A program made the position numbers and the translations under genes. From assembly GCF_003544915.1 (NCBI RefSeq), contig NZ_CP032097.1, forward strand, positions 868,001-932,000: a stretch of 64,000 nt of DNA. The letters are read 5' to 3'. Each line of letters begins with the position of its first letter. Positions within the stretch are counted from its first letter, which is position 1. Shown here in pieces: positions 1-64,000 of the stretch. The stretch is from Arcobacter ellisii (GTDB lineage Bacteria > Campylobacterota > Campylobacteria > Campylobacterales > Arcobacteraceae). The notes under the pieces are model-generated. The model worked only from the letters and a program-made list of their open reading frames with translations. It ran no database searches and had not been told where the DNA came from.

Positions 1-473
1 TGGCTAATTTATGGCTTTCAAAAATTGATGTTGATTTAAAAGAAGATATTATTTTACCTGCACTTTTACAAGAAACAGGAAAGTTTATTTTAGCTGATAT
101 TATTTCAAACGAAGGAAAAACTGAGTTGTTTAAAACAAAAATAGCTTCAGGTGCAAGTATTGAAGTAGTTGAAAAAGAGTTATTAGATGTTACAACTTCA
201 CAAATCACTGCAAATATTTTTAGACATTGGAAACTTAGTGAAAACTTAATAAATATGATTGAACATGTAGATGATATTTCAAATGCAATTCCTGAATATA
301 AAAAAAGATCACAAATTTTGGATGTAATAAAAACAGCAGCTCATGTAAAAAATCCATTAAGTGATGAAAATATTGAAAAAGCTATTTCTAAAGCAACTTC
401 TTATGGTTTTGATACAAAAATCTTAAAAAATGCTATTCAAACTTTGCAAGATAGATTGTTAGACGAACTTTAG
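1..473 (+). CDS. HDOD-domain protein (partial, 3' end)
   Basis: The reading frame is open from the window edge (first full codon at 3) to the stop at 471-473, so only the C-terminal ~156 residues are seen. The stretch LLQETGKFILADII followed by ELLDVTTSQITANIFRHWKLS matches the end of HDOD domains, where a histidine-rich helical HD-related fold signals without hydrolase activity. HDOD proteins act in stress, motility or cyclic di-GMP signalling, but the role here cannot be told. A later ATG at 126 is internal to the domain and is not taken as the start. It converges on recO with a 1-base gap. Confidence 0.75.
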   Translation, partial: ANLWLSKIDVDLKEDIILPALLQETGKFILADIISNEGKTELFKTKIASGASIEVVEKELLDVTTSQITANIFRHWKLSENLINMIEHVDDISNAIPEYKKRSQILDVIKTAAHVKNPLSDENIEKAISKATSYGFDTKILKNAIQTLQDRLLDEL

Positions 474-474
474 T

Positions 475-1089
475 CTATAAACCTTGAAGTATAATATTCC
501 ATAAATATTCTACTTCACTATCATCTAAATCTATCATTTTTTTCTTCTCAAAAAAATCTTTTATCTTTTTAAATTCAAATACTCTTGAGTGAGTACATTG
601 TGCATGAACTGGCAAAAATCCACGTACTAAAGATACATTATCATTTATAGGTATTTCGCATAATAAACACTCAAAATCTGTATGAAGTCTTCCTTCATGT
701 TCAAGTAATGTTATATAAGATTCACAGATTGCTCTTAAAACATTTTGTTTTGTCATTATATGAATAAGATTTTCTAAAGAGTAGAAATAAAATGGGTCAA
801 GTTCTTCTATCTCTTTTAAGTGAGGGTAAAATAGTTTTATATATCGTTGCCAACAATACATTTTTTCATTGTCTAAAATCCAAGGGAATCCAAGTTGAAT
901 AACATCTTTTAATCTTGGAATATTAGCCCTTGTACTTTCTAATTCAAAATCAATTTTATAGCCTATATTTATGTTTGAATGCCTTGCTCCATAAAATCTA
1001 TATGCAGTTATTAATTCATTTTCACTTAAAATAGTTACTATTAAATCATCATCTTTTACAGGTTTAATATCTATTATATAACCTTGCAT
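475..1089 (-). CDS. recO: Recombination mediator RecO
   Basis: 204 residues, the short campylobacterial length (E. coli RecO is about 240). The N-terminal part (residues 1-75) has the OB-fold pattern MQGYIIDIKPVKDDDLIVTI seen at the start of epsilon RecO proteins. The rest is helical with Cys141 and Cys144 (CLLC), reduced from the four-cysteine zinc site of other RecOs. RecO helps load RecA on SSB-coated DNA in gap repair. The gene lies 8 bases downstream of the acidic 87-residue gene, so the two are probably cotranscribed. Assignment is from sequence pattern and length. Confidence 0.8.
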   Translation of the reverse strand: MQGYIIDIKPVKDDDLIVTILSENELITAYRFYGARHSNINIGYKIDFELESTRANIPRLKDVIQLGFPWILDNEKMYCWQRYIKLFYPHLKEIEELDPFYFYSLENLIHIMTKQNVLRAICESYITLLEHEGRLHTDFECLLCEIPINDNVSLVRGFLPVHAQCTHSRVFEFKKIKDFFEKKKMIDLDDSEVEYLWNIILQGL

Positions 1090-1097
1090 AAAAGTTA

Positions 1098-1361
1098 TTA
1101 GTCCTCTAAATCTTCTTTTCTCATTTCATGAATTTCTTCTATGATTTCTCTACACTCTTCATCATCAATATCACCATGAATTAAATCAGCTAACATCTCT
1201 TCAAAATCTTTTTTCATTTCTTGAACTTGTTTTAGTTCTTCTTTTGTATTTTCATCATCTTTTTTTGCAGCAATAATTTCAAATAATTCATCAATATAAT
1301 CTTCAATTTCTACAAGTACTTCATTTTTTATTAAATCTTCTAATTCTTCTTGAATAGTCAT
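1098..1361 (-). CDS. Small acidic coiled-coil protein, unknown function
   Basis: 87 residues, extremely rich in Glu and Asp, with heptad-like helices throughout and one CREIIEEIHEM segment near the C-terminus. No signal peptide, membrane segment or catalytic motif is visible. AAAGGTG about 6 bases upstream of the ATG serves as ribosome site. It is followed closely by recO on the same strand and is divergent from ppnP, sharing the intergenic region that holds a 19-bp palindrome. I do not recognise the family. Confidence 0.65.
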   Translation of the reverse strand: MTIQEELEDLIKNEVLVEIEDYIDELFEIIAAKKDDENTKEELKQVQEMKKDFEEMLADLIHGDIDDEECREIIEEIHEMRKEDLED

Positions 1362-1429
1362 TTCTACACCTTTTTTTAAATTTTGGAATTATAACAAAAA
1401 AGAACTACTCTTTTGCTTCAATATAATAA

Positions 1430-1435
1430 TATAAT
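1430..1435 (+). promoter_or_regulatory. Candidate -10 element of ppnP
   Basis: TATAAT 42 bases before the ppnP ATG, in an AT-rich stretch typical of campylobacterial sigma-70 promoters, which rely on the -10 more than on a -35 box. A perfect inverted repeat starts 2 bases downstream, so it would overlap the transcription start. Confidence 0.5.
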
Positions 1436-1437
1436 AG

Positions 1438-1456
1438 TTGTGTTACAATAACACAA
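1438..1456. promoter_or_regulatory. Operator-like perfect inverted repeat upstream of ppnP
   Basis: TTGTGTTA-CAA-TAACACAA, an 8-bp perfect inverted repeat with a 3-base centre. It sits directly after the -10 candidate and between divergent genes. It could be a repressor site or an RNA hairpin at the 5' end of the ppnP transcript; the sequence does not say which protein would bind. Confidence 0.5.
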
Positions 1457-1477
1457 ATAATAACGTAAGGAATGTAA

Positions 1478-1792
1478 ATGGCAGAGTTTAACGGTGTTTC
1501 TATTGCAAAAGCAGCAAATATTCTTTTTGAAGGTAATATCACAAGTAGAACTATCACATTTGAAGATGGTTCAAGAAAAACTTTAGGGATAATGTTACCA
1601 GGTGAATATGAATTAAATACAGTTCATAAAGAGGTAATTGATATTCAAAGAGGTGTATTAGAAGTTATGTTACCAGCTAAAGATTGGGCAAAATATGAAG
1701 GTCCAGCTTCTTTTGAAATTCCAGCAAATTCAAAATTCAAATTAAGAGTTCACTCTTTAGTAGATTATTGTTGTTCTTTTATTAAAAACTAA
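1478..1792 (+). CDS. ppnP: Pyrimidine/purine nucleoside phosphorylase PpnP
   Basis: 104 residues, the standard length of the PpnP (YaiE, formerly DUF1255) family of cupin-fold phosphorylases. These split purine and pyrimidine nucleosides with phosphate to give the base and ribose 1-phosphate. Family blocks are visible: RTITFEDGSRKTLGIMLPGEY, VIDIQRGVLEVMLP, and the C-terminal FEIPANSKFKLRVHSLVDYCCSF. TAAGGA about 5 bases before the ATG gives the ribosome site. It is monocistronic and is followed by a strong hairpin. A palindrome at its promoter suggests regulation. Confidence 0.9.
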   Translation: MAEFNGVSIAKAANILFEGNITSRTITFEDGSRKTLGIMLPGEYELNTVHKEVIDIQRGVLEVMLPAKDWAKYEGPASFEIPANSKFKLRVHSLVDYCCSFIKN

Positions 1793-1806
1793 ATTGTTAT
1801 TTATTG

Positions 1807-1844
1807 CTTACAAACAATGCGATAAAATCGCATTGTAATGTAAG
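1807..1844. terminator. Long hairpin between convergent genes
   Basis: A 10-bp perfect stem (1814-1823 with 1827-1836, loop AAA) is extended by a second 6-bp stem (1807-1812 with 1839-1844) across a small internal loop. It lies between ppnP and the convergent NosL-type gene, ending directly at the latter's stop. There is no clear T tract on either side, so intrinsic termination is not certain. Confidence 0.5.
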
Positions 1845-2942
1845 TTAAAATAACATCTCTTTTTTTAATTCTTCAAATTTTAAAACTTTTTTTCCAAAAT
1901 GGTCTTCCATAAATTTTTTAGCTTGAGATTCATTTTTAAATGGAATTAGCTCTTCACCCATTGGTCCATATACATTTGAACCAATTACAAAATAGGCATC
2001 TTTACCATTTATTGATTCTAAAGAGTAATAATCAGTTACAGTAATATCATTTAATTCATCTTTTGTATGATTATGTCCATATTTTGAAGGTTCAAAATAA
2101 AATTTCATCATATCTTTTACCCCATCAAAATAGTGATTATGTCCATCTTTAGTTTTGATTTGTGCAGCCCATTTTGGATATTTTGATACAAACATCCCAC
2201 AAACAGGACATTTAGCATCTTGAGGAACATTTAACATTTTTGATTTTTCACTTGCTGCTGATGGATTGTATAAATAAATTGAAACTGCTTGAAGCATTTG
2301 TGAATCTAAATTTTTACAAACATTATTATCTATTAAATATTGTTTTGCTTCACCAATAGAGTTAAAATCTTTCATCTTTGATATATCACACATTGATTCA
2401 AAAATCTTTTTCCCTTTTTTAGCCATTGGAACTCTTTTTTCGTCTAAGATTTTATTATCATTTGGTAAATCTTTTAATGCAATATTCATTGTTTCTTCAA
2501 AATTATGAATAGTTCCACCAAACTCTTTTTGGAATTTAATTGCTTCATCTTTTGATAAAAAAGCATATTTACTTATTGGACTCATTGTTCCTTCTTTTGA
2601 ACTACCAACAACATAAAATGCTTTAGTTGCATCAATCAATTTTAAAGAATTTGTATCTACAACTTGAATAGTTTTGATTTTATTTTTATAATCTCGATAA
2701 ATTTCTGCTTGACAATGAATAGAACAATATTGTTCTTTATGACCATTTTTGAACTCTGTTACATGATTTGTTTTATAATATTTTGTTAAATGCATTCCAC
2801 ATACATTACAAAACTCTTTAGAAGAATCAGTTTTAACTAAAGTTGCATCTTTAGGCTCAACTGTTTGGAACATTTCATTTGCATTTAGGTTTGAAAACAT
2901 CAATGCAAATAAAAACATAAGTAAACTTATACTTTTTTTCAT
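1845..2942 (-). CDS. Tandem NosL-domain periplasmic protein
   Basis: 365 residues with a signal peptide (residues 1-21, ending NANE). Two NosL-type domains carry CxxCGM metal motifs: CNVCGMH at 45-51 and CPVCGMF at 245-251. Each is followed by a segment with AFYVVGSS or AYFVIGSN and a K-FxxxxG block. NosL binds Cu(I) and assists copper-site assembly in nitrous oxide reductase. The linker (about 174-226) resembles a small cytochrome c without CxxCH. No nos genes are next to it, so the copper role is inference. TaxGGAA-like ribosome site lies before the ATG; it stands alone. Confidence 0.8.
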   Translation of the reverse strand: MKKSISLLMFLFALMFSNLNANEMFQTVEPKDATLVKTDSSKEFCNVCGMHLTKYYKTNHVTEFKNGHKEQYCSIHCQAEIYRDYKNKIKTIQVVDTNSLKLIDATKAFYVVGSSKEGTMSPISKYAFLSKDEAIKFQKEFGGTIHNFEETMNIALKDLPNDNKILDEKRVPMAKKGKKIFESMCDISKMKDFNSIGEAKQYLIDNNVCKNLDSQMLQAVSIYLYNPSAASEKSKMLNVPQDAKCPVCGMFVSKYPKWAAQIKTKDGHNHYFDGVKDMMKFYFEPSKYGHNHTKDELNDITVTDYYSLESINGKDAYFVIGSNVYGPMGEELIPFKNESQAKKFMEDHFGKKVLKFEELKKEMLF

Positions 2943-3005
2943 AAACTTTCCTTATAGTAAATATAAAAAGATTATATTAAAAGCAAGTTAATTTTTTGTT
3001 AAATT

Positions 3006-4385
3006 TTATATTTCATCTTCCCCGATAACTATATTTTTACCGCTATTTTTGGCTTTATATAAAACATTATCAACTCTTTTAAAGAGCACTTCTTTTGTAT
3101 CATCATTATTAAAAATAGCAACCCCAAAACTACAAGTAATAGGATATTCTATTCCTCTAAAATCATATTCATCAATTATTTTTCTTAAATTATTTGCTAC
3201 AACTTTAGCTTGCATTAAAGAAGTTCCAGGAAGAAGTATAATAAACTCTTCTCCACCCCATCTACATAAAGTATCTGTTGCTCTTATATTTTGTGAAATT
3301 ATTTTTGAAATAGATTTTAAAACTTCATCACCTGTATGATGTCCAAAATTGTCATTTATCTCTTTGAAATTATCAATATCCAATAAAATAATACTTAGAT
3401 TATTTCTTTGCATTTTTACTTTTTCAAGTTCCAAATCAAAAAATTCTTCAAATTTACTTCTATTAAAAATACCTGTTAAGTTATCTATAGAAGCTTGTTT
3501 TTCAAAAATTTGTGCCATTGAATAAAGTTCATCAACTTTATGTTTCATAGCTTTGTTTAAAGTGCTTAATTGTTCTTTTGCTTGTTCAAATTCAGTTACA
3601 TCATTTCTTATTGCAATATATTCAACAATATCTCCGTCAATATCTAAAATAGGTACAATAGTTGAGTGAACTATGTAACTTCTTCCATCTTTTTTTAGAT
3701 TTGTAATAAGTCCTTGCCAAGGTTTTTTATTTTTTATTGTATCCCACAACTCTTGGAATGCACTACTTGACATAGTTGGATGTCTTACAATATTGTGAGG
3801 TTTACCAATTAGCTCCTCTTTTTTATAACCAGAAATTTCACAAAATTTATCATTTACATAAGTAATTATTCCCTTTGGATTAGTTTTTGAAACAATATTA
3901 CTTAAATCAACAGCTTTTTTATACTCAATTAAAAGATTTGAATAATTATCTTTTAAATTAGTTTTACTTGATTGTAGTTCTTCATACTCGATATACAACT
4001 CACTTGTGATTCGTTGGAAGTGTTTTTCTATATCATTACTTAATGCAAAAGATAAAACTTCTTCTTTGTGAAAATAGTAGTTTATACTATTTTTTAAAGA
4101 TGCAAAAATAGTAAAAAAATTCAAAATATTTAAAGAATTTTCATTTATTAGTTGTAAAAATTTTGTTTTTATTGGGCACTCAGAAATTGTTAATTCCCAT
4201 TGAATAATACTTATAATACAATCAAATAAATCGTAAAAGATTTTTTTTCTTTCATTTGTTAATATTAATTGATTTGTTAAAAAAATATCTTTTACATCTT
4301 GTCTTTCAAGCCAATAATCAACGATTTCATTTTTATTATTTTTTAAAATATAAGAAAATTCTTTTAATTGCATAATTTTTTTCAT
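3006..4385 (-). CDS. Diguanylate cyclase with Aer-type PAS domain
   Basis: 459 residues. Residues 1-140 form a helical N-terminal domain I do not recognise. Residues 155-270 are a PAS domain of Aer type (NIVRHPTMSSSAFQELW then KPWQGLITNLKKDG), a group that often binds FAD and senses redox state. A short coiled coil leads to a GGDEF domain (300-459) with the active signature GGEEF at 377-381 and an inhibitory site RATD at 368-371. It should therefore make cyclic di-GMP and be feedback inhibited. No transmembrane segment is apparent, so it is likely cytoplasmic. Monocistronic. Confidence 0.88.
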   Translation of the reverse strand: MKKIMQLKEFSYILKNNKNEIVDYWLERQDVKDIFLTNQLILTNERKKIFYDLFDCIISIIQWELTISECPIKTKFLQLINENSLNILNFFTIFASLKNSINYYFHKEEVLSFALSNDIEKHFQRITSELYIEYEELQSSKTNLKDNYSNLLIEYKKAVDLSNIVSKTNPKGIITYVNDKFCEISGYKKEELIGKPHNIVRHPTMSSSAFQELWDTIKNKKPWQGLITNLKKDGRSYIVHSTIVPILDIDGDIVEYIAIRNDVTEFEQAKEQLSTLNKAMKHKVDELYSMAQIFEKQASIDNLTGIFNRSKFEEFFDLELEKVKMQRNNLSIILLDIDNFKEINDNFGHHTGDEVLKSISKIISQNIRATDTLCRWGGEEFIILLPGTSLMQAKVVANNLRKIIDEYDFRGIEYPITCSFGVAIFNNDDTKEVLFKRVDNVLYKAKNSGKNIVIGEDEI

Positions 4386-4544
4386 AACTCAACCTTAAAA
4401 TAGTGTAGTATTATAGCTAATTAAAATAATGTAAACAATAAAAGTTATTAATTGGTGTTTCGTAATATAAGAGATTAAAAATAGAAATAAAAAAAGGCAA
4501 GAAGTAAAAACCTCTTACCTTTTGGACTGTATCGTAGTTAGTGC

Positions 4545-4931
4545 TTATTCAGCTACAGCTACTTCTACAGGTGTACCTTCCCAAATTCCATGCTTTGTAC
4601 AGTAACCGTGAGCAACTAAGTTTAATTTTGAACCAGTTGGGATGATTGTAAATGTAGTTGTATTGTGTGCTTTTACATTTCCTAATGTTCCTGGAACATA
4701 AGTAGCTTTTGCTAATAATACATCTCCATTAAATAAAGAAACAGATTCAATGTAGTGATCAAAATCATCTGGATGAGTATATTCATTACCCATTTTTACA
4801 GTAACTTCAAATGGTTCACCTTTTTTTGCAGTTGATGCACAGTGAATAAATGGACTGTGTCTATCAATTAAATCTTTTTTTGCTTCTCTTTCAACAGTAT
4901 CAATATCAACATATTTGTTAATTTTTGGCAT
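4545..4931 (-). CDS. Superoxide reductase (one-iron, neelaredoxin type)
   Basis: 128 residues. It reduces superoxide to peroxide at a mononuclear iron centre in the cytoplasm. The expected ligands are present: His25 (RHSP), His53 and His59 (THPDDFDHYIE), Cys111 and His114 (CTKHGIWE). The N-terminal desulforedoxin domain is absent, so this is a class II (one-iron) enzyme. The usual EKH active-site triplet is D23-R24-H25 here, a Lys to Arg change. A -10 element lies upstream, AGGAG precedes the ATG, and the gene is divergent from thiL. Confidence 0.88.
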   Translation of the reverse strand: MPKINKYVDIDTVEREAKKDLIDRHSPFIHCASTAKKGEPFEVTVKMGNEYTHPDDFDHYIESVSLFNGDVLLAKATYVPGTLGNVKAHNTTTFTIIPTGSKLNLVAHGYCTKHGIWEGTPVEVAVAE

Positions 4932-4963
4932 AGTATCTCCTAATAAAATAATTTCAGTGAAAT

Positions 4964-4969
4964 ATTATA
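4964..4969 (-). promoter_or_regulatory. Extended -10 element for the superoxide reductase gene
   Basis: On the minus strand the sequence reads GTGTATAAT, an extended -10 (TGx upstream of TATAAT is preferred in campylobacteria), 33 bases before the start codon. No good -35 box is seen. Confidence 0.5.
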
Positions 4970-5063
4970 CACTATTTTTTATAAAACAAATAAGATATAT
5001 TTTATCCTCTTTGTGAAATTTTAAAAAAAGTCTGTTTTAACAACTATATATGTTCATCTTTGA

Positions 5064-5069
5064 TATAAT
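5064..5069 (+). promoter_or_regulatory. -10 element almost touching the thiL start
   Basis: TATAAT ends 5 bases before the thiL ATG at 5075. Transcription would start at or within one or two bases of the ATG, so the thiL mRNA may be leaderless. No Shine-Dalgarno sequence is seen before the ATG, consistent with this. Confidence 0.5.
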
Positions 5070-5074
5070 AAAGA

Positions 5075-5896
5075 ATGAATAAAGAAGAGTATTTTATAAA
5101 ACAGTTTTCAAATAATAAAGTTATTGGTGATGATGGTGCTTTTATTGATGGTTTTGTTTACTCAATGGATGCTTTTTTTGAAAATGTACATTTCAAAAAA
5201 GAGTGGATGAGTTTAAAACAAATTGCTTACAAATCAATGATTGTAAATATTTCAGATGCAATTGTTATGAATGCAATTCCTTTATATGCACTTTTAAGTG
5301 TAGCAATTCCTAAATCATACACAGAAGATGATTTAAAGGAATTATCAAAAGGTTTTAAAAAAGCTGCCAAAGAGTTTGGAATAGAGATAATTGGTGGTGA
5401 TACTATTTCAAATGAAAAACTTGATATTTCAGTTACAATTATTTCTAAAACTTCAAAACCAATTTTTAGAAAAGGTGTAAAAAGAGATGATTTACTTTGT
5501 TATACGGGAACTCTTGGAACATCAAAAAGAGATTTAGAAAGATTATTCCAAAATAAAGATATTTCTAAAAAATCAAAATTTATAAAACCAGTTTTAAATC
5601 AAAAATTTTTTTATGAAATAGCTCCTTATATAACAGCATCAATGGATATTTCAGATGGACTGTTTTTTGAATTAGAAAGATTATCAAAAGCTAGTCAAGT
5701 TGGATTTGAATTTTTTGATGAAATTGGTAATGATATTGGCACTTCAGGAGAAGAGTATGAAATTCTTTTTTCATTTAATCAAAAAAATTTAGAAAAAATA
5801 AAAAAAATTGCAAAAAAACATAAAATAAAATTAAATATTTTTGCAAAAGCTGTAAAAGGCAAATACAGAACAGATTGTAAAAATCATCATTTTTAA
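5075..5896 (+). CDS. thiL: Thiamine-monophosphate kinase
   Basis: 273 residues. It phosphorylates thiamine monophosphate to the active cofactor thiamine diphosphate using ATP. It belongs to the AIR synthase-like fold. Family features include GDDGAF (18-23), the metal-binding region SMDAFFENVHF (30-40), IIGGDTIS (105-112), and MDISDG in the C-terminal half. The start MNKEEYFIKQF fits campylobacterial ThiL. Slightly shorter than E. coli ThiL (325). It is 21 bases upstream of truD on the same strand. Confidence 0.88.
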   Translation: MNKEEYFIKQFSNNKVIGDDGAFIDGFVYSMDAFFENVHFKKEWMSLKQIAYKSMIVNISDAIVMNAIPLYALLSVAIPKSYTEDDLKELSKGFKKAAKEFGIEIIGGDTISNEKLDISVTIISKTSKPIFRKGVKRDDLLCYTGTLGTSKRDLERLFQNKDISKKSKFIKPVLNQKFFYEIAPYITASMDISDGLFFELERLSKASQVGFEFFDEIGNDIGTSGEEYEILFSFNQKNLEKIKKIAKKHKIKLNIFAKAVKGKYRTDCKNHHF

Positions 5897-5917
5897 ACAA
5901 CAAACAAGGAAAAATAT

Positions 5918-6982
5918 TTGGAACAATTACAAAGATACTTAAATCACTCAAAAATAGATGTGTTTTTTAAACAAAATAAAGATGATTTTGTGGTTACAGA
6001 AATACCACTTTATGAATTTTCAGGAGAAGGTGAGCATTTAGTTTTAAAAATTAGAAAAAAAGATTTAGCAACTTGGGATGCAATAGAAATTTTAGCAAGA
6101 TATCTAAATTGTAGTACAAGAGAGTTTGGATATGCTGGACTTAAAGATAAAAATGCAATGACAATTCAATCTATTTCTATTCATAGAAAATTTGAAGAGC
6201 AATTAAAATCTTTTCAACATGATAATCTAAAAATACTTGAAACTACTTATCATAATAACAAAATCAAAGTAGGACATCTAAAAGGTAATAAATTTTTTAT
6301 TAGACTAAAAAGAGTTGGTCTAGTTGAAAAAAGAAAAATTGAAGAGGCTTTAGGACAAATTGCAACTTATGGAATTCCAAACTATTTTGGTTTTCAAAGA
6401 TTTGGAATTGAGGGTGACAATTATAAAAAAGGTAAAGATATTATTGATGGAAAGTTAAAAGAGAGAAATAGAAACTTAAAACAAATGTATATCAATGCTT
6501 ATCAGAGTTATTTATTTAATGCTTGGCTTTCAAAAAGAATTGAAATTTCAAAATTGATTGATGCTTTTGAACCAAAAGAGATTTATCAAAAATTAAATCT
6601 TCCTCTTGATATTGTTAAACAAATGAAAAAACAAAAACATCCGTTTAAACTTCTTCCTGGAGATTTATTATCTCATTATCCTTTTGGAAAGATTTTTACT
6701 ATAGAAGATTTAGAAACAGAATCAGAAAAATTTTATGAAAGAGATAGAGTTCCAACAGGTTTATTATCAGGGAAAAGAGTTAAAAATTCAGTTGATTTAG
6801 CCTATGAAATTGAAAAAGAGTTTGAAGAAAAAACTGGAGAAGATGGTGCAAGAAGATTTGCTTGGATTTTTCCTGAAGAAATAGGAAGTAATTATAAAGA
6901 AGAAAAAAACTGGATGGAATTACAATTTTATCTTCCAAAAGGTTCTTACGCAACAGAAGTAATAGCTGAAATAATTCATTAA
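5918..6982 (+). CDS. truD: tRNA pseudouridine(13) synthase TruD
   Basis: 354 residues, starting at TTG with AAGGA 7 bases upstream. TruD converts U13 of tRNA-Glu (and similar tRNAs) to pseudouridine. The signature GLKDKNAMT places the catalytic aspartate at Asp77, matching Asp80 of E. coli. Other family blocks are NYFGFQRFG and MYINAYQSYLFNAWLSKR in the TRUD insertion region. Cotranscription with thiL is likely from the spacing. Confidence 0.92.
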   Translation: MEQLQRYLNHSKIDVFFKQNKDDFVVTEIPLYEFSGEGEHLVLKIRKKDLATWDAIEILARYLNCSTREFGYAGLKDKNAMTIQSISIHRKFEEQLKSFQHDNLKILETTYHNNKIKVGHLKGNKFFIRLKRVGLVEKRKIEEALGQIATYGIPNYFGFQRFGIEGDNYKKGKDIIDGKLKERNRNLKQMYINAYQSYLFNAWLSKRIEISKLIDAFEPKEIYQKLNLPLDIVKQMKKQKHPFKLLPGDLLSHYPFGKIFTIEDLETESEKFYERDRVPTGLLSGKRVKNSVDLAYEIEKEFEEKTGEDGARRFAWIFPEEIGSNYKEEKNWMELQFYLPKGSYATEVIAEIIH

Positions 6983-7058
6983 TAATATAAAATAAGTAAA
7001 AATTATTAAGTTAAAATAAGCTAAACTCTTCATATTTAAATAGTCTCAAAGGAAGTAG

Positions 7059-7412
7059 ATGAAATATGAAGAGTTAATTGCACAATTATGTGAAGTGATA
7101 AAAGAGTCAGAAAATAACGCTCAATTGATTTATGATAATGCAGAGATGATTGATAATGTTATTGAAGGATTAGATATACCTTTACATAAAAAAAATAAGA
7201 TTAGTGATGTAATATCAAATATTTATGGATTATTACAAAATCAAGACTTACATAGACAAAAAATAGAAAGAGTTGTTAATTTTGTTTGTGAAAAAAATGA
7301 TATTGATAAAAGCCAATATAACTTAGCTCCAAGTGCAAAAAATATTGATTCTTCTGATGAGACTTTATCAGCAGATGAGTTAGAATTATTGATTAAACAA
7401 ATGCAGGCATAA
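7059..7412 (+). CDS. Small CheZ-like protein (candidate CheY-P phosphatase)
   Basis: 117 residues, almost all helical. The segment QNQDLHRQKIERVV (about 76-89) resembles the CheZ active site QDLTGQVIKRM, keeping the D-x-x-x-Q spacing of the catalytic Asp and Gln. The C-terminus LSADELELLIKQMQA follows an acidic flexible linker and resembles CheY-binding peptides of FliM and CheZ. This is pattern recognition only; overall similarity to CheZ is low and the protein is half its length. GGAAG precedes the ATG. It faces a chemoreceptor gene across a shared terminator, which fits chemotaxis. Confidence 0.5.
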   Translation: MKYEELIAQLCEVIKESENNAQLIYDNAEMIDNVIEGLDIPLHKKNKISDVISNIYGLLQNQDLHRQKIERVVNFVCEKNDIDKSQYNLAPSAKNIDSSDETLSADELELLIKQMQA

Positions 7413-7442
7413 AATAAAAGAAGAGTTTCTCTTCTTTTATTT
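7412..7442. terminator. Bidirectional terminator
   Basis: A 14-bp perfect stem (7412-7425 with 7429-7442, loop TTT), followed by T-rich sequence on the plus strand. It overlaps the stop codons of both convergent genes (the CheZ-like gene and the chemoreceptor). Confidence 0.8.
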
Positions 7443-9626
7443 CTTTTTACAAGCTTCTCTTTTTACGTTATTTAGATTACCGAAGATTCTTAAAGCATCC
7501 ATTTCAACCTCTTTAGCTCTTTTATTTAGCTCTTCATTTTTCTCTTTATTTGAATTCGCATTTACTAATTCTTGTAGATTATGATGGAATTTATTATTTA
7601 ATTCTTCTATATTTTTCATAATAGTCATATCAACTCTTTTCCCTGAATTAATATGTTTTTCACTCCATTGTTTTAATGTTTGATTTTCTTCAATTTTAAA
7701 TGATTTATAATCTCCAAGTTTCCCATAAACTTTATCTTTTGTATTTAATAAGTCAACTTTTAACAATGCTGTATCATAAACTAAATCTACATCACAAACT
7801 TTATCTAAAGAGTCTTCTAAGAATGATGCTCTTGCAGCTGCAGTTACTAATGAGTTTGACATAGCTGAAATATTTGATGCCATTGTTGATATTTGATCAG
7901 CAACTTGTGCATTTTTTTGTGTTGCTTGGTCAAGCATATTTATTGCATCATTAATTTGAATAATACCTCTTTCTTGTTCTTTTGAAGCACTTGCTACTTT
8001 ATCTATTGTTACAATTGTATTTGAGATATTTTCATTTAACTCTTTATAACCATTTATCATATTATCAGAGATATCTTTACCTTCTTTAGCTTTTTTACTT
8101 GCTAATTCAACGATATTTTTAATTTCTCTTGCAGCTTCTGCACTTCTATTTGCTAAGTTTCTTACCTCTTGAGCAACAACTGCAAATCCTTTTCCAGCTT
8201 CACCAGCAGTTGCTGCTTCAACAGCTGCATTTAAAGATAGAATATTTGTTTGGAATGCAATTTGGTCAATTACTTCAATTGCTTCATTGATTGAACTTAC
8301 TTCTTTATTTATTTCATCCATTGAAGAAGCTGTCAAATTTGCTAATTCTTGTCCATTTTTAGCAGACTTAGTTACATTTTGTGCTAATTGAGCCATTTCA
8401 ACTGTTGCTTGTGTATTTGCTTGAATTGTTGCTGTTATCTCTTCTAAAGCAGCAGCTGTCTCTTCTAATGAAGCAGCTTGTTGATTTGAAGAAGTTGAAA
8501 GATTATTTGAAGCACCAGAAAGTGTTTTTGTACTTTCATTTAAGGCATTTCCTGTGTTCATAACCATTGCTAAAATTTCAGAAGTATTATTTCCTACAAG
8601 TTTTATTCCTGAAGTTAATGAACCTAAGTTTCCATAAATTCCATCATCATTGATTACAAAATTATATTTTGATTCAGAGTAATATCTTAAAGCTTCATTT
8701 ATTTTATTAACTGTTTCATTTGTTTTTAAAATCATTGAATTTAATTTATTTTTTAAATCTTCAACATGAGGATTAGAAGCTGTTCCATTTACTTTATAAA
8801 CAAAGAAACCATTTGCTGTTTTTTCTAAAACATCACTTGCTTCTTCAATCACTTTTTCATCTTGTTTTAAACCATCTCTTACTTTATTCATATAAGAGTT
8901 AAATAGATTTGCAACTTCTCCAATTTCATCTTGTGAATCAATTTTTAATGTGATGTTAGTATCGTTTGAATTAAGTAAATTTTCAAATCCCTCTTTTAAT
9001 TTTCCAATAGGATTTGTTGCTTTTTTTACTATAAATAAAATTAAGGCAATAGTTATAAGTGACAAAATAACTGAAATTATTGAGATTTCAGTTAATAAAC
9101 TTTTTATTTTACTATCTGATTCTTCCAATGAGAAAGTTAAATCCATAACTCCTATTACATCACCTTCACTTTGATTTGCATGACACATTAAACACTCTTG
9201 TGTTGCAATCATTGGTTTCACCATTCTTAGATTATGACCATTTTCATCATCAGTTTGTAATAAAAGAGGTTTTTTAGATTCAAATGTTGCAAGGACTTTT
9301 TCATCAGTTGTATAAGGAACGTTTGAAGGATAAAGCTCCATTAAGGCTTTACTTTTTGCAACAGTTAGGTTTTTTACACCATTTATTTGTCTAGCGTCTT
9401 CTTCTGCTTTTGCAATTTGAACTGGATCTCCTGTGTTCATTGCATTTCTAAGACTTTGAAACATTGCCGCATTTAACATCTCTAAGTTTTCTTTTGTTTT
9501 TACAATTGAATCTTCAGTTACTTTGGAAGTTGTTACAAATATAACTGTTAAGCTACTTAGTGACATAAGTAGAAATAACGCCACTATAATTTTATTGCTT
9601 ATCTTTTTTGTTATTATTTCAAACAT
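7437..9626 (-). CDS. Methyl-accepting chemotaxis protein with periplasmic c-haem sensor
   Basis: 729 residues. TM1 is at about 12-32 and TM2 at 178-200. The periplasmic domain contains CLMCH (145-149), a covalent haem attachment motif, in a context ([11 protein letters not shown] before, [11 protein letters not shown] after) typical of Tll0287-like (DUF3365) sensors. A HAMP region follows, then the methyl-accepting signalling domain with the hairpin [19 protein letters not shown]. After it comes a ~115-residue tail ([31 protein letters not shown]) that looks like a CZB zinc domain with several ligands missing. Likely redox or gas taxis. Monocistronic. Confidence 0.9.
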
Positions 9627-9722
9627 AATACTAGCCTTTTTGTTTAAGTGTAATTATTATATAATGAAGTTTATTTATTAAATATTAAAATTTAAAATTT
9701 TATTTATACAAAGAGTAAGATA

Positions 9723-10286
9723 ATGATTGTAGGGCTTATAGGAAAAATAATAAAGAAAGAACCGACGTTATTAAATGTAAATGTAAACGGAATTATTTAT
9801 GAAGTTTTTGTTTCAGTTAATTGTAGTTCAAAAATTATTTCTGATGATGTTAAATTAGAAATAACACATATTATTAGAGAAGATTCTCAATCTTTATATG
9901 GTTTTTTAGATTCAAATGAAAAAAAGCTTTTTGATACAGTGATTAAAATAAATGGAGTTGGTCCTAAAGTTGCCCTTGCTATTTGTTCTACTTTTACACC
10001 AACTTCATTTGCACAAATAGTGAATGAAAATGATGTTTCAATGTTAAAAAGAGTTCCTGGAATTGGACCTAAAGGTGCAAGTAGAATTTTAGTTGAATTA
10101 TCTGGATTTATTGTTGATAATCACGAAAACAGTGATGACTCAACTTTATCTTCATCTTTTGAAGCAGCTCTTGCTTTAGAATCATTAGGATTTAAAAAAG
10201 ATGTTATTTCAAAAGTTTTAAAAACTTGTGTAAGTGGAAATACAAGTGATTTAGTAAAAGAAGCGTTAAAAAAATTACAAAAATAA
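9723..10286 (+). CDS. ruvA: Holliday junction branch migration protein RuvA
   Basis: 187 residues. RuvA tetramers bind four-way junctions and guide RuvB. The OB-fold domain starts [28 protein letters not shown]. The helix-hairpin-helix pair is [14 protein letters not shown] and [16 protein letters not shown], and the C-terminal RuvB-contacting domain is [14 protein letters not shown]. It begins the ruvA-ddl-hydrolase-murF-HIT run, 21 bases before ddl; this order matches C. jejuni. Confidence 0.95.
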
Positions 10287-10307
10287 TAATCTATTAAAAG
10301 GAATTTA

Positions 10308-11348
10308 ATGAAAGTAGCTATAGTTTTTGGTGGTGTAAGTTTTGAGCACGAAATTTCAATCGTAAGTTCAATTGCAATGAAAGATGTTTTAAAAGATGAG
10401 TTAATTTATTTATTTTTAGATTCTTCAAGAGATATGTACCATATTCCAACAGATATTATTAAATCAAAACTATTTAGTTCAGGTGATTATAAAAAATTTG
10501 AAAAAGTTTATTTCCAAAAGGGTGGTTTTTATAAAAAAGGTGGACTATTCTCAAAAGATAAAACTATTGATTTTGATGTTGTTTTAAATCTTTCACATGG
10601 TGGAGATGGTGAAGATGGAATTTTATCTTCAGTTTTAGATTTTTACTCAATTCCTTTTATTGCACCAAGAACAGAAGCTTGTGTTATTAGTTCAAATAAA
10701 TTTTTAACAAAAGGTTATGCTTCAAGTGTTGGAGTTAATACTTTAGATTACAAATATTACACAAAAGGTGATAAGGTTGTAGTTGAAAGTTTTCCAGTTA
10801 TCTTAAAACCTGTAAAACTTGGAAGTTCAATTGGTGTTTCAATTGTTAAATCTCAAGAAGAGTTAGAATATGCACTTGATGTTGCTTATGAATTTGACAA
10901 TGCAGTTATTATTGAGCCGTTTATTAGTGGAGTTAAAGAGTATAATTTAGCTGGAACAAAAGTAAATGGAGAATTTAAATTCTCAATTATTGAAGAACCA
11001 CAAAAAGCAGAATTTTTAGATTTTGATAAAAAATATTTAGATTTTTCAAGAACTTCAAAAGCAAAAGAGGTTGATTTAGGTGAAAAATTAAATGAAGAGA
11101 TAAAAGAATCATTTAGAAGACTTTATAATAATTTATTTGAAGGCTCAATCATTAGATGTGATTTTTTTGTTGTAAATGATACAGTTTATTTAAATGAAAT
11201 AAATTCAATTCCAGGATCAATGGCAAATTATTTATTTGAAGATTTTGCTACTTTATTTAATCAAGTTGCAAATAATTTACCAAGAAAAAAACATATTCCA
11301 ATAACTTATGAATATGTAAATAAAATTCATGCGAGCAAGGGAAAATAA
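10308..11348 (+). CDS. ddl: D-alanine--D-alanine ligase
   Basis: 346 residues, ATP-grasp fold. It joins two D-alanines for the peptidoglycan stem. Motifs: GGVSFEHEISIVS at the N-terminus, LNLSHGGDGEDG, the ATP-binding FPVILKPVKLGSSIGVSIV, and the metal-binding end FFVVNDTVYLNEINSIPGSM. AAGGAA lies before the ATG. The partner MurF is two genes downstream, and alanine racemase lies elsewhere in the window at about 40 kb. Confidence 0.95.
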   Translation: MKVAIVFGGVSFEHEISIVSSIAMKDVLKDELIYLFLDSSRDMYHIPTDIIKSKLFSSGDYKKFEKVYFQKGGFYKKGGLFSKDKTIDFDVVLNLSHGGDGEDGILSSVLDFYSIPFIAPRTEACVISSNKFLTKGYASSVGVNTLDYKYYTKGDKVVVESFPVILKPVKLGSSIGVSIVKSQEELEYALDVAYEFDNAVIIEPFISGVKEYNLAGTKVNGEFKFSIIEEPQKAEFLDFDKKYLDFSRTSKAKEVDLGEKLNEEIKESFRRLYNNLFEGSIIRCDFFVVNDTVYLNEINSIPGSMANYLFEDFATLFNQVANNLPRKKHIPITYEYVNKIHASKGK

Positions 11349-11351
11349 ACT

Positions 11352-12071
11352 TTGGCAACAAAAAGTTTAACTATAAATAATAAATTTTTTGAAATTTCAT
11401 ATGAAATTGTAAATCCAATGGCAACAAAAGATATAGTTTTTTTGCATGGTTGGGGCTCAAATAAAGATATAATGAAAAATGTTTTTTCATCGTATCTTAA
11501 AAATTTTAGACATGTTTATATAGATTTGCCAGGATTTGGTAAAAGTAAAAATGAATATGTTTTAACTACAAATGATTATGTAAAAATTACAGAAGAGTTA
11601 TTAAAGCTTTTAAACTCTTCAAAAGATATTATAGTTGGACACTCTTATGGAGGTAAAGTTGCTACTTTACTTAATCCAAAAAATCTTGTACTTTTAAGTA
11701 GTGCAGGAATTTTAGAAGAAAAATCTTTAGATGTTAAAATAAAAATTCTTTTTGCAAAAATTTTTAATTTTTTAGGATTAAAAAATATTACTAAAAGATT
11801 TAGAAGTAAAGATGTAGATACTATGAGTGAAAATATGTATGCAACATTTAAAAATGTTGTAAATGAAGATTTTTCATCAAACTTTTCAAACTTTCAAAAT
11901 AATGCATTAATATTTTGGGGAGATAAAGATAGTGCTACATCTTTGGAATCAGGTAAAAAAATATCAAATTTAATAAAAAAATCAACATTTATATCTTATG
12001 ATGGCGACCATTACTTCTTTGCTAAAAATGCAAAAGATATTTGTGAGAGAATAGAAAATGGAATATGTTAA
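11352..12071 (+). CDS. Alpha/beta hydrolase
   Basis: 239 residues, starting at TTG with AAGGG 9 bases before it. Alpha/beta hydrolase features: oxyanion-hole segment LHGWGSN (31-37), nucleophile elbow GHSYGG with Ser98, acid at WGDKDSA, and histidine at DGDHYFF. Substrate unknown. Its place between ddl and murF is conserved in campylobacteria, hinting at an envelope-related role, but that is inference. The 3' end overlaps murF by 14 bases. Confidence 0.85.
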   Translation: MATKSLTINNKFFEISYEIVNPMATKDIVFLHGWGSNKDIMKNVFSSYLKNFRHVYIDLPGFGKSKNEYVLTTNDYVKITEELLKLLNSSKDIIVGHSYGGKVATLLNPKNLVLLSSAGILEEKSLDVKIKILFAKIFNFLGLKNITKRFRSKDVDTMSENMYATFKNVVNEDFSSNFSNFQNNALIFWGDKDSATSLESGKKISNLIKKSTFISYDGDHYFFAKNAKDICERIENGIC

Positions 12072-13494
12072 TATAATTACACACATAATATTGATTATGG
12101 CTTTAGGTTGGTATTTAATTACTAATCTTCAATGGTATAACTATAAGTTAGAAAGAGTTGTTTTAAAACACCATAAATGGCAATGGCATATAACTTATTT
12201 TGTCTCTCCAATTGTTCTATTTTATATAATTCCTGAACCTTATTTTGCTATTTATTTTGTACTTGTATATATGACAAGTTTTGTATTATGGAATAAAAAG
12301 CTTGATAAACCTTTAGTTTTAACTGCACGAGTTAAGAGATTTTTAGCAATTTTACTATTTACAACATTTGCTACAACAGCTCTTTGTTTATCAAATCCTG
12401 AATGTACAAATACATTTATTTTTGTTCCATTGCTTTTAGCATATGCAATTTCAACAGTTTTAGAAAAAATCTTTTTTATCTCTTTTAAGCATAAAGGGAA
12501 ACAAAGACTTCAAAGTATTCCAGCTCTTAAAACAATAGCAATTACAGCATCTTTTGGAAAAACATCAATCAAAAACTATCTTTATCATGTTTTAAAAAAC
12601 AAATATAAAGTTTATAAAACACCAAGAAGTGTAAACACAATAGCTGGAATAGTTTTAGATGTAAATAGAGATATTCCACTAGATACACAAATATATATAG
12701 CAGAAGCAGGTGCTAGAGTAAAAGGGGATATTGAAGAAATTGCAATGTTTTTAGAACCTCAAATTTGTATTATAGGAAGTGTTGGAGAACAACATATTGA
12801 GTATTTTAAAACTTTAGACAATATTATTCATACTAAAATGGAACTTTTAAAATCACCAAAAATGAAAATGGGATTTGTTCACGAAAGTGTTCCTATTAAA
12901 GATTATCCAACAATTACAAAATTTCCAAATAATTTAAAAATTACAAAAAGCAATTTAGATGGTATTTGGTTTGATGTTGAAGTTGCTGGAAAAATAGAAA
13001 ATTTCCATGCTCCAATTTTAGGAAGTTTTAATGCTATAAATCTAACGGCTGTTATTTTAGTAGCACATTATTTAGGTATGACTATTCCTGAAATTAAAGT
13101 TTCACTGATGAGTTTACCTCAAGTAGAACATAGACTTCAAAAAATAGAAGCAAATGGAAAAGTTATTATTGATGACTCGTTCAATGGAAATTTAGAAGGA
13201 ATGTTAGAAGCTATAAATATTTGTTCAAACCATAAAGGAAGAAAAGTTATTATCACTCCTGGACTTGTTGAATCAACAGATGAAGCAAATATTCTTTTAG
13301 CAAAAACAATAAATGAAAATTTTGATTTTGTAATTTTAACAGGAAGTTTAAATACTCATTTATTTGTAGCAAACATAAATAAAGAAAAAGTATTAATTTT
13401 AAAAGATAAATCAGAGATGGAAGTAACTTTAGCAAAAACAACTAGAGTAGGTGATTTGATTTTATTTGCTAATGATGCTCCAAACTTTATATAA
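12058..13494 (+). CDS. murF: UDP-MurNAc-tripeptide--D-Ala-D-Ala ligase (membrane-anchored MurF)
   Basis: 478 residues. MurF adds D-Ala-D-Ala to the UDP-MurNAc peptide. The Mur ligase core begins at about 157, with the P-loop ASFGKTSIK (Ser170 in place of the common Thr), then PRSVNTIAGIVLDVNRDI, EAGARVKGDI, and the C-terminal domain with VEHRLQKIEANGKVIIDDSFNGN. In place of the usual soluble N-terminal domain there are about 150 residues with several hydrophobic segments (5-21, 46-78, 94-140). This form is also found in Campylobacter. Translation is probably coupled to the preceding gene by overlap. Confidence 0.88.
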   Translation: MEYVNIITHIILIMALGWYLITNLQWYNYKLERVVLKHHKWQWHITYFVSPIVLFYIIPEPYFAIYFVLVYMTSFVLWNKKLDKPLVLTARVKRFLAILLFTTFATTALCLSNPECTNTFIFVPLLLAYAISTVLEKIFFISFKHKGKQRLQSIPALKTIAITASFGKTSIKNYLYHVLKNKYKVYKTPRSVNTIAGIVLDVNRDIPLDTQIYIAEAGARVKGDIEEIAMFLEPQICIIGSVGEQHIEYFKTLDNIIHTKMELLKSPKMKMGFVHESVPIKDYPTITKFPNNLKITKSNLDGIWFDVEVAGKIENFHAPILGSFNAINLTAVILVAHYLGMTIPEIKVSLMSLPQVEHRLQKIEANGKVIIDDSFNGNLEGMLEAINICSNHKGRKVIITPGLVESTDEANILLAKTINENFDFVILTGSLNTHLFVANINKEKVLILKDKSEMEVTLAKTTRVGDLILFANDAPNFI

Positions 13495-13512
13495 GTAAAA
13501 ATAGGAAATAAA

Positions 13513-14001
13513 ATGGAACATTTATATGCACCTTGGCGATATGATTATGTAAGTGAAGAAAAAATTGAAGGTTGCGTTTTTTGTCACATAACAAATAATA
13601 TTGAAAATGACAAACTACAAGTTTTATTCAAAGATGAATATTGTTATGTAGTTATGAACAAATTTCCATATAGTCCAGGTCATATGATGGTTGTTCCATA
13701 TTTTCATACTTCAAATTTAGAAGATTTAGAAGAGGTTGTTTGGACTCAAATGAGTAAAAGAGTTAGACAAGGTGTTAAACTTCTAAAAGATATTATGCCA
13801 TGCGAAGGTGTGAATATTGGAATGAATTTAGGTAAAGCAGCAGGTGCTGGAATTGAACAACATGTTCATTATCATATGTTACCAAGATGGCTTGGAGATA
13901 CAAATTTTATAAGTTCTATAGGTGGAACAAGAGTTTATCCAGCAAATTTTGAAAATATTTTTAATAAATTAAAATTGAATGCTCCTAAATACTTTATTTA
14001 A
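13513..14001 (+). CDS. HIT family nucleotide hydrolase/transferase
   Basis: 162 residues. The start MEHLYAPWRYDYV and Cys21-x-x-Cys24 resemble the Ap4A phosphorylase-like branch. The histidine triad HVHYHMLPRW (117-126) has the nucleophile at His119. Members hydrolyse or transfer nucleotidyl groups; the physiological substrate is not deducible. AGGAAA precedes the ATG and it is the last gene of the ruvA-murF run, 18 bases after murF. Confidence 0.9.
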   Translation: MEHLYAPWRYDYVSEEKIEGCVFCHITNNIENDKLQVLFKDEYCYVVMNKFPYSPGHMMVVPYFHTSNLEDLEEVVWTQMSKRVRQGVKLLKDIMPCEGVNIGMNLGKAAGAGIEQHVHYHMLPRWLGDTNFISSIGGTRVYPANFENIFNKLKLNAPKYFI

Positions 14002-14091
14002 AATATAAATAAAAAAGCTACAATCCAATAAAATAACAAAAATTTTTATAATAAAAGAGTAAAATAACCGAAAAATAATTTAGGAGAACTC

Positions 14092-15309
14092 TTGAAAAAT
14101 TTTATTAAAAATTTTTACTCAAATAATTTTGTCTACAAAGGTAAAGAAAAACTTTCAAAATTAACGATTTTTGCACTTATAATTTTAAATATTTTTATTC
14201 TTTCAACTCTTTATCAAGGAATAGATTTTCAAACAAGAGTTTTAAATAATCCAAATACAAAGTTTCCTTATGATTGTAGAGATGTATTAAATTACACTTC
14301 AAGTATAGATGATTTTAACAGCTATTTATATAATAACTATAACTATAATACAAAATATCAAAATATTAAAGATTTAGAAGTAGATAAAAGATGTAATCTA
14401 ATTACAGAAAAAATTGAAATAATAAAAAACAATATTGATATAAAAAGTTTAAAACAACAAAATGAAGAATTAAATAATAAATTATATGAAATAAATAGTC
14501 AAATAACATATTTAGAAGAAAACTACAATACAATTTTATTTGAAAAAATGAGTAACCAAAATAATAGTAAGTCTATTGTAAAAGGTGAACTAACAGCAGA
14601 AAATGTAAAAGAAAAATATGAAACATTTAAAAAAGAGTTAGAAGAAATAAATAGACAAAAAATTGATTTAGAGAATATATTTAAAGAATCAAATTTTGTA
14701 AAAGATTTACTTTCTTATTTAGACACCAATAAAGAAACAATACTTGAAGATATTAAAAAAAGTGAAAAGTTTTATTCTATAAAGTATGAATTAGTAATAT
14801 TATTATTTTTAGTTCCATTAGTAGTTGTATTCTTTTATTTGATGAGAAATTATTTACAAAAAGATAGATATATTTTATATATTATTTTTAAGAATATATT
14901 AGTTGTAACATTAATCCCAACAGTAATCTCTTTTCTTAGTTTAATAAATATTTTTATTCCAAAAATATTTATTGAAAAAGTTTTGATGTTTTTTTATAGT
15001 TTAGAAATACCTTTTATAGTTTATTATTTAGCTATTGCAATTGCTATTTTGATATTTATTTTTATAATAATCAAAATACAAAAAAGATTTAAAGAAGATA
15101 ATGAAAAATTAAAAAATAACAATATATCAATAGTTGATGCCTATAATAAAAATATTTGTATAAAGTGTGGAAATAGAGTAGATTTTAATATTATGAATTA
15201 TTGTCCTTGTTGTCAAAATCAACTAAAAATTGAGTGTAAAAATTGCCATACAAATACTATAAAAAGCTTAGATTTTTGCTCTAATTGTGGTTCAAATATA
15301 AAAGAATAA
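14092..15309 (+). CDS. Membrane protein with coiled coil and C-terminal double zinc ribbon, unknown
   Basis: 405 residues, starting at TTG with AGGAGAA 4-5 bases upstream. Predicted order by eye: TM1 at 22-41, a long coiled coil (about 105-205) that should be outside the cytoplasm if topology is simple, then three hydrophobic segments (about 225-250, 260-290, 300-328). A cysteine-rich tail with CIKCG, CPCC, CKNC and CSNCG pairs forms a likely double zinc ribbon. I do not recognise the family. It stands alone, ending in a bidirectional terminator shared with the DadA-like gene. Confidence 0.75.
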   Translation: MKNFIKNFYSNNFVYKGKEKLSKLTIFALIILNIFILSTLYQGIDFQTRVLNNPNTKFPYDCRDVLNYTSSIDDFNSYLYNNYNYNTKYQNIKDLEVDKRCNLITEKIEIIKNNIDIKSLKQQNEELNNKLYEINSQITYLEENYNTILFEKMSNQNNSKSIVKGELTAENVKEKYETFKKELEEINRQKIDLENIFKESNFVKDLLSYLDTNKETILEDIKKSEKFYSIKYELVILLFLVPLVVVFFYLMRNYLQKDRYILYIIFKNILVVTLIPTVISFLSLINIFIPKIFIEKVLMFFYSLEIPFIVYYLAIAIAILIFIFIIIKIQKRFKEDNEKLKNNNISIVDAYNKNICIKCGNRVDFNIMNYCPCCQNQLKIECKNCHTNTIKSLDFCSNCGSNIKE

Positions 15310-15334
15310 ATGTAGGAAATAACCTACATTTATT
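15305..15334. terminator. Bidirectional terminator
   Basis: A 12-bp perfect stem (15305-15316 with 15323-15334, loop AAATAA), between two convergent genes and overlapping both stop codons. Confidence 0.75.
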
Positions 15335-16583
15335 AATATTTTCCTTGATAAAAACCAGAAAATAATAAAATATCATCACTATTTTTATTCTCTAAATCAT
15401 TTACAATCAAATCTTTTAATATAGAAGCTAGTGCTGGACCAAAAGTCATTCCTAGCCAACCTAATCCCATACCATAAATCAAGTTTTTATATTTTTCATC
15501 TCTTCCAATAAGTGGCATATCATTAGGTGTTAAAGGTCTAAATCCAGTCCATTCAACAATATCTTCCATTATAAAAGGAACAGTATATTTTTTGAAGTTT
15601 TCTTTTATACTTTCTATTTGTTTTTTTACTATTTGATGATTTGTTGAACCAATTTCTAATTTTGATGTAATTCTTACATCATCACGTCTTGGTGTCATAA
15701 CAATAAATAAATCAGAAAATAGTGTAGATGTAACTGGTTGCAATTCTTTAGGCATTTTAAAAGTAATACTATATCCTTTTGCAGGCGTCATCACTAGATT
15801 TTGATTTACTTTATCTGCTAAAAGTGTTTGATACCCTGTTGATATTACATATGTATCTGCTTCATAAGTATTTAGAGCTGAACTAATAGATTCAATTTTT
15901 GAATCTGAATATTTGATATGTGAAATTCTTTCATTTAAAATAAATTCAGCACCATTTTCTTTTAAATATCTTTTTAGTTCTAACATTGTTCTTTTTGGGT
16001 CAAAGTGAGTATTTCTTTTAAAATGAATAGCTCCTTTCACATCATTTGTAATACAAGGTATAAATTCTTTTATTTTGTTTTTTTCTATTATTTCAAAAAC
16101 ATCATCATTTTTTATTGCATAATCAAGTAATTTTTTATCATAACTTTTTTGTTCAGTAAAAACAGACAACATTCCACGTCTTTGAAAATCTAAATCTAAA
16201 CCATCAATATTTTGCATTTTTTCATAAGCATCATTTGATATGTGACCATATTTCTCAAATAAAGCTAAAGTTCTTTTTAGTCTATCTTTATTTGCACTAT
16301 TTACAAATTTCCATAACCATTTATATATTTTTGTATCTAAAGTAGGATGTATATTTACAGGTGATTCACCTTTTATCATGAGTTTTAATGTATTAAAAAC
16401 AATCCCTGGATTGGCAAGTGGTCCTTTATCAAACGCAGATAATAAACCAGCATTTCCAAAAGAGGTTGAATCTGTAATATCATTTTCATCTATAATTGTA
16501 ACTTTTCTACCTGCTTTAAGAAGTTCGTATGCAGTAGTTAAACCCATAATTCCTGCACCAATTATTATAATATCTCGTTTCAT
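15333..16583 (-). CDS. dadA: FAD-dependent D-amino acid dehydrogenase (DadA-like)
   Basis: 416 residues. The N-terminal Rossmann motif IIGAGIMGLTTAYEL binds FAD, followed by STSFGNAGLLS, which is close to the DadA pattern (S-x-A-N-A-G). The C-terminal block EWTGFRPLTPNDMPLIGR and GLGWLGMTFGPA are typical of the DAO family. DadA oxidises D-amino acids, mainly D-alanine, passing electrons to the respiratory chain. Substrate is inferred; D-hydroxyproline dehydrogenase and related enzymes have similar sequence. GGAG precedes the ATG. No racemase is adjacent. Confidence 0.75.
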   Translation of the reverse strand: MKRDIIIIGAGIMGLTTAYELLKAGRKVTIIDENDITDSTSFGNAGLLSAFDKGPLANPGIVFNTLKLMIKGESPVNIHPTLDTKIYKWLWKFVNSANKDRLKRTLALFEKYGHISNDAYEKMQNIDGLDLDFQRRGMLSVFTEQKSYDKKLLDYAIKNDDVFEIIEKNKIKEFIPCITNDVKGAIHFKRNTHFDPKRTMLELKRYLKENGAEFILNERISHIKYSDSKIESISSALNTYEADTYVISTGYQTLLADKVNQNLVMTPAKGYSITFKMPKELQPVTSTLFSDLFIVMTPRRDDVRITSKLEIGSTNHQIVKKQIESIKENFKKYTVPFIMEDIVEWTGFRPLTPNDMPLIGRDEKYKNLIYGMGLGWLGMTFGPALASILKDLIVNDLENKNSDDILLFSGFYQGKY

Positions 16584-16796
16584 TTATCAACTCCTTATTG
16601 AAGAAAAACTAAAAAATAATATACAATATTTATTCCTAAATAGTGATAATGTAAATCATAATAAAATTTTAAATTAGTCTATTTCATAGATAATTCTATT
16701 TCTTAAAAAAAACTTACCATAGTATCATAATTGATAATATATTCCTTTTAAAAAGGAAATAAAATTAATAAATTTATTTGATAAAGCCCATAATAC

Positions 16797-16825
16797 TTGA
16801 CATTTAACTTCAATTAAGTTATAAT
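16797..16825 (+). promoter_or_regulatory. Consensus sigma-70 promoter of the S10 operon
   Basis: TTGACA at 16797-16802, a 17-base spacer, and TATAAT at 16820-16825. Both hexamers and the spacing match consensus exactly, which is unusual in this phylum and fits the high expression of ribosomal proteins. Confidence 0.88.
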
Positions 16826-16843
16826 CCGCGTCCACTAAATGTG

Positions 16844-16870
16844 GTTAGGGTGCATTTTTGCACATCTAAC
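16844..16870 (+). promoter_or_regulatory. 5' leader hairpin of the S10 operon
   Basis: GTTAG (16844-16848) pairs with CTAAC (16866-16870), and GTGCA (16850-16854) with TGCAC (16859-16863), loop TTTT, with a small internal loop. It lies between the predicted transcription start and the rpsJ ribosome site. It may be an autoregulatory target for a ribosomal protein, as L4 is in E. coli, but no such binding is shown here. Confidence 0.5.
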
Positions 16871-16891
16871 GAGTTCTTTAAAGGAAAATTA

Positions 16892-17206
16892 ATGGAAAAA
16901 ATCAGATTAAAGCTTAAAGCTTATGATCACAGAGTTTTAGACAGAAGTGTTGCTTCAATTGTTGAAGCTGTAAAAAGAACTGGTGCTGATTTGAGAGGTC
17001 CAATCCCTCTTCCTACAAAAATCAGAAGATATACAGTTATTAAAGGTCCTCACGTAAATAAGGATTCAAGAGAGCAATTTGAAATCAGAGTTCACTCAAG
17101 AATTATTGATATCATTGCAGCGACTCCTGATACTGTAGATTCACTAATGAAACTTGACTTAGCTCCTGAAGTTGATGTTGAAGTAAGATCTATGGGTCAA
17201 GAATAA
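16892..17206 (+). CDS. rpsJ: 30S ribosomal protein S10
   Basis: 104 residues from the ATG at 16892, which follows AAGGAAAA. A longer in-frame extension from a GTG at 16841 would run through the leader hairpin and is not conserved in S10. Sequence [19 protein letters not shown] and [14 protein letters not shown] are typical. S10 is a 30S head protein and also NusE in antitermination. First gene of the operon. Confidence 0.97.
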
Positions 17207-17222
17207 GAGAAAGGGTGACAAG

Positions 17223-17798
17223 ATGGAATTTATAGTTCAAAAAATCGGTATGAGTAGAACAGTTTCTGTTCCAAGTACAGCTGTTACACTTTTAAAAGTT
17301 CTTGATGCGAAAGTATGTGAAGTAACTGATGGTGTAGCACTAGTTTCTTATAGCAATGGTAAAAAATTTAACAAAGCTATAGAAGGTCAACAAAAAAAAT
17401 TCAACTTATCTAAAGAGTTTAACAGATTTGCAACATTAACTGTAGCAAATACTGAAGCTGGTGATTTAGATGTTTCTGGATTATGTGAAGGTAAAGTAGT
17501 AAAATCAACTTTTAAAACTAAAGGTAGAGGTTTCTCTGGTGCGGTTAAAAGATGGAATTTTGCTGGTGGAAGAGCATCTCACGGTCACAGAATGGGTAAA
17601 AGAACTGGATCAATCGGTAACTGCGAATGGCCAGGAAGAGTTCAGCCAGGTAAAAAAATGCCAGGGCAATACGGAAATACAAATGTATCTGTAAAAAATG
17701 AAGTAATTTCATTTGATGCTGAAACAGGAATCTTAGTATTAAAAGGTTCAGTATCTGGTGCAAATGGTTCATTAGGAAAAGTAAAGGTTGCTAAATGA
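17223..17798 (+). CDS. rplC: 50S ribosomal protein L3
   Basis: 191 residues. It binds 23S rRNA near the peptidyl transferase centre and starts 50S assembly. The conserved block [14 protein letters not shown] then [21 protein letters not shown] and KKMPGQYGN is present, including the loop that carries a methylated Gln in E. coli. AAGGGTG lies before the ATG. Overlaps rplD by 4 bases. Confidence 0.97.
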
Positions 17799-18406
17799 GC
17801 AAAGCTATAGTATTAAACGAAAAATTTGAAAACAATGGTGAAGTAGTTTTACCTGCAAGTTATGAAGAAATTAATTCTCACAACTTATACTTATATGTTA
17901 AATCATATTTAGCATCATTAAGAGCAAATACAGCAAGAGCTAAAACAAGAGCAGAAGTAAGCGGTGGTGGTAAAAAACCTAAAGCTCAAAAAGGTTCTGG
18001 TGCAGCTAGATGGGGTTCTAAAAGATCACCATTATTCGTTGGTGGGGGACAAGCATTTGGACCTACTAAAAGAAACTATAACCAAAAAGTAAATAAAAAA
18101 CAAAAAGCTTTAGCATTAAAATATGCTATTAATGCACAAGCTAACAATGGTTCGTTATTTGTTGTTGATTCAGTAAAAATTGAATCAGGTAAAACAAAAG
18201 AAGCAGTTGCAGTTTTAAGTAAAATAAATAAGAGAGATACATTAATAGTATGTGATGTTATTGATGAAAAAACTTATTTAGCATTTAGAAATATTAAAAA
18301 CTGTTATATGGTTGAAAAGCAAGAAGTTAACGCTTATTTACTTGCAGTTTACCACTCAGTACTAATTGAAAAATCAGTACTTGATGCATTAACAAAAGAG
18401 GCTTAA
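17795..18406 (+). CDS. rplD: 50S ribosomal protein L4
   Basis: 203 residues. It lines the exit tunnel through its loop around [22 protein letters not shown]. In E. coli L4 also represses its own operon at the leader, which makes the hairpin upstream of rpsJ of interest. The ATG lies within the end of rplC (ATGA overlap), suggesting coupling. Confidence 0.97.
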
Positions 18407-18407
18407 G

Positions 18408-18689
18408 ATGGCAGATATTACAGATATTAAAGCAATATTATATACAGAAAAAACAATTGAGCTTCAAGAAAATGGTGTAATCGTTGTTCAAACTAGTCCA
18501 AGAATGACGAAAACTGGTTTAAAAGAAGTATTTAAAGAGTATTTTGGTGTTACACCATTAAAAGTTAATTCTTTAAGACAAGATGGTAAAGTTAAGAGAT
18601 TTAGAGGAAAACCTGGAAAAAGAGCAGATTTCAAAAAGTTTTATGTAACATTACCTGAAGACGCACAAATTGCGAATTTATCAGCTTAA
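18408..18689 (+). CDS. rplW: 50S ribosomal protein L23
   Basis: 93 residues. It sits at the tunnel exit and docks SRP and trigger factor. Typical blocks: [16 protein letters not shown] at the N-terminus, and [20 protein letters not shown]. One base separates it from rplD. Confidence 0.96.
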
Positions 18690-18701
18690 GGAGTATAGAA
18701 A

Positions 18702-19529
18702 ATGGCAATTAAAAAATTTAGACCAATAACTCCTGCAAGAAGATTTATGTCAGTTATGGATAGTTCTGATATTACTTCTAAACCAACAGTTAGATCATTA
18801 CTTGTAAGAGTAAGTGCTAAAGCTGGTAGAAATAATAACGGTAGAATTACTTCAAGACACAAAGAAGCAGGTGCTAAAAAATTATATAGAATTATTGATT
18901 TCAAAAGAAATAAATTCGGTGTTGAAGGTACTGTATCTACTGTTGAGTACGATCCATACAGAAACTGTAGAATTTGTTTAGTTACATATTTAGATGGTGA
19001 TAAAAGATATATTATTCAACCTTCTGGATTAAAAGTTGGTGATAAAGTTGCTGCTGCTGAAGCTGGACTTGATATTTTACCAGGTAACGCTATGAATTTA
19101 ATGAACATTCCAGTAGGGACAATGGTTCACAATATTGAAATGAAACCAGGAAAAGGTGGTCAAATCGCTAGATCTGCTGGTGGATATGCTCAAATCATGG
19201 GTAGAGAAGATAAATATGTAATCATGAGATTACCTTCAGGTGAAATGAGAAAAATTCTTGGTGTTTGTATGGCTACAATTGGTGTAGTTGGAAATGAAGA
19301 TTTTACAAATATGGTTGTTGGTAAAGCTGGTAGAAGTAGACACTTAGGTATTAGACCTCAAACTAGAGGATCTGCTATGAACCCTATTGATCACCCACAC
19401 GGTGGAGGGGAAGGTAAAACTAACTCTGGTAGACATCCTGTTACTCCATGGGGTATGCCAACTAAAGGTTATAAAACTAGAAAGAAAAAAGCTAGTGATA
19501 AACTAATCATTTCAAAAAGAAAGAAGTAA
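18702..19529 (+). CDS. rplB: 50S ribosomal protein L2
   Basis: 275 residues. It is needed for peptidyl transfer and subunit joining. The universally conserved end [20 protein letters not shown], with the critical histidine, is present, as is [19 protein letters not shown]. Start at ATG after AAGGAGT. Confidence 0.98.
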
Positions 19530-19538
19530 GGGTTTAAG

Positions 19539-19814
19539 ATGGCAAGATCGGTAAAAAAAGGTCCATTTGTAGACGCACACCTAATGAAAAAAGTTATTAG
19601 TGCAAATAGTGCTAATGATAAAAAACCAATTAAAACTTGGTCAAGAAGATCAACTGTATTACCAGATATGATTGGATTAACTTTCAATGTGCACAATGGA
19701 AGAAATTTCGTTCCTGTAAATATTACAGAAAATCACGTTGGATATAAATTAGGTGAGTTTGCACCAACTAGAACATTTAAGGGCCATAAAGGTTCTGTTC
19801 AAAGAAAGGCATAA
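19539..19814 (+). CDS. rpsS: 30S ribosomal protein S19
   Basis: 91 residues. It is a head protein that contacts S13 and the A-site finger. Typical [33 protein letters not shown], and [13 protein letters not shown]-like [13 protein letters not shown]. Nine bases after rplB. Confidence 0.97.
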
Positions 19815-19816
19815 GA

Positions 19817-20149
19817 ATGGCTAAAGCAATATTAAAATTTATTAGACTTTCTCCAATCAAAGCAAGATTAATTGCTAGAGAAGTTCAAGGAATGAATGCA
19901 GAGTATGCAATCGCATCTTTACAATTTACTCCAAATAAAGCTGCTGGAATTATTTCAAAAGTTATCGCATCTGCAGTTGCAAATGCAGGTTTAGATCCAG
20001 TTGATGCAGTTATCACATCAGCTAGAGTTGATAAAGGTCCAGTTTTAAAAAGATTTACTCCAAGAGCAAGAGGTTCAGCTTCACCTAAGCATAAACCAAC
20101 TGCACATATTATGATTGAAGTAGCTGCTGCAACTAAAGGAGATAAGTAA
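19817..20149 (+). CDS. rplV: 50S ribosomal protein L22
   Basis: 110 residues. It spans the tunnel with its long hairpin. Features: [18 protein letters not shown] and [20 protein letters not shown]. The last base of its stop codon is shared with the first base of the rpsC ATG (TAATG). Confidence 0.97.
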
Positions 20150-20853
20150 TGGGTCAAAAAGTTAATCCAATAGGTTTAAGATTAGGTATTAATAGAAATT
20201 GGGAATCAAGATGGTTTCCTAAATTTGAAACAATGCCAGCAAACGTTGCAGAAGATGACAAAATCAGAAAGTATGTTAAAAAAGAATTATACTATGCTGG
20301 AATTGCTCAAACTGTAGTTGAAAGAACAGCAAAAAAAGTTAGAGTTACTGTTGTAGCTGCTAGACCAGGTATAATTATTGGTAAAAAAGGTGCTGACGTT
20401 GAAAAACTAAAAGATGCACTTTCAAAATTAGTTGGTAAAGAAATCGCTGTTAATATCAAAGAAGAAAGAAAACCACAAATCTCTGCTCAATTATCTGCTG
20501 AGAATGTTGCTCAACAATTAGAAAGAAGAGTTGCATTTAGAAGAGCTATGAAAAGAGTTATGCAAAATGCATTAAAAGGTGGAGCAAAAGGTATTAAAGT
20601 ATCTGTTTCTGGTAGACTTGGTGGAGCTGAAATGGCAAGAACTGAGTGGTATTTAGAAGGTAGAGTTCCATTACATACTTTAAGAGCAAGAATCGATTAT
20701 GGTTTTGCTGAAGCTCATACAACTTATGGTTGTATCGGTATTAAAGTTTGGATTTTCAAAGGTGAAGTATTAGCAAAAGGTATTCCAACTGAAAAAGCTG
20801 AAGAGTCAACTTCTAAACCTAAAAGAAGACCAACAAAGAAAAGAGGTAAATAA
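20149..20853 (+). CDS. rpsC: 30S ribosomal protein S3
   Basis: 234 residues. It lines the mRNA entry channel. The KH domain has [14 protein letters not shown], and the C-terminal domain has [28 protein letters not shown]. The basic tail [12 protein letters not shown] is normal for the family. Confidence 0.97.
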
Positions 20854-20855
20854 TT

Positions 20856-21281
20856 ATGTTAATGCCTAAAAGAACTAAGTTCAGAAAAATGATGAAAGGC
20901 CGAAATAGAGGTATGGCTCATAGAGGAAACTCTTTAGCATACGGAGATATCGGTATCAAAGCAGTTGAACACGGAAGAATTGATTCTAGACAAATTGAAG
21001 CGTCAAGAATTGCAATGACAAGAAAAGTAAAAAGACAAGCAAAAGTTTGGATTATGGTATTCCCTGATAAACCACTTACTGCAAAACCATTAGAAACGAG
21101 AATGGGTAAAGGTAAAGGTTCAGTTGATAAATGGGTTATGAACATTAAGCCTGGAAGAATTTGTTTTGAAATGGCTGGAGTATCTGAAGAATTAGCAAGA
21201 GAAGCTTTAACTTTAGCTATGCATAAATTACCGTTTAAAACTAAAATTGTAACAAGAGATAGCGAAAATGAACTATACTGA
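20856..21281 (+). CDS. rplP: 50S ribosomal protein L16
   Basis: 141 residues. It organises the A site of the 50S subunit. [19 protein letters not shown] is the usual campylobacterial start, so the first of two nearby ATGs is used. [12 protein letters not shown] is the conserved central loop. Overlaps rpmC by 14 bases. Confidence 0.97.
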
Positions 21282-21459
21282 TTTAAAAGACAAAAACTTG
21301 AGCGAACTTCAAGTATTATTAAAAGAGAAAAAGGTGCTTCTTTTTGAATTAAAAGCTAAGCTAAAAACAATGCAGTTAACAAACACATCTGAATTAAGAG
21401 TTGCTAAAAAAGACATCGCTAAAATTCAAACAGCTATGACTGCTGCAAAAGCTAACTAA
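21268..21459 (+). CDS. rpmC: 50S ribosomal protein L29
   Basis: 63 residues of two helices. It sits at the tunnel exit next to L23. [20 protein letters not shown] and [19 protein letters not shown] fit the family. It begins inside the end of rplP, so translation is likely coupled. Confidence 0.94.
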
Positions 21460-21469
21460 GGATCTAAGT

Positions 21470-21721
21470 ATGACACATAAAAGAGAGATTCAAGGTGTAG
21501 TGGTAAAAAGATCAGGTGATAAAACAGCTTCTATCTTAGTTACAAGATCAGTTTTACACCCAAAATATCACAAAACTGTAAAGAGATTTAAAAAATATTT
21601 AATTCATGACGAAAGAAACGAATTAAATGTTGGTGATAGTGTTATCGCAATTGAGTGTAGACCATTGTCAAAAACTAAATCTTTTAGATTAAAGACGATA
21701 GTAGCTACAGGAGTTAAATAA
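21470..21721 (+). CDS. rpsQ: 30S ribosomal protein S17
   Basis: 83 residues, OB fold. It is a primary 16S-binding protein. [20 protein letters not shown] and [19 protein letters not shown] are typical. AAGGATC precedes the ATG. The last base of its TAA is the first base of the rplN ATG. Confidence 0.96.
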
Positions 21722-22089
21722 TGATTCAAAGTTTTACAAGATTAAACGTAGCTGACAACACAGGTGCTAAAGAGATTATGTGTATCAAAGTTTTAGGTGG
21801 TTCTAAAAGAAGATACGCAACTGTTGGTGATGTTATTGTTGCTTCAGTTAAAAAAGCTTTACCAACTGGAAAAATTAAAAAAGGTCAAGTTGTAAAAGCT
21901 GTTGTTGTTAGAACTCATAAAGAAGTTCATAGAGAAAATGGTTCATTAATTAGATTTGATGATAATGCAGCGGTTATTCTAGATGCAAAAAGAGAGCCAG
22001 TTGGAACAAGAATCTTTGGACCAGTTGCTAGGGAAGTAAGATATTCAGGTTTCATGAAAATCGTTTCACTTGCACCGGAGGTATTATAA
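21721..22089 (+). CDS. rplN: 50S ribosomal protein L14
   Basis: 122 residues. It forms an inter-subunit bridge. [28 protein letters not shown] and the end GPVAREVR[14 protein letters not shown] are diagnostic. Directly followed by rplX. Confidence 0.97.
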
Positions 22090-22090
22090 T

Positions 22091-22330
22091 ATGGCAATTA
22101 AATTAAAAATCAAAAAAGGTGATACTGTAAAAATCATCGCTGGTGATGATAAAGGTAAAACTGGAGAAGTTTTAGCTGTATTACCAAAAGAAAGAAAAGT
22201 AATCGTAAAAGATTGCAAAGTTGCTAAAAAAACAGTTAAACCTGATCAAGAAAAAAATCCAGAAGGTGGATTTGTAAACAAAGAAATGCCAATTGACATT
22301 TCAAATGTAGCAAAAGTAGAGGGTAACTAA
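22091..22330 (+). CDS. rplX: 50S ribosomal protein L24
   Basis: 79 residues from the ATG at 22091. GGAGG at 22077-22081 is placed for this codon; an in-frame ATG at 22070 lies inside rplN and is not used. The KOW motif [22 protein letters not shown] is clear. It helps start 50S assembly. Confidence 0.95.
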
Positions 22331-22331
22331 T

Positions 22332-22880
22332 ATGGCATCAAGATTATTTGAAAAATATAAATCAGAAATCAAACCAGTATTAGAAACTGAGTTCCCAAAA
22401 AACAAAACTTTAACTGCAAAGTTAGAGAAAGTTGTTATCTCAGTTGGTGCTGGTGAAGCAATGAAAGATTCTAAATTAATTCAAAATATTGAAGATACAA
22501 TTTCTTTAATTGCTGGTCAAAAAGCTGTTAAAGTTATTGCTAAAAAATCAGTAGCTGGATTCAAAGTTAGAGAAGGTATGCCTGTAGGTGTTAAAGTTAC
22601 TTTAAGAGGTGAGCAAATGTATCATTTCTTAGACAAATTATGTAACGTTGCATTACCAAGGGTAAAAGACTTTAGAGGTCTTAATAAAAATGGTTTTGAT
22701 GGTAGAGGAAACTTCAACTTTGGACTAGATGAGCAATTAATGTTCCCAGAAGTAGTTTATGATAACATCATTAAAACACACGGTATGAATATTTCAATTG
22801 CTACTAGTGCAACTAATGATGCTGAAGCTTACAGATTATTAGAATTAGTAGGAATTCCATTTACAAAAGGAAGAGCGTAA
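22332..22880 (+). CDS. rplE: 50S ribosomal protein L5
   Basis: 182 residues. It binds 5S rRNA and contacts the P-site t[35 protein letters not shown], and [19 protein letters not shown] are family blocks. Its stop overlaps the rpsN ATG by one base. Confidence 0.97.
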
Positions 22881-23065
22881 TGGCAAAGAAATCTATGATC
22901 GCTAAACAAAAAAGAACACCTAAGTTTGCTGTAAGAGCATACACAAGATGTTCTGTTTGTGGAAGACCTCACTCTGTTTATAGAGATTTTGGTTTATGTA
23001 GAGTTTGTTTAAGAAAAATGGCTAACGAAGGTTTATTACCTGGTGTTAGAAAAGCTAGTTGGTAG
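22880..23065 (+). CDS. rpsN: 30S ribosomal protein S14, zinc-binding type Z
   Basis: 61 residues, the short form that keeps the zinc knuckle ([10 protein letters not shown] then CRVCLRKMA). The longer zinc-free form of E. coli (about 100 residues) is not the one in this operon. It is a 30S head protein. Start ATG adjoins the rplE stop. Confidence 0.97.
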
Positions 23066-23077
23066 GAGAAAAAAGCT

Positions 23078-23476
23078 ATGATGAATGATATAATCGCAGA
23101 TGCTTTAACTAGAATTAGAAATGCTGCAATGAGAAAATTAGAAGTTGCAACATTATTACACTCAAATACTGTAGTAGGTGTTTTAAACGTATTATTACAA
23201 AAAGAGTATATTGCTGGATTCAAAGTTATTGATGGACAAAACAACAAGAAAACTATTCAAGTTGAATTAAAATATGATGATAATGAGAAATCAGTAATCA
23301 ACGAAATTACTAGAGTTTCTAAACCAGGAAGAAGAGTTTATAAAAACGCTTCTGAAATTAAAAACTTTAAAAATGGGTACGGTACTATTATCGTTTCAAC
23401 TAACAAAGGTGTAATTGCTAATGATGAAGCATATGCAGCTAATGTTGGTGGTGAAGTACTTTGTACTGTATGGTAG
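23078..23476 (+). CDS. rpsH: 30S ribosomal protein S8
   Basis: 132 residues. It is a primary 16S-binding protein and, in E. coli, the repressor of the spc operon. [16 protein letters not shown] is taken from the first of two adjacent ATGs, as it aligns best with Campylobacter S8 and lies 9 bases from AGGAG. The end [11 protein letters not shown] is typical. Confidence 0.96.
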
Positions 23477-23485
23477 GAGAGTGTA

Positions 23486-24022
23486 ATGTCAAGAATTGGT
23501 AAAAAACCTATCGCAATTCCAGCTGGAATTGAAGTTACAGTAAATGGTACAGTAATTAGCGTAAAAAAAGGAAACAATGTTTCTACAGTTGAAACTCATG
23601 GAAGAGTGGGAATCGAAGTTGTTGATGGTCAAGTGGTTTTAACTAGAAATGGTGAATCAAAAGAATCTTCTGCTTTCTGGGGAACTTATAGAGCGTTAAC
23701 TGCAAATGCAATTAATGGTCTAAACGTTGGATTTACTAAATCATTAGAAATCAACGGAGTTGGATACAGAGCTGCCGTAAAAGGTGACGTTTTAGAACTA
23801 CTATTAGGATATTCTCACCCAATTAACTACGAAATCCCAAAAGGATTAGAAGTTACTGTTGAAAAAAATATTATTAATGTAAAAGGTGCTGACAAACAAC
23901 AAGTTGGTCAAGCTGCTGCAATTATTAGAGGCTTTAGAAAACCAGAACCATACAAAGGTAAAGGTGTTAAATATACTGATGAGAAAATCATTAGAAAAGC
24001 CGGAAAAACTTCTAAGAAGTAA
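23486..24022 (+). CDS. rplF: 50S ribosomal protein L6
   Basis: 178 residues. It supports the factor-binding site. [19 protein letters not shown] starts the first repeat, and the second ends with [20 protein letters not shown] and [14 protein letters not shown] precedes the ATG. Confidence 0.97.
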
Positions 24023-24031
24023 GGTGTAACT

Positions 24032-24391
24032 ATGAGTAGAATAAAAGACTTAGCTAAAAAAAATGCTTTAAGAATTAAAAGAAAAAAAAGAGTTAGAAGT
24101 AACATTTTTGGTACTGCTGAAAAACCAAGAGTATCAATTTTTAAATCTAACAAATACGTTAGTGCACAGGCTATTAATGATGTTGAAGGTGTAACTTTAG
24201 CGGCTGTTAGCTCACAAGCTATGGGTCTAAACATTAATAAAGAAAATGCAGTAAAAGTAGCAGCACAACTTGCTGAAAATTTAAAAGCTGCTGGAATTGA
24301 AACAGTAGTTTACGATAGAAATGGTTATCTTTACCATGGTGTAGTTGCAGCTTTTGCTGATGCACTAAGAGATAACGGTATCAAATTATAA
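24032..24391 (+). CDS. rplR: 50S ribosomal protein L18
   Basis: 119 residues. It binds 5S rRNA with L5 and L25. RVSIFKSNKYVSAQAINDVEG and VYDRNGYLYHGVVAAFADALRDNGI are family blocks. Starts 9 bases after rplF with AAGGTG upstream. Confidence 0.96.
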   Translation: MSRIKDLAKKNALRIKRKKRVRSNIFGTAEKPRVSIFKSNKYVSAQAINDVEGVTLAAVSSQAMGLNINKENAVKVAAQLAENLKAAGIETVVYDRNGYLYHGVVAAFADALRDNGIKL

Positions 24392-24400
24392 GGGTTAATG

Positions 24401-24844
24401 ATGGCAGCGGTAAATAGAGAAGATTTTCAAGAAGCAATCGTTAAAATCGGAAGAGTAACAAAAGTTGTAAAAGGTGGAAGAAGATTCAGATTTACAGCTT
24501 TAGTTGTTGTTGGTGATAAAAACGGTACAGTAGGTTTCGGAACTGGTAAAGCTAAAGAGGTTCCTGATGCAATTAAAAAAGCATTAGATGATGCATTCAA
24601 AAGCTTAGTTACTGTTTCTATTAAAGGAACTACAATAGCACATGATATTGAACACAAATATAATGCAAGTAAAATATTATTAAAACCAGCATCTGAGGGT
24701 ACTGGGCTAATCGCTGGAGGAGCTGCAAGACCTGTTCTTGAGCTTTCTGGAGTTAAAGATATTATTGCAAAATCTTTAGGTTCAAATAATCCAAACAACC
24801 TTGTACAAGCTACTGTTGAAGCATTAGCTAAGATAAAAGGATAA
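24401..24844 (+). CDS. rpsE: 30S ribosomal protein S5
   Basis: 147 residues from the second of two adjacent ATGs (24398 and 24401), which has the better spacing of 6 bases from AGGG. It contributes to decoding accuracy and the mRNA helicase region. [33 protein letters not shown] is the conserved core (residues about 26-58). Confidence 0.96.
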
Positions 24845-24848
24845 GAAT

Positions 24849-25247
24849 ATGGTATTAGAAAATTTACAACCAGCACCAGGTAGTACGAAAAATACTAAAA
24901 GAATTGGTAGAGGTCAAGGAAGTGGTACAGGTAAAACTGCAGGAAAAGGTAACAAAGGTCAAAAAGCTAGATCTGGTTACAAAATGAAAAGAGGATTTGA
25001 AGGTGGTCAACAACCACTTTACAAAAGACTTCCTAAAGTTGGATTCTTTTCAAGAACTGTAAAACCTTATTCAATCAATGTTGATAAAGTATCACAAATT
25101 GCAACTCTTGAAGAAATTACATTAGATTCAATCAAATCTGTGTATAAATTATCAAAATCAGTTGAAAAAGTTAAATTAATTGGTTCAACTGCAAAAGATT
25201 TAGTAGCTAAGATTAAAGACGAAAACGTTACAACTACTGGAAAATAA
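24849..25247 (+). CDS. rplO: 50S ribosomal protein L15
   Basis: 132 residues. It is a late assembly protein that contacts many 23S domains. The glycine-rich N-terminus [20 protein letters not shown] and [15 protein letters not shown] are diagnostic. There is no rpmD (L30) gene before it, as in other Campylobacterota. Confidence 0.96.
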
Positions 25248-25249
25248 TT

Positions 25250-26512
25250 ATGAGTAAAGATCTAATAAATAAGATTCTTATTACATTAGGCTTTATTTTT
25301 CTTTACAGATTACTGGCATACGTGCCAGTACCTGGAGTTAATATAGATGTAGTTAAAGAATTTTTCGACTCAAATGCAAATAATGCGTTAGGTCTTGTTA
25401 ATATGTTTAGTGGTAATGCAGTTGAAAGACTAAGTATTATTTCACTAGGAATTATGCCTTACATTACTGCTTCTATTATTATGGAACTTCTAGCAGCAAC
25501 TTTCCCCGCACTTGGTAAAATGAAAAAAGAGAGAGATGGGATGCAAAAATATATGCAAATCATCAGATATACTACAATTGTTATTACATTAATTCAATCT
25601 ATTGGTGTTTCAGTTGGTCTTAATTCATTAACTGGTCAAAATGGACAAGGTGCAATCTCAATTGATATGAATACATTTATTGCTGTTTCTGCAATATCAA
25701 TGTTAACAGGTACTATGCTTTTAATGTGGATTGGTGAACAAATCACACAAAAAGGTATTGGTAATGGAATTTCATTAATTATTTTCGCAGGTATCGTTTC
25801 AGCAATTCCAAGTGCTATTGGTGGAACAGTTGAACTTGTAAATAATGGCCAAATGAATTTCTTAACTGTAATTGGTATTTTAGTTGTAATTATTGCAACT
25901 GTTGGAGCAATTATTTATGTTGAGTTAGGTGAGAGAAGAGTTCCTGTATCATATTCTAGAAAAGTTATGATGCAAAATCAGAAAAGAAGAGTTATGAACT
26001 ATATTCCAATTAAAGTTAATTTAAGTGGAGTTATTCCAGCAATTTTCGCGAGTGCTATTTTAATGTTCCCTGCAACAGTGTTACAAGGTTCACAAAATAA
26101 ATACTTAGTTGCAATTGCTGATTACTTAAATCCTAGTTCATACACTTTTAATTTATTTATGTTTTTATTTGTAGTTTTCTTTGCATTCTTTTATGCATCA
26201 ATTACATTTAATGCAAAAGATATTTCTGAAAACTTAAAAAAGCAAGGTGGATTTATTCCAGGTGTTAGACCAGGAGCAAGTACAGCAGATTTCTTAAATG
26301 AAGTTGCAAGTAGATTAACTTTCTGGGGTGCAATTTATATGGGATTAATATCAACTTTACCTTGGCTTATTGTAAAAGCTATGGGAGTTCCATTTTATTT
26401 TGGAGGGGTTGCTGTATTAATCGTTGTTCAAGTTGCAATTGATACTATGAGAAAGATTGAAGCTCAGCAATATATGAATAAATATCAAACACTTAGTGCG
26501 GTTGGATTGTAA
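25250..26512 (+). CDS. secY: Protein translocase channel subunit SecY
   Basis: 420 residues with ten expected membrane segments, beginning RLLAYVPVPGVN. It forms the Sec channel with SecE and SecG. The cytoplasmic loop ELGERRVPVSYSRKVM and the segment GGFIPGVRPGASTADFLN are typical ribosome and SecA contact regions. Two bases after rplO, at the expected position in the spc operon. Confidence 0.97.
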   Translation: MSKDLINKILITLGFIFLYRLLAYVPVPGVNIDVVKEFFDSNANNALGLVNMFSGNAVERLSIISLGIMPYITASIIMELLAATFPALGKMKKERDGMQKYMQIIRYTTIVITLIQSIGVSVGLNSLTGQNGQGAISIDMNTFIAVSAISMLTGTMLLMWIGEQITQKGIGNGISLIIFAGIVSAIPSAIGGTVELVNNGQMNFLTVIGILVVIIATVGAIIYVELGERRVPVSYSRKVMMQNQKRRVMNYIPIKVNLSGVIPAIFASAILMFPATVLQGSQNKYLVAIADYLNPSSYTFNLFMFLFVVFFAFFYASITFNAKDISENLKKQGGFIPGVRPGASTADFLNEVASRLTFWGAIYMGLISTLPWLIVKAMGVPFYFGGVAVLIVVQVAIDTMRKIEAQQYMNKYQTLSAVGL

Positions 26513-26514
26513 AA

Positions 26515-27279
26515 ATGGCAATTTCACTAAGAAAACCAAATGAAATTGAAAAACTTCGTATAGCAAATGAGGCTGTTGCAAAAACCTTAAATTATTTAAG
26601 AGATAATGTAAAAGCTGGTATGACTTTAAAAGAAGTTGATGCAATGGGGGAAAAGTTCTTAAATGATTTAGGAGCTAGACCTTCATTTAAAGGATTATAT
26701 GGTTTTCCAAATGCAATTTGTACTTCTTTAAACGAGGTTATTATACACGGAATTCCTAGCGATGTTGTTCTTAAAGAGGGTGATATTCTAGGTCTTGATA
26801 TTGGAACAGAAATTGATGGATGGTATGGTGATTCAGCTATTACAATGCCTATAGGAAAAATTTCAAAAGAGGATGAGGATTTAATTGCTTGTGCTAAAGA
26901 CTCTTTATATTATGCAATTGATATTATAAGAGAAGGTATGAGATTTAAAGAGTTATCAAAATTGATTGAAGATTTTATTGTAGCTAGAGGATATCAGCCA
27001 CTTGTTAGATTTTGTGGTCATGGAATTGGTAAACGACCACATGAAGAACCAGAAATTCCAAATTATTTAGAAAATGGAGATACAAAATCTGGACCAAAAA
27101 TCAAAAATGGAATGGTTTTTTGTATAGAGCCAATGATTTGTCAAAAAGATAGAAATCCTGTTATTTTAAAAAATGGTTGGGATGTCGTATCTGCTGATGG
27201 ATTAAATGGTAGTCATTATGAACATACAGTTGCTGTTATCAATGGGAGAGCAGTTATTTTAAGTAATTCGGAAAATTGA
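26515..27279 (+). CDS. map: Methionine aminopeptidase, type I
   Basis: 254 residues. It removes the initiator methionine. The five metal ligands are in place: [12 protein letters not shown] (two Asp), [12 protein letters not shown] (His), FCIEPMI (Glu), and the final YEHTVAV-region Glu. Two bases after secY; its stop is just ahead of infA. Confidence 0.96.
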
Positions 27280-27290
27280 GGGGAAAAAAA

Positions 27291-27509
27291 GTGGCAAAAG
27301 ATGATGTAATAGTAATTGATGGAAAAGTAATTGAAGCTTTACCAAATGCTATGTTTAGAGTTGAATTAGATAATGGACATGTTGTATTGTGTCATATTTC
27401 AGGTAAAATGAGAATGCACTATATAAAAATATTACCTAATGATACTGTAAAAGTAGAAATAACACCTTATTCATTGGATAAGGGAAGAATCACACATAGA
27501 TATAAATAA
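27291..27509 (+). CDS. infA: Translation initiation factor IF-1
   Basis: 72 residues from the GTG at 27291, the standard IF-1 length, with GAGGGG about 6 bases before it. An upstream in-frame TTG at 27276 would add five residues and lies in the end of map. The S1-type OB fold shows [30 protein letters not shown]. It is the last gene of the run: rpmJ, rpsM, rpsK, rpsD, rpoA and rplQ do not follow. Confidence 0.96.
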
Positions 27510-27524
27510 TTATCTATAAAAATT

Positions 27525-27548
27525 AAATAAGGAATTTTTTCCTTATTT
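27525..27548. terminator. Hairpin after infA
   Basis: A 10-bp stem (27525-27534 with 27539-27548, loop TTTT) sits 15 bases after the infA stop. The U tract is weak on the plus strand. It could end the S10-spc transcript. Confidence 0.5.
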
Positions 27549-27630
27549 ATATCTCACAAATTATTCAAAAAAAACTCACAAAATATAAAAAACTATGAAG
27601 CCAAAAAAAATAATACTTCGCACACTTTAA

Positions 27631-27667
27631 AAAAGTTATATTATTTTATTATAGCTCCATAACTTTT
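27631..27667 (-). terminator. Possible terminator of the HTH gene
   Basis: AAAAGTTAT (27631-27639) pairs with ATAACTTTT (27659-27667) across a 19-base loop. On the minus strand it is followed by a run of T. It ends 5 bases beyond the small HTH gene. Weak because of the long loop. Confidence 0.3.
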
Positions 27668-27671
27668 CATA

Positions 27672-27884
27672 CTAATTTATCCTATTTTTTGTTAAATCTA
27701 TCTCTTTTTCAATAATCTGTTTTTGTTCAATTAATAAATCTAAATGCTTTTTTAAAATATCTTTATTCTTATATGACTCCATAATAAACTCAAAGAGTTT
27801 TGGTCTATTTTTTTTCCAATTATGTAATGTTGTTTTATTTACTTCTAAATCTGATTCTAGTCTTCTTAAACTAGGAGTGTTCAT
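27672..27884 (-). CDS. Small HTH-like protein, possible regulator
   Basis: 70 residues. The segment SLRRLESDLEVNKTTLHNWKKNRPKLF (about 5-31) has the shape of a helix-turn-helix, and the C-terminal half is a charged coiled coil likely for dimerisation. AGGAA lies 6 bases before the ATG. It is divergent from a uracil-DNA glycosylase gene, and the shared region contains a palindrome and repeated half-sites. A role as local repressor is inference. I do not recognise the family. Confidence 0.55.
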   Translation of the reverse strand: MNTPSLRRLESDLEVNKTTLHNWKKNRPKLFEFIMESYKNKDILKKHLDLLIEQKQIIEKEIDLTKNRIN

Positions 27885-27924
27885 TTTAATTCCTATTCAA
27901 ATTTCATTTGTGATTTTACAAAAT

Positions 27925-27935
27925 ATTGGAACAAA
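27925..27935. repeat. Direct repeat copy 1, ATTGGAACAAA
   Basis: An 11-base copy of the half-site that also begins the palindrome. The second copy is at 27967-27977, 42 bases further, about four helical turns, so both would face the same side of the DNA. Confidence 0.5.
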
Positions 27936-27954
27936 AGTCAAGATATTTTTCGAA

Positions 27955-27960
27955 TATAAT
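27955..27960 (+). promoter_or_regulatory. -10 element for the UDG-lipoprotein transcript
   Basis: TATAAT 10 bases upstream of the 16-bp palindrome and 51 bases before the glycosylase ATG. No convincing -35 box is seen. Confidence 0.45.
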
Positions 27961-27970
27961 TAAATAATTG

Positions 27971-27986
27971 GAACAAATATTTGTTC
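27971..27986. promoter_or_regulatory. Operator-like palindrome GAACAAATATTTGTTC
   Basis: A perfect 16-bp palindrome just downstream of the -10 element, overlapping the predicted transcription start region. A bound repressor would block the glycosylase transcript. The adjacent HTH gene is the obvious candidate binder. Confidence 0.5.
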
Positions 27987-28011
27987 AAGAAAGATTTTTG
28001 TACAATTTCAC

Positions 28012-28680
28012 ATGACAAAATCAGTTAAAAATAGAGTATTAAAATATTTATATAATTTGAAATCATTTGGATATGAATATCACGAACCTTTGGAGTTTTT
28101 CCAAGCAGAAGTTAAAAATGTAAAATTACCAAATAGTTTAATTGAGTTAAAAAATAGTGTTGAACACTGTTATTTATGTGAACTATCAAAATGTCGTAAA
28201 AACGTCCTTTTTGGATATGGAAATTTTAATTCAAAGGTTCTATTTATAAATGATGAACCTAGTAAAAGTGAAGATGAAATAGGTTCTTTTTATGTTGGAA
28301 ATAGTGGTGAATTATTATCTAAAATGATAGAAAATGTTTTAAATATTAAAAAAGAAGAGATTTATATAACAACTTTGGTAAAATGCAAAAGTTTAAATGG
28401 GGCAACAAATTCTAATATGGAAGTTTGTAATGACTATTTATTAAAACAAATTGAGTTGATTAAACCTAAATTACTTGTAGTTTTAGGTGAAAAAGCTTAT
28501 TCATTTTTATTAAAAAATGATGATAATTTTTCTCAAAATAGAGGAAAAGAGTTGAGTTTTAATAATATACCTTTAATTGCAACATTTTCACCAACTTTTT
28601 TATTAAGAAATCCTTCTTTTAAAAAAGATGCATATTATGATATGTTAAAAATAAAAAATTTCATGGAGGAATTAAATTGA
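28012..28680 (+). CDS. Uracil-DNA glycosylase family 4/5-like protein, atypical active site
   Basis: 222 residues. Residues 1-50 are an extra N-terminal part. Cys53, Cys56, Cys125 and Cys139 are spaced as the 4Fe-4S ligands of family 4 glycosylases, which remove uracil from DNA. VLFGYGNFNSKVLFIN and FYVGNSGELLSKMI match the fold. But the usual GEGPG motif reads NDEPS (80-84) and the usual HPS motif reads SPTFLLR (193-199), so the conserved His is Ser. Activity or substrate may differ. It overlaps the next gene by 4 bases. Confidence 0.72.
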   Translation: MTKSVKNRVLKYLYNLKSFGYEYHEPLEFFQAEVKNVKLPNSLIELKNSVEHCYLCELSKCRKNVLFGYGNFNSKVLFINDEPSKSEDEIGSFYVGNSGELLSKMIENVLNIKKEEIYITTLVKCKSLNGATNSNMEVCNDYLLKQIELIKPKLLVVLGEKAYSFLLKNDDNFSQNRGKELSFNNIPLIATFSPTFLLRNPSFKKDAYYDMLKIKNFMEELN

Positions 28681-29879
28681 AACAAATATTAGCCTTGTTT
28701 GTAGTAGTTTTTGTTTTCTTTGGTTGTACTCAAAAACAAGTTGTTGAGTTAAAACTGCCAGGTAAAAATAAAATAGAGAAAAAAGTTCCACAAAAAGCTG
28801 TTGAAGAAGATACTGTTACAGTTGTTGAGGAATTTGTTCCTATAGAGATTAAAGAAGATAAAATTAAAGAAGAAACTATTCCAAGTGGAACTATGAATGA
28901 TACAGAAGAGATGAACTCTTCTGAATCATTTGTAGAAAATAAAATTGATATTCAAATTGATAAAACAAAAGCTAAAATGCAATTAGCATTTATTTATCCA
29001 TCTTCTGTTTCAAAATATGCAAGAAGTTCATTAAATACAATATCTGGATATTTGTCATATCAAAAAGCTGATTATAATTTACTTGTAATTGATTGTGAAA
29101 ATGAAAGTTACGATAAAATCAGTTCTGCTTTTTCAAAAGTTCAACAAGAAGGTATAACTAATGTTGTTGCATTATTTACTCCAAATGCTATTTCAACTTT
29201 AAATAAAGTAGTTTCAAGTGATTTAAAAGTTTATCTTCCATTAATTGAAAAAAAGGATTCTTTAGAAAGCAATGATGGTTTAATTTTTGGTTCTATTTCG
29301 TATGATGAGCAACTTAAAAAATTAAGTTATTATTCTGCTGGAAATAATGCAATGTTTTATCAAGACACATATTTAGGTTTAAAACTAAAAAGAAGTTATG
29401 ATTCAATAATTGGCGATGCAGTAGTTAGAAAAGAAATCGGAAAAAATGAAAGAAATTTTAAAAGTATTGTAAATGATTATAGATTAAGAAATTCATCTTT
29501 ATTTTTAAATACAGATTTAGTAAAAACATCTTTAATTTTATCTCAATTAAGAGCTTATGATGTTTTCCCAAAAATTATTTTTTCTACTCAGTTAAATTAT
29601 GACCCAATGTTAATGGTTTTAACTCAAGATAAAGATAGAGAAAAACTTGTAATTGCAAATTCAATTGATAATGTTGATACAAAATTAAAAGATGAAATTA
29701 CAACTTTTGGTGGAAACATTACTTATGAATGGGTTGATTATTCTACACTTGTTGGAGTAAATTATTTATTTAACAATGGAAATTCATCTTTAATACCAAC
29801 ACAAGTAGCAAATAATGAGGTAATTTATACTCCTAGATTATTTAAAAGTACAGAAGTTGGCTTTTTAGAAATTAAGTAA
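28677..29879 (+). CDS. Lipoprotein with periplasmic binding protein-like fold
   Basis: 400 residues from a TTG with GGAGGA 6 bases upstream. The signal peptide ends VFFGC (Cys17 lipidated). Residues 20-95 are a charged, low-complexity linker. From about 96 (MQLAFIYPSSVSKYARSSLNTISGYL) the pattern is like a type I periplasmic binding or LpoA-like domain. Its place before aspS and translational coupling to the glycosylase-like gene are unusual. Function unknown; an envelope role is possible. Confidence 0.75.
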   Translation: MKQILALFVVVFVFFGCTQKQVVELKLPGKNKIEKKVPQKAVEEDTVTVVEEFVPIEIKEDKIKEETIPSGTMNDTEEMNSSESFVENKIDIQIDKTKAKMQLAFIYPSSVSKYARSSLNTISGYLSYQKADYNLLVIDCENESYDKISSAFSKVQQEGITNVVALFTPNAISTLNKVVSSDLKVYLPLIEKKDSLESNDGLIFGSISYDEQLKKLSYYSAGNNAMFYQDTYLGLKLKRSYDSIIGDAVVRKEIGKNERNFKSIVNDYRLRNSSLFLNTDLVKTSLILSQLRAYDVFPKIIFSTQLNYDPMLMVLTQDKDREKLVIANSIDNVDTKLKDEITTFGGNITYEWVDYSTLVGVNYLFNNGNSSLIPTQVANNEVIYTPRLFKSTEVGFLEIK

Positions 29880-29923
29880 AGTTTAGATAAAATCGCGAAT
29901 ATTTATGTGAATGGAGATTAGAA

Positions 29924-31693
29924 TTGAGAACACATTATTGTACAGATGTAACTGAACAAAAGATTGGTGAAACTGTTACTGTTGCTGGTTGGGTAAACAG
30001 CAGACGTGACCATGGTGGAATTATATTTATTGATTTAAGAGATAAAAGTGGATTAGTTCAACTTGTAGCAGATCCTCAAGATTGTAAAGATGCTTTAAAA
30101 GTTGCTGAAACGGTAAGAGATGAATTTGTTTTAATTGCAACTGGAAAAGTAAGAGCAAGAGGTGAGGGATTAGAAAATCCAAATTTAGTTACTGGAAAAA
30201 TAGAGATTATTTTAGAAAATTTAGTAATTGAAAATAGATCTAAACCAATGCCATTTGATATCAATGATGAAAAAGTAAATGATGAGATTAAACTAAGAAA
30301 TAGATTTTTAGAATTAAGAAGTAGAAAATCATTTGAAATTTTCCAATTAAGAAGTAAAGCTACTATTCAAGTTAGAAATACTTTAGATGAATTAGGTTTC
30401 TTAGATGTTGAAACTCCAATTTTAACAAAATCTACACCAGAAGGTGCAAGGGATTATTTAGTTCCATCAAGAGTTCATCCAGGTGAATTTTATGCATTAC
30501 CACAATCTCCACAATTATTTAAACAACTTTTAATGGTTGCAGGGTTTGATAGATATTTCCAAATTGCAAAATGTTTTAGAGATGAAGATTTAAGAGCTGA
30601 TAGACAACCTGAATTTACTCAAATCGACGTTGAAATGTCATTTTGTACACAAGATGATGTAATTGCAGTTGCAGAGAGATTAATTTATGATGTATTTACA
30701 AAATGTGGGAAAAATATTCCTTCAACATTTAGAAGAATGAAATACTCAGAAGCTATGGAAAAATATGGTAGCGATAAACCAGATTTAAGATTTGATATGC
30801 CACTTGTTGATGTTATTGATATTTTTGCTAACTCAACAAATGAAATTTTTGCAGAAATTGCAAAAGACAAAAAAAATAATAGAATCAAAGCTTTAAAATG
30901 TAAAAATGGAGATAACATCTTCTCTAAAAGACAAATGAAAGGTTTTGAAGATTATGTTAGAAAATTTGGAGCTAAAGGTTTAGGTTATTTCCAAATGAAA
31001 GAAGATGGATTAAAAGGTCCATTAACTAAATTCTTTAGTGATGCTGATTTAGAAGAGATTGTAAAAGTAACTGAACTTGAAGTTGGTGACGTTGTATTCT
31101 TTGGAGCAGGGGCTAAAAAAGTAGTTTGGGATTATATGGGAAGATTTAGATTATTTCTTGCATCTGAGATGAATATTGTTCCACAAGATGCTTATGAGTT
31201 CTTATGGGTTGTAGATTTCCCAATGTTTGAAGTTGAAGATGGAAGAACAAAAGCACTTCACCATCCATTTACAATGCCAAATGTTGAAAAATTTGATTTA
31301 GACAATATTGAAGATTTAGAAGAGATTGAATCAATTGCTTATGATATTGTTTTAAATGGAACAGAACTTGGTGGTGGAAGTATAAGAATTCACAAAGAAG
31401 AAATCCAATCAAAAGTATTTAAACTAATGGGAATTAGTGAAGAAGAAGCAAAAGATAAATTTGGATTCTTACTTGATGCACTTTCTTATGGAGCACCAAG
31501 TCATGGTGGATTTGCAATGGGGCTTGATAGAATGATTATGTTATTAGCAGGAACTGATTCAATCAGAGATGTAATAGCCTTCCCTAAAACACAAAAAGCT
31601 CAATGTTTATTAACACAAGCTCCATCAAGCGTTGATGAAGAGCAATTAAAAGAGTTAAATATTAGACTAAGAAAAACAGTAGCAGATATTTAA
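29924..31693 (+). CDS. aspS: Aspartyl-tRNA synthetase
   Basis: 589 residues from a TTG preceded by GGAG. Class IIb synthetase with an N-terminal anticodon-binding OB fold ([21 protein letters not shown]), motif 2 [16 protein letters not shown], the bacterial GAD insertion (about 285-420), and motif 3 [16 protein letters not shown]. In campylobacteria lacking an asparaginyl-tRNA synthetase such enzymes are often non-discriminating (Asp and Asn tRNA); whether this applies here cannot be seen. Confidence 0.97.
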
Positions 31694-31714
31694 TACTGAC
31701 AAATAAGAGGAACA

Positions 31715-32494
31715 ATGATTAGATTTTTAATTTTTTTACTTGTTCCTCTATATTTATTTTCAAAATACCAAGTTGTAACTTATTTTCCTTTAGAATCTAG
31801 TATTGTTAGAAAAATAGCTCAAGATGAAGTAAAAATCAGAGAAATAACACATAGATTTACACAAAAAGAACAAAAACTTCCATATTCAGAAATCTCAAAA
31901 TTATCAAATGCAAAAGTCTATTTCCATTTTGGTTTAGATATTGAAAATAACTATGCAAAACTTTTAAAAGCTGAAAATCCAGAACTGATTGTTGTTGATT
32001 TATCTTCAAATATTGAAAAAATTGATAATAATCCCTATATTTGGATGGATATTTTAGCAATTAGAGAAATTGCAAAAAATGTTTATGAATCTCTAATTTT
32101 AATAGATAAATACAAAGCAGAGTTTTATAAAAGAAATTATGAAATTTTTTTAGATGAGATTGATAATACTTTTTTACGAATCAAAAATAAATTAAATAGT
32201 AGTGAAATTAACACTGTTTATGTATTTGATGATTATTGGGAATACTTTGCAAGAAGATTTAGAATAAAAACAATCAAAAGAGAGAAACGATTTTTAAATA
32301 TAAATGAAATCCCTCAACTAATGGATTATACACAAAAAATGGATGTTAAAAAAGTATTATTTTTAGATGACCATGATTATAATATAGCTCTTTCTTTAGG
32401 CTCAAACTTAAATATAAAATTTGTTGAAGATAACATATTTGAGGATAATTGGCAAATCAATCTTTTGAATTTGACTGATAATCTTTTAAAGTAA
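31715..32494 (+). CDS. Orphan ZnuA/TroA-like periplasmic protein
   Basis: 259 residues, signal peptide 1-16. Family landmarks of zinc/manganese ABC binding proteins are visible: THRFTQKEQKLPYSEIS, YFHFGLDIENNYAKLL, NPYIWMDILAIREIAKNV, and DDYWEYFARRF. The usual second and third metal histidines (DPHIW, Hxx-xY) are replaced by Tyr (NPYIW) and Asp. No permease or ATPase gene is adjacent. It may bind a different ligand or work with a distant transporter. Confidence 0.72.
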   Translation: MIRFLIFLLVPLYLFSKYQVVTYFPLESSIVRKIAQDEVKIREITHRFTQKEQKLPYSEISKLSNAKVYFHFGLDIENNYAKLLKAENPELIVVDLSSNIEKIDNNPYIWMDILAIREIAKNVYESLILIDKYKAEFYKRNYEIFLDEIDNTFLRIKNKLNSSEINTVYVFDDYWEYFARRFRIKTIKREKRFLNINEIPQLMDYTQKMDVKKVLFLDDHDYNIALSLGSNLNIKFVEDNIFEDNWQINLLNLTDNLLK

Positions 32495-32599
32495 TTAAAA
32501 AATTATTTTTTAATAAAGTCTAATTTATATACAACTGTATAAACACAAAAATTCCTTTTCTATATATAATTTCTACATGTAAATAAATTAGGAATAGAG

Positions 32600-35185
32600 A
32601 TGTCAGATAATATTATTAATTATAAAGGTATAAATGTAAAAAAAGAGTTATATCCGATTATAAAGCATATTGAAGATGTAGATAAATATAAAGATGAACT
32701 TGGAAGATTAAGTTCTTCTTGGGATATGTTAGCTCTTTTAGGACAATTAGGTGATATAAATATAGATATTGGTAAAACAAAAGAAAATTTTTTAAATTTA
32801 ACTTCTACGTTATTAAATCATTTAAGTGAACAACAAATAAAAAAAGTAACTCAAGAGATGAAGTTTAAAGCTCAAGTTGCTATTGATGTATTAATTAGAA
32901 ATCTTTTTGAAAGAACAGCAGATATTGGATTTTTAGCTACTGATGATGATATTAGAATTTTTATTAAAAATTATGTATCAAAATATAATGAAGATAGTTT
33001 AATTTTAAGACAAAATTTACAAAAAAGATTTAAAGAGTATGTTTCTAAATATTCTGTTTATTTTGATATTGTATTACTTGATACTCATGGAAAAGTTCTT
33101 GTTAGACTTAATGATGATATAAAAGTTGAAAAAGTTGACTCTTCTTTTGTTCAAAAAATTTTAAATTCAAATGAAGATTATGTAGAAACTTATAAATTTC
33201 ATGACTTTGTACCTCAATATAAAAAATCATTAGTTTATTCATATAAAGTGAATAAAACAAATGATTCAAGTAGTGAAAGTTTAGGTGTTTTAGCACTTTG
33301 TTTTAGATTTACAGATGAGATGAATGGAATTTTTAATAATCTTGTTGATACAAATAACAAAGAGTGTCTTACAATTTTGGATGAAGACGGATATGTAATT
33401 GCAAGTAGTGATAAAGAACATATTGGTTTAGGTGCAAAACTTCCAATTATTTTGAATGAAAATTATAAAATCATTTCTTACGCAGGACGTGATTATATAG
33501 CAAAAACATGTGAAACAAATGGTTATCAAGGTTTTTATGGTCTAAAATGGTATGGACATATTATGATTCCACTTGAGTACGCTTTTTTAAGTGATGAATT
33601 AAATTCTATTAATGTTGATAATAAAATCATAAATGCAATGATGGAAAATGAACAACATTTTTCAAAAGAGCTAAAAGAGGTATTTAATAAAAGTAAAACC
33701 ATTCAAGATAATCTAATTAGAGTTATCTGGAATGGTAATATTGCTCAAAGTAAGTTAAATTCTGTAAACAGAGAGTTTTCTAAATCTCTTTTAAATGAGA
33801 TTGGAATTACTGGAAATAAAGCAAATTCATCATTAGAAAATCTAAATCAAACTATCATTTCATCAATTTTAAAAGATAGTGAATTTTTATCTTCACTTAC
33901 TATTGATATTATGGATAGAAATTTATATGAAAGAGCAAATGATTGTAGGTGGTGGGCTTTAAATTCATATTTTAGAGAAGCTTTAGATGATAATTTCAGT
34001 TTGAATAATAAAAAAAATGAAATCACATCTATTTTAAAATATATAAATGATTTATATACAGTTTATACAAATCTTATAATTTTTGATAAAGATGGAAAAA
34101 TAATTGCAGTTTCAAATGAAAAAGAAGACCATTTAGTAGGAAAAATTTTAACTCAAGATTGGGTTGAAAAGACTTTGATGTTAAAGGATACTTCTAAATA
34201 TACTGTTTCAAAATTTGAAAAAACAAATTTATATAATAATGAATCAACATATATTTATAGTAGTGCAATTAGGTCTTTAAAAGATGAAAAAGTAATCACT
34301 GGTGGAATTGCTGTTGTATTTGATTCAACTCCACAATTTTATGCAATGCTTGAAGAAACATTGCCAAAAAATACTGATGGTGAAAAATTACCAGGAATAT
34401 TTACTTTATTTACAGATAAAAATAAACAAATTATAGCTTCAACAAATGATAAATTTGAAGTTGATTCTTATTTAAATATTGATGATTCATTTTTTAATTT
34501 AAAAAATTCACAAAATGTAAGTAAGATTATTGAATTTGAAGGAAGTTACTATGCTGTTGGAGTAAAATGCTCAAATGGATATAGAGAGTATAAAAGTAGG
34601 GTAGATGATTATAAAAATGATGTATTGTCTTTTGTATTTATTTGTATAGGAAGTATAAATTGTTATACATTCCTTGAAAATACAAAATCAAAATTCTTAA
34701 CTTCATCAAAAACAAAATTTACATCTTCAAGTGTAGAATTGGCAACTTTCTATTTAGGTAAAAAATTACTTGCAGTTGATGCAAAAAATGTAATAGAATC
34801 AATAGGAATAGAAGAGTTACAAGAATCAATTGATATGGATAAAAAGAATCACTTTAAAGGAATGGTTTTACATAAAGATAAATTAATTTCAGTTTTAGAT
34901 ATAAGAGATTTTGTAAATGAAGAAATTACAAATGAAAAACTGACAAATATAATTTTGGTTGAATATGATAAAGATAATATTCAACATTGTGTTGGAATTA
35001 TGGTTTCATCACTTGAAACTGTAAGTGTTGTGGAAGAAAAATCAATTCAACATATTCAAAATCATTTTTTAGGAACAGGAACATTAATAGAGAGTTTGGT
35101 TGAAATCAAAGATTTAGAAGAATCAAAAATAGCAATGTTATTGGATATTAAAAAATTGGATAATAATTTAACAAAAAGAATCTAA
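32600..35185 (+). CDS. Soluble double-Cache sensor protein with C-terminal CheW domain
   Basis: 861 residues with no signal peptide or clear membrane segment. Two similar sensor modules occur: the first begins near RNLFERTADIGFLATDDDIR (about 94-113) and the second near DRNLYERANDCRWWAL (about 437-452). Each holds two PAS-like folds with D-x-x-G turns (LLDTHGKVLVRL, ILDEDGYVIASS, IFDKDGKIIAVS, LFTDKNKQIIAS). The last ~140 residues (ELATFYLGKKLLAVDAKNVIESI to MLLDIKKL) form a CheW domain. It may tie a cytoplasmic signal to CheA. GGAAT precedes the ATG. Confidence 0.82.
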   Translation: MSDNIINYKGINVKKELYPIIKHIEDVDKYKDELGRLSSSWDMLALLGQLGDINIDIGKTKENFLNLTSTLLNHLSEQQIKKVTQEMKFKAQVAIDVLIRNLFERTADIGFLATDDDIRIFIKNYVSKYNEDSLILRQNLQKRFKEYVSKYSVYFDIVLLDTHGKVLVRLNDDIKVEKVDSSFVQKILNSNEDYVETYKFHDFVPQYKKSLVYSYKVNKTNDSSSESLGVLALCFRFTDEMNGIFNNLVDTNNKECLTILDEDGYVIASSDKEHIGLGAKLPIILNENYKIISYAGRDYIAKTCETNGYQGFYGLKWYGHIMIPLEYAFLSDELNSINVDNKIINAMMENEQHFSKELKEVFNKSKTIQDNLIRVIWNGNIAQSKLNSVNREFSKSLLNEIGITGNKANSSLENLNQTIISSILKDSEFLSSLTIDIMDRNLYERANDCRWWALNSYFREALDDNFSLNNKKNEITSILKYINDLYTVYTNLIIFDKDGKIIAVSNEKEDHLVGKILTQDWVEKTLMLKDTSKYTVSKFEKTNLYNNESTYIYSSAIRSLKDEKVITGGIAVVFDSTPQFYAMLEETLPKNTDGEKLPGIFTLFTDKNKQIIASTNDKFEVDSYLNIDDSFFNLKNSQNVSKIIEFEGSYYAVGVKCSNGYREYKSRVDDYKNDVLSFVFICIGSINCYTFLENTKSKFLTSSKTKFTSSSVELATFYLGKKLLAVDAKNVIESIGIEELQESIDMDKKNHFKGMVLHKDKLISVLDIRDFVNEEITNEKLTNIILVEYDKDNIQHCVGIMVSSLETVSVVEEKSIQHIQNHFLGTGTLIESLVEIKDLEESKIAMLLDIKKLDNNLTKRI

Positions 35186-35256
35186 TTTTTTTATAGTAGG
35201 GGTTAAAATCTATTTGGGCATAATACGAAAAAACTAATATATTTTAAAGAAGAAAA

Positions 35257-37026
35257 ATGAGTAATATTAATAAACCAAATAAATTTTTACCTACAACTAA
35301 AGAAGAGATGAAACAAAGAGGTTGGGATGAACTTGATGTTGTCCTAATCACAGGAGATGCTTACATAGATTCACCATTTATGGGAATTGCAGTTGTTGGG
35401 CGAATCCTTGAAGATATAGGATTAAGGGTTGGAATAATTGGACAACCTGATGTTAATAGTGATGTTGATATAAAAAGAATGGGTGAACCTAAACTTTTTT
35501 GGGGAGTAAGTGGTGGAAGTATTGATTCAATGGTTTCAAATTACACAGCAACTAAAAAGTTTAGAAATGATGATGATTACACTCCAGGTGGAAAAAACAA
35601 TAAAAGACCAGATAGAGCTACTTTAGTTTATACAAATCTAATAAGAAGATACTTCAAAAATACTGTTCCTATTGTTCTTGGTGGAATTGAAGCAAGTCTT
35701 AGAAGACTTACTCATTATGATTATTGGACAAATAAGCTTAGAAAACCAATATTATTTGATACAAAAGCTGATTATATGGTTTATGGAATGGGTGAACAAG
35801 CCATTATTGATTTGGGAAATTACCTAAAAGAAGGAAAAGACCCAAGGAGTATAAGAGGGCTTTGTTATATTTCAAAAGAGCCAGTTGAAGAGTATTTAAG
35901 AATACCATCACATCAAGAGTGTTTGGATTTTAAAGAGAAATATATAGACCTTTTCAAAGCTTTTTATGACAATAATGACCCAGTTTATTCAAAAGGTTTA
36001 TGCCAAGAGGTTGATGGAAGATATTTGATTCAAAATCCACCTAGCCGTCATATGGAAGAAGAAGAGATGGATAAAATTGCCTCTTTCCCATACCAAAGAG
36101 ATGCCCATCCATACAATGCAAAAGATGGAAAAGTAAAGTGTCTTGAAACTATTAAATTTTCAATTATGACACATCACGGATGTTGGGGGGAGTGTAATTT
36201 CTGTGCAATTGCAGCTCATCAAGGTCGAACTATACGAACAAGAAGCGAAAAAAATATCTTAGCTGAAGCAAAACATTTTACAACAATGAAAGATTTTAAA
36301 GGAATTATTTCAGATGTTGGAGGACCAACAGCAAATATGTATGGTTATGAGTGTGTTAAAAAGATGAATTTAGGAACTTGTACAGATAATAAAAGATGTG
36401 TAGATGCCCACAGACTTTGTCGAACTATGAAAGTTGACCATAGTAGAAATATACAACTTTTAAAAGATATTAGAAAAGTTCCAGGTATTAAAAAAGCCTT
36501 TGTAGCATCAGGTGTTAGGTATGATTTAATCACAGCTGATAAAAAGCATGGAAAAGAGTATTTAAAAGAGATGATAGACCATCATATTTCAGGTCAAATG
36601 AAAGTAGCTCCTGAACATACAAATGATGAAGTTTTACATCATATGGGAAAACCAGGAAAACAAACACTAATTGATTTTAAAAAGATGTATGATGATTTAA
36701 ACAAAGAATCAGGGAAAAAACAGTTTTTGACATATTATTTAATAGCAGCACATCCAGGTTGTGAAGAAAAACATATGCACGAACTAAAACAATTTACAAC
36801 TCACGAACTTAAAATGAATCCTGAACAAGCTCAAGTATTTACACCAACTCCTGGAACTTATTCAGCTGTTATGTATTATACAGAAATGGATCCATTTACA
36901 AAGAAAAAGATTTTTGTTGAAAAAGACCAAAGAAGAAAAGAGCGACAAAAAGAGATTGTTGTTGCAAAAAATGCTTTTGCAAGTTCAAATAAGAAAAAAA
37001 GTTCAAGTTCAGGAATGCAAGGTTAG
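35257..37026 (+). CDS. YgiQ family radical SAM protein
   Basis: 589 residues. The radical SAM cluster is CWGECNFCAI (Cx3Cx2C), preceded by a B12-binding-like or UPF0313 N-terminal domain (LITGDAYIDSPFMGIAVVGRILE). The end FTPTPGTYSAVMYYTEMDPF is typical of YgiQ. Function is unsettled in the family. A poly-Ser, basic tail (KKKSSSSGMQ) is at the end. It converges on adk across a bidirectional terminator. Confidence 0.92.
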   Translation: MSNINKPNKFLPTTKEEMKQRGWDELDVVLITGDAYIDSPFMGIAVVGRILEDIGLRVGIIGQPDVNSDVDIKRMGEPKLFWGVSGGSIDSMVSNYTATKKFRNDDDYTPGGKNNKRPDRATLVYTNLIRRYFKNTVPIVLGGIEASLRRLTHYDYWTNKLRKPILFDTKADYMVYGMGEQAIIDLGNYLKEGKDPRSIRGLCYISKEPVEEYLRIPSHQECLDFKEKYIDLFKAFYDNNDPVYSKGLCQEVDGRYLIQNPPSRHMEEEEMDKIASFPYQRDAHPYNAKDGKVKCLETIKFSIMTHHGCWGECNFCAIAAHQGRTIRTRSEKNILAEAKHFTTMKDFKGIISDVGGPTANMYGYECVKKMNLGTCTDNKRCVDAHRLCRTMKVDHSRNIQLLKDIRKVPGIKKAFVASGVRYDLITADKKHGKEYLKEMIDHHISGQMKVAPEHTNDEVLHHMGKPGKQTLIDFKKMYDDLNKESGKKQFLTYYLIAAHPGCEEKHMHELKQFTTHELKMNPEQAQVFTPTPGTYSAVMYYTEMDPFTKKKIFVEKDQRRKERQKEIVVAKNAFASSNKKKSSSSGMQG

Positions 37027-37041
37027 ATTTTAACTAATATA

Positions 37042-37075
37042 AAAAAAGGGAAGCTATTTTTAGCTTCCCTTTTTT
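37042..37075. terminator. Bidirectional terminator
   Basis: A 9-bp GC-richer core stem (37048-37056 with 37061-37069) is flanked by an A run and a T run, which gives good intrinsic terminators on both strands for ygiQ and adk. Confidence 0.9.
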
Positions 37076-37093
37076 ATTGAACTGAAAACATGA

Positions 37094-37735
37094 TTAAGCT
37101 AATGCGTTAAACATATCTGCTGTAACTTCTGAAACATCTTTTGTTCCATCAAGTTCCATAAATACACCCATTTTTGTATAAAAATCGATTAATGGTGCAG
37201 TTTGTGTATGGTATGCATCAAGTCTGCTAATAACAGTTTCAGCATTATCATCTTTTCTGATAATTAGTTCACCACCGCAGTAGTCACACTCATCCTCTTT
37301 TTTAGATGGGTTAAATTCAACATGGAAAGATGCTCCACATTTTGAACATACTCTTCTTCCTGTAATTCTTCCAACAATTAATTCATCAGGAACATTTAAA
37401 GAGATAACTTTATCTAAAGAAATTCCCATATTATTCATTAATTCACTTAAAGCTTCTGCTTGAGCTAGAGTTCTTGGAAATCCATCAAGAATAAAACCAT
37501 TTTTACAGTCAGACTCAGCAAGTCTATCTTTGATAATACCAATAATAGTTGAATCAGGAACTAATTTTCCTTCATCCATAAATTTTTTTGCTTCCATTCC
37601 CATATCAGTTTTATCAGCAATTGCAGCTCTTAAAATATCACCTGTTGAGATTTGTGGAATATTGTATTTTTCAATTAAAAACTTTGCTTGTGTCCCTTTA
37701 CCAGCACCAGGTGCTCCAAATAGCATTAAATTCAT
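37094..37735 (-). CDS. adk: Adenylate kinase, zinc-LID long form
   Basis: 213 residues. It interconverts ATP, ADP and AMP. P-loop GAPGAGKGT (7-15), AMP-binding STGDILRAAI, and GFILDGFPRTLAQA are canonical. The LID carries four cysteines (Cys130, 133, 150, 153) for structural zinc, as in Gram-positive enzymes. A second, LID-less kinase lies next to it on the opposite strand. GGAAAC precedes the ATG. Confidence 0.95.
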   Translation of the reverse strand: MNLMLFGAPGAGKGTQAKFLIEKYNIPQISTGDILRAAIADKTDMGMEAKKFMDEGKLVPDSTIIGIIKDRLAESDCKNGFILDGFPRTLAQAEALSELMNNMGISLDKVISLNVPDELIVGRITGRRVCSKCGASFHVEFNPSKKEDECDYCGGELIIRKDDNAETVISRLDAYHTQTAPLIDFYTKMGVFMELDGTKDVSEVTADMFNALA

Positions 37736-37863
37736 ATTTCGTTTCCTTAGTTTTTTACGTATTGTATAGAAAAAGGTTTTAATAAAAGATAAGGTTATAA
37801 TAATACATAAAGAATTTAAAAGTTTTTTGATACAATTATCCCTCTTAAATTTAAAGGGTATAT

Positions 37864-38433
37864 ATGAAAAAATTATTTTTAATTATCGGAGCACCTGGAA
37901 GTGGTAAAACTACAGATGCTGAACTTATTGCTGTAAATCACGATAATATAACTCATTATTCAACTGGAGATATGTTTAGAGCTGAAGTTGCAAGTGGTTC
38001 GCAAAGAGGTCAAATAATTGAGAAATATATTAGTGCTGGAAATATCGTGCCAATTGATATTGCTATTGAAACTATTGTAAAAGCTATTAAAAATGCTTCA
38101 ACAGATATTGTAATTATTGATGGATATCCAAGAAGTATTGAGCAAATGGTTGAGTTAGATAAATACTTAGCAAATGAAGATGAAGTAGAGTTGGTAAACT
38201 GTATTGAGGTTGAAGTTAGTGAACAAGTTGCACGTGATAGAGTTTTAGGGCGTGCAAGGGGAAGTGATGATAATGTTGAAGTATTTAATAATAGAATGAA
38301 AGTTTATATAGAACCTTTAGAACAAATCAGAGCTTTTTATACAAAAAAGAGTATATTAAAAGTAATTAGTGGTGAGGGAACTATCAAAGAGATAGTTGAT
38401 GAAATGGATAAGTTTATCCAATTAAGAATCTAA
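37864..38433 (+). CDS. Second adenylate kinase-like protein, short form
   Basis: 189 residues. P-loop GAPGSGKTT (9-17), HYSTGDMFRAEVASGS for the nucleoside monophosphate, and VIIDGYPRSIEQM in the place of the canonical GFPRT segment. The LID is short and lacks cysteines. This resembles the campylobacterial Adk of about 190 residues. Which of the two is the main housekeeping enzyme cannot be told. AAAGGG lies before the ATG and the CinA-like gene follows by 3 bases. Confidence 0.88.
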   Translation: MKKLFLIIGAPGSGKTTDAELIAVNHDNITHYSTGDMFRAEVASGSQRGQIIEKYISAGNIVPIDIAIETIVKAIKNASTDIVIIDGYPRSIEQMVELDKYLANEDEVELVNCIEVEVSEQVARDRVLGRARGSDDNVEVFNNRMKVYIEPLEQIRAFYTKKSILKVISGEGTIKEIVDEMDKFIQLRI

Positions 38434-38436
38434 ATT

Positions 38437-39195
38437 ATGTTAGAAAAACCAAATTTTTATAGTGTAATAATTGGAACTGAACTTTTAAATGGGCGTAGAA
38501 TTGATGCCCATTTTGCATTTTTAAACCAACAACTTTTAAGCCGAGGTTGGGAACATAAAGCCTCTTTTGTCATAACAGATGACATAAATCTTATGGAAAA
38601 TATCTTTAATCTAATAAAAAATGACCCAAACTCTGTAATGTTCTGTTTTGGTGGAATTGGTGCAACGCCTGATGATTATACAAGAGAGATTGCAGGAAAA
38701 GTCTTCACTTCTGGAGCTATGGAATTTCACGAAGAGGCAAAAAATAGAATTATAAATCAATTTGGTGATGAAGCTTATCCACATAGAATAAATATGGCAT
38801 ATCTGCCAATAAATGCAAAACTTCTTAAAAATGTAGTAAATAATGTAGCAGGATTTTACCTAGAAGATAGATTTTTCTTTACCCCAGGTTTTCCATCGAT
38901 GAGCCAAGCTATGGTTATAGAAGCTTTAGATAAGTTATATCCAAAATCAAACCTTAAAAAATACAGACTTGTTATGACAATAGAAACAAGTGAAAATGAC
39001 CTAATAGATACTATGAAAAAAATCCCTTCACATATTGAACTCTCTTCACTTCCTAAAATAATAGGAGATAAAAGAAAAGTGGTGATTTCTTTGGCTGGAT
39101 ATGATAAGGATGAGGTTGAAAAGTATTTTGGTATGTTTGTTGATTATTGTGAAAAAAATGAAAAAGAGTTTATTTTAAAAGATATAAGTTTGTAG
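38437..39195 (+). CDS. CinA/MoeA-type molybdopterin-binding domain protein
   Basis: 252 residues. IIGTELLNGRRIDAHFAFLNQQLLSRGW and CFGGIGATPDDYTREI fit the COG1058 domain (as in CinA, which has pyrophosphatase activity toward ADP-ribose or NMN deamidase when fused). The C-terminal CinA deamidase domain is absent. The gene is next to the short adenylate kinase, so a nucleotide-related role is possible but not shown. Confidence 0.82.
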   Translation: MLEKPNFYSVIIGTELLNGRRIDAHFAFLNQQLLSRGWEHKASFVITDDINLMENIFNLIKNDPNSVMFCFGGIGATPDDYTREIAGKVFTSGAMEFHEEAKNRIINQFGDEAYPHRINMAYLPINAKLLKNVVNNVAGFYLEDRFFFTPGFPSMSQAMVIEALDKLYPKSNLKKYRLVMTIETSENDLIDTMKKIPSHIELSSLPKIIGDKRKVVISLAGYDKDEVEKYFGMFVDYCEKNEKEFILKDISL

Positions 39196-39196
39196 T

Positions 39197-39865
39197 TTAT
39201 TTAACTGGTTCATTATAATCACCAATTCTAAAACCATCATCTTTTGGATATTTTCCTAGATTATAATCATTCCAAACTTTTACACAAAGTTTATCTTTTT
39301 TTTCAAATCCATCTTTTGCAAAAATATGAGCTCTTCCAAAATTTGGGAATACTCCCATTCCTGCTGCATACATATAGGCAATATAACAATTTGCTTCATA
39401 CTCTTTTTGTTTTGAAGCAAGTTTAAAATAGTGTAGGGCTTTTTCATAATCTTTATCTACAATTTCCCCCATCAGCAAAAATCTTCCTATCATCATTTGA
39501 GATTTTGCGTGACCTTTATTTGCTGCTTCTACAAAATTGTTATAGGCTTTTACTAAATTATAATGATGAGTTGATTTTGAAAGATGAATTTTCCCTAAAA
39601 TATAAGTAGATTCTAAATTTCCTAATTCAGAGGCTTTTGTGAAATATTCCACTGCTTTATTGATATTTTTTGCAATTCCATCACCTTTTAAATAAATCAA
39701 ACCTAATTCGTGAATAGCTTTTGGATTATTTTCATTTTCTAAATCTTTGTAGTAACTAAGAGCTTTCATAGTTCCTTGCACTTTATGAATAGTATAAACC
39801 TCTTCAAATGTCATTGCATTTGAAAGAGTTACTAAAACAAAAAGTGAAAGAACTAATTTTTTCAT
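39197..39865 (-). CDS. Secreted Sel1-repeat protein
   Basis: 222 residues with signal peptide 1-17 (ending LSNA). At least four Sel1-like repeats appear ([63 protein letters not shown]). Such repeats mediate protein contacts in the periplasm. It overlaps alr by 4 bases, giving likely coupled translation; function unknown. Confidence 0.85.
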
Positions 39866-40884
39866 ACTATCTCTTTTTCTATATTTGGATTTAGTGTTGT
39901 TGTGATTTCATAAGTAATTGTATCATGAACTTGAGCTAATGCATTTACATCATCAAAAATACAAACTTTTTCATCATCTGTATTTAAACATAAATTATCC
40001 ATAGATACTCTTCCTAAAACTTTATAACCTTTTGGAGTAGTGTAAGATTTTCTCTCATTTAATCTTAAAAAACCATCTCCATAACCAATATCATATGTAG
40101 AAATAACGATATTTTCTTCGGCTATATATTTCCCACCATAACCAGTGCTTTGTCCTTTTTTCAAAATTCTACTTGATAATTTATTTGCCCAAAGTGACAT
40201 TACAGGTTTTAATTTTGGAAATTTAAAAATATCTGCATTATCTAAATATCCATAAGTTGCAATTCCAACTCTAGCAAAACTTTCATCGAAATTTGATGTT
40301 CTAAAAAGTGCTGCTGAATTACAAGAATGGAAAGCTGGAAGAGGTAAAGAAAGTTGTTCACATATTCTTTTCACATTCTCTTTAACACTAGAAAAAACGG
40401 CTTTTTGCCAGAAGAAATTAGTAGATAATTCATCTGCTCCTTTATGGTGTGTGAATACACCTGTAACATTGATTTCTCTTTTAGAAAGCCCTAAAAAAGC
40501 CTCTTCTATTTGTTCAGGCAAAATTCCATTTCGATGCATTCCTGTATCAACTTTTATGTGGACATTTGAATTTTTTGGAAGTTTGTTTATATCCTCAAGG
40601 CTGTTTAAAGCTATGTGAAAAGTATGTGAATAAGTGTGAAAAGTTTTTTCGGCAAGTATTACAATATAGTCAAATAATTTTTCAATTTTTAGTGCATCAT
40701 CTATTGTTCTAACAACTGCTTTTTTAATTCCATATTCACTTGCAAGTGTTCCAATTTCAATTAATCCATGTCCATATGCGTTATCTTTTAATACAACAGC
40801 AACCTTTTCTTTTGAACCTGTTTTATTTGAAATAACATCAAAATTGTAAAATAGATTTTCTTTGTTTAGTAAAATTTTTGCCAA
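39862..40884 (-). CDS. alr: Alanine racemase
   Basis: 340 residues. It makes D-Ala for the cell wall. The PLP lysine is in [13 protein letters not shown], and the second catalytic base region GYGDGFLR and [10 protein letters not shown] are visible. N-terminal TIM barrel blocks [11 protein letters not shown] and FTHHKGAD fit. It is 2 bases downstream of uvrC in the uvrC-alr-Sel1 run. Shorter than many Alr (360) but complete. Confidence 0.92.
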
Positions 40885-40886
40885 AA

Positions 40887-42737
40887 TTAATCCTTTGGAA
40901 TAATAAAATAATTTTTTAGTAAATTTGCATCTTTTTCATTTAAAACATTTTTTAACTCTTCTAAAGATGCGTTTTTGATTTTCTCAAATTCTCCAAAATA
41001 TAAAAGAAGTTTTTTGATTTTTGCTTCACCAATTCCTTTTATTTGCAATAAAGATATTTGTTTATCTTCTGCTCTTTTTTGTTTTTTGTGGAAATTGATT
41101 ACAAATCTATGGGCTTCGTCTCTTTGTCTTTGAACGAATTGTAGTCTTCTATCACTTGTAGATAATTTAAAATTTTTAAATTCATTGTTTTTATTTTTAT
41201 AATGAATAATATCTTTTGCTGCACCTTTTGCTCTGTGAGCTTTTGCATCTACTTTTTCTTTCGCGATTGCAATTATATCAAGATTTACTCCAACTGATAA
41301 AACAATATCATAGGCTAATTTCAAAAGAGTCTCGCCACCATCAATAATCCATAAATCAGGAGCAGGATTTTTTTCAAAACTTTCAACTCTTCGTATTAAC
41401 ATCTCTCTCATTTGAGAGTATTCATCTTTTGATTCAAGGTTATAGTGTCTAAAAGCTTTTTTATCAAATGAGTTTAGATTTTCATCCCAAACAATCATAG
41501 CTCCAACAGTTGCTTGTCCCATCATGTGAGAGTTATCGAAACTCTCTATTCTAAAGGGAAGAGTTTGAAGATTAAATAACTCTTTTAACTCTTCATAAAT
41601 ATTTGTCTCATTTTTACTTGAATCTATTCGTAAAAGTTCATGGCAGTTACTAAGAGCGATTTGAACAATATCTTTTTTCTTATCTTTTTTTGGATTTATG
41701 ATTTTGATTTTTTTATTAAATCTTATTTGTAAAAACTCTTCAAGTTCACTTGTATCATTTAGTTCAATTCCCACTAAAATCTCTTTTGGTAAAAGTGGGA
41801 TTTCATTATCATAATAGTTAATAATTGCTCTTTTATAAGCCTCTTCATAATCAAACTCAAACTCTTCATCAAAATTATCAACCTTTAAAAAATCATGGCT
41901 TGAAGAGGTTAATTTTCCATCTCTTAAAAACATTCGTACAACAACAGCTTTTTTATTTGTTGAAGTGATTGCAAAAATATCTATATCTTCATTTGTTGCT
42001 AAATCTATTCCTGATTTTATTTGAGATTTTTCTATTGTTTTTATTCTATCTCTTAAAGTCATAGCTTCTTCAAATCTAAAATCATTTGAGTATTGAATCA
42101 TTTTTTCATTTAGTTTTGAGAGAAGTTTTGTTTTATTATAGATATATTCTAGGGCATTTTCTACGATTTTTGCGTACTCTTCCTTTGAAATTTTATTTTC
42201 ACAAGGGGCTAGGCATTTTTGTATTTGATGGAATAAACAAGCAGTTTTTCCTTTTACACAAGATTTTTTTTGCACTAATGGAACTATTTCATAAATGCTA
42301 TCAAGCATATCTTTTGCACCAGTCGAATATGGTCCAAAATATTTGATATTTTTGCCTTTATGGATTTTTCTTGTGATTTCAAGTCTTGGAAAATCTTCGT
42401 TGTAATCGATAAAAATATATGGATAAGTTTTATCATCACGAAGTAAAATATTGTATTTTGGTTTTAGTTGTTTGATTAAAGAGTTTTCCAAAATCAAAGC
42501 ATCATGTTCATTAGGAACAACAATCCATTCAAGACTTACAACTTCACTAATCATTTTATAAATTCTTGGACCTAATTTATCAGCAGGAAGAAGTTTTGGC
42601 GTGAATTTGAAATAAGATTTAACTCTATTTTTTAGAACTTTTGCTTTTCCAACATAAAGTAAGTGACCATCTTTATCAAAATACTGATAAACCCCAGCAT
42701 CATTAGGAAGTTGTTTAAGTTTGTCTTGTAAATTCAT
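40887..42737 (-). CDS. uvrC: UvrABC excinuclease subunit C
   Basis: 616 residues. It makes both incisions in nucleotide excision repair. The GIY-YIG domain is [31 protein letters not shown] at the N-terminus, followed by a UvrB-contact coiled coil ([22 protein letters not shown]), RNase H-like domain ([18 protein letters not shown] then WIIDGG), and the C-terminal Hh[16 protein letters not shown]. Confidence 0.96.
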
Positions 42738-42843
42738 TTTGGGATTGTATCTAAAAAGATTTTAATTAATGAATAGAATATAACCAGTTAGAGTAATTAG
42801 TTATTAGAAAATAAGACTACAATGAATCAATAAAGGATTTAAG

Positions 42844-43485
42844 ATGAATGTAATAGAACTAAATAGGGAAGAGTATTTAGAGTCAGTAAAAAAAATAGAA
42901 GATTTTAAGACTTTAAATTTTTCAAAAAGTGCGCTTGAATGGTGGGATAACTATTATAGTTGGGAAAAATTTCCTCCTTTATGTTTATCAGATAAAAAAA
43001 AGCATTTTTGTTATCTTTTTTATAATATTTCAAAAGATAATGAATATCTAACAATTCATAATATTTTTACACCAAATAAATATAGAGCAAAAGGTTATGC
43101 TTATCAACTTTTGGAATATTTATTTAGTCATTTCTCAAATCAAAATATAAAAAGATTTAAGCTAAATTGTGTGAGTTCTTCTTTGGATTTTTATAATAAG
43201 TTAGGTTTAGAATATTGGGGAATAAATGAATTATCACAATATTATTGTGATTTTAAAATGCCTCTTTTAGATATTAAAGAAATTCCTTTAATAGTAAAAA
43301 ATTCACATTTAGATGAAATAAGTGATGAAAGAATATTAAAGATATTTGATTCTTTAAAAGATAATGGAACAACTTTAGATGAAAAAATGAGCGAAAAATT
43401 TGAAGAGTCAAAAGATAAATTAAAAGGAAGATATCACTTTGATTTACTTTTAAAAAGAGTAGAAAAAATTAAAAACGATATATAA
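42844..43485 (+). CDS. GNAT family acetyltransferase
   Basis: 213 residues. The acetyl-CoA pocket pattern is NIFTPNKYRAKGYAYQLLEYLF (Q/R-x-x-G-x-A motif, about 77-98), with a C-terminal extension of ~80 residues (SDERILKIFDSLKD and on) that I do not recognise. Substrate unknown. The 3' end overlaps that of the convergent diguanylate cyclase by 17 bases. Confidence 0.75.
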   Translation: MNVIELNREEYLESVKKIEDFKTLNFSKSALEWWDNYYSWEKFPPLCLSDKKKHFCYLFYNISKDNEYLTIHNIFTPNKYRAKGYAYQLLEYLFSHFSNQNIKRFKLNCVSSSLDFYNKLGLEYWGINELSQYYCDFKMPLLDIKEIPLIVKNSHLDEISDERILKIFDSLKDNGTTLDEKMSEKFEESKDKLKGRYHFDLLLKRVEKIKNDI

Positions 43486-44773
43486 CAGTTCTATTTCTAT
43501 TATCTTTTTTTGCAATATAAAGGGCTCTATCTGCTCTTGAAATAATTGAATCTAAATCCTCATCTTCTTGCCTTAATTCAGAAATTCCTAAACTAATTGT
43601 AACTTGTATCATCAAATCATCAGTTTTATAAACAGAGTTTTCTACAGATGTTCTTAGTTTTTCAGCCAAAATAAAAGCACTATTTTCATCTGTATTATTT
43701 AATAATATTGTAAACTCTTCTCCACCTGTTCTTGCTACAATATCAGACTTTCTAATACTTTTTGACATTTTATTTGCTATATATTTTAAAACTTCATCGC
43801 CTATATTATGCCCATAGGTGTCATTGATATGTTTAAAAAAATCTATATCAATACAAATTATTGAGAATTTTGATTTTTCCCTTTTTGCTAAATGAAAAGT
43901 TTTATTTCCCATTTCAAAAAAGTATCTTCTATTTGATAAATTAGTTAAATAATCAGTTGTTGAAATCTCTAATAATTTTTTATTGGCTTCTCTTAACTCT
44001 TTTGTTCTTTGATTTACTTTATTTTCAAGAGTTTTATTTAGTTTCATAATATTTAATTCTCTTGTATAAATAGAGTGTATTGTAAAAGTAATAATTACAA
44101 TAAATACAATGGAAGTAAAAAAAGTTACAAAATATAAAATATTTGTTTTTGAATCAACTATTTCAACATTTTCTTTGTAATGGTCTATTGGAATACTAAC
44201 TCTTAATCCTCCAATAACATCTCCGACAACATAGTTTTGATTTGTATGACAGTTTAAACATGAAGGTTCAATTTTTAAAGAACCCATAAAATCATATTTT
44301 TCATTTCCAAGACTTGTGTAATATAAATCATTTTTATTTTTTTGTAAATGTTTAAGAGCCCTTTTTTCAAATTCATCAGGAATATTTTTTGGATTTATAG
44401 GATTTAAACTTGTTATTTTAAAATAGTATTTTTCTTTTGCATTTGAGATTTCAGAGATTTGTCTTGTCATCCAAGCTGGATTTATTTTGATTAGAAGTTC
44501 ATCATCTTTTGTATAAGTATGATTATCTGGTAAATATGGATTTGGTTTTATTCCTTCATGTGCTTTAACATAAATTGCTCCATGGTCAGAACTCCATTTT
44601 CTAATAGTAACAATATTATTAAAAAGTGTTGATGCTTGTTGGAATAAGATTTTTTCTGAAATTTTTTGATAATCATTTCTTGTATCATTGATATATTTAA
44701 TAATAAATAACGTAAAACAAAAAACTACTGCAACAGTAAAATAGATAAGAAAATTTTTATTTTTCATAGTCAT
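43469..44773 (-). CDS. Membrane diguanylate cyclase with periplasmic c-haem sensor
   Basis: 434 residues. TM1 at about 9-27 and TM2 at about 213-236 enclose a periplasmic domain with the haem motif CLNCH (172-176) in Tll0287-like (DUF3365) context (SLKIEPS before, VGDVIGGLRVSI after). A coiled coil leads to GGDEF with TGGEEF and an inhibitory RKSD site five residues before it, so the enzyme should be active and product inhibited. The periplasmic domain is the same class as in the chemoreceptor at 7.4-9.6 kb. A second ATG two codons in (44767) is also possible as start. Confidence 0.9.
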   Translation of the reverse strand: MTMKNKNFLIYFTVAVVFCFTLFIIKYINDTRNDYQKISEKILFQQASTLFNNIVTIRKWSSDHGAIYVKAHEGIKPNPYLPDNHTYTKDDELLIKINPAWMTRQISEISNAKEKYYFKITSLNPINPKNIPDEFEKRALKHLQKNKNDLYYTSLGNEKYDFMGSLKIEPSCLNCHTNQNYVVGDVIGGLRVSIPIDHYKENVEIVDSKTNILYFVTFFTSIVFIVIITFTIHSIYTRELNIMKLNKTLENKVNQRTKELREANKKLLEISTTDYLTNLSNRRYFFEMGNKTFHLAKREKSKFSIICIDIDFFKHINDTYGHNIGDEVLKYIANKMSKSIRKSDIVARTGGEEFTILLNNTDENSAFILAEKLRTSVENSVYKTDDLMIQVTISLGISELRQEDEDLDSIISRADRALYIAKKDNRNRTVIYRF

Positions 44774-44999
44774 CTTTTTTATTATTAAATTAAATTATTA
44801 TATCAAAAAAATAATTTTTTGTACTATAAAATATGTAAAAATTGAAAATTATTTTATTTATTTTTAATTATAAATAACTAGATTATTTAGTTATTTTAAT
44901 CAAAAAATATTAATGATAAAGATTATTAAAACTAATTTTTATAAGTTCTAATTAAATTATTTTTATATAGAATTTTGTTCGGGTGCAAGGAGTAAGAGA
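44774..44999. other. Divergent intergenic region
   Basis: 226 bases, almost all A and T, with no credible gene. It has a 9-bp inverted repeat (44872-44880 with 44888-44896, loop GATTATT), which may be chance at this composition. An AAGGAG ribosome site lies before the gene starting at 45000. Confidence 0.5.
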
Positions 45000-46091
45000 A
45001 TGTCTCAATCGTTAAAATGTAGTTTTGATAAAGCTTTTTTAGAAAGAGCTAGGCTTTTGTATATTGAAAATGAAGAAGTATCAAGAAAAGAAGCTACTGA
45101 AATTTTCGCAGTTTTTTTTAAAAAGGTTTTAATCGCTAGAGATAAAGAAGAAGGAATTAATGTTTTTCTTGAAAATAGGTCTGAAATAGATATTATTTTA
45201 TTAGATATAAACTTACCAAATTCAACAGGAATTGAATTATTAGAAGAGATTAGAAAAGTTGATTGGGATATTCCAATTTTAATAGTAGCTGCTTTTACAG
45301 AAGTTGAATCTTTATTAAAATCTATCAAATTCAATATTACAAACTATATTGTAAAACCAATGCAACTAAACACAACACTTAAAATTATTTCACAACTTAT
45401 GGAAGTAAAAGAACAAAAAAGAGAATTAGCAAGAAAAGATAATGAATTAAAACAATTTATTTCTATTTTAGACTCATATAACATAATTTGTGAACTTGAT
45501 TTAGAGTTTAATATCACTTCTGCAAATGATGCTTTTTTATCAAATTCAGGTTATGAATTAAATGAAGTTATTGGTAAAAATATAAGTGATAAAAGTATGT
45601 TATGTTCCCATGAAACACAAGGAATGAAAATACAAGATAGTTTACTAAGAGGAAATACTTGGGTTGGACTTAGTAAAAAAGTTTCAAAAGAGGGAAATTT
45701 TTATTATACCCATTCAACTATTTTGCCAATTTATCACAATAATGGGAAAATAAAAAAATTTATTGAATTTGCAACTTTGATTTCAAAATATGAAAATGAG
45801 ATATTAGCTTTAAAAAAACATATTTTAATACTCAAATCAGAAAATTTTAAAGCTTATCAAGAGTTAAAAAAAGAGAATCAATCAAATATAGAGTTAGTAG
45901 GAAATCTGCAACAAGAGGTTAATTTATCAAAATCTTTACAAAAAGAGTTAGATGAAAATGTTGTAAATAATCAAAAACTTTTGATGGAAATATATAATTT
46001 AAGAAAACAAAATAGTGTTTTATTGGAAAAATTATATGTTCAAGAAAAAAGATTTGAAGAGTTTCAATCAGCAGTTATCGGACGAAGATAG
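45000..46091 (+). CDS. Receiver-PAS protein with coiled-coil tail
   Basis: 363 residues. The receiver (about 14-135) has Asp69 as the phosphorylation site (IILLDINLP) and the conserved Lys in YIVKPM. A PAS domain follows (about 150-260, SNSGYELNEVIGKNISDKS and LRGNTWVGL), then a long coiled coil to the C-terminus. No DNA-binding or enzymatic output is present, so it may work by protein contacts. No kinase is adjacent. AAGGAG precedes the ATG. Overlaps the convergent kinase gene by 28 bases at the 3' end. Confidence 0.85.
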   Translation: MSQSLKCSFDKAFLERARLLYIENEEVSRKEATEIFAVFFKKVLIARDKEEGINVFLENRSEIDIILLDINLPNSTGIELLEEIRKVDWDIPILIVAAFTEVESLLKSIKFNITNYIVKPMQLNTTLKIISQLMEVKEQKRELARKDNELKQFISILDSYNIICELDLEFNITSANDAFLSNSGYELNEVIGKNISDKSMLCSHETQGMKIQDSLLRGNTWVGLSKKVSKEGNFYYTHSTILPIYHNNGKIKKFIEFATLISKYENEILALKKHILILKSENFKAYQELKKENQSNIELVGNLQQEVNLSKSLQKELDENVVNNQKLLMEIYNLRKQNSVLLEKLYVQEKRFEEFQSAVIGRR

Positions 46092-46819
46092 TTTATAAAC
46101 CACAAAGAACAAAGGTTTTTATAAACTATTTTATAAGATTCTAATTTTTTTAGATGAGTTTTTTTTATAAATTTAAAATAAGTTTTTAACAAAAATTCTT
46201 CCTCTTTTTTATTTAATGAAAACTCAATACAAATAGAAGCTAAATCAAAAAATCTATCATTTGTTCCCACATATTCCCAATCTATGATTTTTATATCTTT
46301 GTTGTTAAAAATTATATTTTTTGGATTTAAGTCGTGATGGCTTAAAACTAACTCTTTTTTGTATTTTTTTAGAAGATTTAGATTTTTAAAGGTTTCTTGA
46401 ATTAATTTTTCATTTTCAAGAACTTTTTTGTAGTTTAATAAATCTTTTTTTATATCATAAGGTTTTGTTTTTATTTTGATTTGATGTAATTTTTTTATTT
46501 TGCAAGTAAGAGCTTTTAGTTCATAAGGGTTTAATTTTGTTTTATGCGAACCTTTTTTGTATTCATAAACCATAAATTTATCATTTAGAAAAATTGGTTT
46601 TGAACAAATATCTTTTTTGTAGGCGAGTTTTTGGATTTGAAACTCAAATTCTCTACTAATATTTACACTACTATTTGATTTAAAAACTCTGATTACGTAA
46701 GAGTTTTCTGATGTTTTTAAAAGATAACTTATATTATTAAAACCTTGATTTTTTAGTAACTCAAGGCTTAATAGTTTTTCTTCAAAAATATTATATTTTT
46801 CTAATTCTTCAATATTCAA
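46064..46819 (-). CDS. Phosphotransferase of the choline/thiamine kinase family
   Basis: 251 residues. APH/choline-kinase fold: Brenner motif LSHHDLNPKNIIF (catalytic Asp), followed by KIIDWEYVG (metal-binding Asp). The gene is translationally overlapped with pnuC (11 bases), so the kinase likely phosphorylates the vitamin that PnuC brings in, trapping it. Thiamine or nicotinamide riboside are the candidates; sequence alone does not choose. Confidence 0.75.
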   Translation of the reverse strand: MNIEELEKYNIFEEKLLSLELLKNQGFNNISYLLKTSENSYVIRVFKSNSSVNISREFEFQIQKLAYKKDICSKPIFLNDKFMVYEYKKGSHKTKLNPYELKALTCKIKKLHQIKIKTKPYDIKKDLLNYKKVLENEKLIQETFKNLNLLKKYKKELVLSHHDLNPKNIIFNNKDIKIIDWEYVGTNDRFFDLASICIEFSLNKKEEEFLLKTYFKFIKKTHLKKLESYKIVYKNLCSLWFINYLRPITAD

Positions 46820-47381
46820 AACTTAAATACTCTTTTTTCCATTGTCTATATGCAATCAATGCAATAATAGTATAAATAAAAAATAAAACTGCTGTTAAAT
46901 AAAAACCTTTATTTATATAAATATAAATTGAAACAGCGTCAATAACAACCCAATAAAGCCAATTTTCTAACACTTTTTTTGTAAGCATATATGTTGCAAA
47001 AACTGCAAAAACCGTTGTAAATGTATCTAAATATGCAAAATCAGCTCTTGTGTAATTTGCCATATAATATCCCAAACATAAAGAGATAATAGTCAAATAA
47101 AATATAATTCTTATATTTTTAGAAAAACTATAACTACTTATTTCAAGCTCTTTTTCTATCTCTTGATAATTTCCATATTTCCACGAATACCAACCATAAA
47201 CTGCCATTATTAGATAAAAAATATTTAAAAAACTATCCATCAAAAGTGAAGCATCAAAAAACAAAATACTATAAATCAAGGTACTAAAAAATGCAGCAGC
47301 CCAACACCAAAGATTTTGTTTTATTGCAAGTATTAAATAGGCAATTGATAAAAAAACTGCTAATACTTCCCAAGAAGTCAT
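46809..47381 (-). CDS. pnuC: PnuC-family vitamin/nucleoside transporter
   Basis: 190 residues with about seven hydrophobic segments. Family marks are KQNLWCWAAAFFSTLIYSILFF near the N-terminus, YGWYSWKYG, and ENWLYWVVIDAVSIYIY in the substrate region. Transporters of this family carry nicotinamide riboside, thiamine (PnuT) or riboflavin by facilitated diffusion driven by phosphorylation. Pairing with a thiamine-kinase-like gene hints at thiamine. No TPP riboswitch is visible in the 53-base gap to the upstream gene. Confidence 0.88.
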   Translation of the reverse strand: MTSWEVLAVFLSIAYLILAIKQNLWCWAAAFFSTLIYSILFFDASLLMDSFLNIFYLIMAVYGWYSWKYGNYQEIEKELEISSYSFSKNIRIIFYLTIISLCLGYYMANYTRADFAYLDTFTTVFAVFATYMLTKKVLENWLYWVVIDAVSIYIYINKGFYLTAVLFFIYTIIALIAYRQWKKEYLSFEY

Positions 47382-47434
47382 ATAAGATATGGCTTCTTGG
47401 ATATTATTTAAAAAATTTTCTATTTTTTATCCTT

Positions 47435-47977
47435 TTATAAAAGATTTAATATATCTTTTTCTATTGATTCAGGAGTTGTTGAACTTCCATATCTATTTAT
47501 GATATTTCCATTTTTATCAACTAAAAATTTTGTAAAATTCCATTTGATATCTTTTGTTCCTAAAATACCTTTTTGTTCATTTTTTAAAAAAGTATATAAA
47601 GGAGATTCATTTTTACCATTTACATCTATTTTTGCAAACATATCAAATTTTACATCATAAGTTAAACTACAAAACTCTTTGATTTTTTCATTTGATTCAG
47701 GTTCTTGATTTGCAAATTGATTTGAAGGAAATCCTAAAACCATAAAATCTTTATCTTTATATTTTTCAAATAGTTTTTCTAATCCTTCATATTGACTTGT
47801 AAAACCACATTTACTTGCAACATTTACAATTAAAAGCACTTTTCCTTTATATTTCGACATAGAAATCTCTTCGCCTTCAATTGTTTTAACATTAAAATCA
47901 TAAATACTCATATTGTTCTCCTTTGAAAATGATGAACTTAAAATTAGTAAAATTAAAAGTAGTATTTTTTTTATCAT
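47435..47977 (-). CDS. Periplasmic glutathione peroxidase-like thiol peroxidase
   Basis: 180 residues with a likely signal peptide (1-18). Catalytic Cys57 (NVASKCGFTSQY), Gln87 (FPSNQFANQEP) and the Trp in KWNFTKFLVD form the usual triad; there is Cys, not selenocysteine. It lacks clear glutathione-dimer features, and such enzymes commonly use thioredoxin-like donors. Reduction of peroxides in the periplasm is the likely role. It lies upstream of pnuC on the same strand. Confidence 0.85.
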   Translation of the reverse strand: MIKKILLLILLILSSSFSKENNMSIYDFNVKTIEGEEISMSKYKGKVLLIVNVASKCGFTSQYEGLEKLFEKYKDKDFMVLGFPSNQFANQEPESNEKIKEFCSLTYDVKFDMFAKIDVNGKNESPLYTFLKNEQKGILGTKDIKWNFTKFLVDKNGNIINRYGSSTTPESIEKDILNLL

Positions 47978-48108
47978 TATAGTTCCTTTTTGTAATTTTA
48001 TCTTATCTAAGAGAAATTTTATCCTATTTATCTTTATTTAATAGAAGGATATTTATATATAAAAGTAAACTTATAAAATTAGTATTAAAAGTATACACTT
48101 ATATAAAA

Positions 48109-48133
48109 ATCTACTATAATTTAATTAGTAGAT
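48109..48133. promoter_or_regulatory. Inverted repeat enclosing the -10 of a chemoreceptor gene
   Basis: ATCTACTA (48109-48116) and TAGTAGAT (48126-48133), 9 bases apart. TATAAT at 48115-48120 lies within. It could be an operator or a 5' hairpin. A strong ribosome site AGGAGG follows at 48143-48148 region, before the ATG at 48159. Confidence 0.4.
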
Positions 48134-48158
48134 ATAAAAGTAGAGGAGGGAGTTTTGT

Positions 48159-50174
48159 ATGAGTATAAAAAATAAGATAATTGGTTCATTCTTAATTTTA
48201 GTTGTTGTTTCACTTGTGAGTAGTTTACTCGTTTCTTTTAACATTAAAAATATAAATAATAATGTTACTAATCTTGCAGATAAAAATTTTGCAGGTATTG
48301 CGGTTTTATTGGAAGCAGATAGAGATTCTTATCAATCAAACTTAGCATTAAGTCAAATAATCAATTTAAAAGATAAAGAAAAAATTGAGAAGTTGATAAG
48401 TAAAGGTGTAAATGATAATTTATCACAAATAGGACAGAGATTTGATAAATTTAGAGATTTTTTAAAAGATGATTTATCTTCTAAAACAAAAGAGTTTCAA
48501 GAGTTTGATAAATTTTACCAATTAACAAAAAGTAATACAGCTACTTTGATAAAATATTTTAAAGAAGATAACAATGAAGAAGCTAAAAACTTCTATTTTT
48601 CAACTTATTTGAAAGATTATGAATCTATGAGAGATTTAATAGATTTCTTTAGTGAAGAGACTTATAAACTTGTTGAAAGAAATAAATTAGAAGTAAATAA
48701 CTCTATTTCATCTTCATTATATACATTTGTAATAATTACAATATTAACGATTGTATTAACTCTATTTTTCTCTTTTGTTATTAGTAAAGCATTTAATAAT
48801 TCAATTCAGAAATTACAAAACGGCTTACTTGAATTCTTTAGTTTTATAAATAAAGAGACAAAAAATGCAAGTTTAATAGACACTTCTTCAAAAGATGAGA
48901 TTGCTCATATTGGTGAATTTATTAATCAAAATATTAAAAAAACAGAGAATTTAATCATTCAAGATAATATTTTAATAGAAGATGTAAAAAGAGTTGTAAA
49001 TGAAGTAAAAGAGGGAAAATTTAATAAAAAAATTGAAAAAAATACAGAAAATACAAATCTTGAAGAGTTAAAAAATATTTTTAATGAAATGCTTGAAGTT
49101 ACGAAAAATAGTGTATGTGAAGATATAAATAAATTGGTAAATGCTTTAGATAATTTTTCAAAACTTGATTTTAGAACTAGAATTGATGATAAAGGTAATA
49201 TTGCAGTTGGAATAAATAATCTAGCTGAAATAATCAATCAAATGCTAGTAGAGAATAAAACAAATGGATTGACGTTAAATGAGAGTTCAAATATATTGTT
49301 GTCAAATGTAGATAAGTTAAATATGAGTTCAAATGAAGCAGCAGCAAGCTTAGAAGAGACAGCAGCAGCATTAGAAGAGATAACGTCAAATATAAGAAAT
49401 AATACGCAAAATATTCAAAAAATGGCAACGTACTCAAATGAAGTAACAAAATCAGCAAATGATGGTGAGAAATTAGCAAACCAAACAACTCAAGCAATGG
49501 ATGAAATAAATAATCAAGTAAATCTTATTAATGAAGCAATAAGTGTGATTGACCAAATTGCATTCCAAACAAATATTCTTTCTTTAAATGCAGCAGTAGA
49601 AGCAGCAACAGCAGGAGAAGCAGGAAAAGGATTTGCAGTAGTAGCACAAGAGGTGCGAAACCTAGCAGCAAGAAGTGCAGAAGCAGCAAAAGAGATAAAA
49701 TCAATAGTAGAAAATGCAACAAGTAAAGCAAATCAAGGAAAAGATATTGCTTCAAATATGATAAGTGGATATAAACAGTTAAATGAGAATATTTCAAATA
49801 CAATAAACTTGATACAAGATATAGAGATGTCAAGTAAAGAGCAACTATCAGGAATAGAACAAATAAATGATGCAGTAAATCAATTAGACCAACAAACACA
49901 ACAAAACGCAGCAGTAGCAAATCAAACACAAACTGTAGCAGTAGTAACAGATGAAATAGCAAAACTAATAATCAATGATGCAAATGCAAAAGAGTTTGTA
50001 GGTAAAAATGAAGTAAAAGCTAAAGATATGAACTTAAATGTAAAAAAAGAGGTGCATATCACACCAGTTAAAAAAACAGCACCAAAACAACATACACAAA
50101 CAGTATCAACAAAAAAAGATACAAAAGTAATAACATCAACAAAATCAAATGATGATGAGTGGGAAAGCTTCTAG
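48159..50174 (+). CDS. Methyl-accepting chemotaxis protein with C-terminal WxxF tether
   Basis: 671 residues. TM1 at about 7-27, a four-helix-bundle ligand domain, TM2 at about 189-210, HAMP-like repeats, and the signalling domain with [20 protein letters not shown]. Methylation helices and [15 protein letters not shown] are canonical. A flexible ~65-residue Lys/Thr-rich tail ends EWESF (667-671), matching the x-W-x-x-F CheR/CheB-binding pentapeptide of E. coli Tar and Tsr (NWETF). Preceded by a very strong AGGAGG ribosome site. Confidence 0.93.
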
Positions 50175-50181
50175 GCTTTCC
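50162..50181 (+). terminator. Terminator of the chemoreceptor gene
   Basis: GGAAAGC (50162-50168) pairs with GCTTTCC (50175-50181), loop TTCTAG containing the TAG stop, followed after 9 bases by a T run. It overlaps the codons for the C-terminal WESF residues. Confidence 0.6.
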
Positions 50182-50285
50182 TTCTATCTAACATTTTTTT
50201 AATTTAATCTATTTTTATACACTTCTTATATAAATCTTTTTCAATAATTTGCTAGAATAAAATCAAATCAAAAAAAGGGAAAAAA

Positions 50286-50981
50286 GTGTTTAAGAAGTTA
50301 GAAGTATTAAATAAAACTCAACATAAAAATAAAGGAATAGAAGAGGTTACAAATTTTTCTTATTCTAAAGAATTGATGAATGCTCCTATTGCAATATCAG
50401 AATTTTTTGAAGCTTGTAAAAACTATCCTATATTTTTTGCAAAAGATAAAGATAATAATTGGTTTGCATCTATTTTACTTGGATATAAACAAGGGGAAAA
50501 TCTATTTTTAGATAAAAAAGGAAACTGGAAAGAGTTACATTATATTCCAGCATTTGTAAGAAGTTATCCATTTGTTTTAGTAAATAAAGAGAATCAAAAA
50601 GATTTAGTAATTGCTATTGAAGGTGAGTATTTAACTCAAAAAGAGGGTGCTAAAAAATTATTTGATGAAGAAGGAAATAATAGTGAGTTTTTAAATAGTG
50701 CTTTAAACTTTTTAAATCAATATTATGCTGATTCTCTTTCAACAACTCAATTTATAAAACAGCTTGAAGATTGGGAACTTTTAGAAGAAAAAATAGCAAC
50801 AGTTGTAAATACTAAAGGTGAAAAATTTAGTTTAAATGGTTTTTTTGTAGTAAATGAAGAAAAATTAAAACATTTAAGTAAAAAGAAAAAAGATGATATT
50901 TGTGCAAAAAATGCCTATTCATTAATCACAGCTCATCTAATTTCACTTTCAAATCTTCAAAAATTAGGTGCAATTAAATAA
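50286..50981 (+). CDS. SapC family protein
   Basis: 231 residues from a GTG with AAGGGA 8 bases upstream. N-terminal APIAISEFFEACKNYPIFFAKD and YIPAFVRSYPFVLV, with LNFLNQYYADSLSTTQFIKQLEDWELLEE in the C-terminal half, are typical of SapC-related proteins first linked to Campylobacter S-layer loci. Function is unclear. It stands alone; no S-layer gene is seen. Confidence 0.82.
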   Translation: MFKKLEVLNKTQHKNKGIEEVTNFSYSKELMNAPIAISEFFEACKNYPIFFAKDKDNNWFASILLGYKQGENLFLDKKGNWKELHYIPAFVRSYPFVLVNKENQKDLVIAIEGEYLTQKEGAKKLFDEEGNNSEFLNSALNFLNQYYADSLSTTQFIKQLEDWELLEEKIATVVNTKGEKFSLNGFFVVNEEKLKHLSKKKKDDICAKNAYSLITAHLISLSNLQKLGAIK

Positions 50982-50987
50982 AAGAAA

Positions 50988-51018
50988 AGTTGGCTATTTT
51001 ATAAGTTTATAGCCAACT
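50988..51018. terminator. Bidirectional terminator
   Basis: A 10-bp perfect stem (50988-50997 with 51009-51018) and an 11-base loop, between convergent sapC and response regulator genes; overlaps the regulator's stop codon. Confidence 0.65.
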
Positions 51019-51656
51019 CCTCGTAAATTTAAAATCATTCCATTTTTTAGCTTTTTTTTCAGCTTATGAATAATAGTTCTCATACTAACAGTTTCCATCT
51101 CTTTACTATCCCAAACATATTCGTGAATCATTTCATTTGTTACAGTGTTATTTATATGTTTTACTAAAAGTGTTAAAAGAAGTTTCTCTTTTATAGTTAG
51201 TTCTATTTCAAAGTTTGATTTAAAAAGGGTTTGCTCAATTAGATTAAATGAAAAATCGTATCCTAAATCAACTATAAAATCACTATTTTCCTCTTTTTTT
51301 ATGTGACTTAAGTGATATTGGATACGCAAAAATAGTTCTTCAAAATCAAAAGGTTTTTTTATGTAATCATTACAACCTAAAGTGTAAGATTTTTTGATAT
51401 TTTCTATATCAATTTCAGCACTTATCATAATAATTGGAACATTCATATCCTCCTTTCTAATAAATTCCAAAACTTTTAGCCCATCAAATCCCAAAACATT
51501 TAGGTCTAAAATATATAAATCATATTTACTATTAGAGATAAATTCTATTGCTTTATAACCATCTGTAAAACTATCCACATAAAAACCTCGATTTTGTAGA
51601 GATTGTTTTATGATTTTATTTAAAGCAAAATCATCTTCAAGTAAAAATATTTTCAT
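50994..51656 (-). CDS. OmpR-family response regulator
   Basis: 220 residues. Receiver with Asp51 (LYILDLNVLG) and KKPF, then a winged-helix DNA-binding domain (about 125-220) ending KLKKKLKNGMILNLRGVGYKLI. It lies 3 bases after the hybrid kinase gene, so the two are an operon and probably a cognate pair. Confidence 0.9.
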   Translation of the reverse strand: MKIFLLEDDFALNKIIKQSLQNRGFYVDSFTDGYKAIEFISNSKYDLYILDLNVLGFDGLKVLEFIRKEDMNVPIIMISAEIDIENIKKSYTLGCNDYIKKPFDFEELFLRIQYHLSHIKKEENSDFIVDLGYDFSFNLIEQTLFKSNFEIELTIKEKLLLTLLVKHINNTVTNEMIHEYVWDSKEMETVSMRTIIHKLKKKLKNGMILNLRGVGYKLIK

Positions 51657-51659
51657 AAA

Positions 51660-52718
51660 TTAATCTCCTTTTATAACTCTGTTTTGTGGAAAAATATATT
51701 TAAAAACAGTGTTGTTTTTTTCTGAACTTAGTTCTATTTTTATCTCATTTTTGTCACAAATCTCTTTTACAATACTAAGTCCTAATCCTAAACCAATATT
51801 TTTATCTTTTTGTTGATAGTAGGCTTGAAAAACGGCTTTTGTATCAGTTATTCCTATTCCTTCATCTTTTATAAAAAGGATATAGTTTTCATCTTCTTTA
51901 TCCAAAGTTATCTCTATAGTTGAGTTTTCAAAAGAGTATTTTATAGCATTTGAGATTGTATTATCTACAACTCTTTCAAGTTCATTACTATCCATAAAAA
52001 CTTCAAACTCTTCATTTATATCTAAAGTTATATCAATATTTTTTATATTCGCCATCTCATCAAAAAAAGCAACTCTTGAGGATAAAAACCTCACTAAATT
52101 TATACTTTTTTCTTCAGTTATTCTTTTCTCTTTTTTGATTAGATAATATAAATCATTGTAGATTGAGGATAGAGATTTTGAAGAGGCTTTTATAGCTTCA
52201 AATTGTTCTTTATATCCTAAAGTTGATTCTAAATTATCGATATTTAAACTAATAATACTAAGTGGAGTGTTCATTTCGTGTATTATTTTTTTTAGGAAAA
52301 AATCTTGAAGTTCAAGTAGTTTTGATATTGTATTTTTGCTTTCAAAAATTTTTAGTTGGGTTTTAACCCTTGCGATTACTTCCTCTTTTTCAAAGGGTTT
52401 AGTTATATAATCAACTCCCCCTTCATTTAGAGCCTTTACCTTACTTTGTGTGTCATCTAAAGCACTTATAAAAATAATTGGAATATCTTTTAAAGTTTCA
52501 TCTTTTTTTAATATTTTACAAACTTCAAAACCACTCATATTTGGCATTTTAATATCTAAAAGTATCAAATCAGGTGGATTTAGTTTTGAAGAGTTTATGG
52601 CAAAACTTGCATCAGTTGTTGCTCTTATTAAAAAATTTTCCTCTTTTAAAATATTGCTTAAGTAGTGCAAATTTTCACTTTTATCATCTATTATAAGTAT
52701 TGTATAGTTTTTATCCAT
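51660..52718 (-). CDS. Receiver-histidine kinase hybrid
   Basis: 352 residues, cytoplasmic. N-terminal receiver with Asp55 (LILLDIKMPNMSG), then the phospho-acceptor helix with His147 (IIHEMNTPLSI), and an ATPase domain with N-box NAIKYS, G1 DEGIGI, and G2 GLGLGLSIVKE. It is upstream of the OmpR regulator and divergent from a second membrane hybrid kinase, with 5' ends 65 bases apart. Confidence 0.9.
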   Translation of the reverse strand: MDKNYTILIIDDKSENLHYLSNILKEENFLIRATTDASFAINSSKLNPPDLILLDIKMPNMSGFEVCKILKKDETLKDIPIIFISALDDTQSKVKALNEGGVDYITKPFEKEEVIARVKTQLKIFESKNTISKLLELQDFFLKKIIHEMNTPLSIISLNIDNLESTLGYKEQFEAIKASSKSLSSIYNDLYYLIKKEKRITEEKSINLVRFLSSRVAFFDEMANIKNIDITLDINEEFEVFMDSNELERVVDNTISNAIKYSFENSTIEITLDKEDENYILFIKDEGIGITDTKAVFQAYYQQKDKNIGLGLGLSIVKEICDKNEIKIELSSEKNNTVFKYIFPQNRVIKGD

Positions 52719-52783
52719 TTAGTTATTCTTTTTACAAATTCATATTTGTTAAGATTATAGGAAAAAACTCTTTAGGATTTTGT

Positions 52784-55060
52784 TTGAAATTAAAAAAACT
52801 TTTTATGTTGCTGTTTATTTTAAATACACTTTCGTTTATAAGTGTTGCAGTTGTGATAAATAAATATCAAAAATCAACTATAAATCTTGAAGATGCCTAT
52901 AATATGCAATACAAATCCTTGATTTTAGCAGATGAGTTAAGACAAAGTAGTGATGATTTGACAAGAATGGCACGAACTTATGTAATAACTGGAAATCCTA
53001 TGTTTGAAGAGCAATATAAAACAGTTTTAGCTATAAGAAATGGAGAGTTACCAAGACCTAAAAGATATAATGGAATTTTTTGGGATTTTTTAACTTTACA
53101 AGGAAATAAACCAAAATTAGATGGAGAAAAAATACCTCTTAGAGATTTGATGAGAAATGCAAATTTCCCAGATTCAGAGTTAAATATGCTTTTTACTTCC
53201 CAAAATGAATCTGATGATTTAACAAAACTTGAACATAAAGCAATGAATGCAATAAAGGGTAAATTTTTAGATAAAGATGGAAATTACACTATAAAAGGTG
53301 AACCAGATTTTGCCCTTGCTAGAGAATTGATGCATTCAAAAGAGTATCACGAAGCAAAAATTAGGATTATGGAACCTTTAGATAGATTTTACAGAGCTTT
53401 TGAAAATAGAACAAAACAAAAAGTTGATGAAGCAAGAGCAACAGTAAAAGAGTTGGAGTTTTATGTAAATGTTATAGTTTTATTTTCAATAATTTTCTTT
53501 TTGATGTCATTTTTTATTATTTTATTTAGAATTGTTTATCCAATTGATTTATTAAGACGAGTGATGTTAAAACTTTCACAAAATGATATGAGTGTAGAAA
53601 TTGATAAAAATAAGTTTGATGATGAAGTAGGGGATATGATAGGAGCAGTTGAGATTTTTAAAGAAAATACTCAAAAACTTCTTACTAGTGAACATCAAAT
53701 AAAACAAGCTATGCAAGAAGCAACAACAGCAAATAAGGCAAAATCAATCTTTCTTGCACGTATGAGTCATGAACTACGAACTCCTTTAAATGCCATATTA
53801 GGGTTTTCAAATATTTTAAAAAAATCAATGAATGCAACGATTAGTGAAAAAGAGAACTTAAACATCATAAAAAGAAGTGCTGACCATCTTTTAAATATCA
53901 TAAATGAGATTTTAGAATTATCAAAAATAGAAGCAGGAAAGATGGAGTTGAGTCTTAAAAATTTTAATTTATTTGAATTAATTAAAGAGATAGAAGATAT
54001 TTTTGCTTTTAGATGTGAAAATAAAGGCTTAAAATTTAAAATAGAGACTTTAAATCTTCCAAAATATATAAAAGCTGATGAACAAAGATTAAGACAAATT
54101 TTGATTAATCTTTTAGGAAATTCCTTAAAGTTTACAAATGAAGGTGAAATTTCACTGTATATTTATGAATTAAATAAAAAACTATTTTTTGAAGTAAAAG
54201 ATAGTGGAATTGGAATAGATAAGTTTAATATTGAAAAAGTTTTTAAACCCTTTGAACAAGTAAAACAAGATAATTATACACAACAAGGTACGGGACTAGG
54301 GTTATCTATTACAAAAGAGTTGATTTCTTTGATGGGTGGAAATATCTATTTAAAAAGTCAAGTTGGAGTTGGAAGTGAGTTTTATTTTAGTATCAATTAT
54401 GAAAAAGCAAATGAAGAAGAACTTTCAAAAGAGAATAATACAAAAAACATAGTTGGAATTAAAAATGAAAATTTCACTAAAACTATTTTAGTAGTAGATG
54501 ATATAAAAGAAAATAGAGATTTGATAACTTTACTTTTAAACTCTTATGGTTTTAAAACTTTACAAGCAACAAGTGGAAAAGAAGCTTTAGATGTCTTTGA
54601 AAATGAAAAACTTGATTTGATTTTTATGGATATTTTGATGGAAGGAATGGATGGTTTAGAAACTATGCAAAATATAAGAGCTTCAAAAAGTGGTAAAGAT
54701 ATTCCAATTATTGCACTTTCTGCAAATGTTTTTGAAGAGGATAAAATGGAAGCTTTAAAAAATGGAGCAAATGATTTTTTAGCAAAACCAGTGGAAGAAA
54801 AAGAGATTTTATTGATTTTAGAAAAATATTTACATATAGAATTAGAGTATGAAAATAAAGAAAAAAGTATAGATTTTAAAAAAGAGTTAGAGATTTTACC
54901 AAAAGAGTTCGTAGAAAAATTAAAACAAAAAGCGCTTCTTATGGATAATGATGGAATTTTTGAACTACTAAAAGAGTACGATTTATCAAGTGATTTAAAA
55001 ATTTATATCAAAAGTTTAGTTGATGAATTTAAGTATCAAGAGTTGGTAAATTTAGTTTAA
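52784..55060 (+). CDS. Membrane hybrid sensor histidine kinase
   Basis: 758 residues from a TTG at 52784 with AGGA 6 bases upstream; an earlier in-frame ATG at 52700 lies within the opposite gene's start and adds residues with no conserved pattern. TM1 at about 4-25, a periplasmic helical domain (QSSDDLTRMARTYVITGNPMFEEQY then RPKRYNGIFWDF), TM2 around 220, HAMP, HisKA (ARMSHELRTPLNAILGF), ATPase (DSGIGID, GTGLGLSITKEL), and C-terminal receiver (LIFMDILMEGMDG). Its C-terminal tail beyond the receiver is short and helical. Confidence 0.9.
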   Translation: MKLKKLFMLLFILNTLSFISVAVVINKYQKSTINLEDAYNMQYKSLILADELRQSSDDLTRMARTYVITGNPMFEEQYKTVLAIRNGELPRPKRYNGIFWDFLTLQGNKPKLDGEKIPLRDLMRNANFPDSELNMLFTSQNESDDLTKLEHKAMNAIKGKFLDKDGNYTIKGEPDFALARELMHSKEYHEAKIRIMEPLDRFYRAFENRTKQKVDEARATVKELEFYVNVIVLFSIIFFLMSFFIILFRIVYPIDLLRRVMLKLSQNDMSVEIDKNKFDDEVGDMIGAVEIFKENTQKLLTSEHQIKQAMQEATTANKAKSIFLARMSHELRTPLNAILGFSNILKKSMNATISEKENLNIIKRSADHLLNIINEILELSKIEAGKMELSLKNFNLFELIKEIEDIFAFRCENKGLKFKIETLNLPKYIKADEQRLRQILINLLGNSLKFTNEGEISLYIYELNKKLFFEVKDSGIGIDKFNIEKVFKPFEQVKQDNYTQQGTGLGLSITKELISLMGGNIYLKSQVGVGSEFYFSINYEKANEEELSKENNTKNIVGIKNENFTKTILVVDDIKENRDLITLLLNSYGFKTLQATSGKEALDVFENEKLDLIFMDILMEGMDGLETMQNIRASKSGKDIPIIALSANVFEEDKMEALKNGANDFLAKPVEEKEILLILEKYLHIELEYENKEKSIDFKKELEILPKEFVEKLKQKALLMDNDGIFELLKEYDLSSDLKIYIKSLVDEFKYQELVNLV

Positions 55061-55115
55061 TTTCCTTTTTTTATCTTTTTGTTACAATACACAAAAATAC
55101 AAAAGGTTATTTAAA

Positions 55116-55514
55116 ATGGAAATAGAGATTTCAACACCTGCTTTATTATTCCCAGCTATTTCATTACTTCTTTTAGCATATACAAATAGATTTTTAACAA
55201 CAGGACAACTAATACGTTCAATCTCTCATCAAGCAAGAGAACATGGTGGACAAGAATTATCAGGACAAATTGAAAATCTTAAAAAAAGACTTGAACTTAC
55301 AAAATGGATGCAATTTTTTGGAGTAGTATCGATGCTTATGTGTACAATCTCGATGTTTGCACTATTTTTAGGCTTTCATAATTTTGGGAAATAAATATTT
55401 GGATTGAGTTTAGTAACTATGTGTTTGTCTTTGTTTATCTCTTTATGGGAAGTTTATATCTCTTCAAATGCATTGAATTTAGAGTTAAAAGATTTACATG
55501 AGAAGTGTAAATAA
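55116..55514 (+). pseudogene. DUF2721 membrane protein gene with in-frame TAA
   Basis: The frame opens at 55116 (MEIEISTPALLFPAISLLLLAY). The first stop, TAA at 55392-55394, comes after 92 residues (ending HNFGK). The same frame then reads IFGLSLVTMCLSLFIS, SLWEVYISSNALNLELKDL and stops at 55512-55514. That continuation matches the final membrane helix and the SLWEVYISSNALxLEL end of DUF2721 proteins, which are ~130 residues. A terminator starts right at the second stop. The whole gene would be 132 codons with one nonsense codon; the first 92 codons may still be expressed. Confidence 0.75.
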
Positions 55515-55536
55515 ACTAAAAATTTTTAGTTTATTT
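55509..55536. terminator. Bidirectional terminator
   Basis: A 28-base perfect palindrome with 14-bp arms, spanning the end of the DUF2721 frame and the stop of the Nudix gene. Confidence 0.7.
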
Positions 55537-55951
55537 ATAAATTCTCTTTTTTTAAAAAATCCAAAATAATTTGTTTATGGTCAAAAACCAATTTTTCAAG
55601 GGGTATTTCATCTTTTTTATAAACATAAACCTCTTTTGCATCATCTTGTGCAATAGGTTTTCCATAAGCTTTACAAATATAAACGATAGATGCTGTATGA
55701 AATCTTTCATCTCTTGCGGGGTCTGAATAAACACCAAGAAGTGATTGGATTGTTACATCTAAAGAAGTTTCTTCTTTCATCTCTCGAACAACTGCATTTT
55801 CAACAGTTTCACCAATATCCACAAATCCCCCAGGAATTGCAACACCCAAAGGTCTATTTAATCGTTCGATTAAAACAATTCCTTGGAAATTTTCATTTTC
55901 ATCATAAAGTTTTATTATTCCATCAACAGCTAGAAATGGTGTTTTTATCAT
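55535..55951 (-). CDS. Nudix hydrolase
   Basis: 138 residues from the ATG at 55951, which has AAGGAAAA at a proper distance; an ATG eight codons upstream (55975) overlaps ccdB and has no ribosome site. The Nudix box is GGFVDIGETVENAVVREMKEE (Gx5Ex7REUxEE). It likely hydrolyses a nucleoside diphosphate derivative such as ADP-ribose; the SDPARDERFHT loop fits the ADP-ribose pyrophosphatase-like group. Follows ccdB closely, on the same strand. Confidence 0.88.
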   Translation of the reverse strand: MIKTPFLAVDGIIKLYDENENFQGIVLIERLNRPLGVAIPGGFVDIGETVENAVVREMKEETSLDVTIQSLLGVYSDPARDERFHTASIVYICKAYGKPIAQDDAKEVYVYKKDEIPLEKLVFDHKQIILDFLKKENL

Positions 55952-55964
55952 TTGTTTTCCTTTT

Positions 55965-56270
55965 TTAAAATCCATAAATTAAAAAATCAATAGAGTTTTT
56001 TATCTCTTCTTTTTGATTTGTCAAAGTAGTAATTTTTGTTTTTAATTCATTTTTATGAACAGCACCCATTTGAGAAGTTGTAAGATAAACTTTTTGATTT
56101 TCTATGATAAATTCTTTTGTTAAACCTTTAAAATCATTTTTATCTTTTACAAGAGGTATCACAACTCTTGTGTTTATAGAGTCTAAAATATCATTTTGAA
56201 TATCTAAAAGATATGGCACTTTTTGATTTGTTTGGTCATTTTCATTTTTATAAACATCAAATTGTGCCAT
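55965..56270 (-). CDS. ccdB: CcdB-family toxin
   Basis: 101 residues, the CcdB length. MAQFDVYKN at the start and YLLDIQNDILDSINTRVVIPLV are family blocks, and the end IKNSIDFLIYGF matches the conserved C-terminus that contacts gyrase in F-plasmid CcdB. The ATG overlaps the ccdA stop (TAATG). Action on DNA gyrase is inferred from the family. Confidence 0.88.
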   Translation of the reverse strand: MAQFDVYKNENDQTNQKVPYLLDIQNDILDSINTRVVIPLVKDKNDFKGLTKEFIIENQKVYLTTSQMGAVHKNELKTKITTLTNQKEEIKNSIDFLIYGF

Positions 56271-56512
56271 TAAAACATCCTACTATGTTTTAGGATTAGT
56301 CCATCTTCATCAACCATTTTGTTATAAGAGTTTATTGCTTCTTTATTTTCCTCTTCCCATTGCTTTTTTTTATCATCTTTTGAAGAGATATTTAAGTAGT
56401 TTGTTAAAGCTTCTCTTATGATTTGAGTTTTCTTTTTCCCATTTTTTAGGGCAAATTCATCAAGATTTGTGAGAATCTCATCTTCTAAAGTTATAGTCAT
56501 TTTTCTAGTCAT
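56270..56512 (-). CDS. ccdA: CcdA-family antitoxin
   Basis: 80 residues from the ATG at 56512, with AAGGAG 5 bases upstream; a longer in-frame start at 56539 lacks a ribosome site. N-terminal ribbon-helix-helix (MTITLEDEILTNLDEFALKNGKKK) for autoregulation, C-terminal WEEENKEAINSYNKMVDEDGL for CcdB neutralisation. First of the ccdA-ccdB pair, whose one-base overlap suggests strict coupling. Confidence 0.88.
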   Translation of the reverse strand: MTRKMTITLEDEILTNLDEFALKNGKKKTQIIREALTNYLNISSKDDKKKQWEEENKEAINSYNKMVDEDGLILKHSRMF

Positions 56513-56616
56513 AATAACTCCTTTGCCATATTTTACCATACTTTTTTAAATAATATCAAAAAGTTTAAAATTGAATTTTGTATAATTGGGCTTAAAATTT
56601 TAAAAGGAAAAAAATT

Positions 56617-56763
56617 ATGAATTTAAAATTAGATGAGAATAATAAAGCTATTTTTATATGTAATGGAAGAGAACATGTGATAATAAATGCTGAAATTAAT
56701 GGAAATTATATAGATGTTAAATTTGAAGATGATACGCCTTTAACTATTTATAATAATGAATAA
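56617..56763 (+). CDS. 48-residue protein, unknown
   Basis: A short gene with AAAAGGAA 9 bases before the ATG, and TATAATT about 35 bases upstream. It reads MNLKLDENNKAIFICNGRE then HVIINAEINGNYIDVKFED and ends YNNE. The alternating hydrophobic pattern suggests a small beta-rich protein. No family recognised. Confidence 0.55.
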   Translation: MNLKLDENNKAIFICNGREHVIINAEINGNYIDVKFEDDTPLTIYNNE

Positions 56764-56955
56764 AATATTAAAATATTAAATGAAACCCATCCTGAAGCAT
56801 TGATTTAATTTCTTCTTTTAAATAAAATCAAAGATAATCTCATTTATCTTTGTTGTCTAAATTCTATACACCAACCATTTCCAACCCACACCAAAAACAA
56901 CACTAAAACAACACTTCTTTTTTATACTTCGTTTAGAAATAAAAAAAGGAGACTT

Positions 56956-58230
56956 ATGATGAGAAAAATATTTGCAAAAGCAATCGTTACATCAGCGTTA
57001 TTAGGTGGAATGTTAGTTCACGCTGCTGATACTATCAAAGTTGGAGTTTTACACTCTCTTTCAGGAACTATGGCAATTAGTGAAACAACACTAAAAGATA
57101 CAGTTTTAATGTTAATTGAAGAGCAAAACAAAAAAGGTGGAGTTTTAGGTAAAAAACTAGAACCAGTTGTTGTTGACCCAGCTTCAAACTGGCCATTATT
57201 TGCTGAAAAAATGAGAGGACTTTTAACAAAAGATAAAGTTGATGTAACTTTTGGTTGTTGGACATCAGTTTCAAGAAAATCTGTTCTTCCAGTTGTTGAA
57301 GAATTAAATGGATTATTATTCTATCCAGTTCAATATGAAGGTGAAGAGTCTTCTAAAAATGTATTCTATACAGGTGCTGCGCCAAACCAACAAGCAATTC
57401 CTGCAGTTGATTATCTTATGAAAGATATGGGAGTAAAAAGATTTGTTTTAGCAGGAACTGACTATGTATATCCTAGAACTACAAACAAAATTTTAGAAGC
57501 TTATTTAATCTCAAAAGGTGTTAAAAAAGAAGATATTATGATTAATTATACGCCATTTGGTCACTCTGATTGGCAATCAATTGTAAGTGATATCAAAAAA
57601 TTTGGTTCAACTGGTGTTAAAACTGCTGTTGTATCTACAATCAATGGTGATGCAAATGTTCCATTTTATAAAGAGTTAGGAAATCAAGGTATTAAATCTG
57701 AAGATATTCCAGTTGTTGCATTTAGTGTTGGTGAAGAAGAACTTTCAGGAATTGATACAAAACCTTTAGTTGGGCATTTAGCTGCGTGGAATTATTTCCA
57801 AAGTGCTGAATCAAAAGTAAATAGTGACTTTATCAAAACTTGGAAAACATATATCAAAGATGAAAAAAGAGTTACAAATGACCCAATGGAAGCTACATAT
57901 ATCGGGTTTAATTTATGGGTAAAAGCTGTTGAAAAAGCTGGAACTACTGATGTAAATAAAGTTAGTGATGCGATTATTGGATTAGAAGTTCCAAACTTAA
58001 CAGGTGGAAGTGCAAAAATGCTACCAAATCATCATATCACAAAACCAGTATTAATTGGAGAAATTCAAGAAGATGGACAATTTGAAACTGTATTTTCAAC
58101 AAAAGAGATTGCAGGTGATGCTTGGTCTGACTTTTTACCAGAAAGTAAAGATTTAATCGCAGATTGGACAAAACCAGTTAATTGTGGAACATACAACACA
58201 GTTACTAAAAAATGTGTAGGTACTAAATAA
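56956..58230 (+). CDS. urtA: Urea ABC transporter substrate-binding protein
   Basis: 424 residues. Signal peptide 1-23 (ending VHAAD). Type I periplasmic binding fold, with the UrtA blocks KVGVLHSLSGTMAISET, PASNWPLFAEKMRGLL, FGCWTSVSRKSVLPV, and LFYPVQYEGEE. Urea is captured in the periplasm. AAGGAG lies 4 bases before the first of two adjacent ATGs; the second (56959) has the better distance. The next gene starts 50 bases later and urtBCDE form an operon with it. Confidence 0.95.
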   Translation: MMRKIFAKAIVTSALLGGMLVHAADTIKVGVLHSLSGTMAISETTLKDTVLMLIEEQNKKGGVLGKKLEPVVVDPASNWPLFAEKMRGLLTKDKVDVTFGCWTSVSRKSVLPVVEELNGLLFYPVQYEGEESSKNVFYTGAAPNQQAIPAVDYLMKDMGVKRFVLAGTDYVYPRTTNKILEAYLISKGVKKEDIMINYTPFGHSDWQSIVSDIKKFGSTGVKTAVVSTINGDANVPFYKELGNQGIKSEDIPVVAFSVGEEELSGIDTKPLVGHLAAWNYFQSAESKVNSDFIKTWKTYIKDEKRVTNDPMEATYIGFNLWVKAVEKAGTTDVNKVSDAIIGLEVPNLTGGSAKMLPNHHITKPVLIGEIQEDGQFETVFSTKEIAGDAWSDFLPESKDLIADWTKPVNCGTYNTVTKKCVGTK

Positions 58231-58280
58231 TAAATCAAAATATGGAGGAGTTTTCTTCCATATTTCTCAAGGAAATAAAA

Positions 58281-59858
58281 ATGAATATTTTAAAAATAAT
58301 ACTCCTTAATTTATTGATTTTCTCATTTTCATACTCTTCAACTTTTGAGGAGTTATCTAGCAAATTATCAGACAATAGTTTCAAAGTAAAAGAAGATGTT
58401 TTAAATGAGTTAATAATAAATTATAAAGATGAACAAAGATTAGAAGTTTTATTACAAAATATGCTTTTAGGAAATCTATATTTTCAAAATCAAAGCAATG
58501 AAATCCTATTTTTAGAGAAAGATAGTTTTAAATCTCTATTTACAAATAATACTATTTCAAATGCTAATCAAGATGATTTTTCAAAAGTAAAAATAAATAA
58601 TAAATTAAGAAGTGTTATAAAAGCTTCACTTGCAAAAATAAATCTTTTTTCAAGTGATGAAAACAAAAGATTAAAAGCTGCAAAAAATATCTTGGAAAAT
58701 CTAGAAGTTCAAGATAAAGAGATTATTTTAGAGGCTTTAAAAAGTGAAAAAAAATCTTCAATAAAAGATATTTTACTTGAAGCAAATACAAATCTAAATG
58801 CAAAGTTTGAAACAGGTGAAGAACAACTAAAAGCAATAGAAGAGCTTGGAGGTTTTTTATCTTCAAAATCACTTGAAACTCTAAATAGTCTAAAAGAGTC
58901 AAACGATGAAAAAATAAAAATAGCTGTATCAAAAGCTTTAAAGCAAATAGAGAGTAGTAAAACTTTTTATTCGTTTATAGAAACGGCATTTTTTGGGCTT
59001 TCTCAAGGTTCAGTTTTACTTTTAGCTGCTATTGGTTTGGCTATTACTTTTGGGGTTATGAAAGTTATAAATATGGCTCATGGTGAGTTGATTATGATTG
59101 GGGCATATACAACTTATACGATTCAACAATTGATGCCAAATTTGATTGAATACTCAATAATCATCGCAATTCCTGCTGCGTTTATCGTAAGTGGAATAGT
59201 TGGTATTTTGATAGAAAGATTGGTTATAAGACATCTTTATGGAAGACCTCTTGAGACATTATTGGCAACTTTTGGAATAAGTTTAATTTTACAACAAGTG
59301 GTGAGAACAATATTTTCTCCACTAAATCAAGAGGTAAAAACTCCCTCTTGGATGAGTGGAGCCTTAGAGATAAATAGTGCTTTATCTTTGACTTACAATA
59401 GACTTTATGTTGTGATTTTTGCTTTTATTGTATTTTTTGCCATTTTATATGTGATGAAAAAAACAAGCTTAGGATTAAAAGTTAGAGCTGTTTCACAAAA
59501 TAGACCAATAGCAAGGGCTATGGGAATTCAATCAAGTAAGATTGATGCAATAACTTTTGGAATTGGTTCAGGAATAGCTGGAGTTGCTGGAGTTGCACTT
59601 TCACAGCTAACAAATGTAGGACCAAATCTTGGACAAGCTTATATTGTTGATTCATTTATGGTTGTTGTTTTTGGTGGAGTTGGAAATCTATGGGGAACAC
59701 TAATCGCTTCATTTACACTTGGAGAGATAAATAAATTTATCGAGCCACTTGCAGGGGCTGTGTTAGCGAAAGTTATTATATTGATATTTATCATTTTATT
59801 TATACAAAAAAGACCTAGAGGATTGTTTCCTCAAAAAGGTCGAGATGCACAGGATTAG
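58281..59858 (+). CDS. urtB: Urea ABC transporter permease UrtB
   Basis: 525 residues from the ATG at 58281, with AAGGAAA upstream; a longer in-frame ATG at 58242 has no ribosome site. Residues 1-18 are a signal peptide and 19-240 a helical HEAT-like domain peculiar to UrtB, followed by the LivH-type permease (about 245-525) with INMAHGELIMIGAYTTY and GRPLETLLATFGISLILQQ. Forms the channel with UrtC. Confidence 0.95.
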   Translation: MNILKIILLNLLIFSFSYSSTFEELSSKLSDNSFKVKEDVLNELIINYKDEQRLEVLLQNMLLGNLYFQNQSNEILFLEKDSFKSLFTNNTISNANQDDFSKVKINNKLRSVIKASLAKINLFSSDENKRLKAAKNILENLEVQDKEIILEALKSEKKSSIKDILLEANTNLNAKFETGEEQLKAIEELGGFLSSKSLETLNSLKESNDEKIKIAVSKALKQIESSKTFYSFIETAFFGLSQGSVLLLAAIGLAITFGVMKVINMAHGELIMIGAYTTYTIQQLMPNLIEYSIIIAIPAAFIVSGIVGILIERLVIRHLYGRPLETLLATFGISLILQQVVRTIFSPLNQEVKTPSWMSGALEINSALSLTYNRLYVVIFAFIVFFAILYVMKKTSLGLKVRAVSQNRPIARAMGIQSSKIDAITFGIGSGIAGVAGVALSQLTNVGPNLGQAYIVDSFMVVVFGGVGNLWGTLIASFTLGEINKFIEPLAGAVLAKVIILIFIILFIQKRPRGLFPQKGRDAQD

Positions 59859-59861
59859 AAG

Positions 59862-60971
59862 ATGGAAAGAAAATCAATAATTTTAAAAATTTTAGAAAAC
59901 GACAAAGGTGGAAAAATAGTTTTATCATCTTTAGCTGTTGTGGTGTTTGTGGTTGCTTTTTGTAATTTGTTTATTCCTGAAAGCTCTATTTTTCATATCT
60001 CAACTTTTACAGTTACGATTTTGGGAAAATATTTAGCTTTTGCACTTTTGGCATTGGCTTTAGATTTAGTTTGGGGATATTTGGGAATTTTATCTTTGGG
60101 TCATGGGGCATTTTTTGCTCTTGGTGGATATGCTTTTGCCATGTATTTGATGCTTCAAATTGGTGATAGGGGAGTTTATGGAAATGCTGAACTTCCAGAT
60201 TTTATGGTATTTATGAACCTAAAAGAACTTCCTTGGTTTTGGTATGGGTTTGATAATCCAGTATTTGCATTTTTTATGGTGATGTTTGTTCCAGCAATTT
60301 TGGCTTTTGTGTTTGGTTGGTTTGCTTTTAGAAGTAGGGTAACGGGAGTTTATTTATCTATCATAACTCAAGCTTTAACTTATGCTTTGATGTTGGCATT
60401 TTTTAGAAATGATATGGGATTTGGTGGAAACAATGGTTTGACGGACTTCAAAGATATTTTAGGATTTGATTTATCAGCAAATACAACAAGAGTTGCTTTA
60501 TTGATAATCACTTTTTTTGCTTTGGTTTTTGGATATTTCATTTGTAGATTTATTATAAATTCAAGACTAGGAAGAGTTGTAATCTCTATAAGAGATGCAG
60601 AAAGTAGAGTGAGGTTTTTGGGTTACAAAGTAGAGCAATATAAACTTTTTATTTTTGTGGTTTCAGCTGTATTAGCTGGAATTGCAGGGGCTTTATATGT
60701 GCCACAAGTTGCAATCATAAATCCAAATGTATTTTCTCCACTTTTTTCTATTGAGTTAGTAATTTGGGTTGCTATTGGAGGTCGTGGAACTCTGTATGGG
60801 GCAATTATAGGAGCATTTGTAGTTAGTTTTGCAAGTACATATTTTACATCGGCACTTCCTGAAGTTTGGTTATATGCTTTAGGTGGATTGTTTGTATTGG
60901 TTACTTTATATTTACCAAAAGGAATAGTTGGTTTGATGGAAACTATGAATTTAAAAATGAAAAAGGCTTAA
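59862..60971 (+). CDS. urtC: Urea ABC transporter permease UrtC
   Basis: 369 residues with around ten hydrophobic segments. LivM-type permease: LVWGYLGILSLGHGAFFALGGYAFAMY and SRLGRVVISIRDAESRVRFLGY are conserved. Partner of UrtB; starts 3 bases after it. Confidence 0.95.
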   Translation: MERKSIILKILENDKGGKIVLSSLAVVVFVVAFCNLFIPESSIFHISTFTVTILGKYLAFALLALALDLVWGYLGILSLGHGAFFALGGYAFAMYLMLQIGDRGVYGNAELPDFMVFMNLKELPWFWYGFDNPVFAFFMVMFVPAILAFVFGWFAFRSRVTGVYLSIITQALTYALMLAFFRNDMGFGGNNGLTDFKDILGFDLSANTTRVALLIITFFALVFGYFICRFIINSRLGRVVISIRDAESRVRFLGYKVEQYKLFIFVVSAVLAGIAGALYVPQVAIINPNVFSPLFSIELVIWVAIGGRGTLYGAIIGAFVVSFASTYFTSALPEVWLYALGGLFVLVTLYLPKGIVGLMETMNLKMKKA

Positions 60972-60972
60972 G

Positions 60973-61761
60973 ATGAAAACATTAAAACACAATAATGAAC
61001 AAAATATCGGTGAGCTAAAAATTGGAAATAGAATACTTCTTGTTGATGGTGTAAGCGTTAGTTTTGATGGATTTAAGGCTTTAAATAATCTTAGTTTTTC
61101 CATAGATTATGGTGAACTAAGATGTATTATTGGAGCAAATGGAGCTGGAAAATCAACAATGATGGATGTTGTAACAGGTAAAACAAAACCAGATGAGGGG
61201 CATGTAGTTTTTGGAGAAGCTGTTGATTTATTGAGTTTAGACGAACCAACTATTGCTCAAATTGGAATAGGAAGAAAGTTTCAAAAACCAACAGTATTTC
61301 AAAACCATACAGTTTTTGAAAACCTAGAACTTGCCATGAAAGATGATAAAAGATTTTTCAAAACACTTTTTTCAAAATTAAGAGCTGAGCAAAAAGATAA
61401 AATCGAAGAAACTATGAAACTAATAGGTCTAAAAGAGTTATACAACCAAGATGCAGGAATTTTATCACACGGTCAAAAACAGTGGTTAGAAATTGGAATG
61501 TTAATCATGCAAGAGCCAAAACTTCTGCTTGTAGATGAACCAGTTGCAGGAATGACACCACAAGAAGTGGAAAAAACAGCAGAGATTTTGACAAGTTTAG
61601 CAAAAAATAATGCAGTTGTAGTTGTAGAACATGATATGGAGTTTATAAGAAGTATCGCAAAAAAAGTGACGGTTTTACATGAGGGTTCTGTTTTGGCTGA
61701 GGGTAGTATGGACTCAATACAAAACAATGAAAAAGTGCGAAAAGTATACCTAGGAGAATAA
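60973..61761 (+). CDS. urtD: Urea ABC transporter ATPase UrtD
   Basis: 262 residues. Walker A GANGAGKST, Q-loop in GRKFQKPTVF, signature LSHGQKQWLEIGM (H in place of the second G/S), Walker B LLLVDEPVAGM, and H-loop VEHDMEF. LivG-type. One base after urtC; its stop overlaps urtE by one base. Confidence 0.95.
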   Translation: MKTLKHNNEQNIGELKIGNRILLVDGVSVSFDGFKALNNLSFSIDYGELRCIIGANGAGKSTMMDVVTGKTKPDEGHVVFGEAVDLLSLDEPTIAQIGIGRKFQKPTVFQNHTVFENLELAMKDDKRFFKTLFSKLRAEQKDKIEETMKLIGLKELYNQDAGILSHGQKQWLEIGMLIMQEPKLLLVDEPVAGMTPQEVEKTAEILTSLAKNNAVVVVEHDMEFIRSIAKKVTVLHEGSVLAEGSMDSIQNNEKVRKVYLGE

Positions 61762-62459
61762 TGATGTTAAAACTAGAAAAAATAAATCAATATTACGGAC
61801 AAAGCCATACTTTATGGGATTTGAATTTAGAGATAAAAAAAGGAAGATGTACTTGTCTTATGGGAAGAAATGGAGTTGGAAAAACTACGATTAGTAAAGT
61901 AATCATGGGTTTACTTCCTGTAAAAGATGGAAAAATTATTTATGAGGGAAATGATATTTCAAAACTTTCAGACTTCCAAAGAGCAGGAATAGCAATAGGT
62001 TATGTTCCACAAGGAAGAGAGATTTTTTCACAACTAACAGTAAAAGAAAATCTTGAAATCGGAGTAATGACAAATCGAAATAAAATCAAAAAAATCCCAG
62101 ATAAAATCTACGATTTATTTCCAGTTTTAAAAGATATGGCAAATAGAAAAGGCGGAGATTTAAGTGGAGGGCAACAACAGCAGTTGGCAATCGGAAGAGC
62201 TTTATGTATCGACCCAAACTTTTTAATCCTAGATGAACCAAGTGAAGGAATCCAACCAAATATCGTAGCTCAAATAGGGCAAGTTATCGATTATCTCACA
62301 AAAGAAGAACAAATTACAGTATTGCTAGTAGAGCAAAAACTACCCTTTGCTAGACGACATGGGGATGATTTTTATGTAATTGATAGAGGAAGTGTAGTTG
62401 CAAATGGAGAAATAGGGCAACTTAGTGATGAGATTATTAGGAAGTATATGTCAGTTTAG
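61761..62459 (+). CDS. urtE: Urea ABC transporter ATPase UrtE
   Basis: 232 residues. LivF-type ATPase: Walker A GRNGVGKTT, signature LSGGQQQQLAIGRAL, Walker B FLILDEPSEGI, and the H-loop position reads VEQKL as in other LivF proteins. Two adjacent ATGs can start it. Last urt gene; the urease genes start after a 139-base gap. Confidence 0.95.
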   Translation: MMLKLEKINQYYGQSHTLWDLNLEIKKGRCTCLMGRNGVGKTTISKVIMGLLPVKDGKIIYEGNDISKLSDFQRAGIAIGYVPQGREIFSQLTVKENLEIGVMTNRNKIKKIPDKIYDLFPVLKDMANRKGGDLSGGQQQQLAIGRALCIDPNFLILDEPSEGIQPNIVAQIGQVIDYLTKEEQITVLLVEQKLPFARRHGDDFYVIDRGSVVANGEIGQLSDEIIRKYMSV

Positions 62460-62598
62460 GGGTTTTTATATAAAAAGTATTTTTAAACTGGAAAATGAAG
62501 ACCCTAAAACTATATATTATTTATACAGGTGAAGAAAAAGTAATCTATCTTTTTTTGATAAAATATTTATAGACAAAAGAGCGATTTTTAGGAGAAAA
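62460..62598 (+). other. Gap between urt and ure genes
   Basis: 139 bases. It has imperfect inverted repeats (CAGTTTA at 62452-62458 with TAAACTG at 62484-62490; alternative TTTAGGG with CCCTAAA at 62502-62508) that could act as terminator or attenuator. AGGAG precedes ureD. Confidence 0.35.
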
Positions 62599-63351
62599 AT
62601 GAGTATTAAATTTACTTTTAAAGATGATAAATTTTCTTTAGATAAATTACAACTTCCTTCAAGACACTATCATTTTAACGATAATGAAAACTATATAAAG
62701 TTATTAAATATTGGTGAGGGGATTTTTCCAAAGGATAAAATAAGAACATCTTTAAGCCTTGATAATTCAAACTTAATCCTTACAACTGAATCAGCTACAA
62801 AAATATATCCTAGCAAAAAAGAGTTTGGAATCCAAAAAATTGACATTGTTTTGAAAAACAACTCAAATTTAGAGTTTATAAATGATGAGTTGATTTTGTA
62901 CAAAGAGTCACGTTATATTCAGTTTTTTAATCTAAAAAGTGATGAAAATTCAACTTTTTTTTATACAGATATTTTAAGTCGTGGAAGAAGTTTTGAGAAT
63001 TTTGATTTTTCAAATATGCTTATTAAAAATTCATTTTATTGTGAAAAAAGTATGGAATATATGGAAAAATTTGATGTAAAAGGTGTTGAACTAAAAGATT
63101 ATATCATTAGAAAAAGCAGTAATAATTTTATTTTTGCGAAGATTTATATAAAAACAAAAAACAATGAAGAGTTTTTAAATAAGATTTATTTGGAAAAGTT
63201 TGAGAGTTTTACATACACTAAAAATAAAAAAATCATTCTTGGAGTAATCAGTTCAAACAATATGTTTGAGTTAAAAAATCAAATTTTTAAGATTTGGGAA
63301 CTTTATAGAAAAGAGTTAAATAAAAATAAATTTAATTTAGGTAAACAATAA
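62599..63351 (+). CDS. ureD: Urease accessory protein UreD
   Basis: 250 residues. It scaffolds nickel delivery to urease with UreF and UreG. Family landmarks: TTESATKIYPSKKE, LEFINDELILYKESRY, and FFYTDILSRGRSFENFDF. It is placed first, ahead of the structural gene, as in other Arcobacter-type urease clusters. AGGAG lies before the ATG. Confidence 0.9.
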   Translation: MSIKFTFKDDKFSLDKLQLPSRHYHFNDNENYIKLLNIGEGIFPKDKIRTSLSLDNSNLILTTESATKIYPSKKEFGIQKIDIVLKNNSNLEFINDELILYKESRYIQFFNLKSDENSTFFYTDILSRGRSFENFDFSNMLIKNSFYCEKSMEYMEKFDVKGVELKDYIIRKSSNNFIFAKIYIKTKNNEEFLNKIYLEKFESFTYTKNKKIILGVISSNNMFELKNQIFKIWELYRKELNKNKFNLGKQ

Positions 63352-63360
63352 GGAGGAAAG

Positions 63361-64000
63361 ATGTTTTTAACAAATAGGGAACAAGAAAAGTTATTGATTT
63401 ATACAGCTTCAAAATTAGCCTTAGAGCGAAAAGAAAGAGGTTTAAAACTAAACTATCCAGAAGCTGTGGCAATTATTAGTTCATATATAATTGAGGGTGC
63501 TAGAGATGGAAAAAGTGTTGCACAACTTATGGTTGATGCTACAAAAATTCTAAAAGAGGATGATGTACTTGAAGGTGTTGCATCTATGATGTATATGGTT
63601 CAAGTTGAAGCAACATTTGAAGATGGAACAAAGTTGGTTACAGTACACAATCCAATTTCTTATGATAAAAATAAACTAATTCCTGGAGAATATCTTGTAG
63701 ATGAGGGAGAAATAGAACTAAACGCTTCAAAAGATATTATTACAATTGAAATAGAAAACAAAGGTGATAGACCTATTCAAGTGGGTTCACACTATCACTT
63801 TTTTGAAGTAAATAAAGAACTTAGTTTTGAAAGAGTTAAAGCTTATGGAAAAAGAATAGATATTCCAGCAGGAACATCTGTAAGATTTGAGCCAGGAAGT
63901 AAAAAAAGTGTAAACTTGATTGATTTTGCAGGACGTAGATATATGAGTGGATTTAATGGTTTGGTTGAAGGTTTTTTAGATGATGAGGCTACAAAAGTAA
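63361..64000 (+). CDS. ureAB: Urease gamma/beta fused subunit (partial, 3' end cut)
   Basis: The frame stays open from the ATG at 63361, preceded by AGGAGG, to the window end, giving 213 residues. Residues 1-~103 are the gamma subunit ([37 protein letters not shown]) and about 104 onward the beta subunit ([45 protein letters not shown]). This is the fused arrangement of Helicobacter UreA. The catalytic ureC should follow. Confidence 0.95.

Follow-up and report, generated by a model that had tools for sequence, protein, structure and literature searches.

In the DNA of Arcobacter ellisii, the gene for a small DUF2721 protein has very probably been disrupted at codon 93 by a recent nonsense mutation of an ordinary kind; its product most likely does not work, and the loss is probably tolerated. 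The gene lies in the window, a stretch of 64,000 nucleotides (contig NZ_CP032097.1, positions 868,001 to 932,000), and all positions below are those of the window unless a contig is named. An in-frame stop interrupts the gene, relatives do not have this stop, the neighboring genes are conserved and the gene shows no other decay. We propose that a gene encoding a three-helix inner-membrane protein gained the mutation in this strain or species, and that ribosomes would halt at codon 93 to give a 92-residue protein without helix 3 and the C-terminus. The loss is probably tolerated, as the gene appears to be non-essential in the genus. Of the three options raised in the initial annotation, our analysis favors a nonsense mutation, leaves a small probability for a sequencing error and gave no support for programmed readthrough.

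Structure of the interrupted gene

The reading frame, as read from the sequence, begins with an ATG at 55116, meets an in-frame TAA at 55392-55394 and continues unshifted to a second TAA at 55512-55514. Of the 129 positions in the DUF2721 model (PF11026), residues 1-92 match 2-86 (Pfam E 4.8e-27) and the 39 codons downstream of the stop match 101-128 (E 2.1e-5). Since both parts match this model, the locus is a single interrupted gene and a chance juxtaposition is out. The N-terminal part alone scores 94.8 bits, which is above the Pfam gathering score of 28.3 bits for this family. A six-frame search with the whole locus gave 127.6 bits with one TAA inside, and an intact orthologue scores 129.2 bits. 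The intact relatives cover model positions 2-128 at E values of about 1e-37; at the locus in the window genome the complete domain does not lie in one open frame, the TAA falling between model positions 86 and 101. The coordinates, the Pfam matches and the alignment with relatives thus bear out the initial annotation, which held that a TAA splits a DUF2721 gene without a frame shift.

Table 1. Features of the DUF2721 locus and its surroundings (window positions).
Feature	Position	Strand	Remarks
Hybrid histidine kinase gene, upstream neighbor	52700..55060	+	True start possibly further in
Promoter-like and ribosome-binding region (putative)	55079..55115	+	TTTTTGTTACAAT, then AAAAGG ahead of the ATG
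5' part of the disrupted DUF2721 gene, helices 1 and 2	55116..55394	+	92 codons and the premature TAA
Premature in-frame TAA, codon 93	55392..55394	+	Sense codon in each relative compared
3' part of the disrupted DUF2721 gene, helix 3	55395..55514	+	39 codons and the original TAA
A+T-rich palindrome between convergent genes	55506..55539	both strands fold	Overlaps the original stop codon
NUDIX gene, downstream, convergent	55535..55975	-	Downstream of the orthologue in six close relatives too

The segment ahead of the gene is a candidate promoter-like and ribosome-binding region by its sequence. A TTACAAT and an AAGG-type motif, at roughly equal distance from the ATG, are common to the window and the loci L002-L006, and positions 55056-55115 are identical to those of the closest relative, L005, except for one base. 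At the other end of the gene, the initial annotation had placed a 14-bp terminator at the second stop. A hairpin is present there, but it is a palindrome of 15 pairs, nearly pure A+T, and is not listed by a terminator scan. The RNA of 55506-55539 folds at -12.3 kcal/mol on the plus strand and -9.7 kcal/mol on the minus strand (z -6.7 and -5.6, respectively), and the palindrome has neither a G+C stem nor a separate U-tail. It is plausible that it acts as a two-way terminator. The NUDIX gene beyond it is adjoined by a chromosomal CcdA/CcdB-type toxin-antitoxin pair at 55965-56539 on the minus strand (Pfam CcdB E 1.6e-27, CcdA E 1.2e-8).

No solved structure was found for the DUF2721 family, and the consequence of the stop was considered on a predicted one. 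The AlphaFold2 model of an intact relative (mean pLDDT 77, pTM 0.62) has helices at residues 6-43, 49-84 and 91-131, and the hydropathy of the protein peaks near residues 4-22, 67-85 and 97-115. In this predicted three-helix membrane protein, the stop at codon 93 takes away the whole third helix and the C-terminus, where many of the invariant residues sit. The 92-residue product is therefore most likely non-functional, as judged from the predicted loss of helix 3. The match to model positions 101-128 and the predicted helix at 91-131 agree with the initial annotation that the frame after the TAA encodes the last helix and C-terminus of the family.

The stop codon among relatives and its age

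A DUF2721 gene of the window type is found in seven of the 31 genomes of the genus: it is intact in six and carries the stop in the window genome. The six intact orthologues are each encoded in one frame of 132-133 residues, and the window frame is 94% identical to the intact protein of its nearest relative across all 132 residues. A search of the species collection returned 27 named loci; with three on contigs of the genus genomes and L057 set aside, 23 additional and more distant loci remained from other Arcobacteraceae and Sulfurospirillum. All 23 have a sense codon at the aligned position (CAA, CAG, AAA, AAG or GAT), and the closest relative, L005, has GCG. Altogether, 29 of 29 relatives (six from the genus and the 23 loci) have a sense codon here and the window genome alone has a stop. 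The position tolerates Q, K, A or D, yet is never a stop in the relatives. Since the relatives carry varied codons, with GCG in the nearest, the ancestor of the TAA need not have been CAA; the C-to-T change from CAA suggested in the initial annotation is one possible origin and not the sole one, with CAA, CAG, AAA, AAG, GCG and GAT all present in relatives. An alignment with the DUF2721 proteins of close strains, also suggested there, showed full-length proteins in all relatives compared and a 92-residue form without homology to the downstream segment in none.

The surroundings of the gene are conserved as well. A NUDIX gene lies downstream of the orthologue in six of six close relatives, and a histidine kinase gene lies directly upstream in L002, L004, L005 and L006, in both cases as in the window. 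These conserved neighbors indicate that the relatives carry this same gene at the corresponding position. The possibility that the region holds two genuine genes was rejected, as it is one frame in all relatives.

The changes private to the window suggest when the stop arose. Compared with the six orthologues, the window gene has ten private codon changes, all of them synonymous (10 per 248 synonymous possibilities over the whole gene); apart from the stop, no private change alters the protein. Past the stop, the remaining 39 codons hold one private synonymous change and no non-synonymous one. This segment offers 255 possible non-synonymous single-base changes, and at the private synonymous rate about ten would be expected had it evolved without selection along the entire branch, by a rough arithmetic that ignores mutation bias. 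Since none was observed where about ten were expected, any relaxation of selection would have been recent and the stop late. By this pattern of substitutions, the premature stop is judged to be young. The orthologues are intact at the site and beyond it in six of six genus genomes and at the 23 loci, as in a young nonsense pseudogene.

Alternative explanations for the stop

It is unlikely that the TAA is a sequencing or assembly error and that the organism really has a sense codon and a normal full-length protein. The stop is the sole private difference in the gene that changes an amino acid, the promoter-like region and the downstream codons are intact, and the comparison used one genome per species, so that the base in the window rests on a single genome; these points speak for an error. 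On the other hand, the genome is one closed-looking contig with a completeness of 100, and the site lies outside any long homopolymer or repeat. In polished assemblies, substitution errors are less frequent than indels, which also counts against an error. Nor are broken genes in general excess. We surveyed 400 kb of the window genome against a close relative and assessed about 248 orthologues. Most of the apparent internal stops were artefacts from start calls placed too early near the N-terminus or from shadow frames, and one of two apparent frame splits was rejected as a start-call artefact. The clear breaks left were the DUF2721 nonsense codon and one frameshift, while the reverse comparison, of the close relative with the window genome, gave no clear break. 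At one per few hundred genes, an occasional broken gene is normal. The frameshift lies outside the window, in a gene for a LysR-type regulator, by its sequence (L094, G000:C1 at about 977,050), and is an apparent one near residue 203 of 284 relative to the close relative G014.

Readthrough at the TAA, whether programmed or leaky, by which the stop would lower expression and some full-length protein would still be made, is very improbable. In its favor, the frame stays open past the stop and the codons there have not decayed at the amino-acid level; readthrough would leave the sequence after the stop fully constrained, as a very young mutation also would. However, the stop is absent from every relative, so this is no conserved site of recoding. 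Its context, TAAA, is the commonest four-letter termination signal, at 92 of the 269 open reading frames with matches in the neighbor genome. Downstream of the stop, the RNA is no more stably folded than shuffled sequences (z 0.45), giving no sign of a stimulatory structure. We give slightly less credence still to a recently fixed regulatory stop at which low-level readthrough would tune down the DUF2721 protein in this lineage. The least credible explanation is a split gene, in which re-initiation would yield helix 3 as a small protein of its own and the parts would assemble. Possible in-frame starts do follow shortly after the stop (TTG at 55404 and ATG at 55419), but no good ribosome-binding site is visible ahead of either, no relative has a split form, and in the structural model such a start would remove the first residues of helix 3.

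Three further candidates were tried and rejected. Code reassignment is at odds with TAA terminating 190 of the 269 open reading frames, and the second stop of the gene itself is also TAA, which likewise shows that this codon is not reassigned. No suppressor tRNA with a TTA, CTA or TCA anticodon was present among the at least 59 tRNAs found, a first look having scored 150 of 369 candidates, and suppression by a tRNA that reads stops was rejected. Switching by repeats was rejected as there are none around the stop. Among the tRNA genes, an Asp-Val-Glu-Lys array is present twice in tandem at G000:C1:664900-665715 (L142).

Probable dispensability of the gene and comparison with known systems

The window-type gene is missing from 24 of the 31 genus genomes. 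The window genome also has a second DUF2721 gene, intact and very divergent, at G000:C1:1815605-1815997 (L155). Since the window type is absent from 24 genomes and this second gene is kept, loss of the window gene should be tolerable. BLASTP gave no alignment between the second protein and that of the window; with such a difference, the second protein may have another role. Presumably nothing replaces the lost protein. A DUF2721 copy not of the window type is kept in most genus genomes, compared with seven of 31 for the window type. The patchy presence in the genus, together with one freshly broken copy, suggests that this membrane protein is dispensable in some conditions, which is a small clue about a family without known function. 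For annotation, the 92-residue open reading frame should be entered as a broken DUF2721 gene instead of a novel short protein.

The two parts of the window gene match consecutive regions of the DUF2721 model (PF11026) as other members of the family do, but its frame is interrupted between positions 86 and 101. In Shewanella oneidensis, the missense variants V106I, V106F and S52I of the DUF2721 protein SO_1320, described as of unknown function, led to formate tolerance (PMC12093963). In the portion of that paper available to us, SO_1320 is annotated to the same Pfam family and is, like the window protein, a predicted three-helix membrane protein; the likeness is one of annotation and not of alignment, and the variants described there are missense with no truncation reported, whereas the window gene is truncated. 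In-frame stops common to at least two bacterial species are often found in genes with dN/dS <1, for which readthrough was proposed (Belinky et al. 2021, PMC7918605). The window gene resembles these in keeping its frame past the stop, but theirs occur in at least two species and this one in a single genome. With young bacterial pseudogenes known from one genome, it has in common a single private stop, no other decay and intact orthologues, and it does not differ from them beyond the usual.
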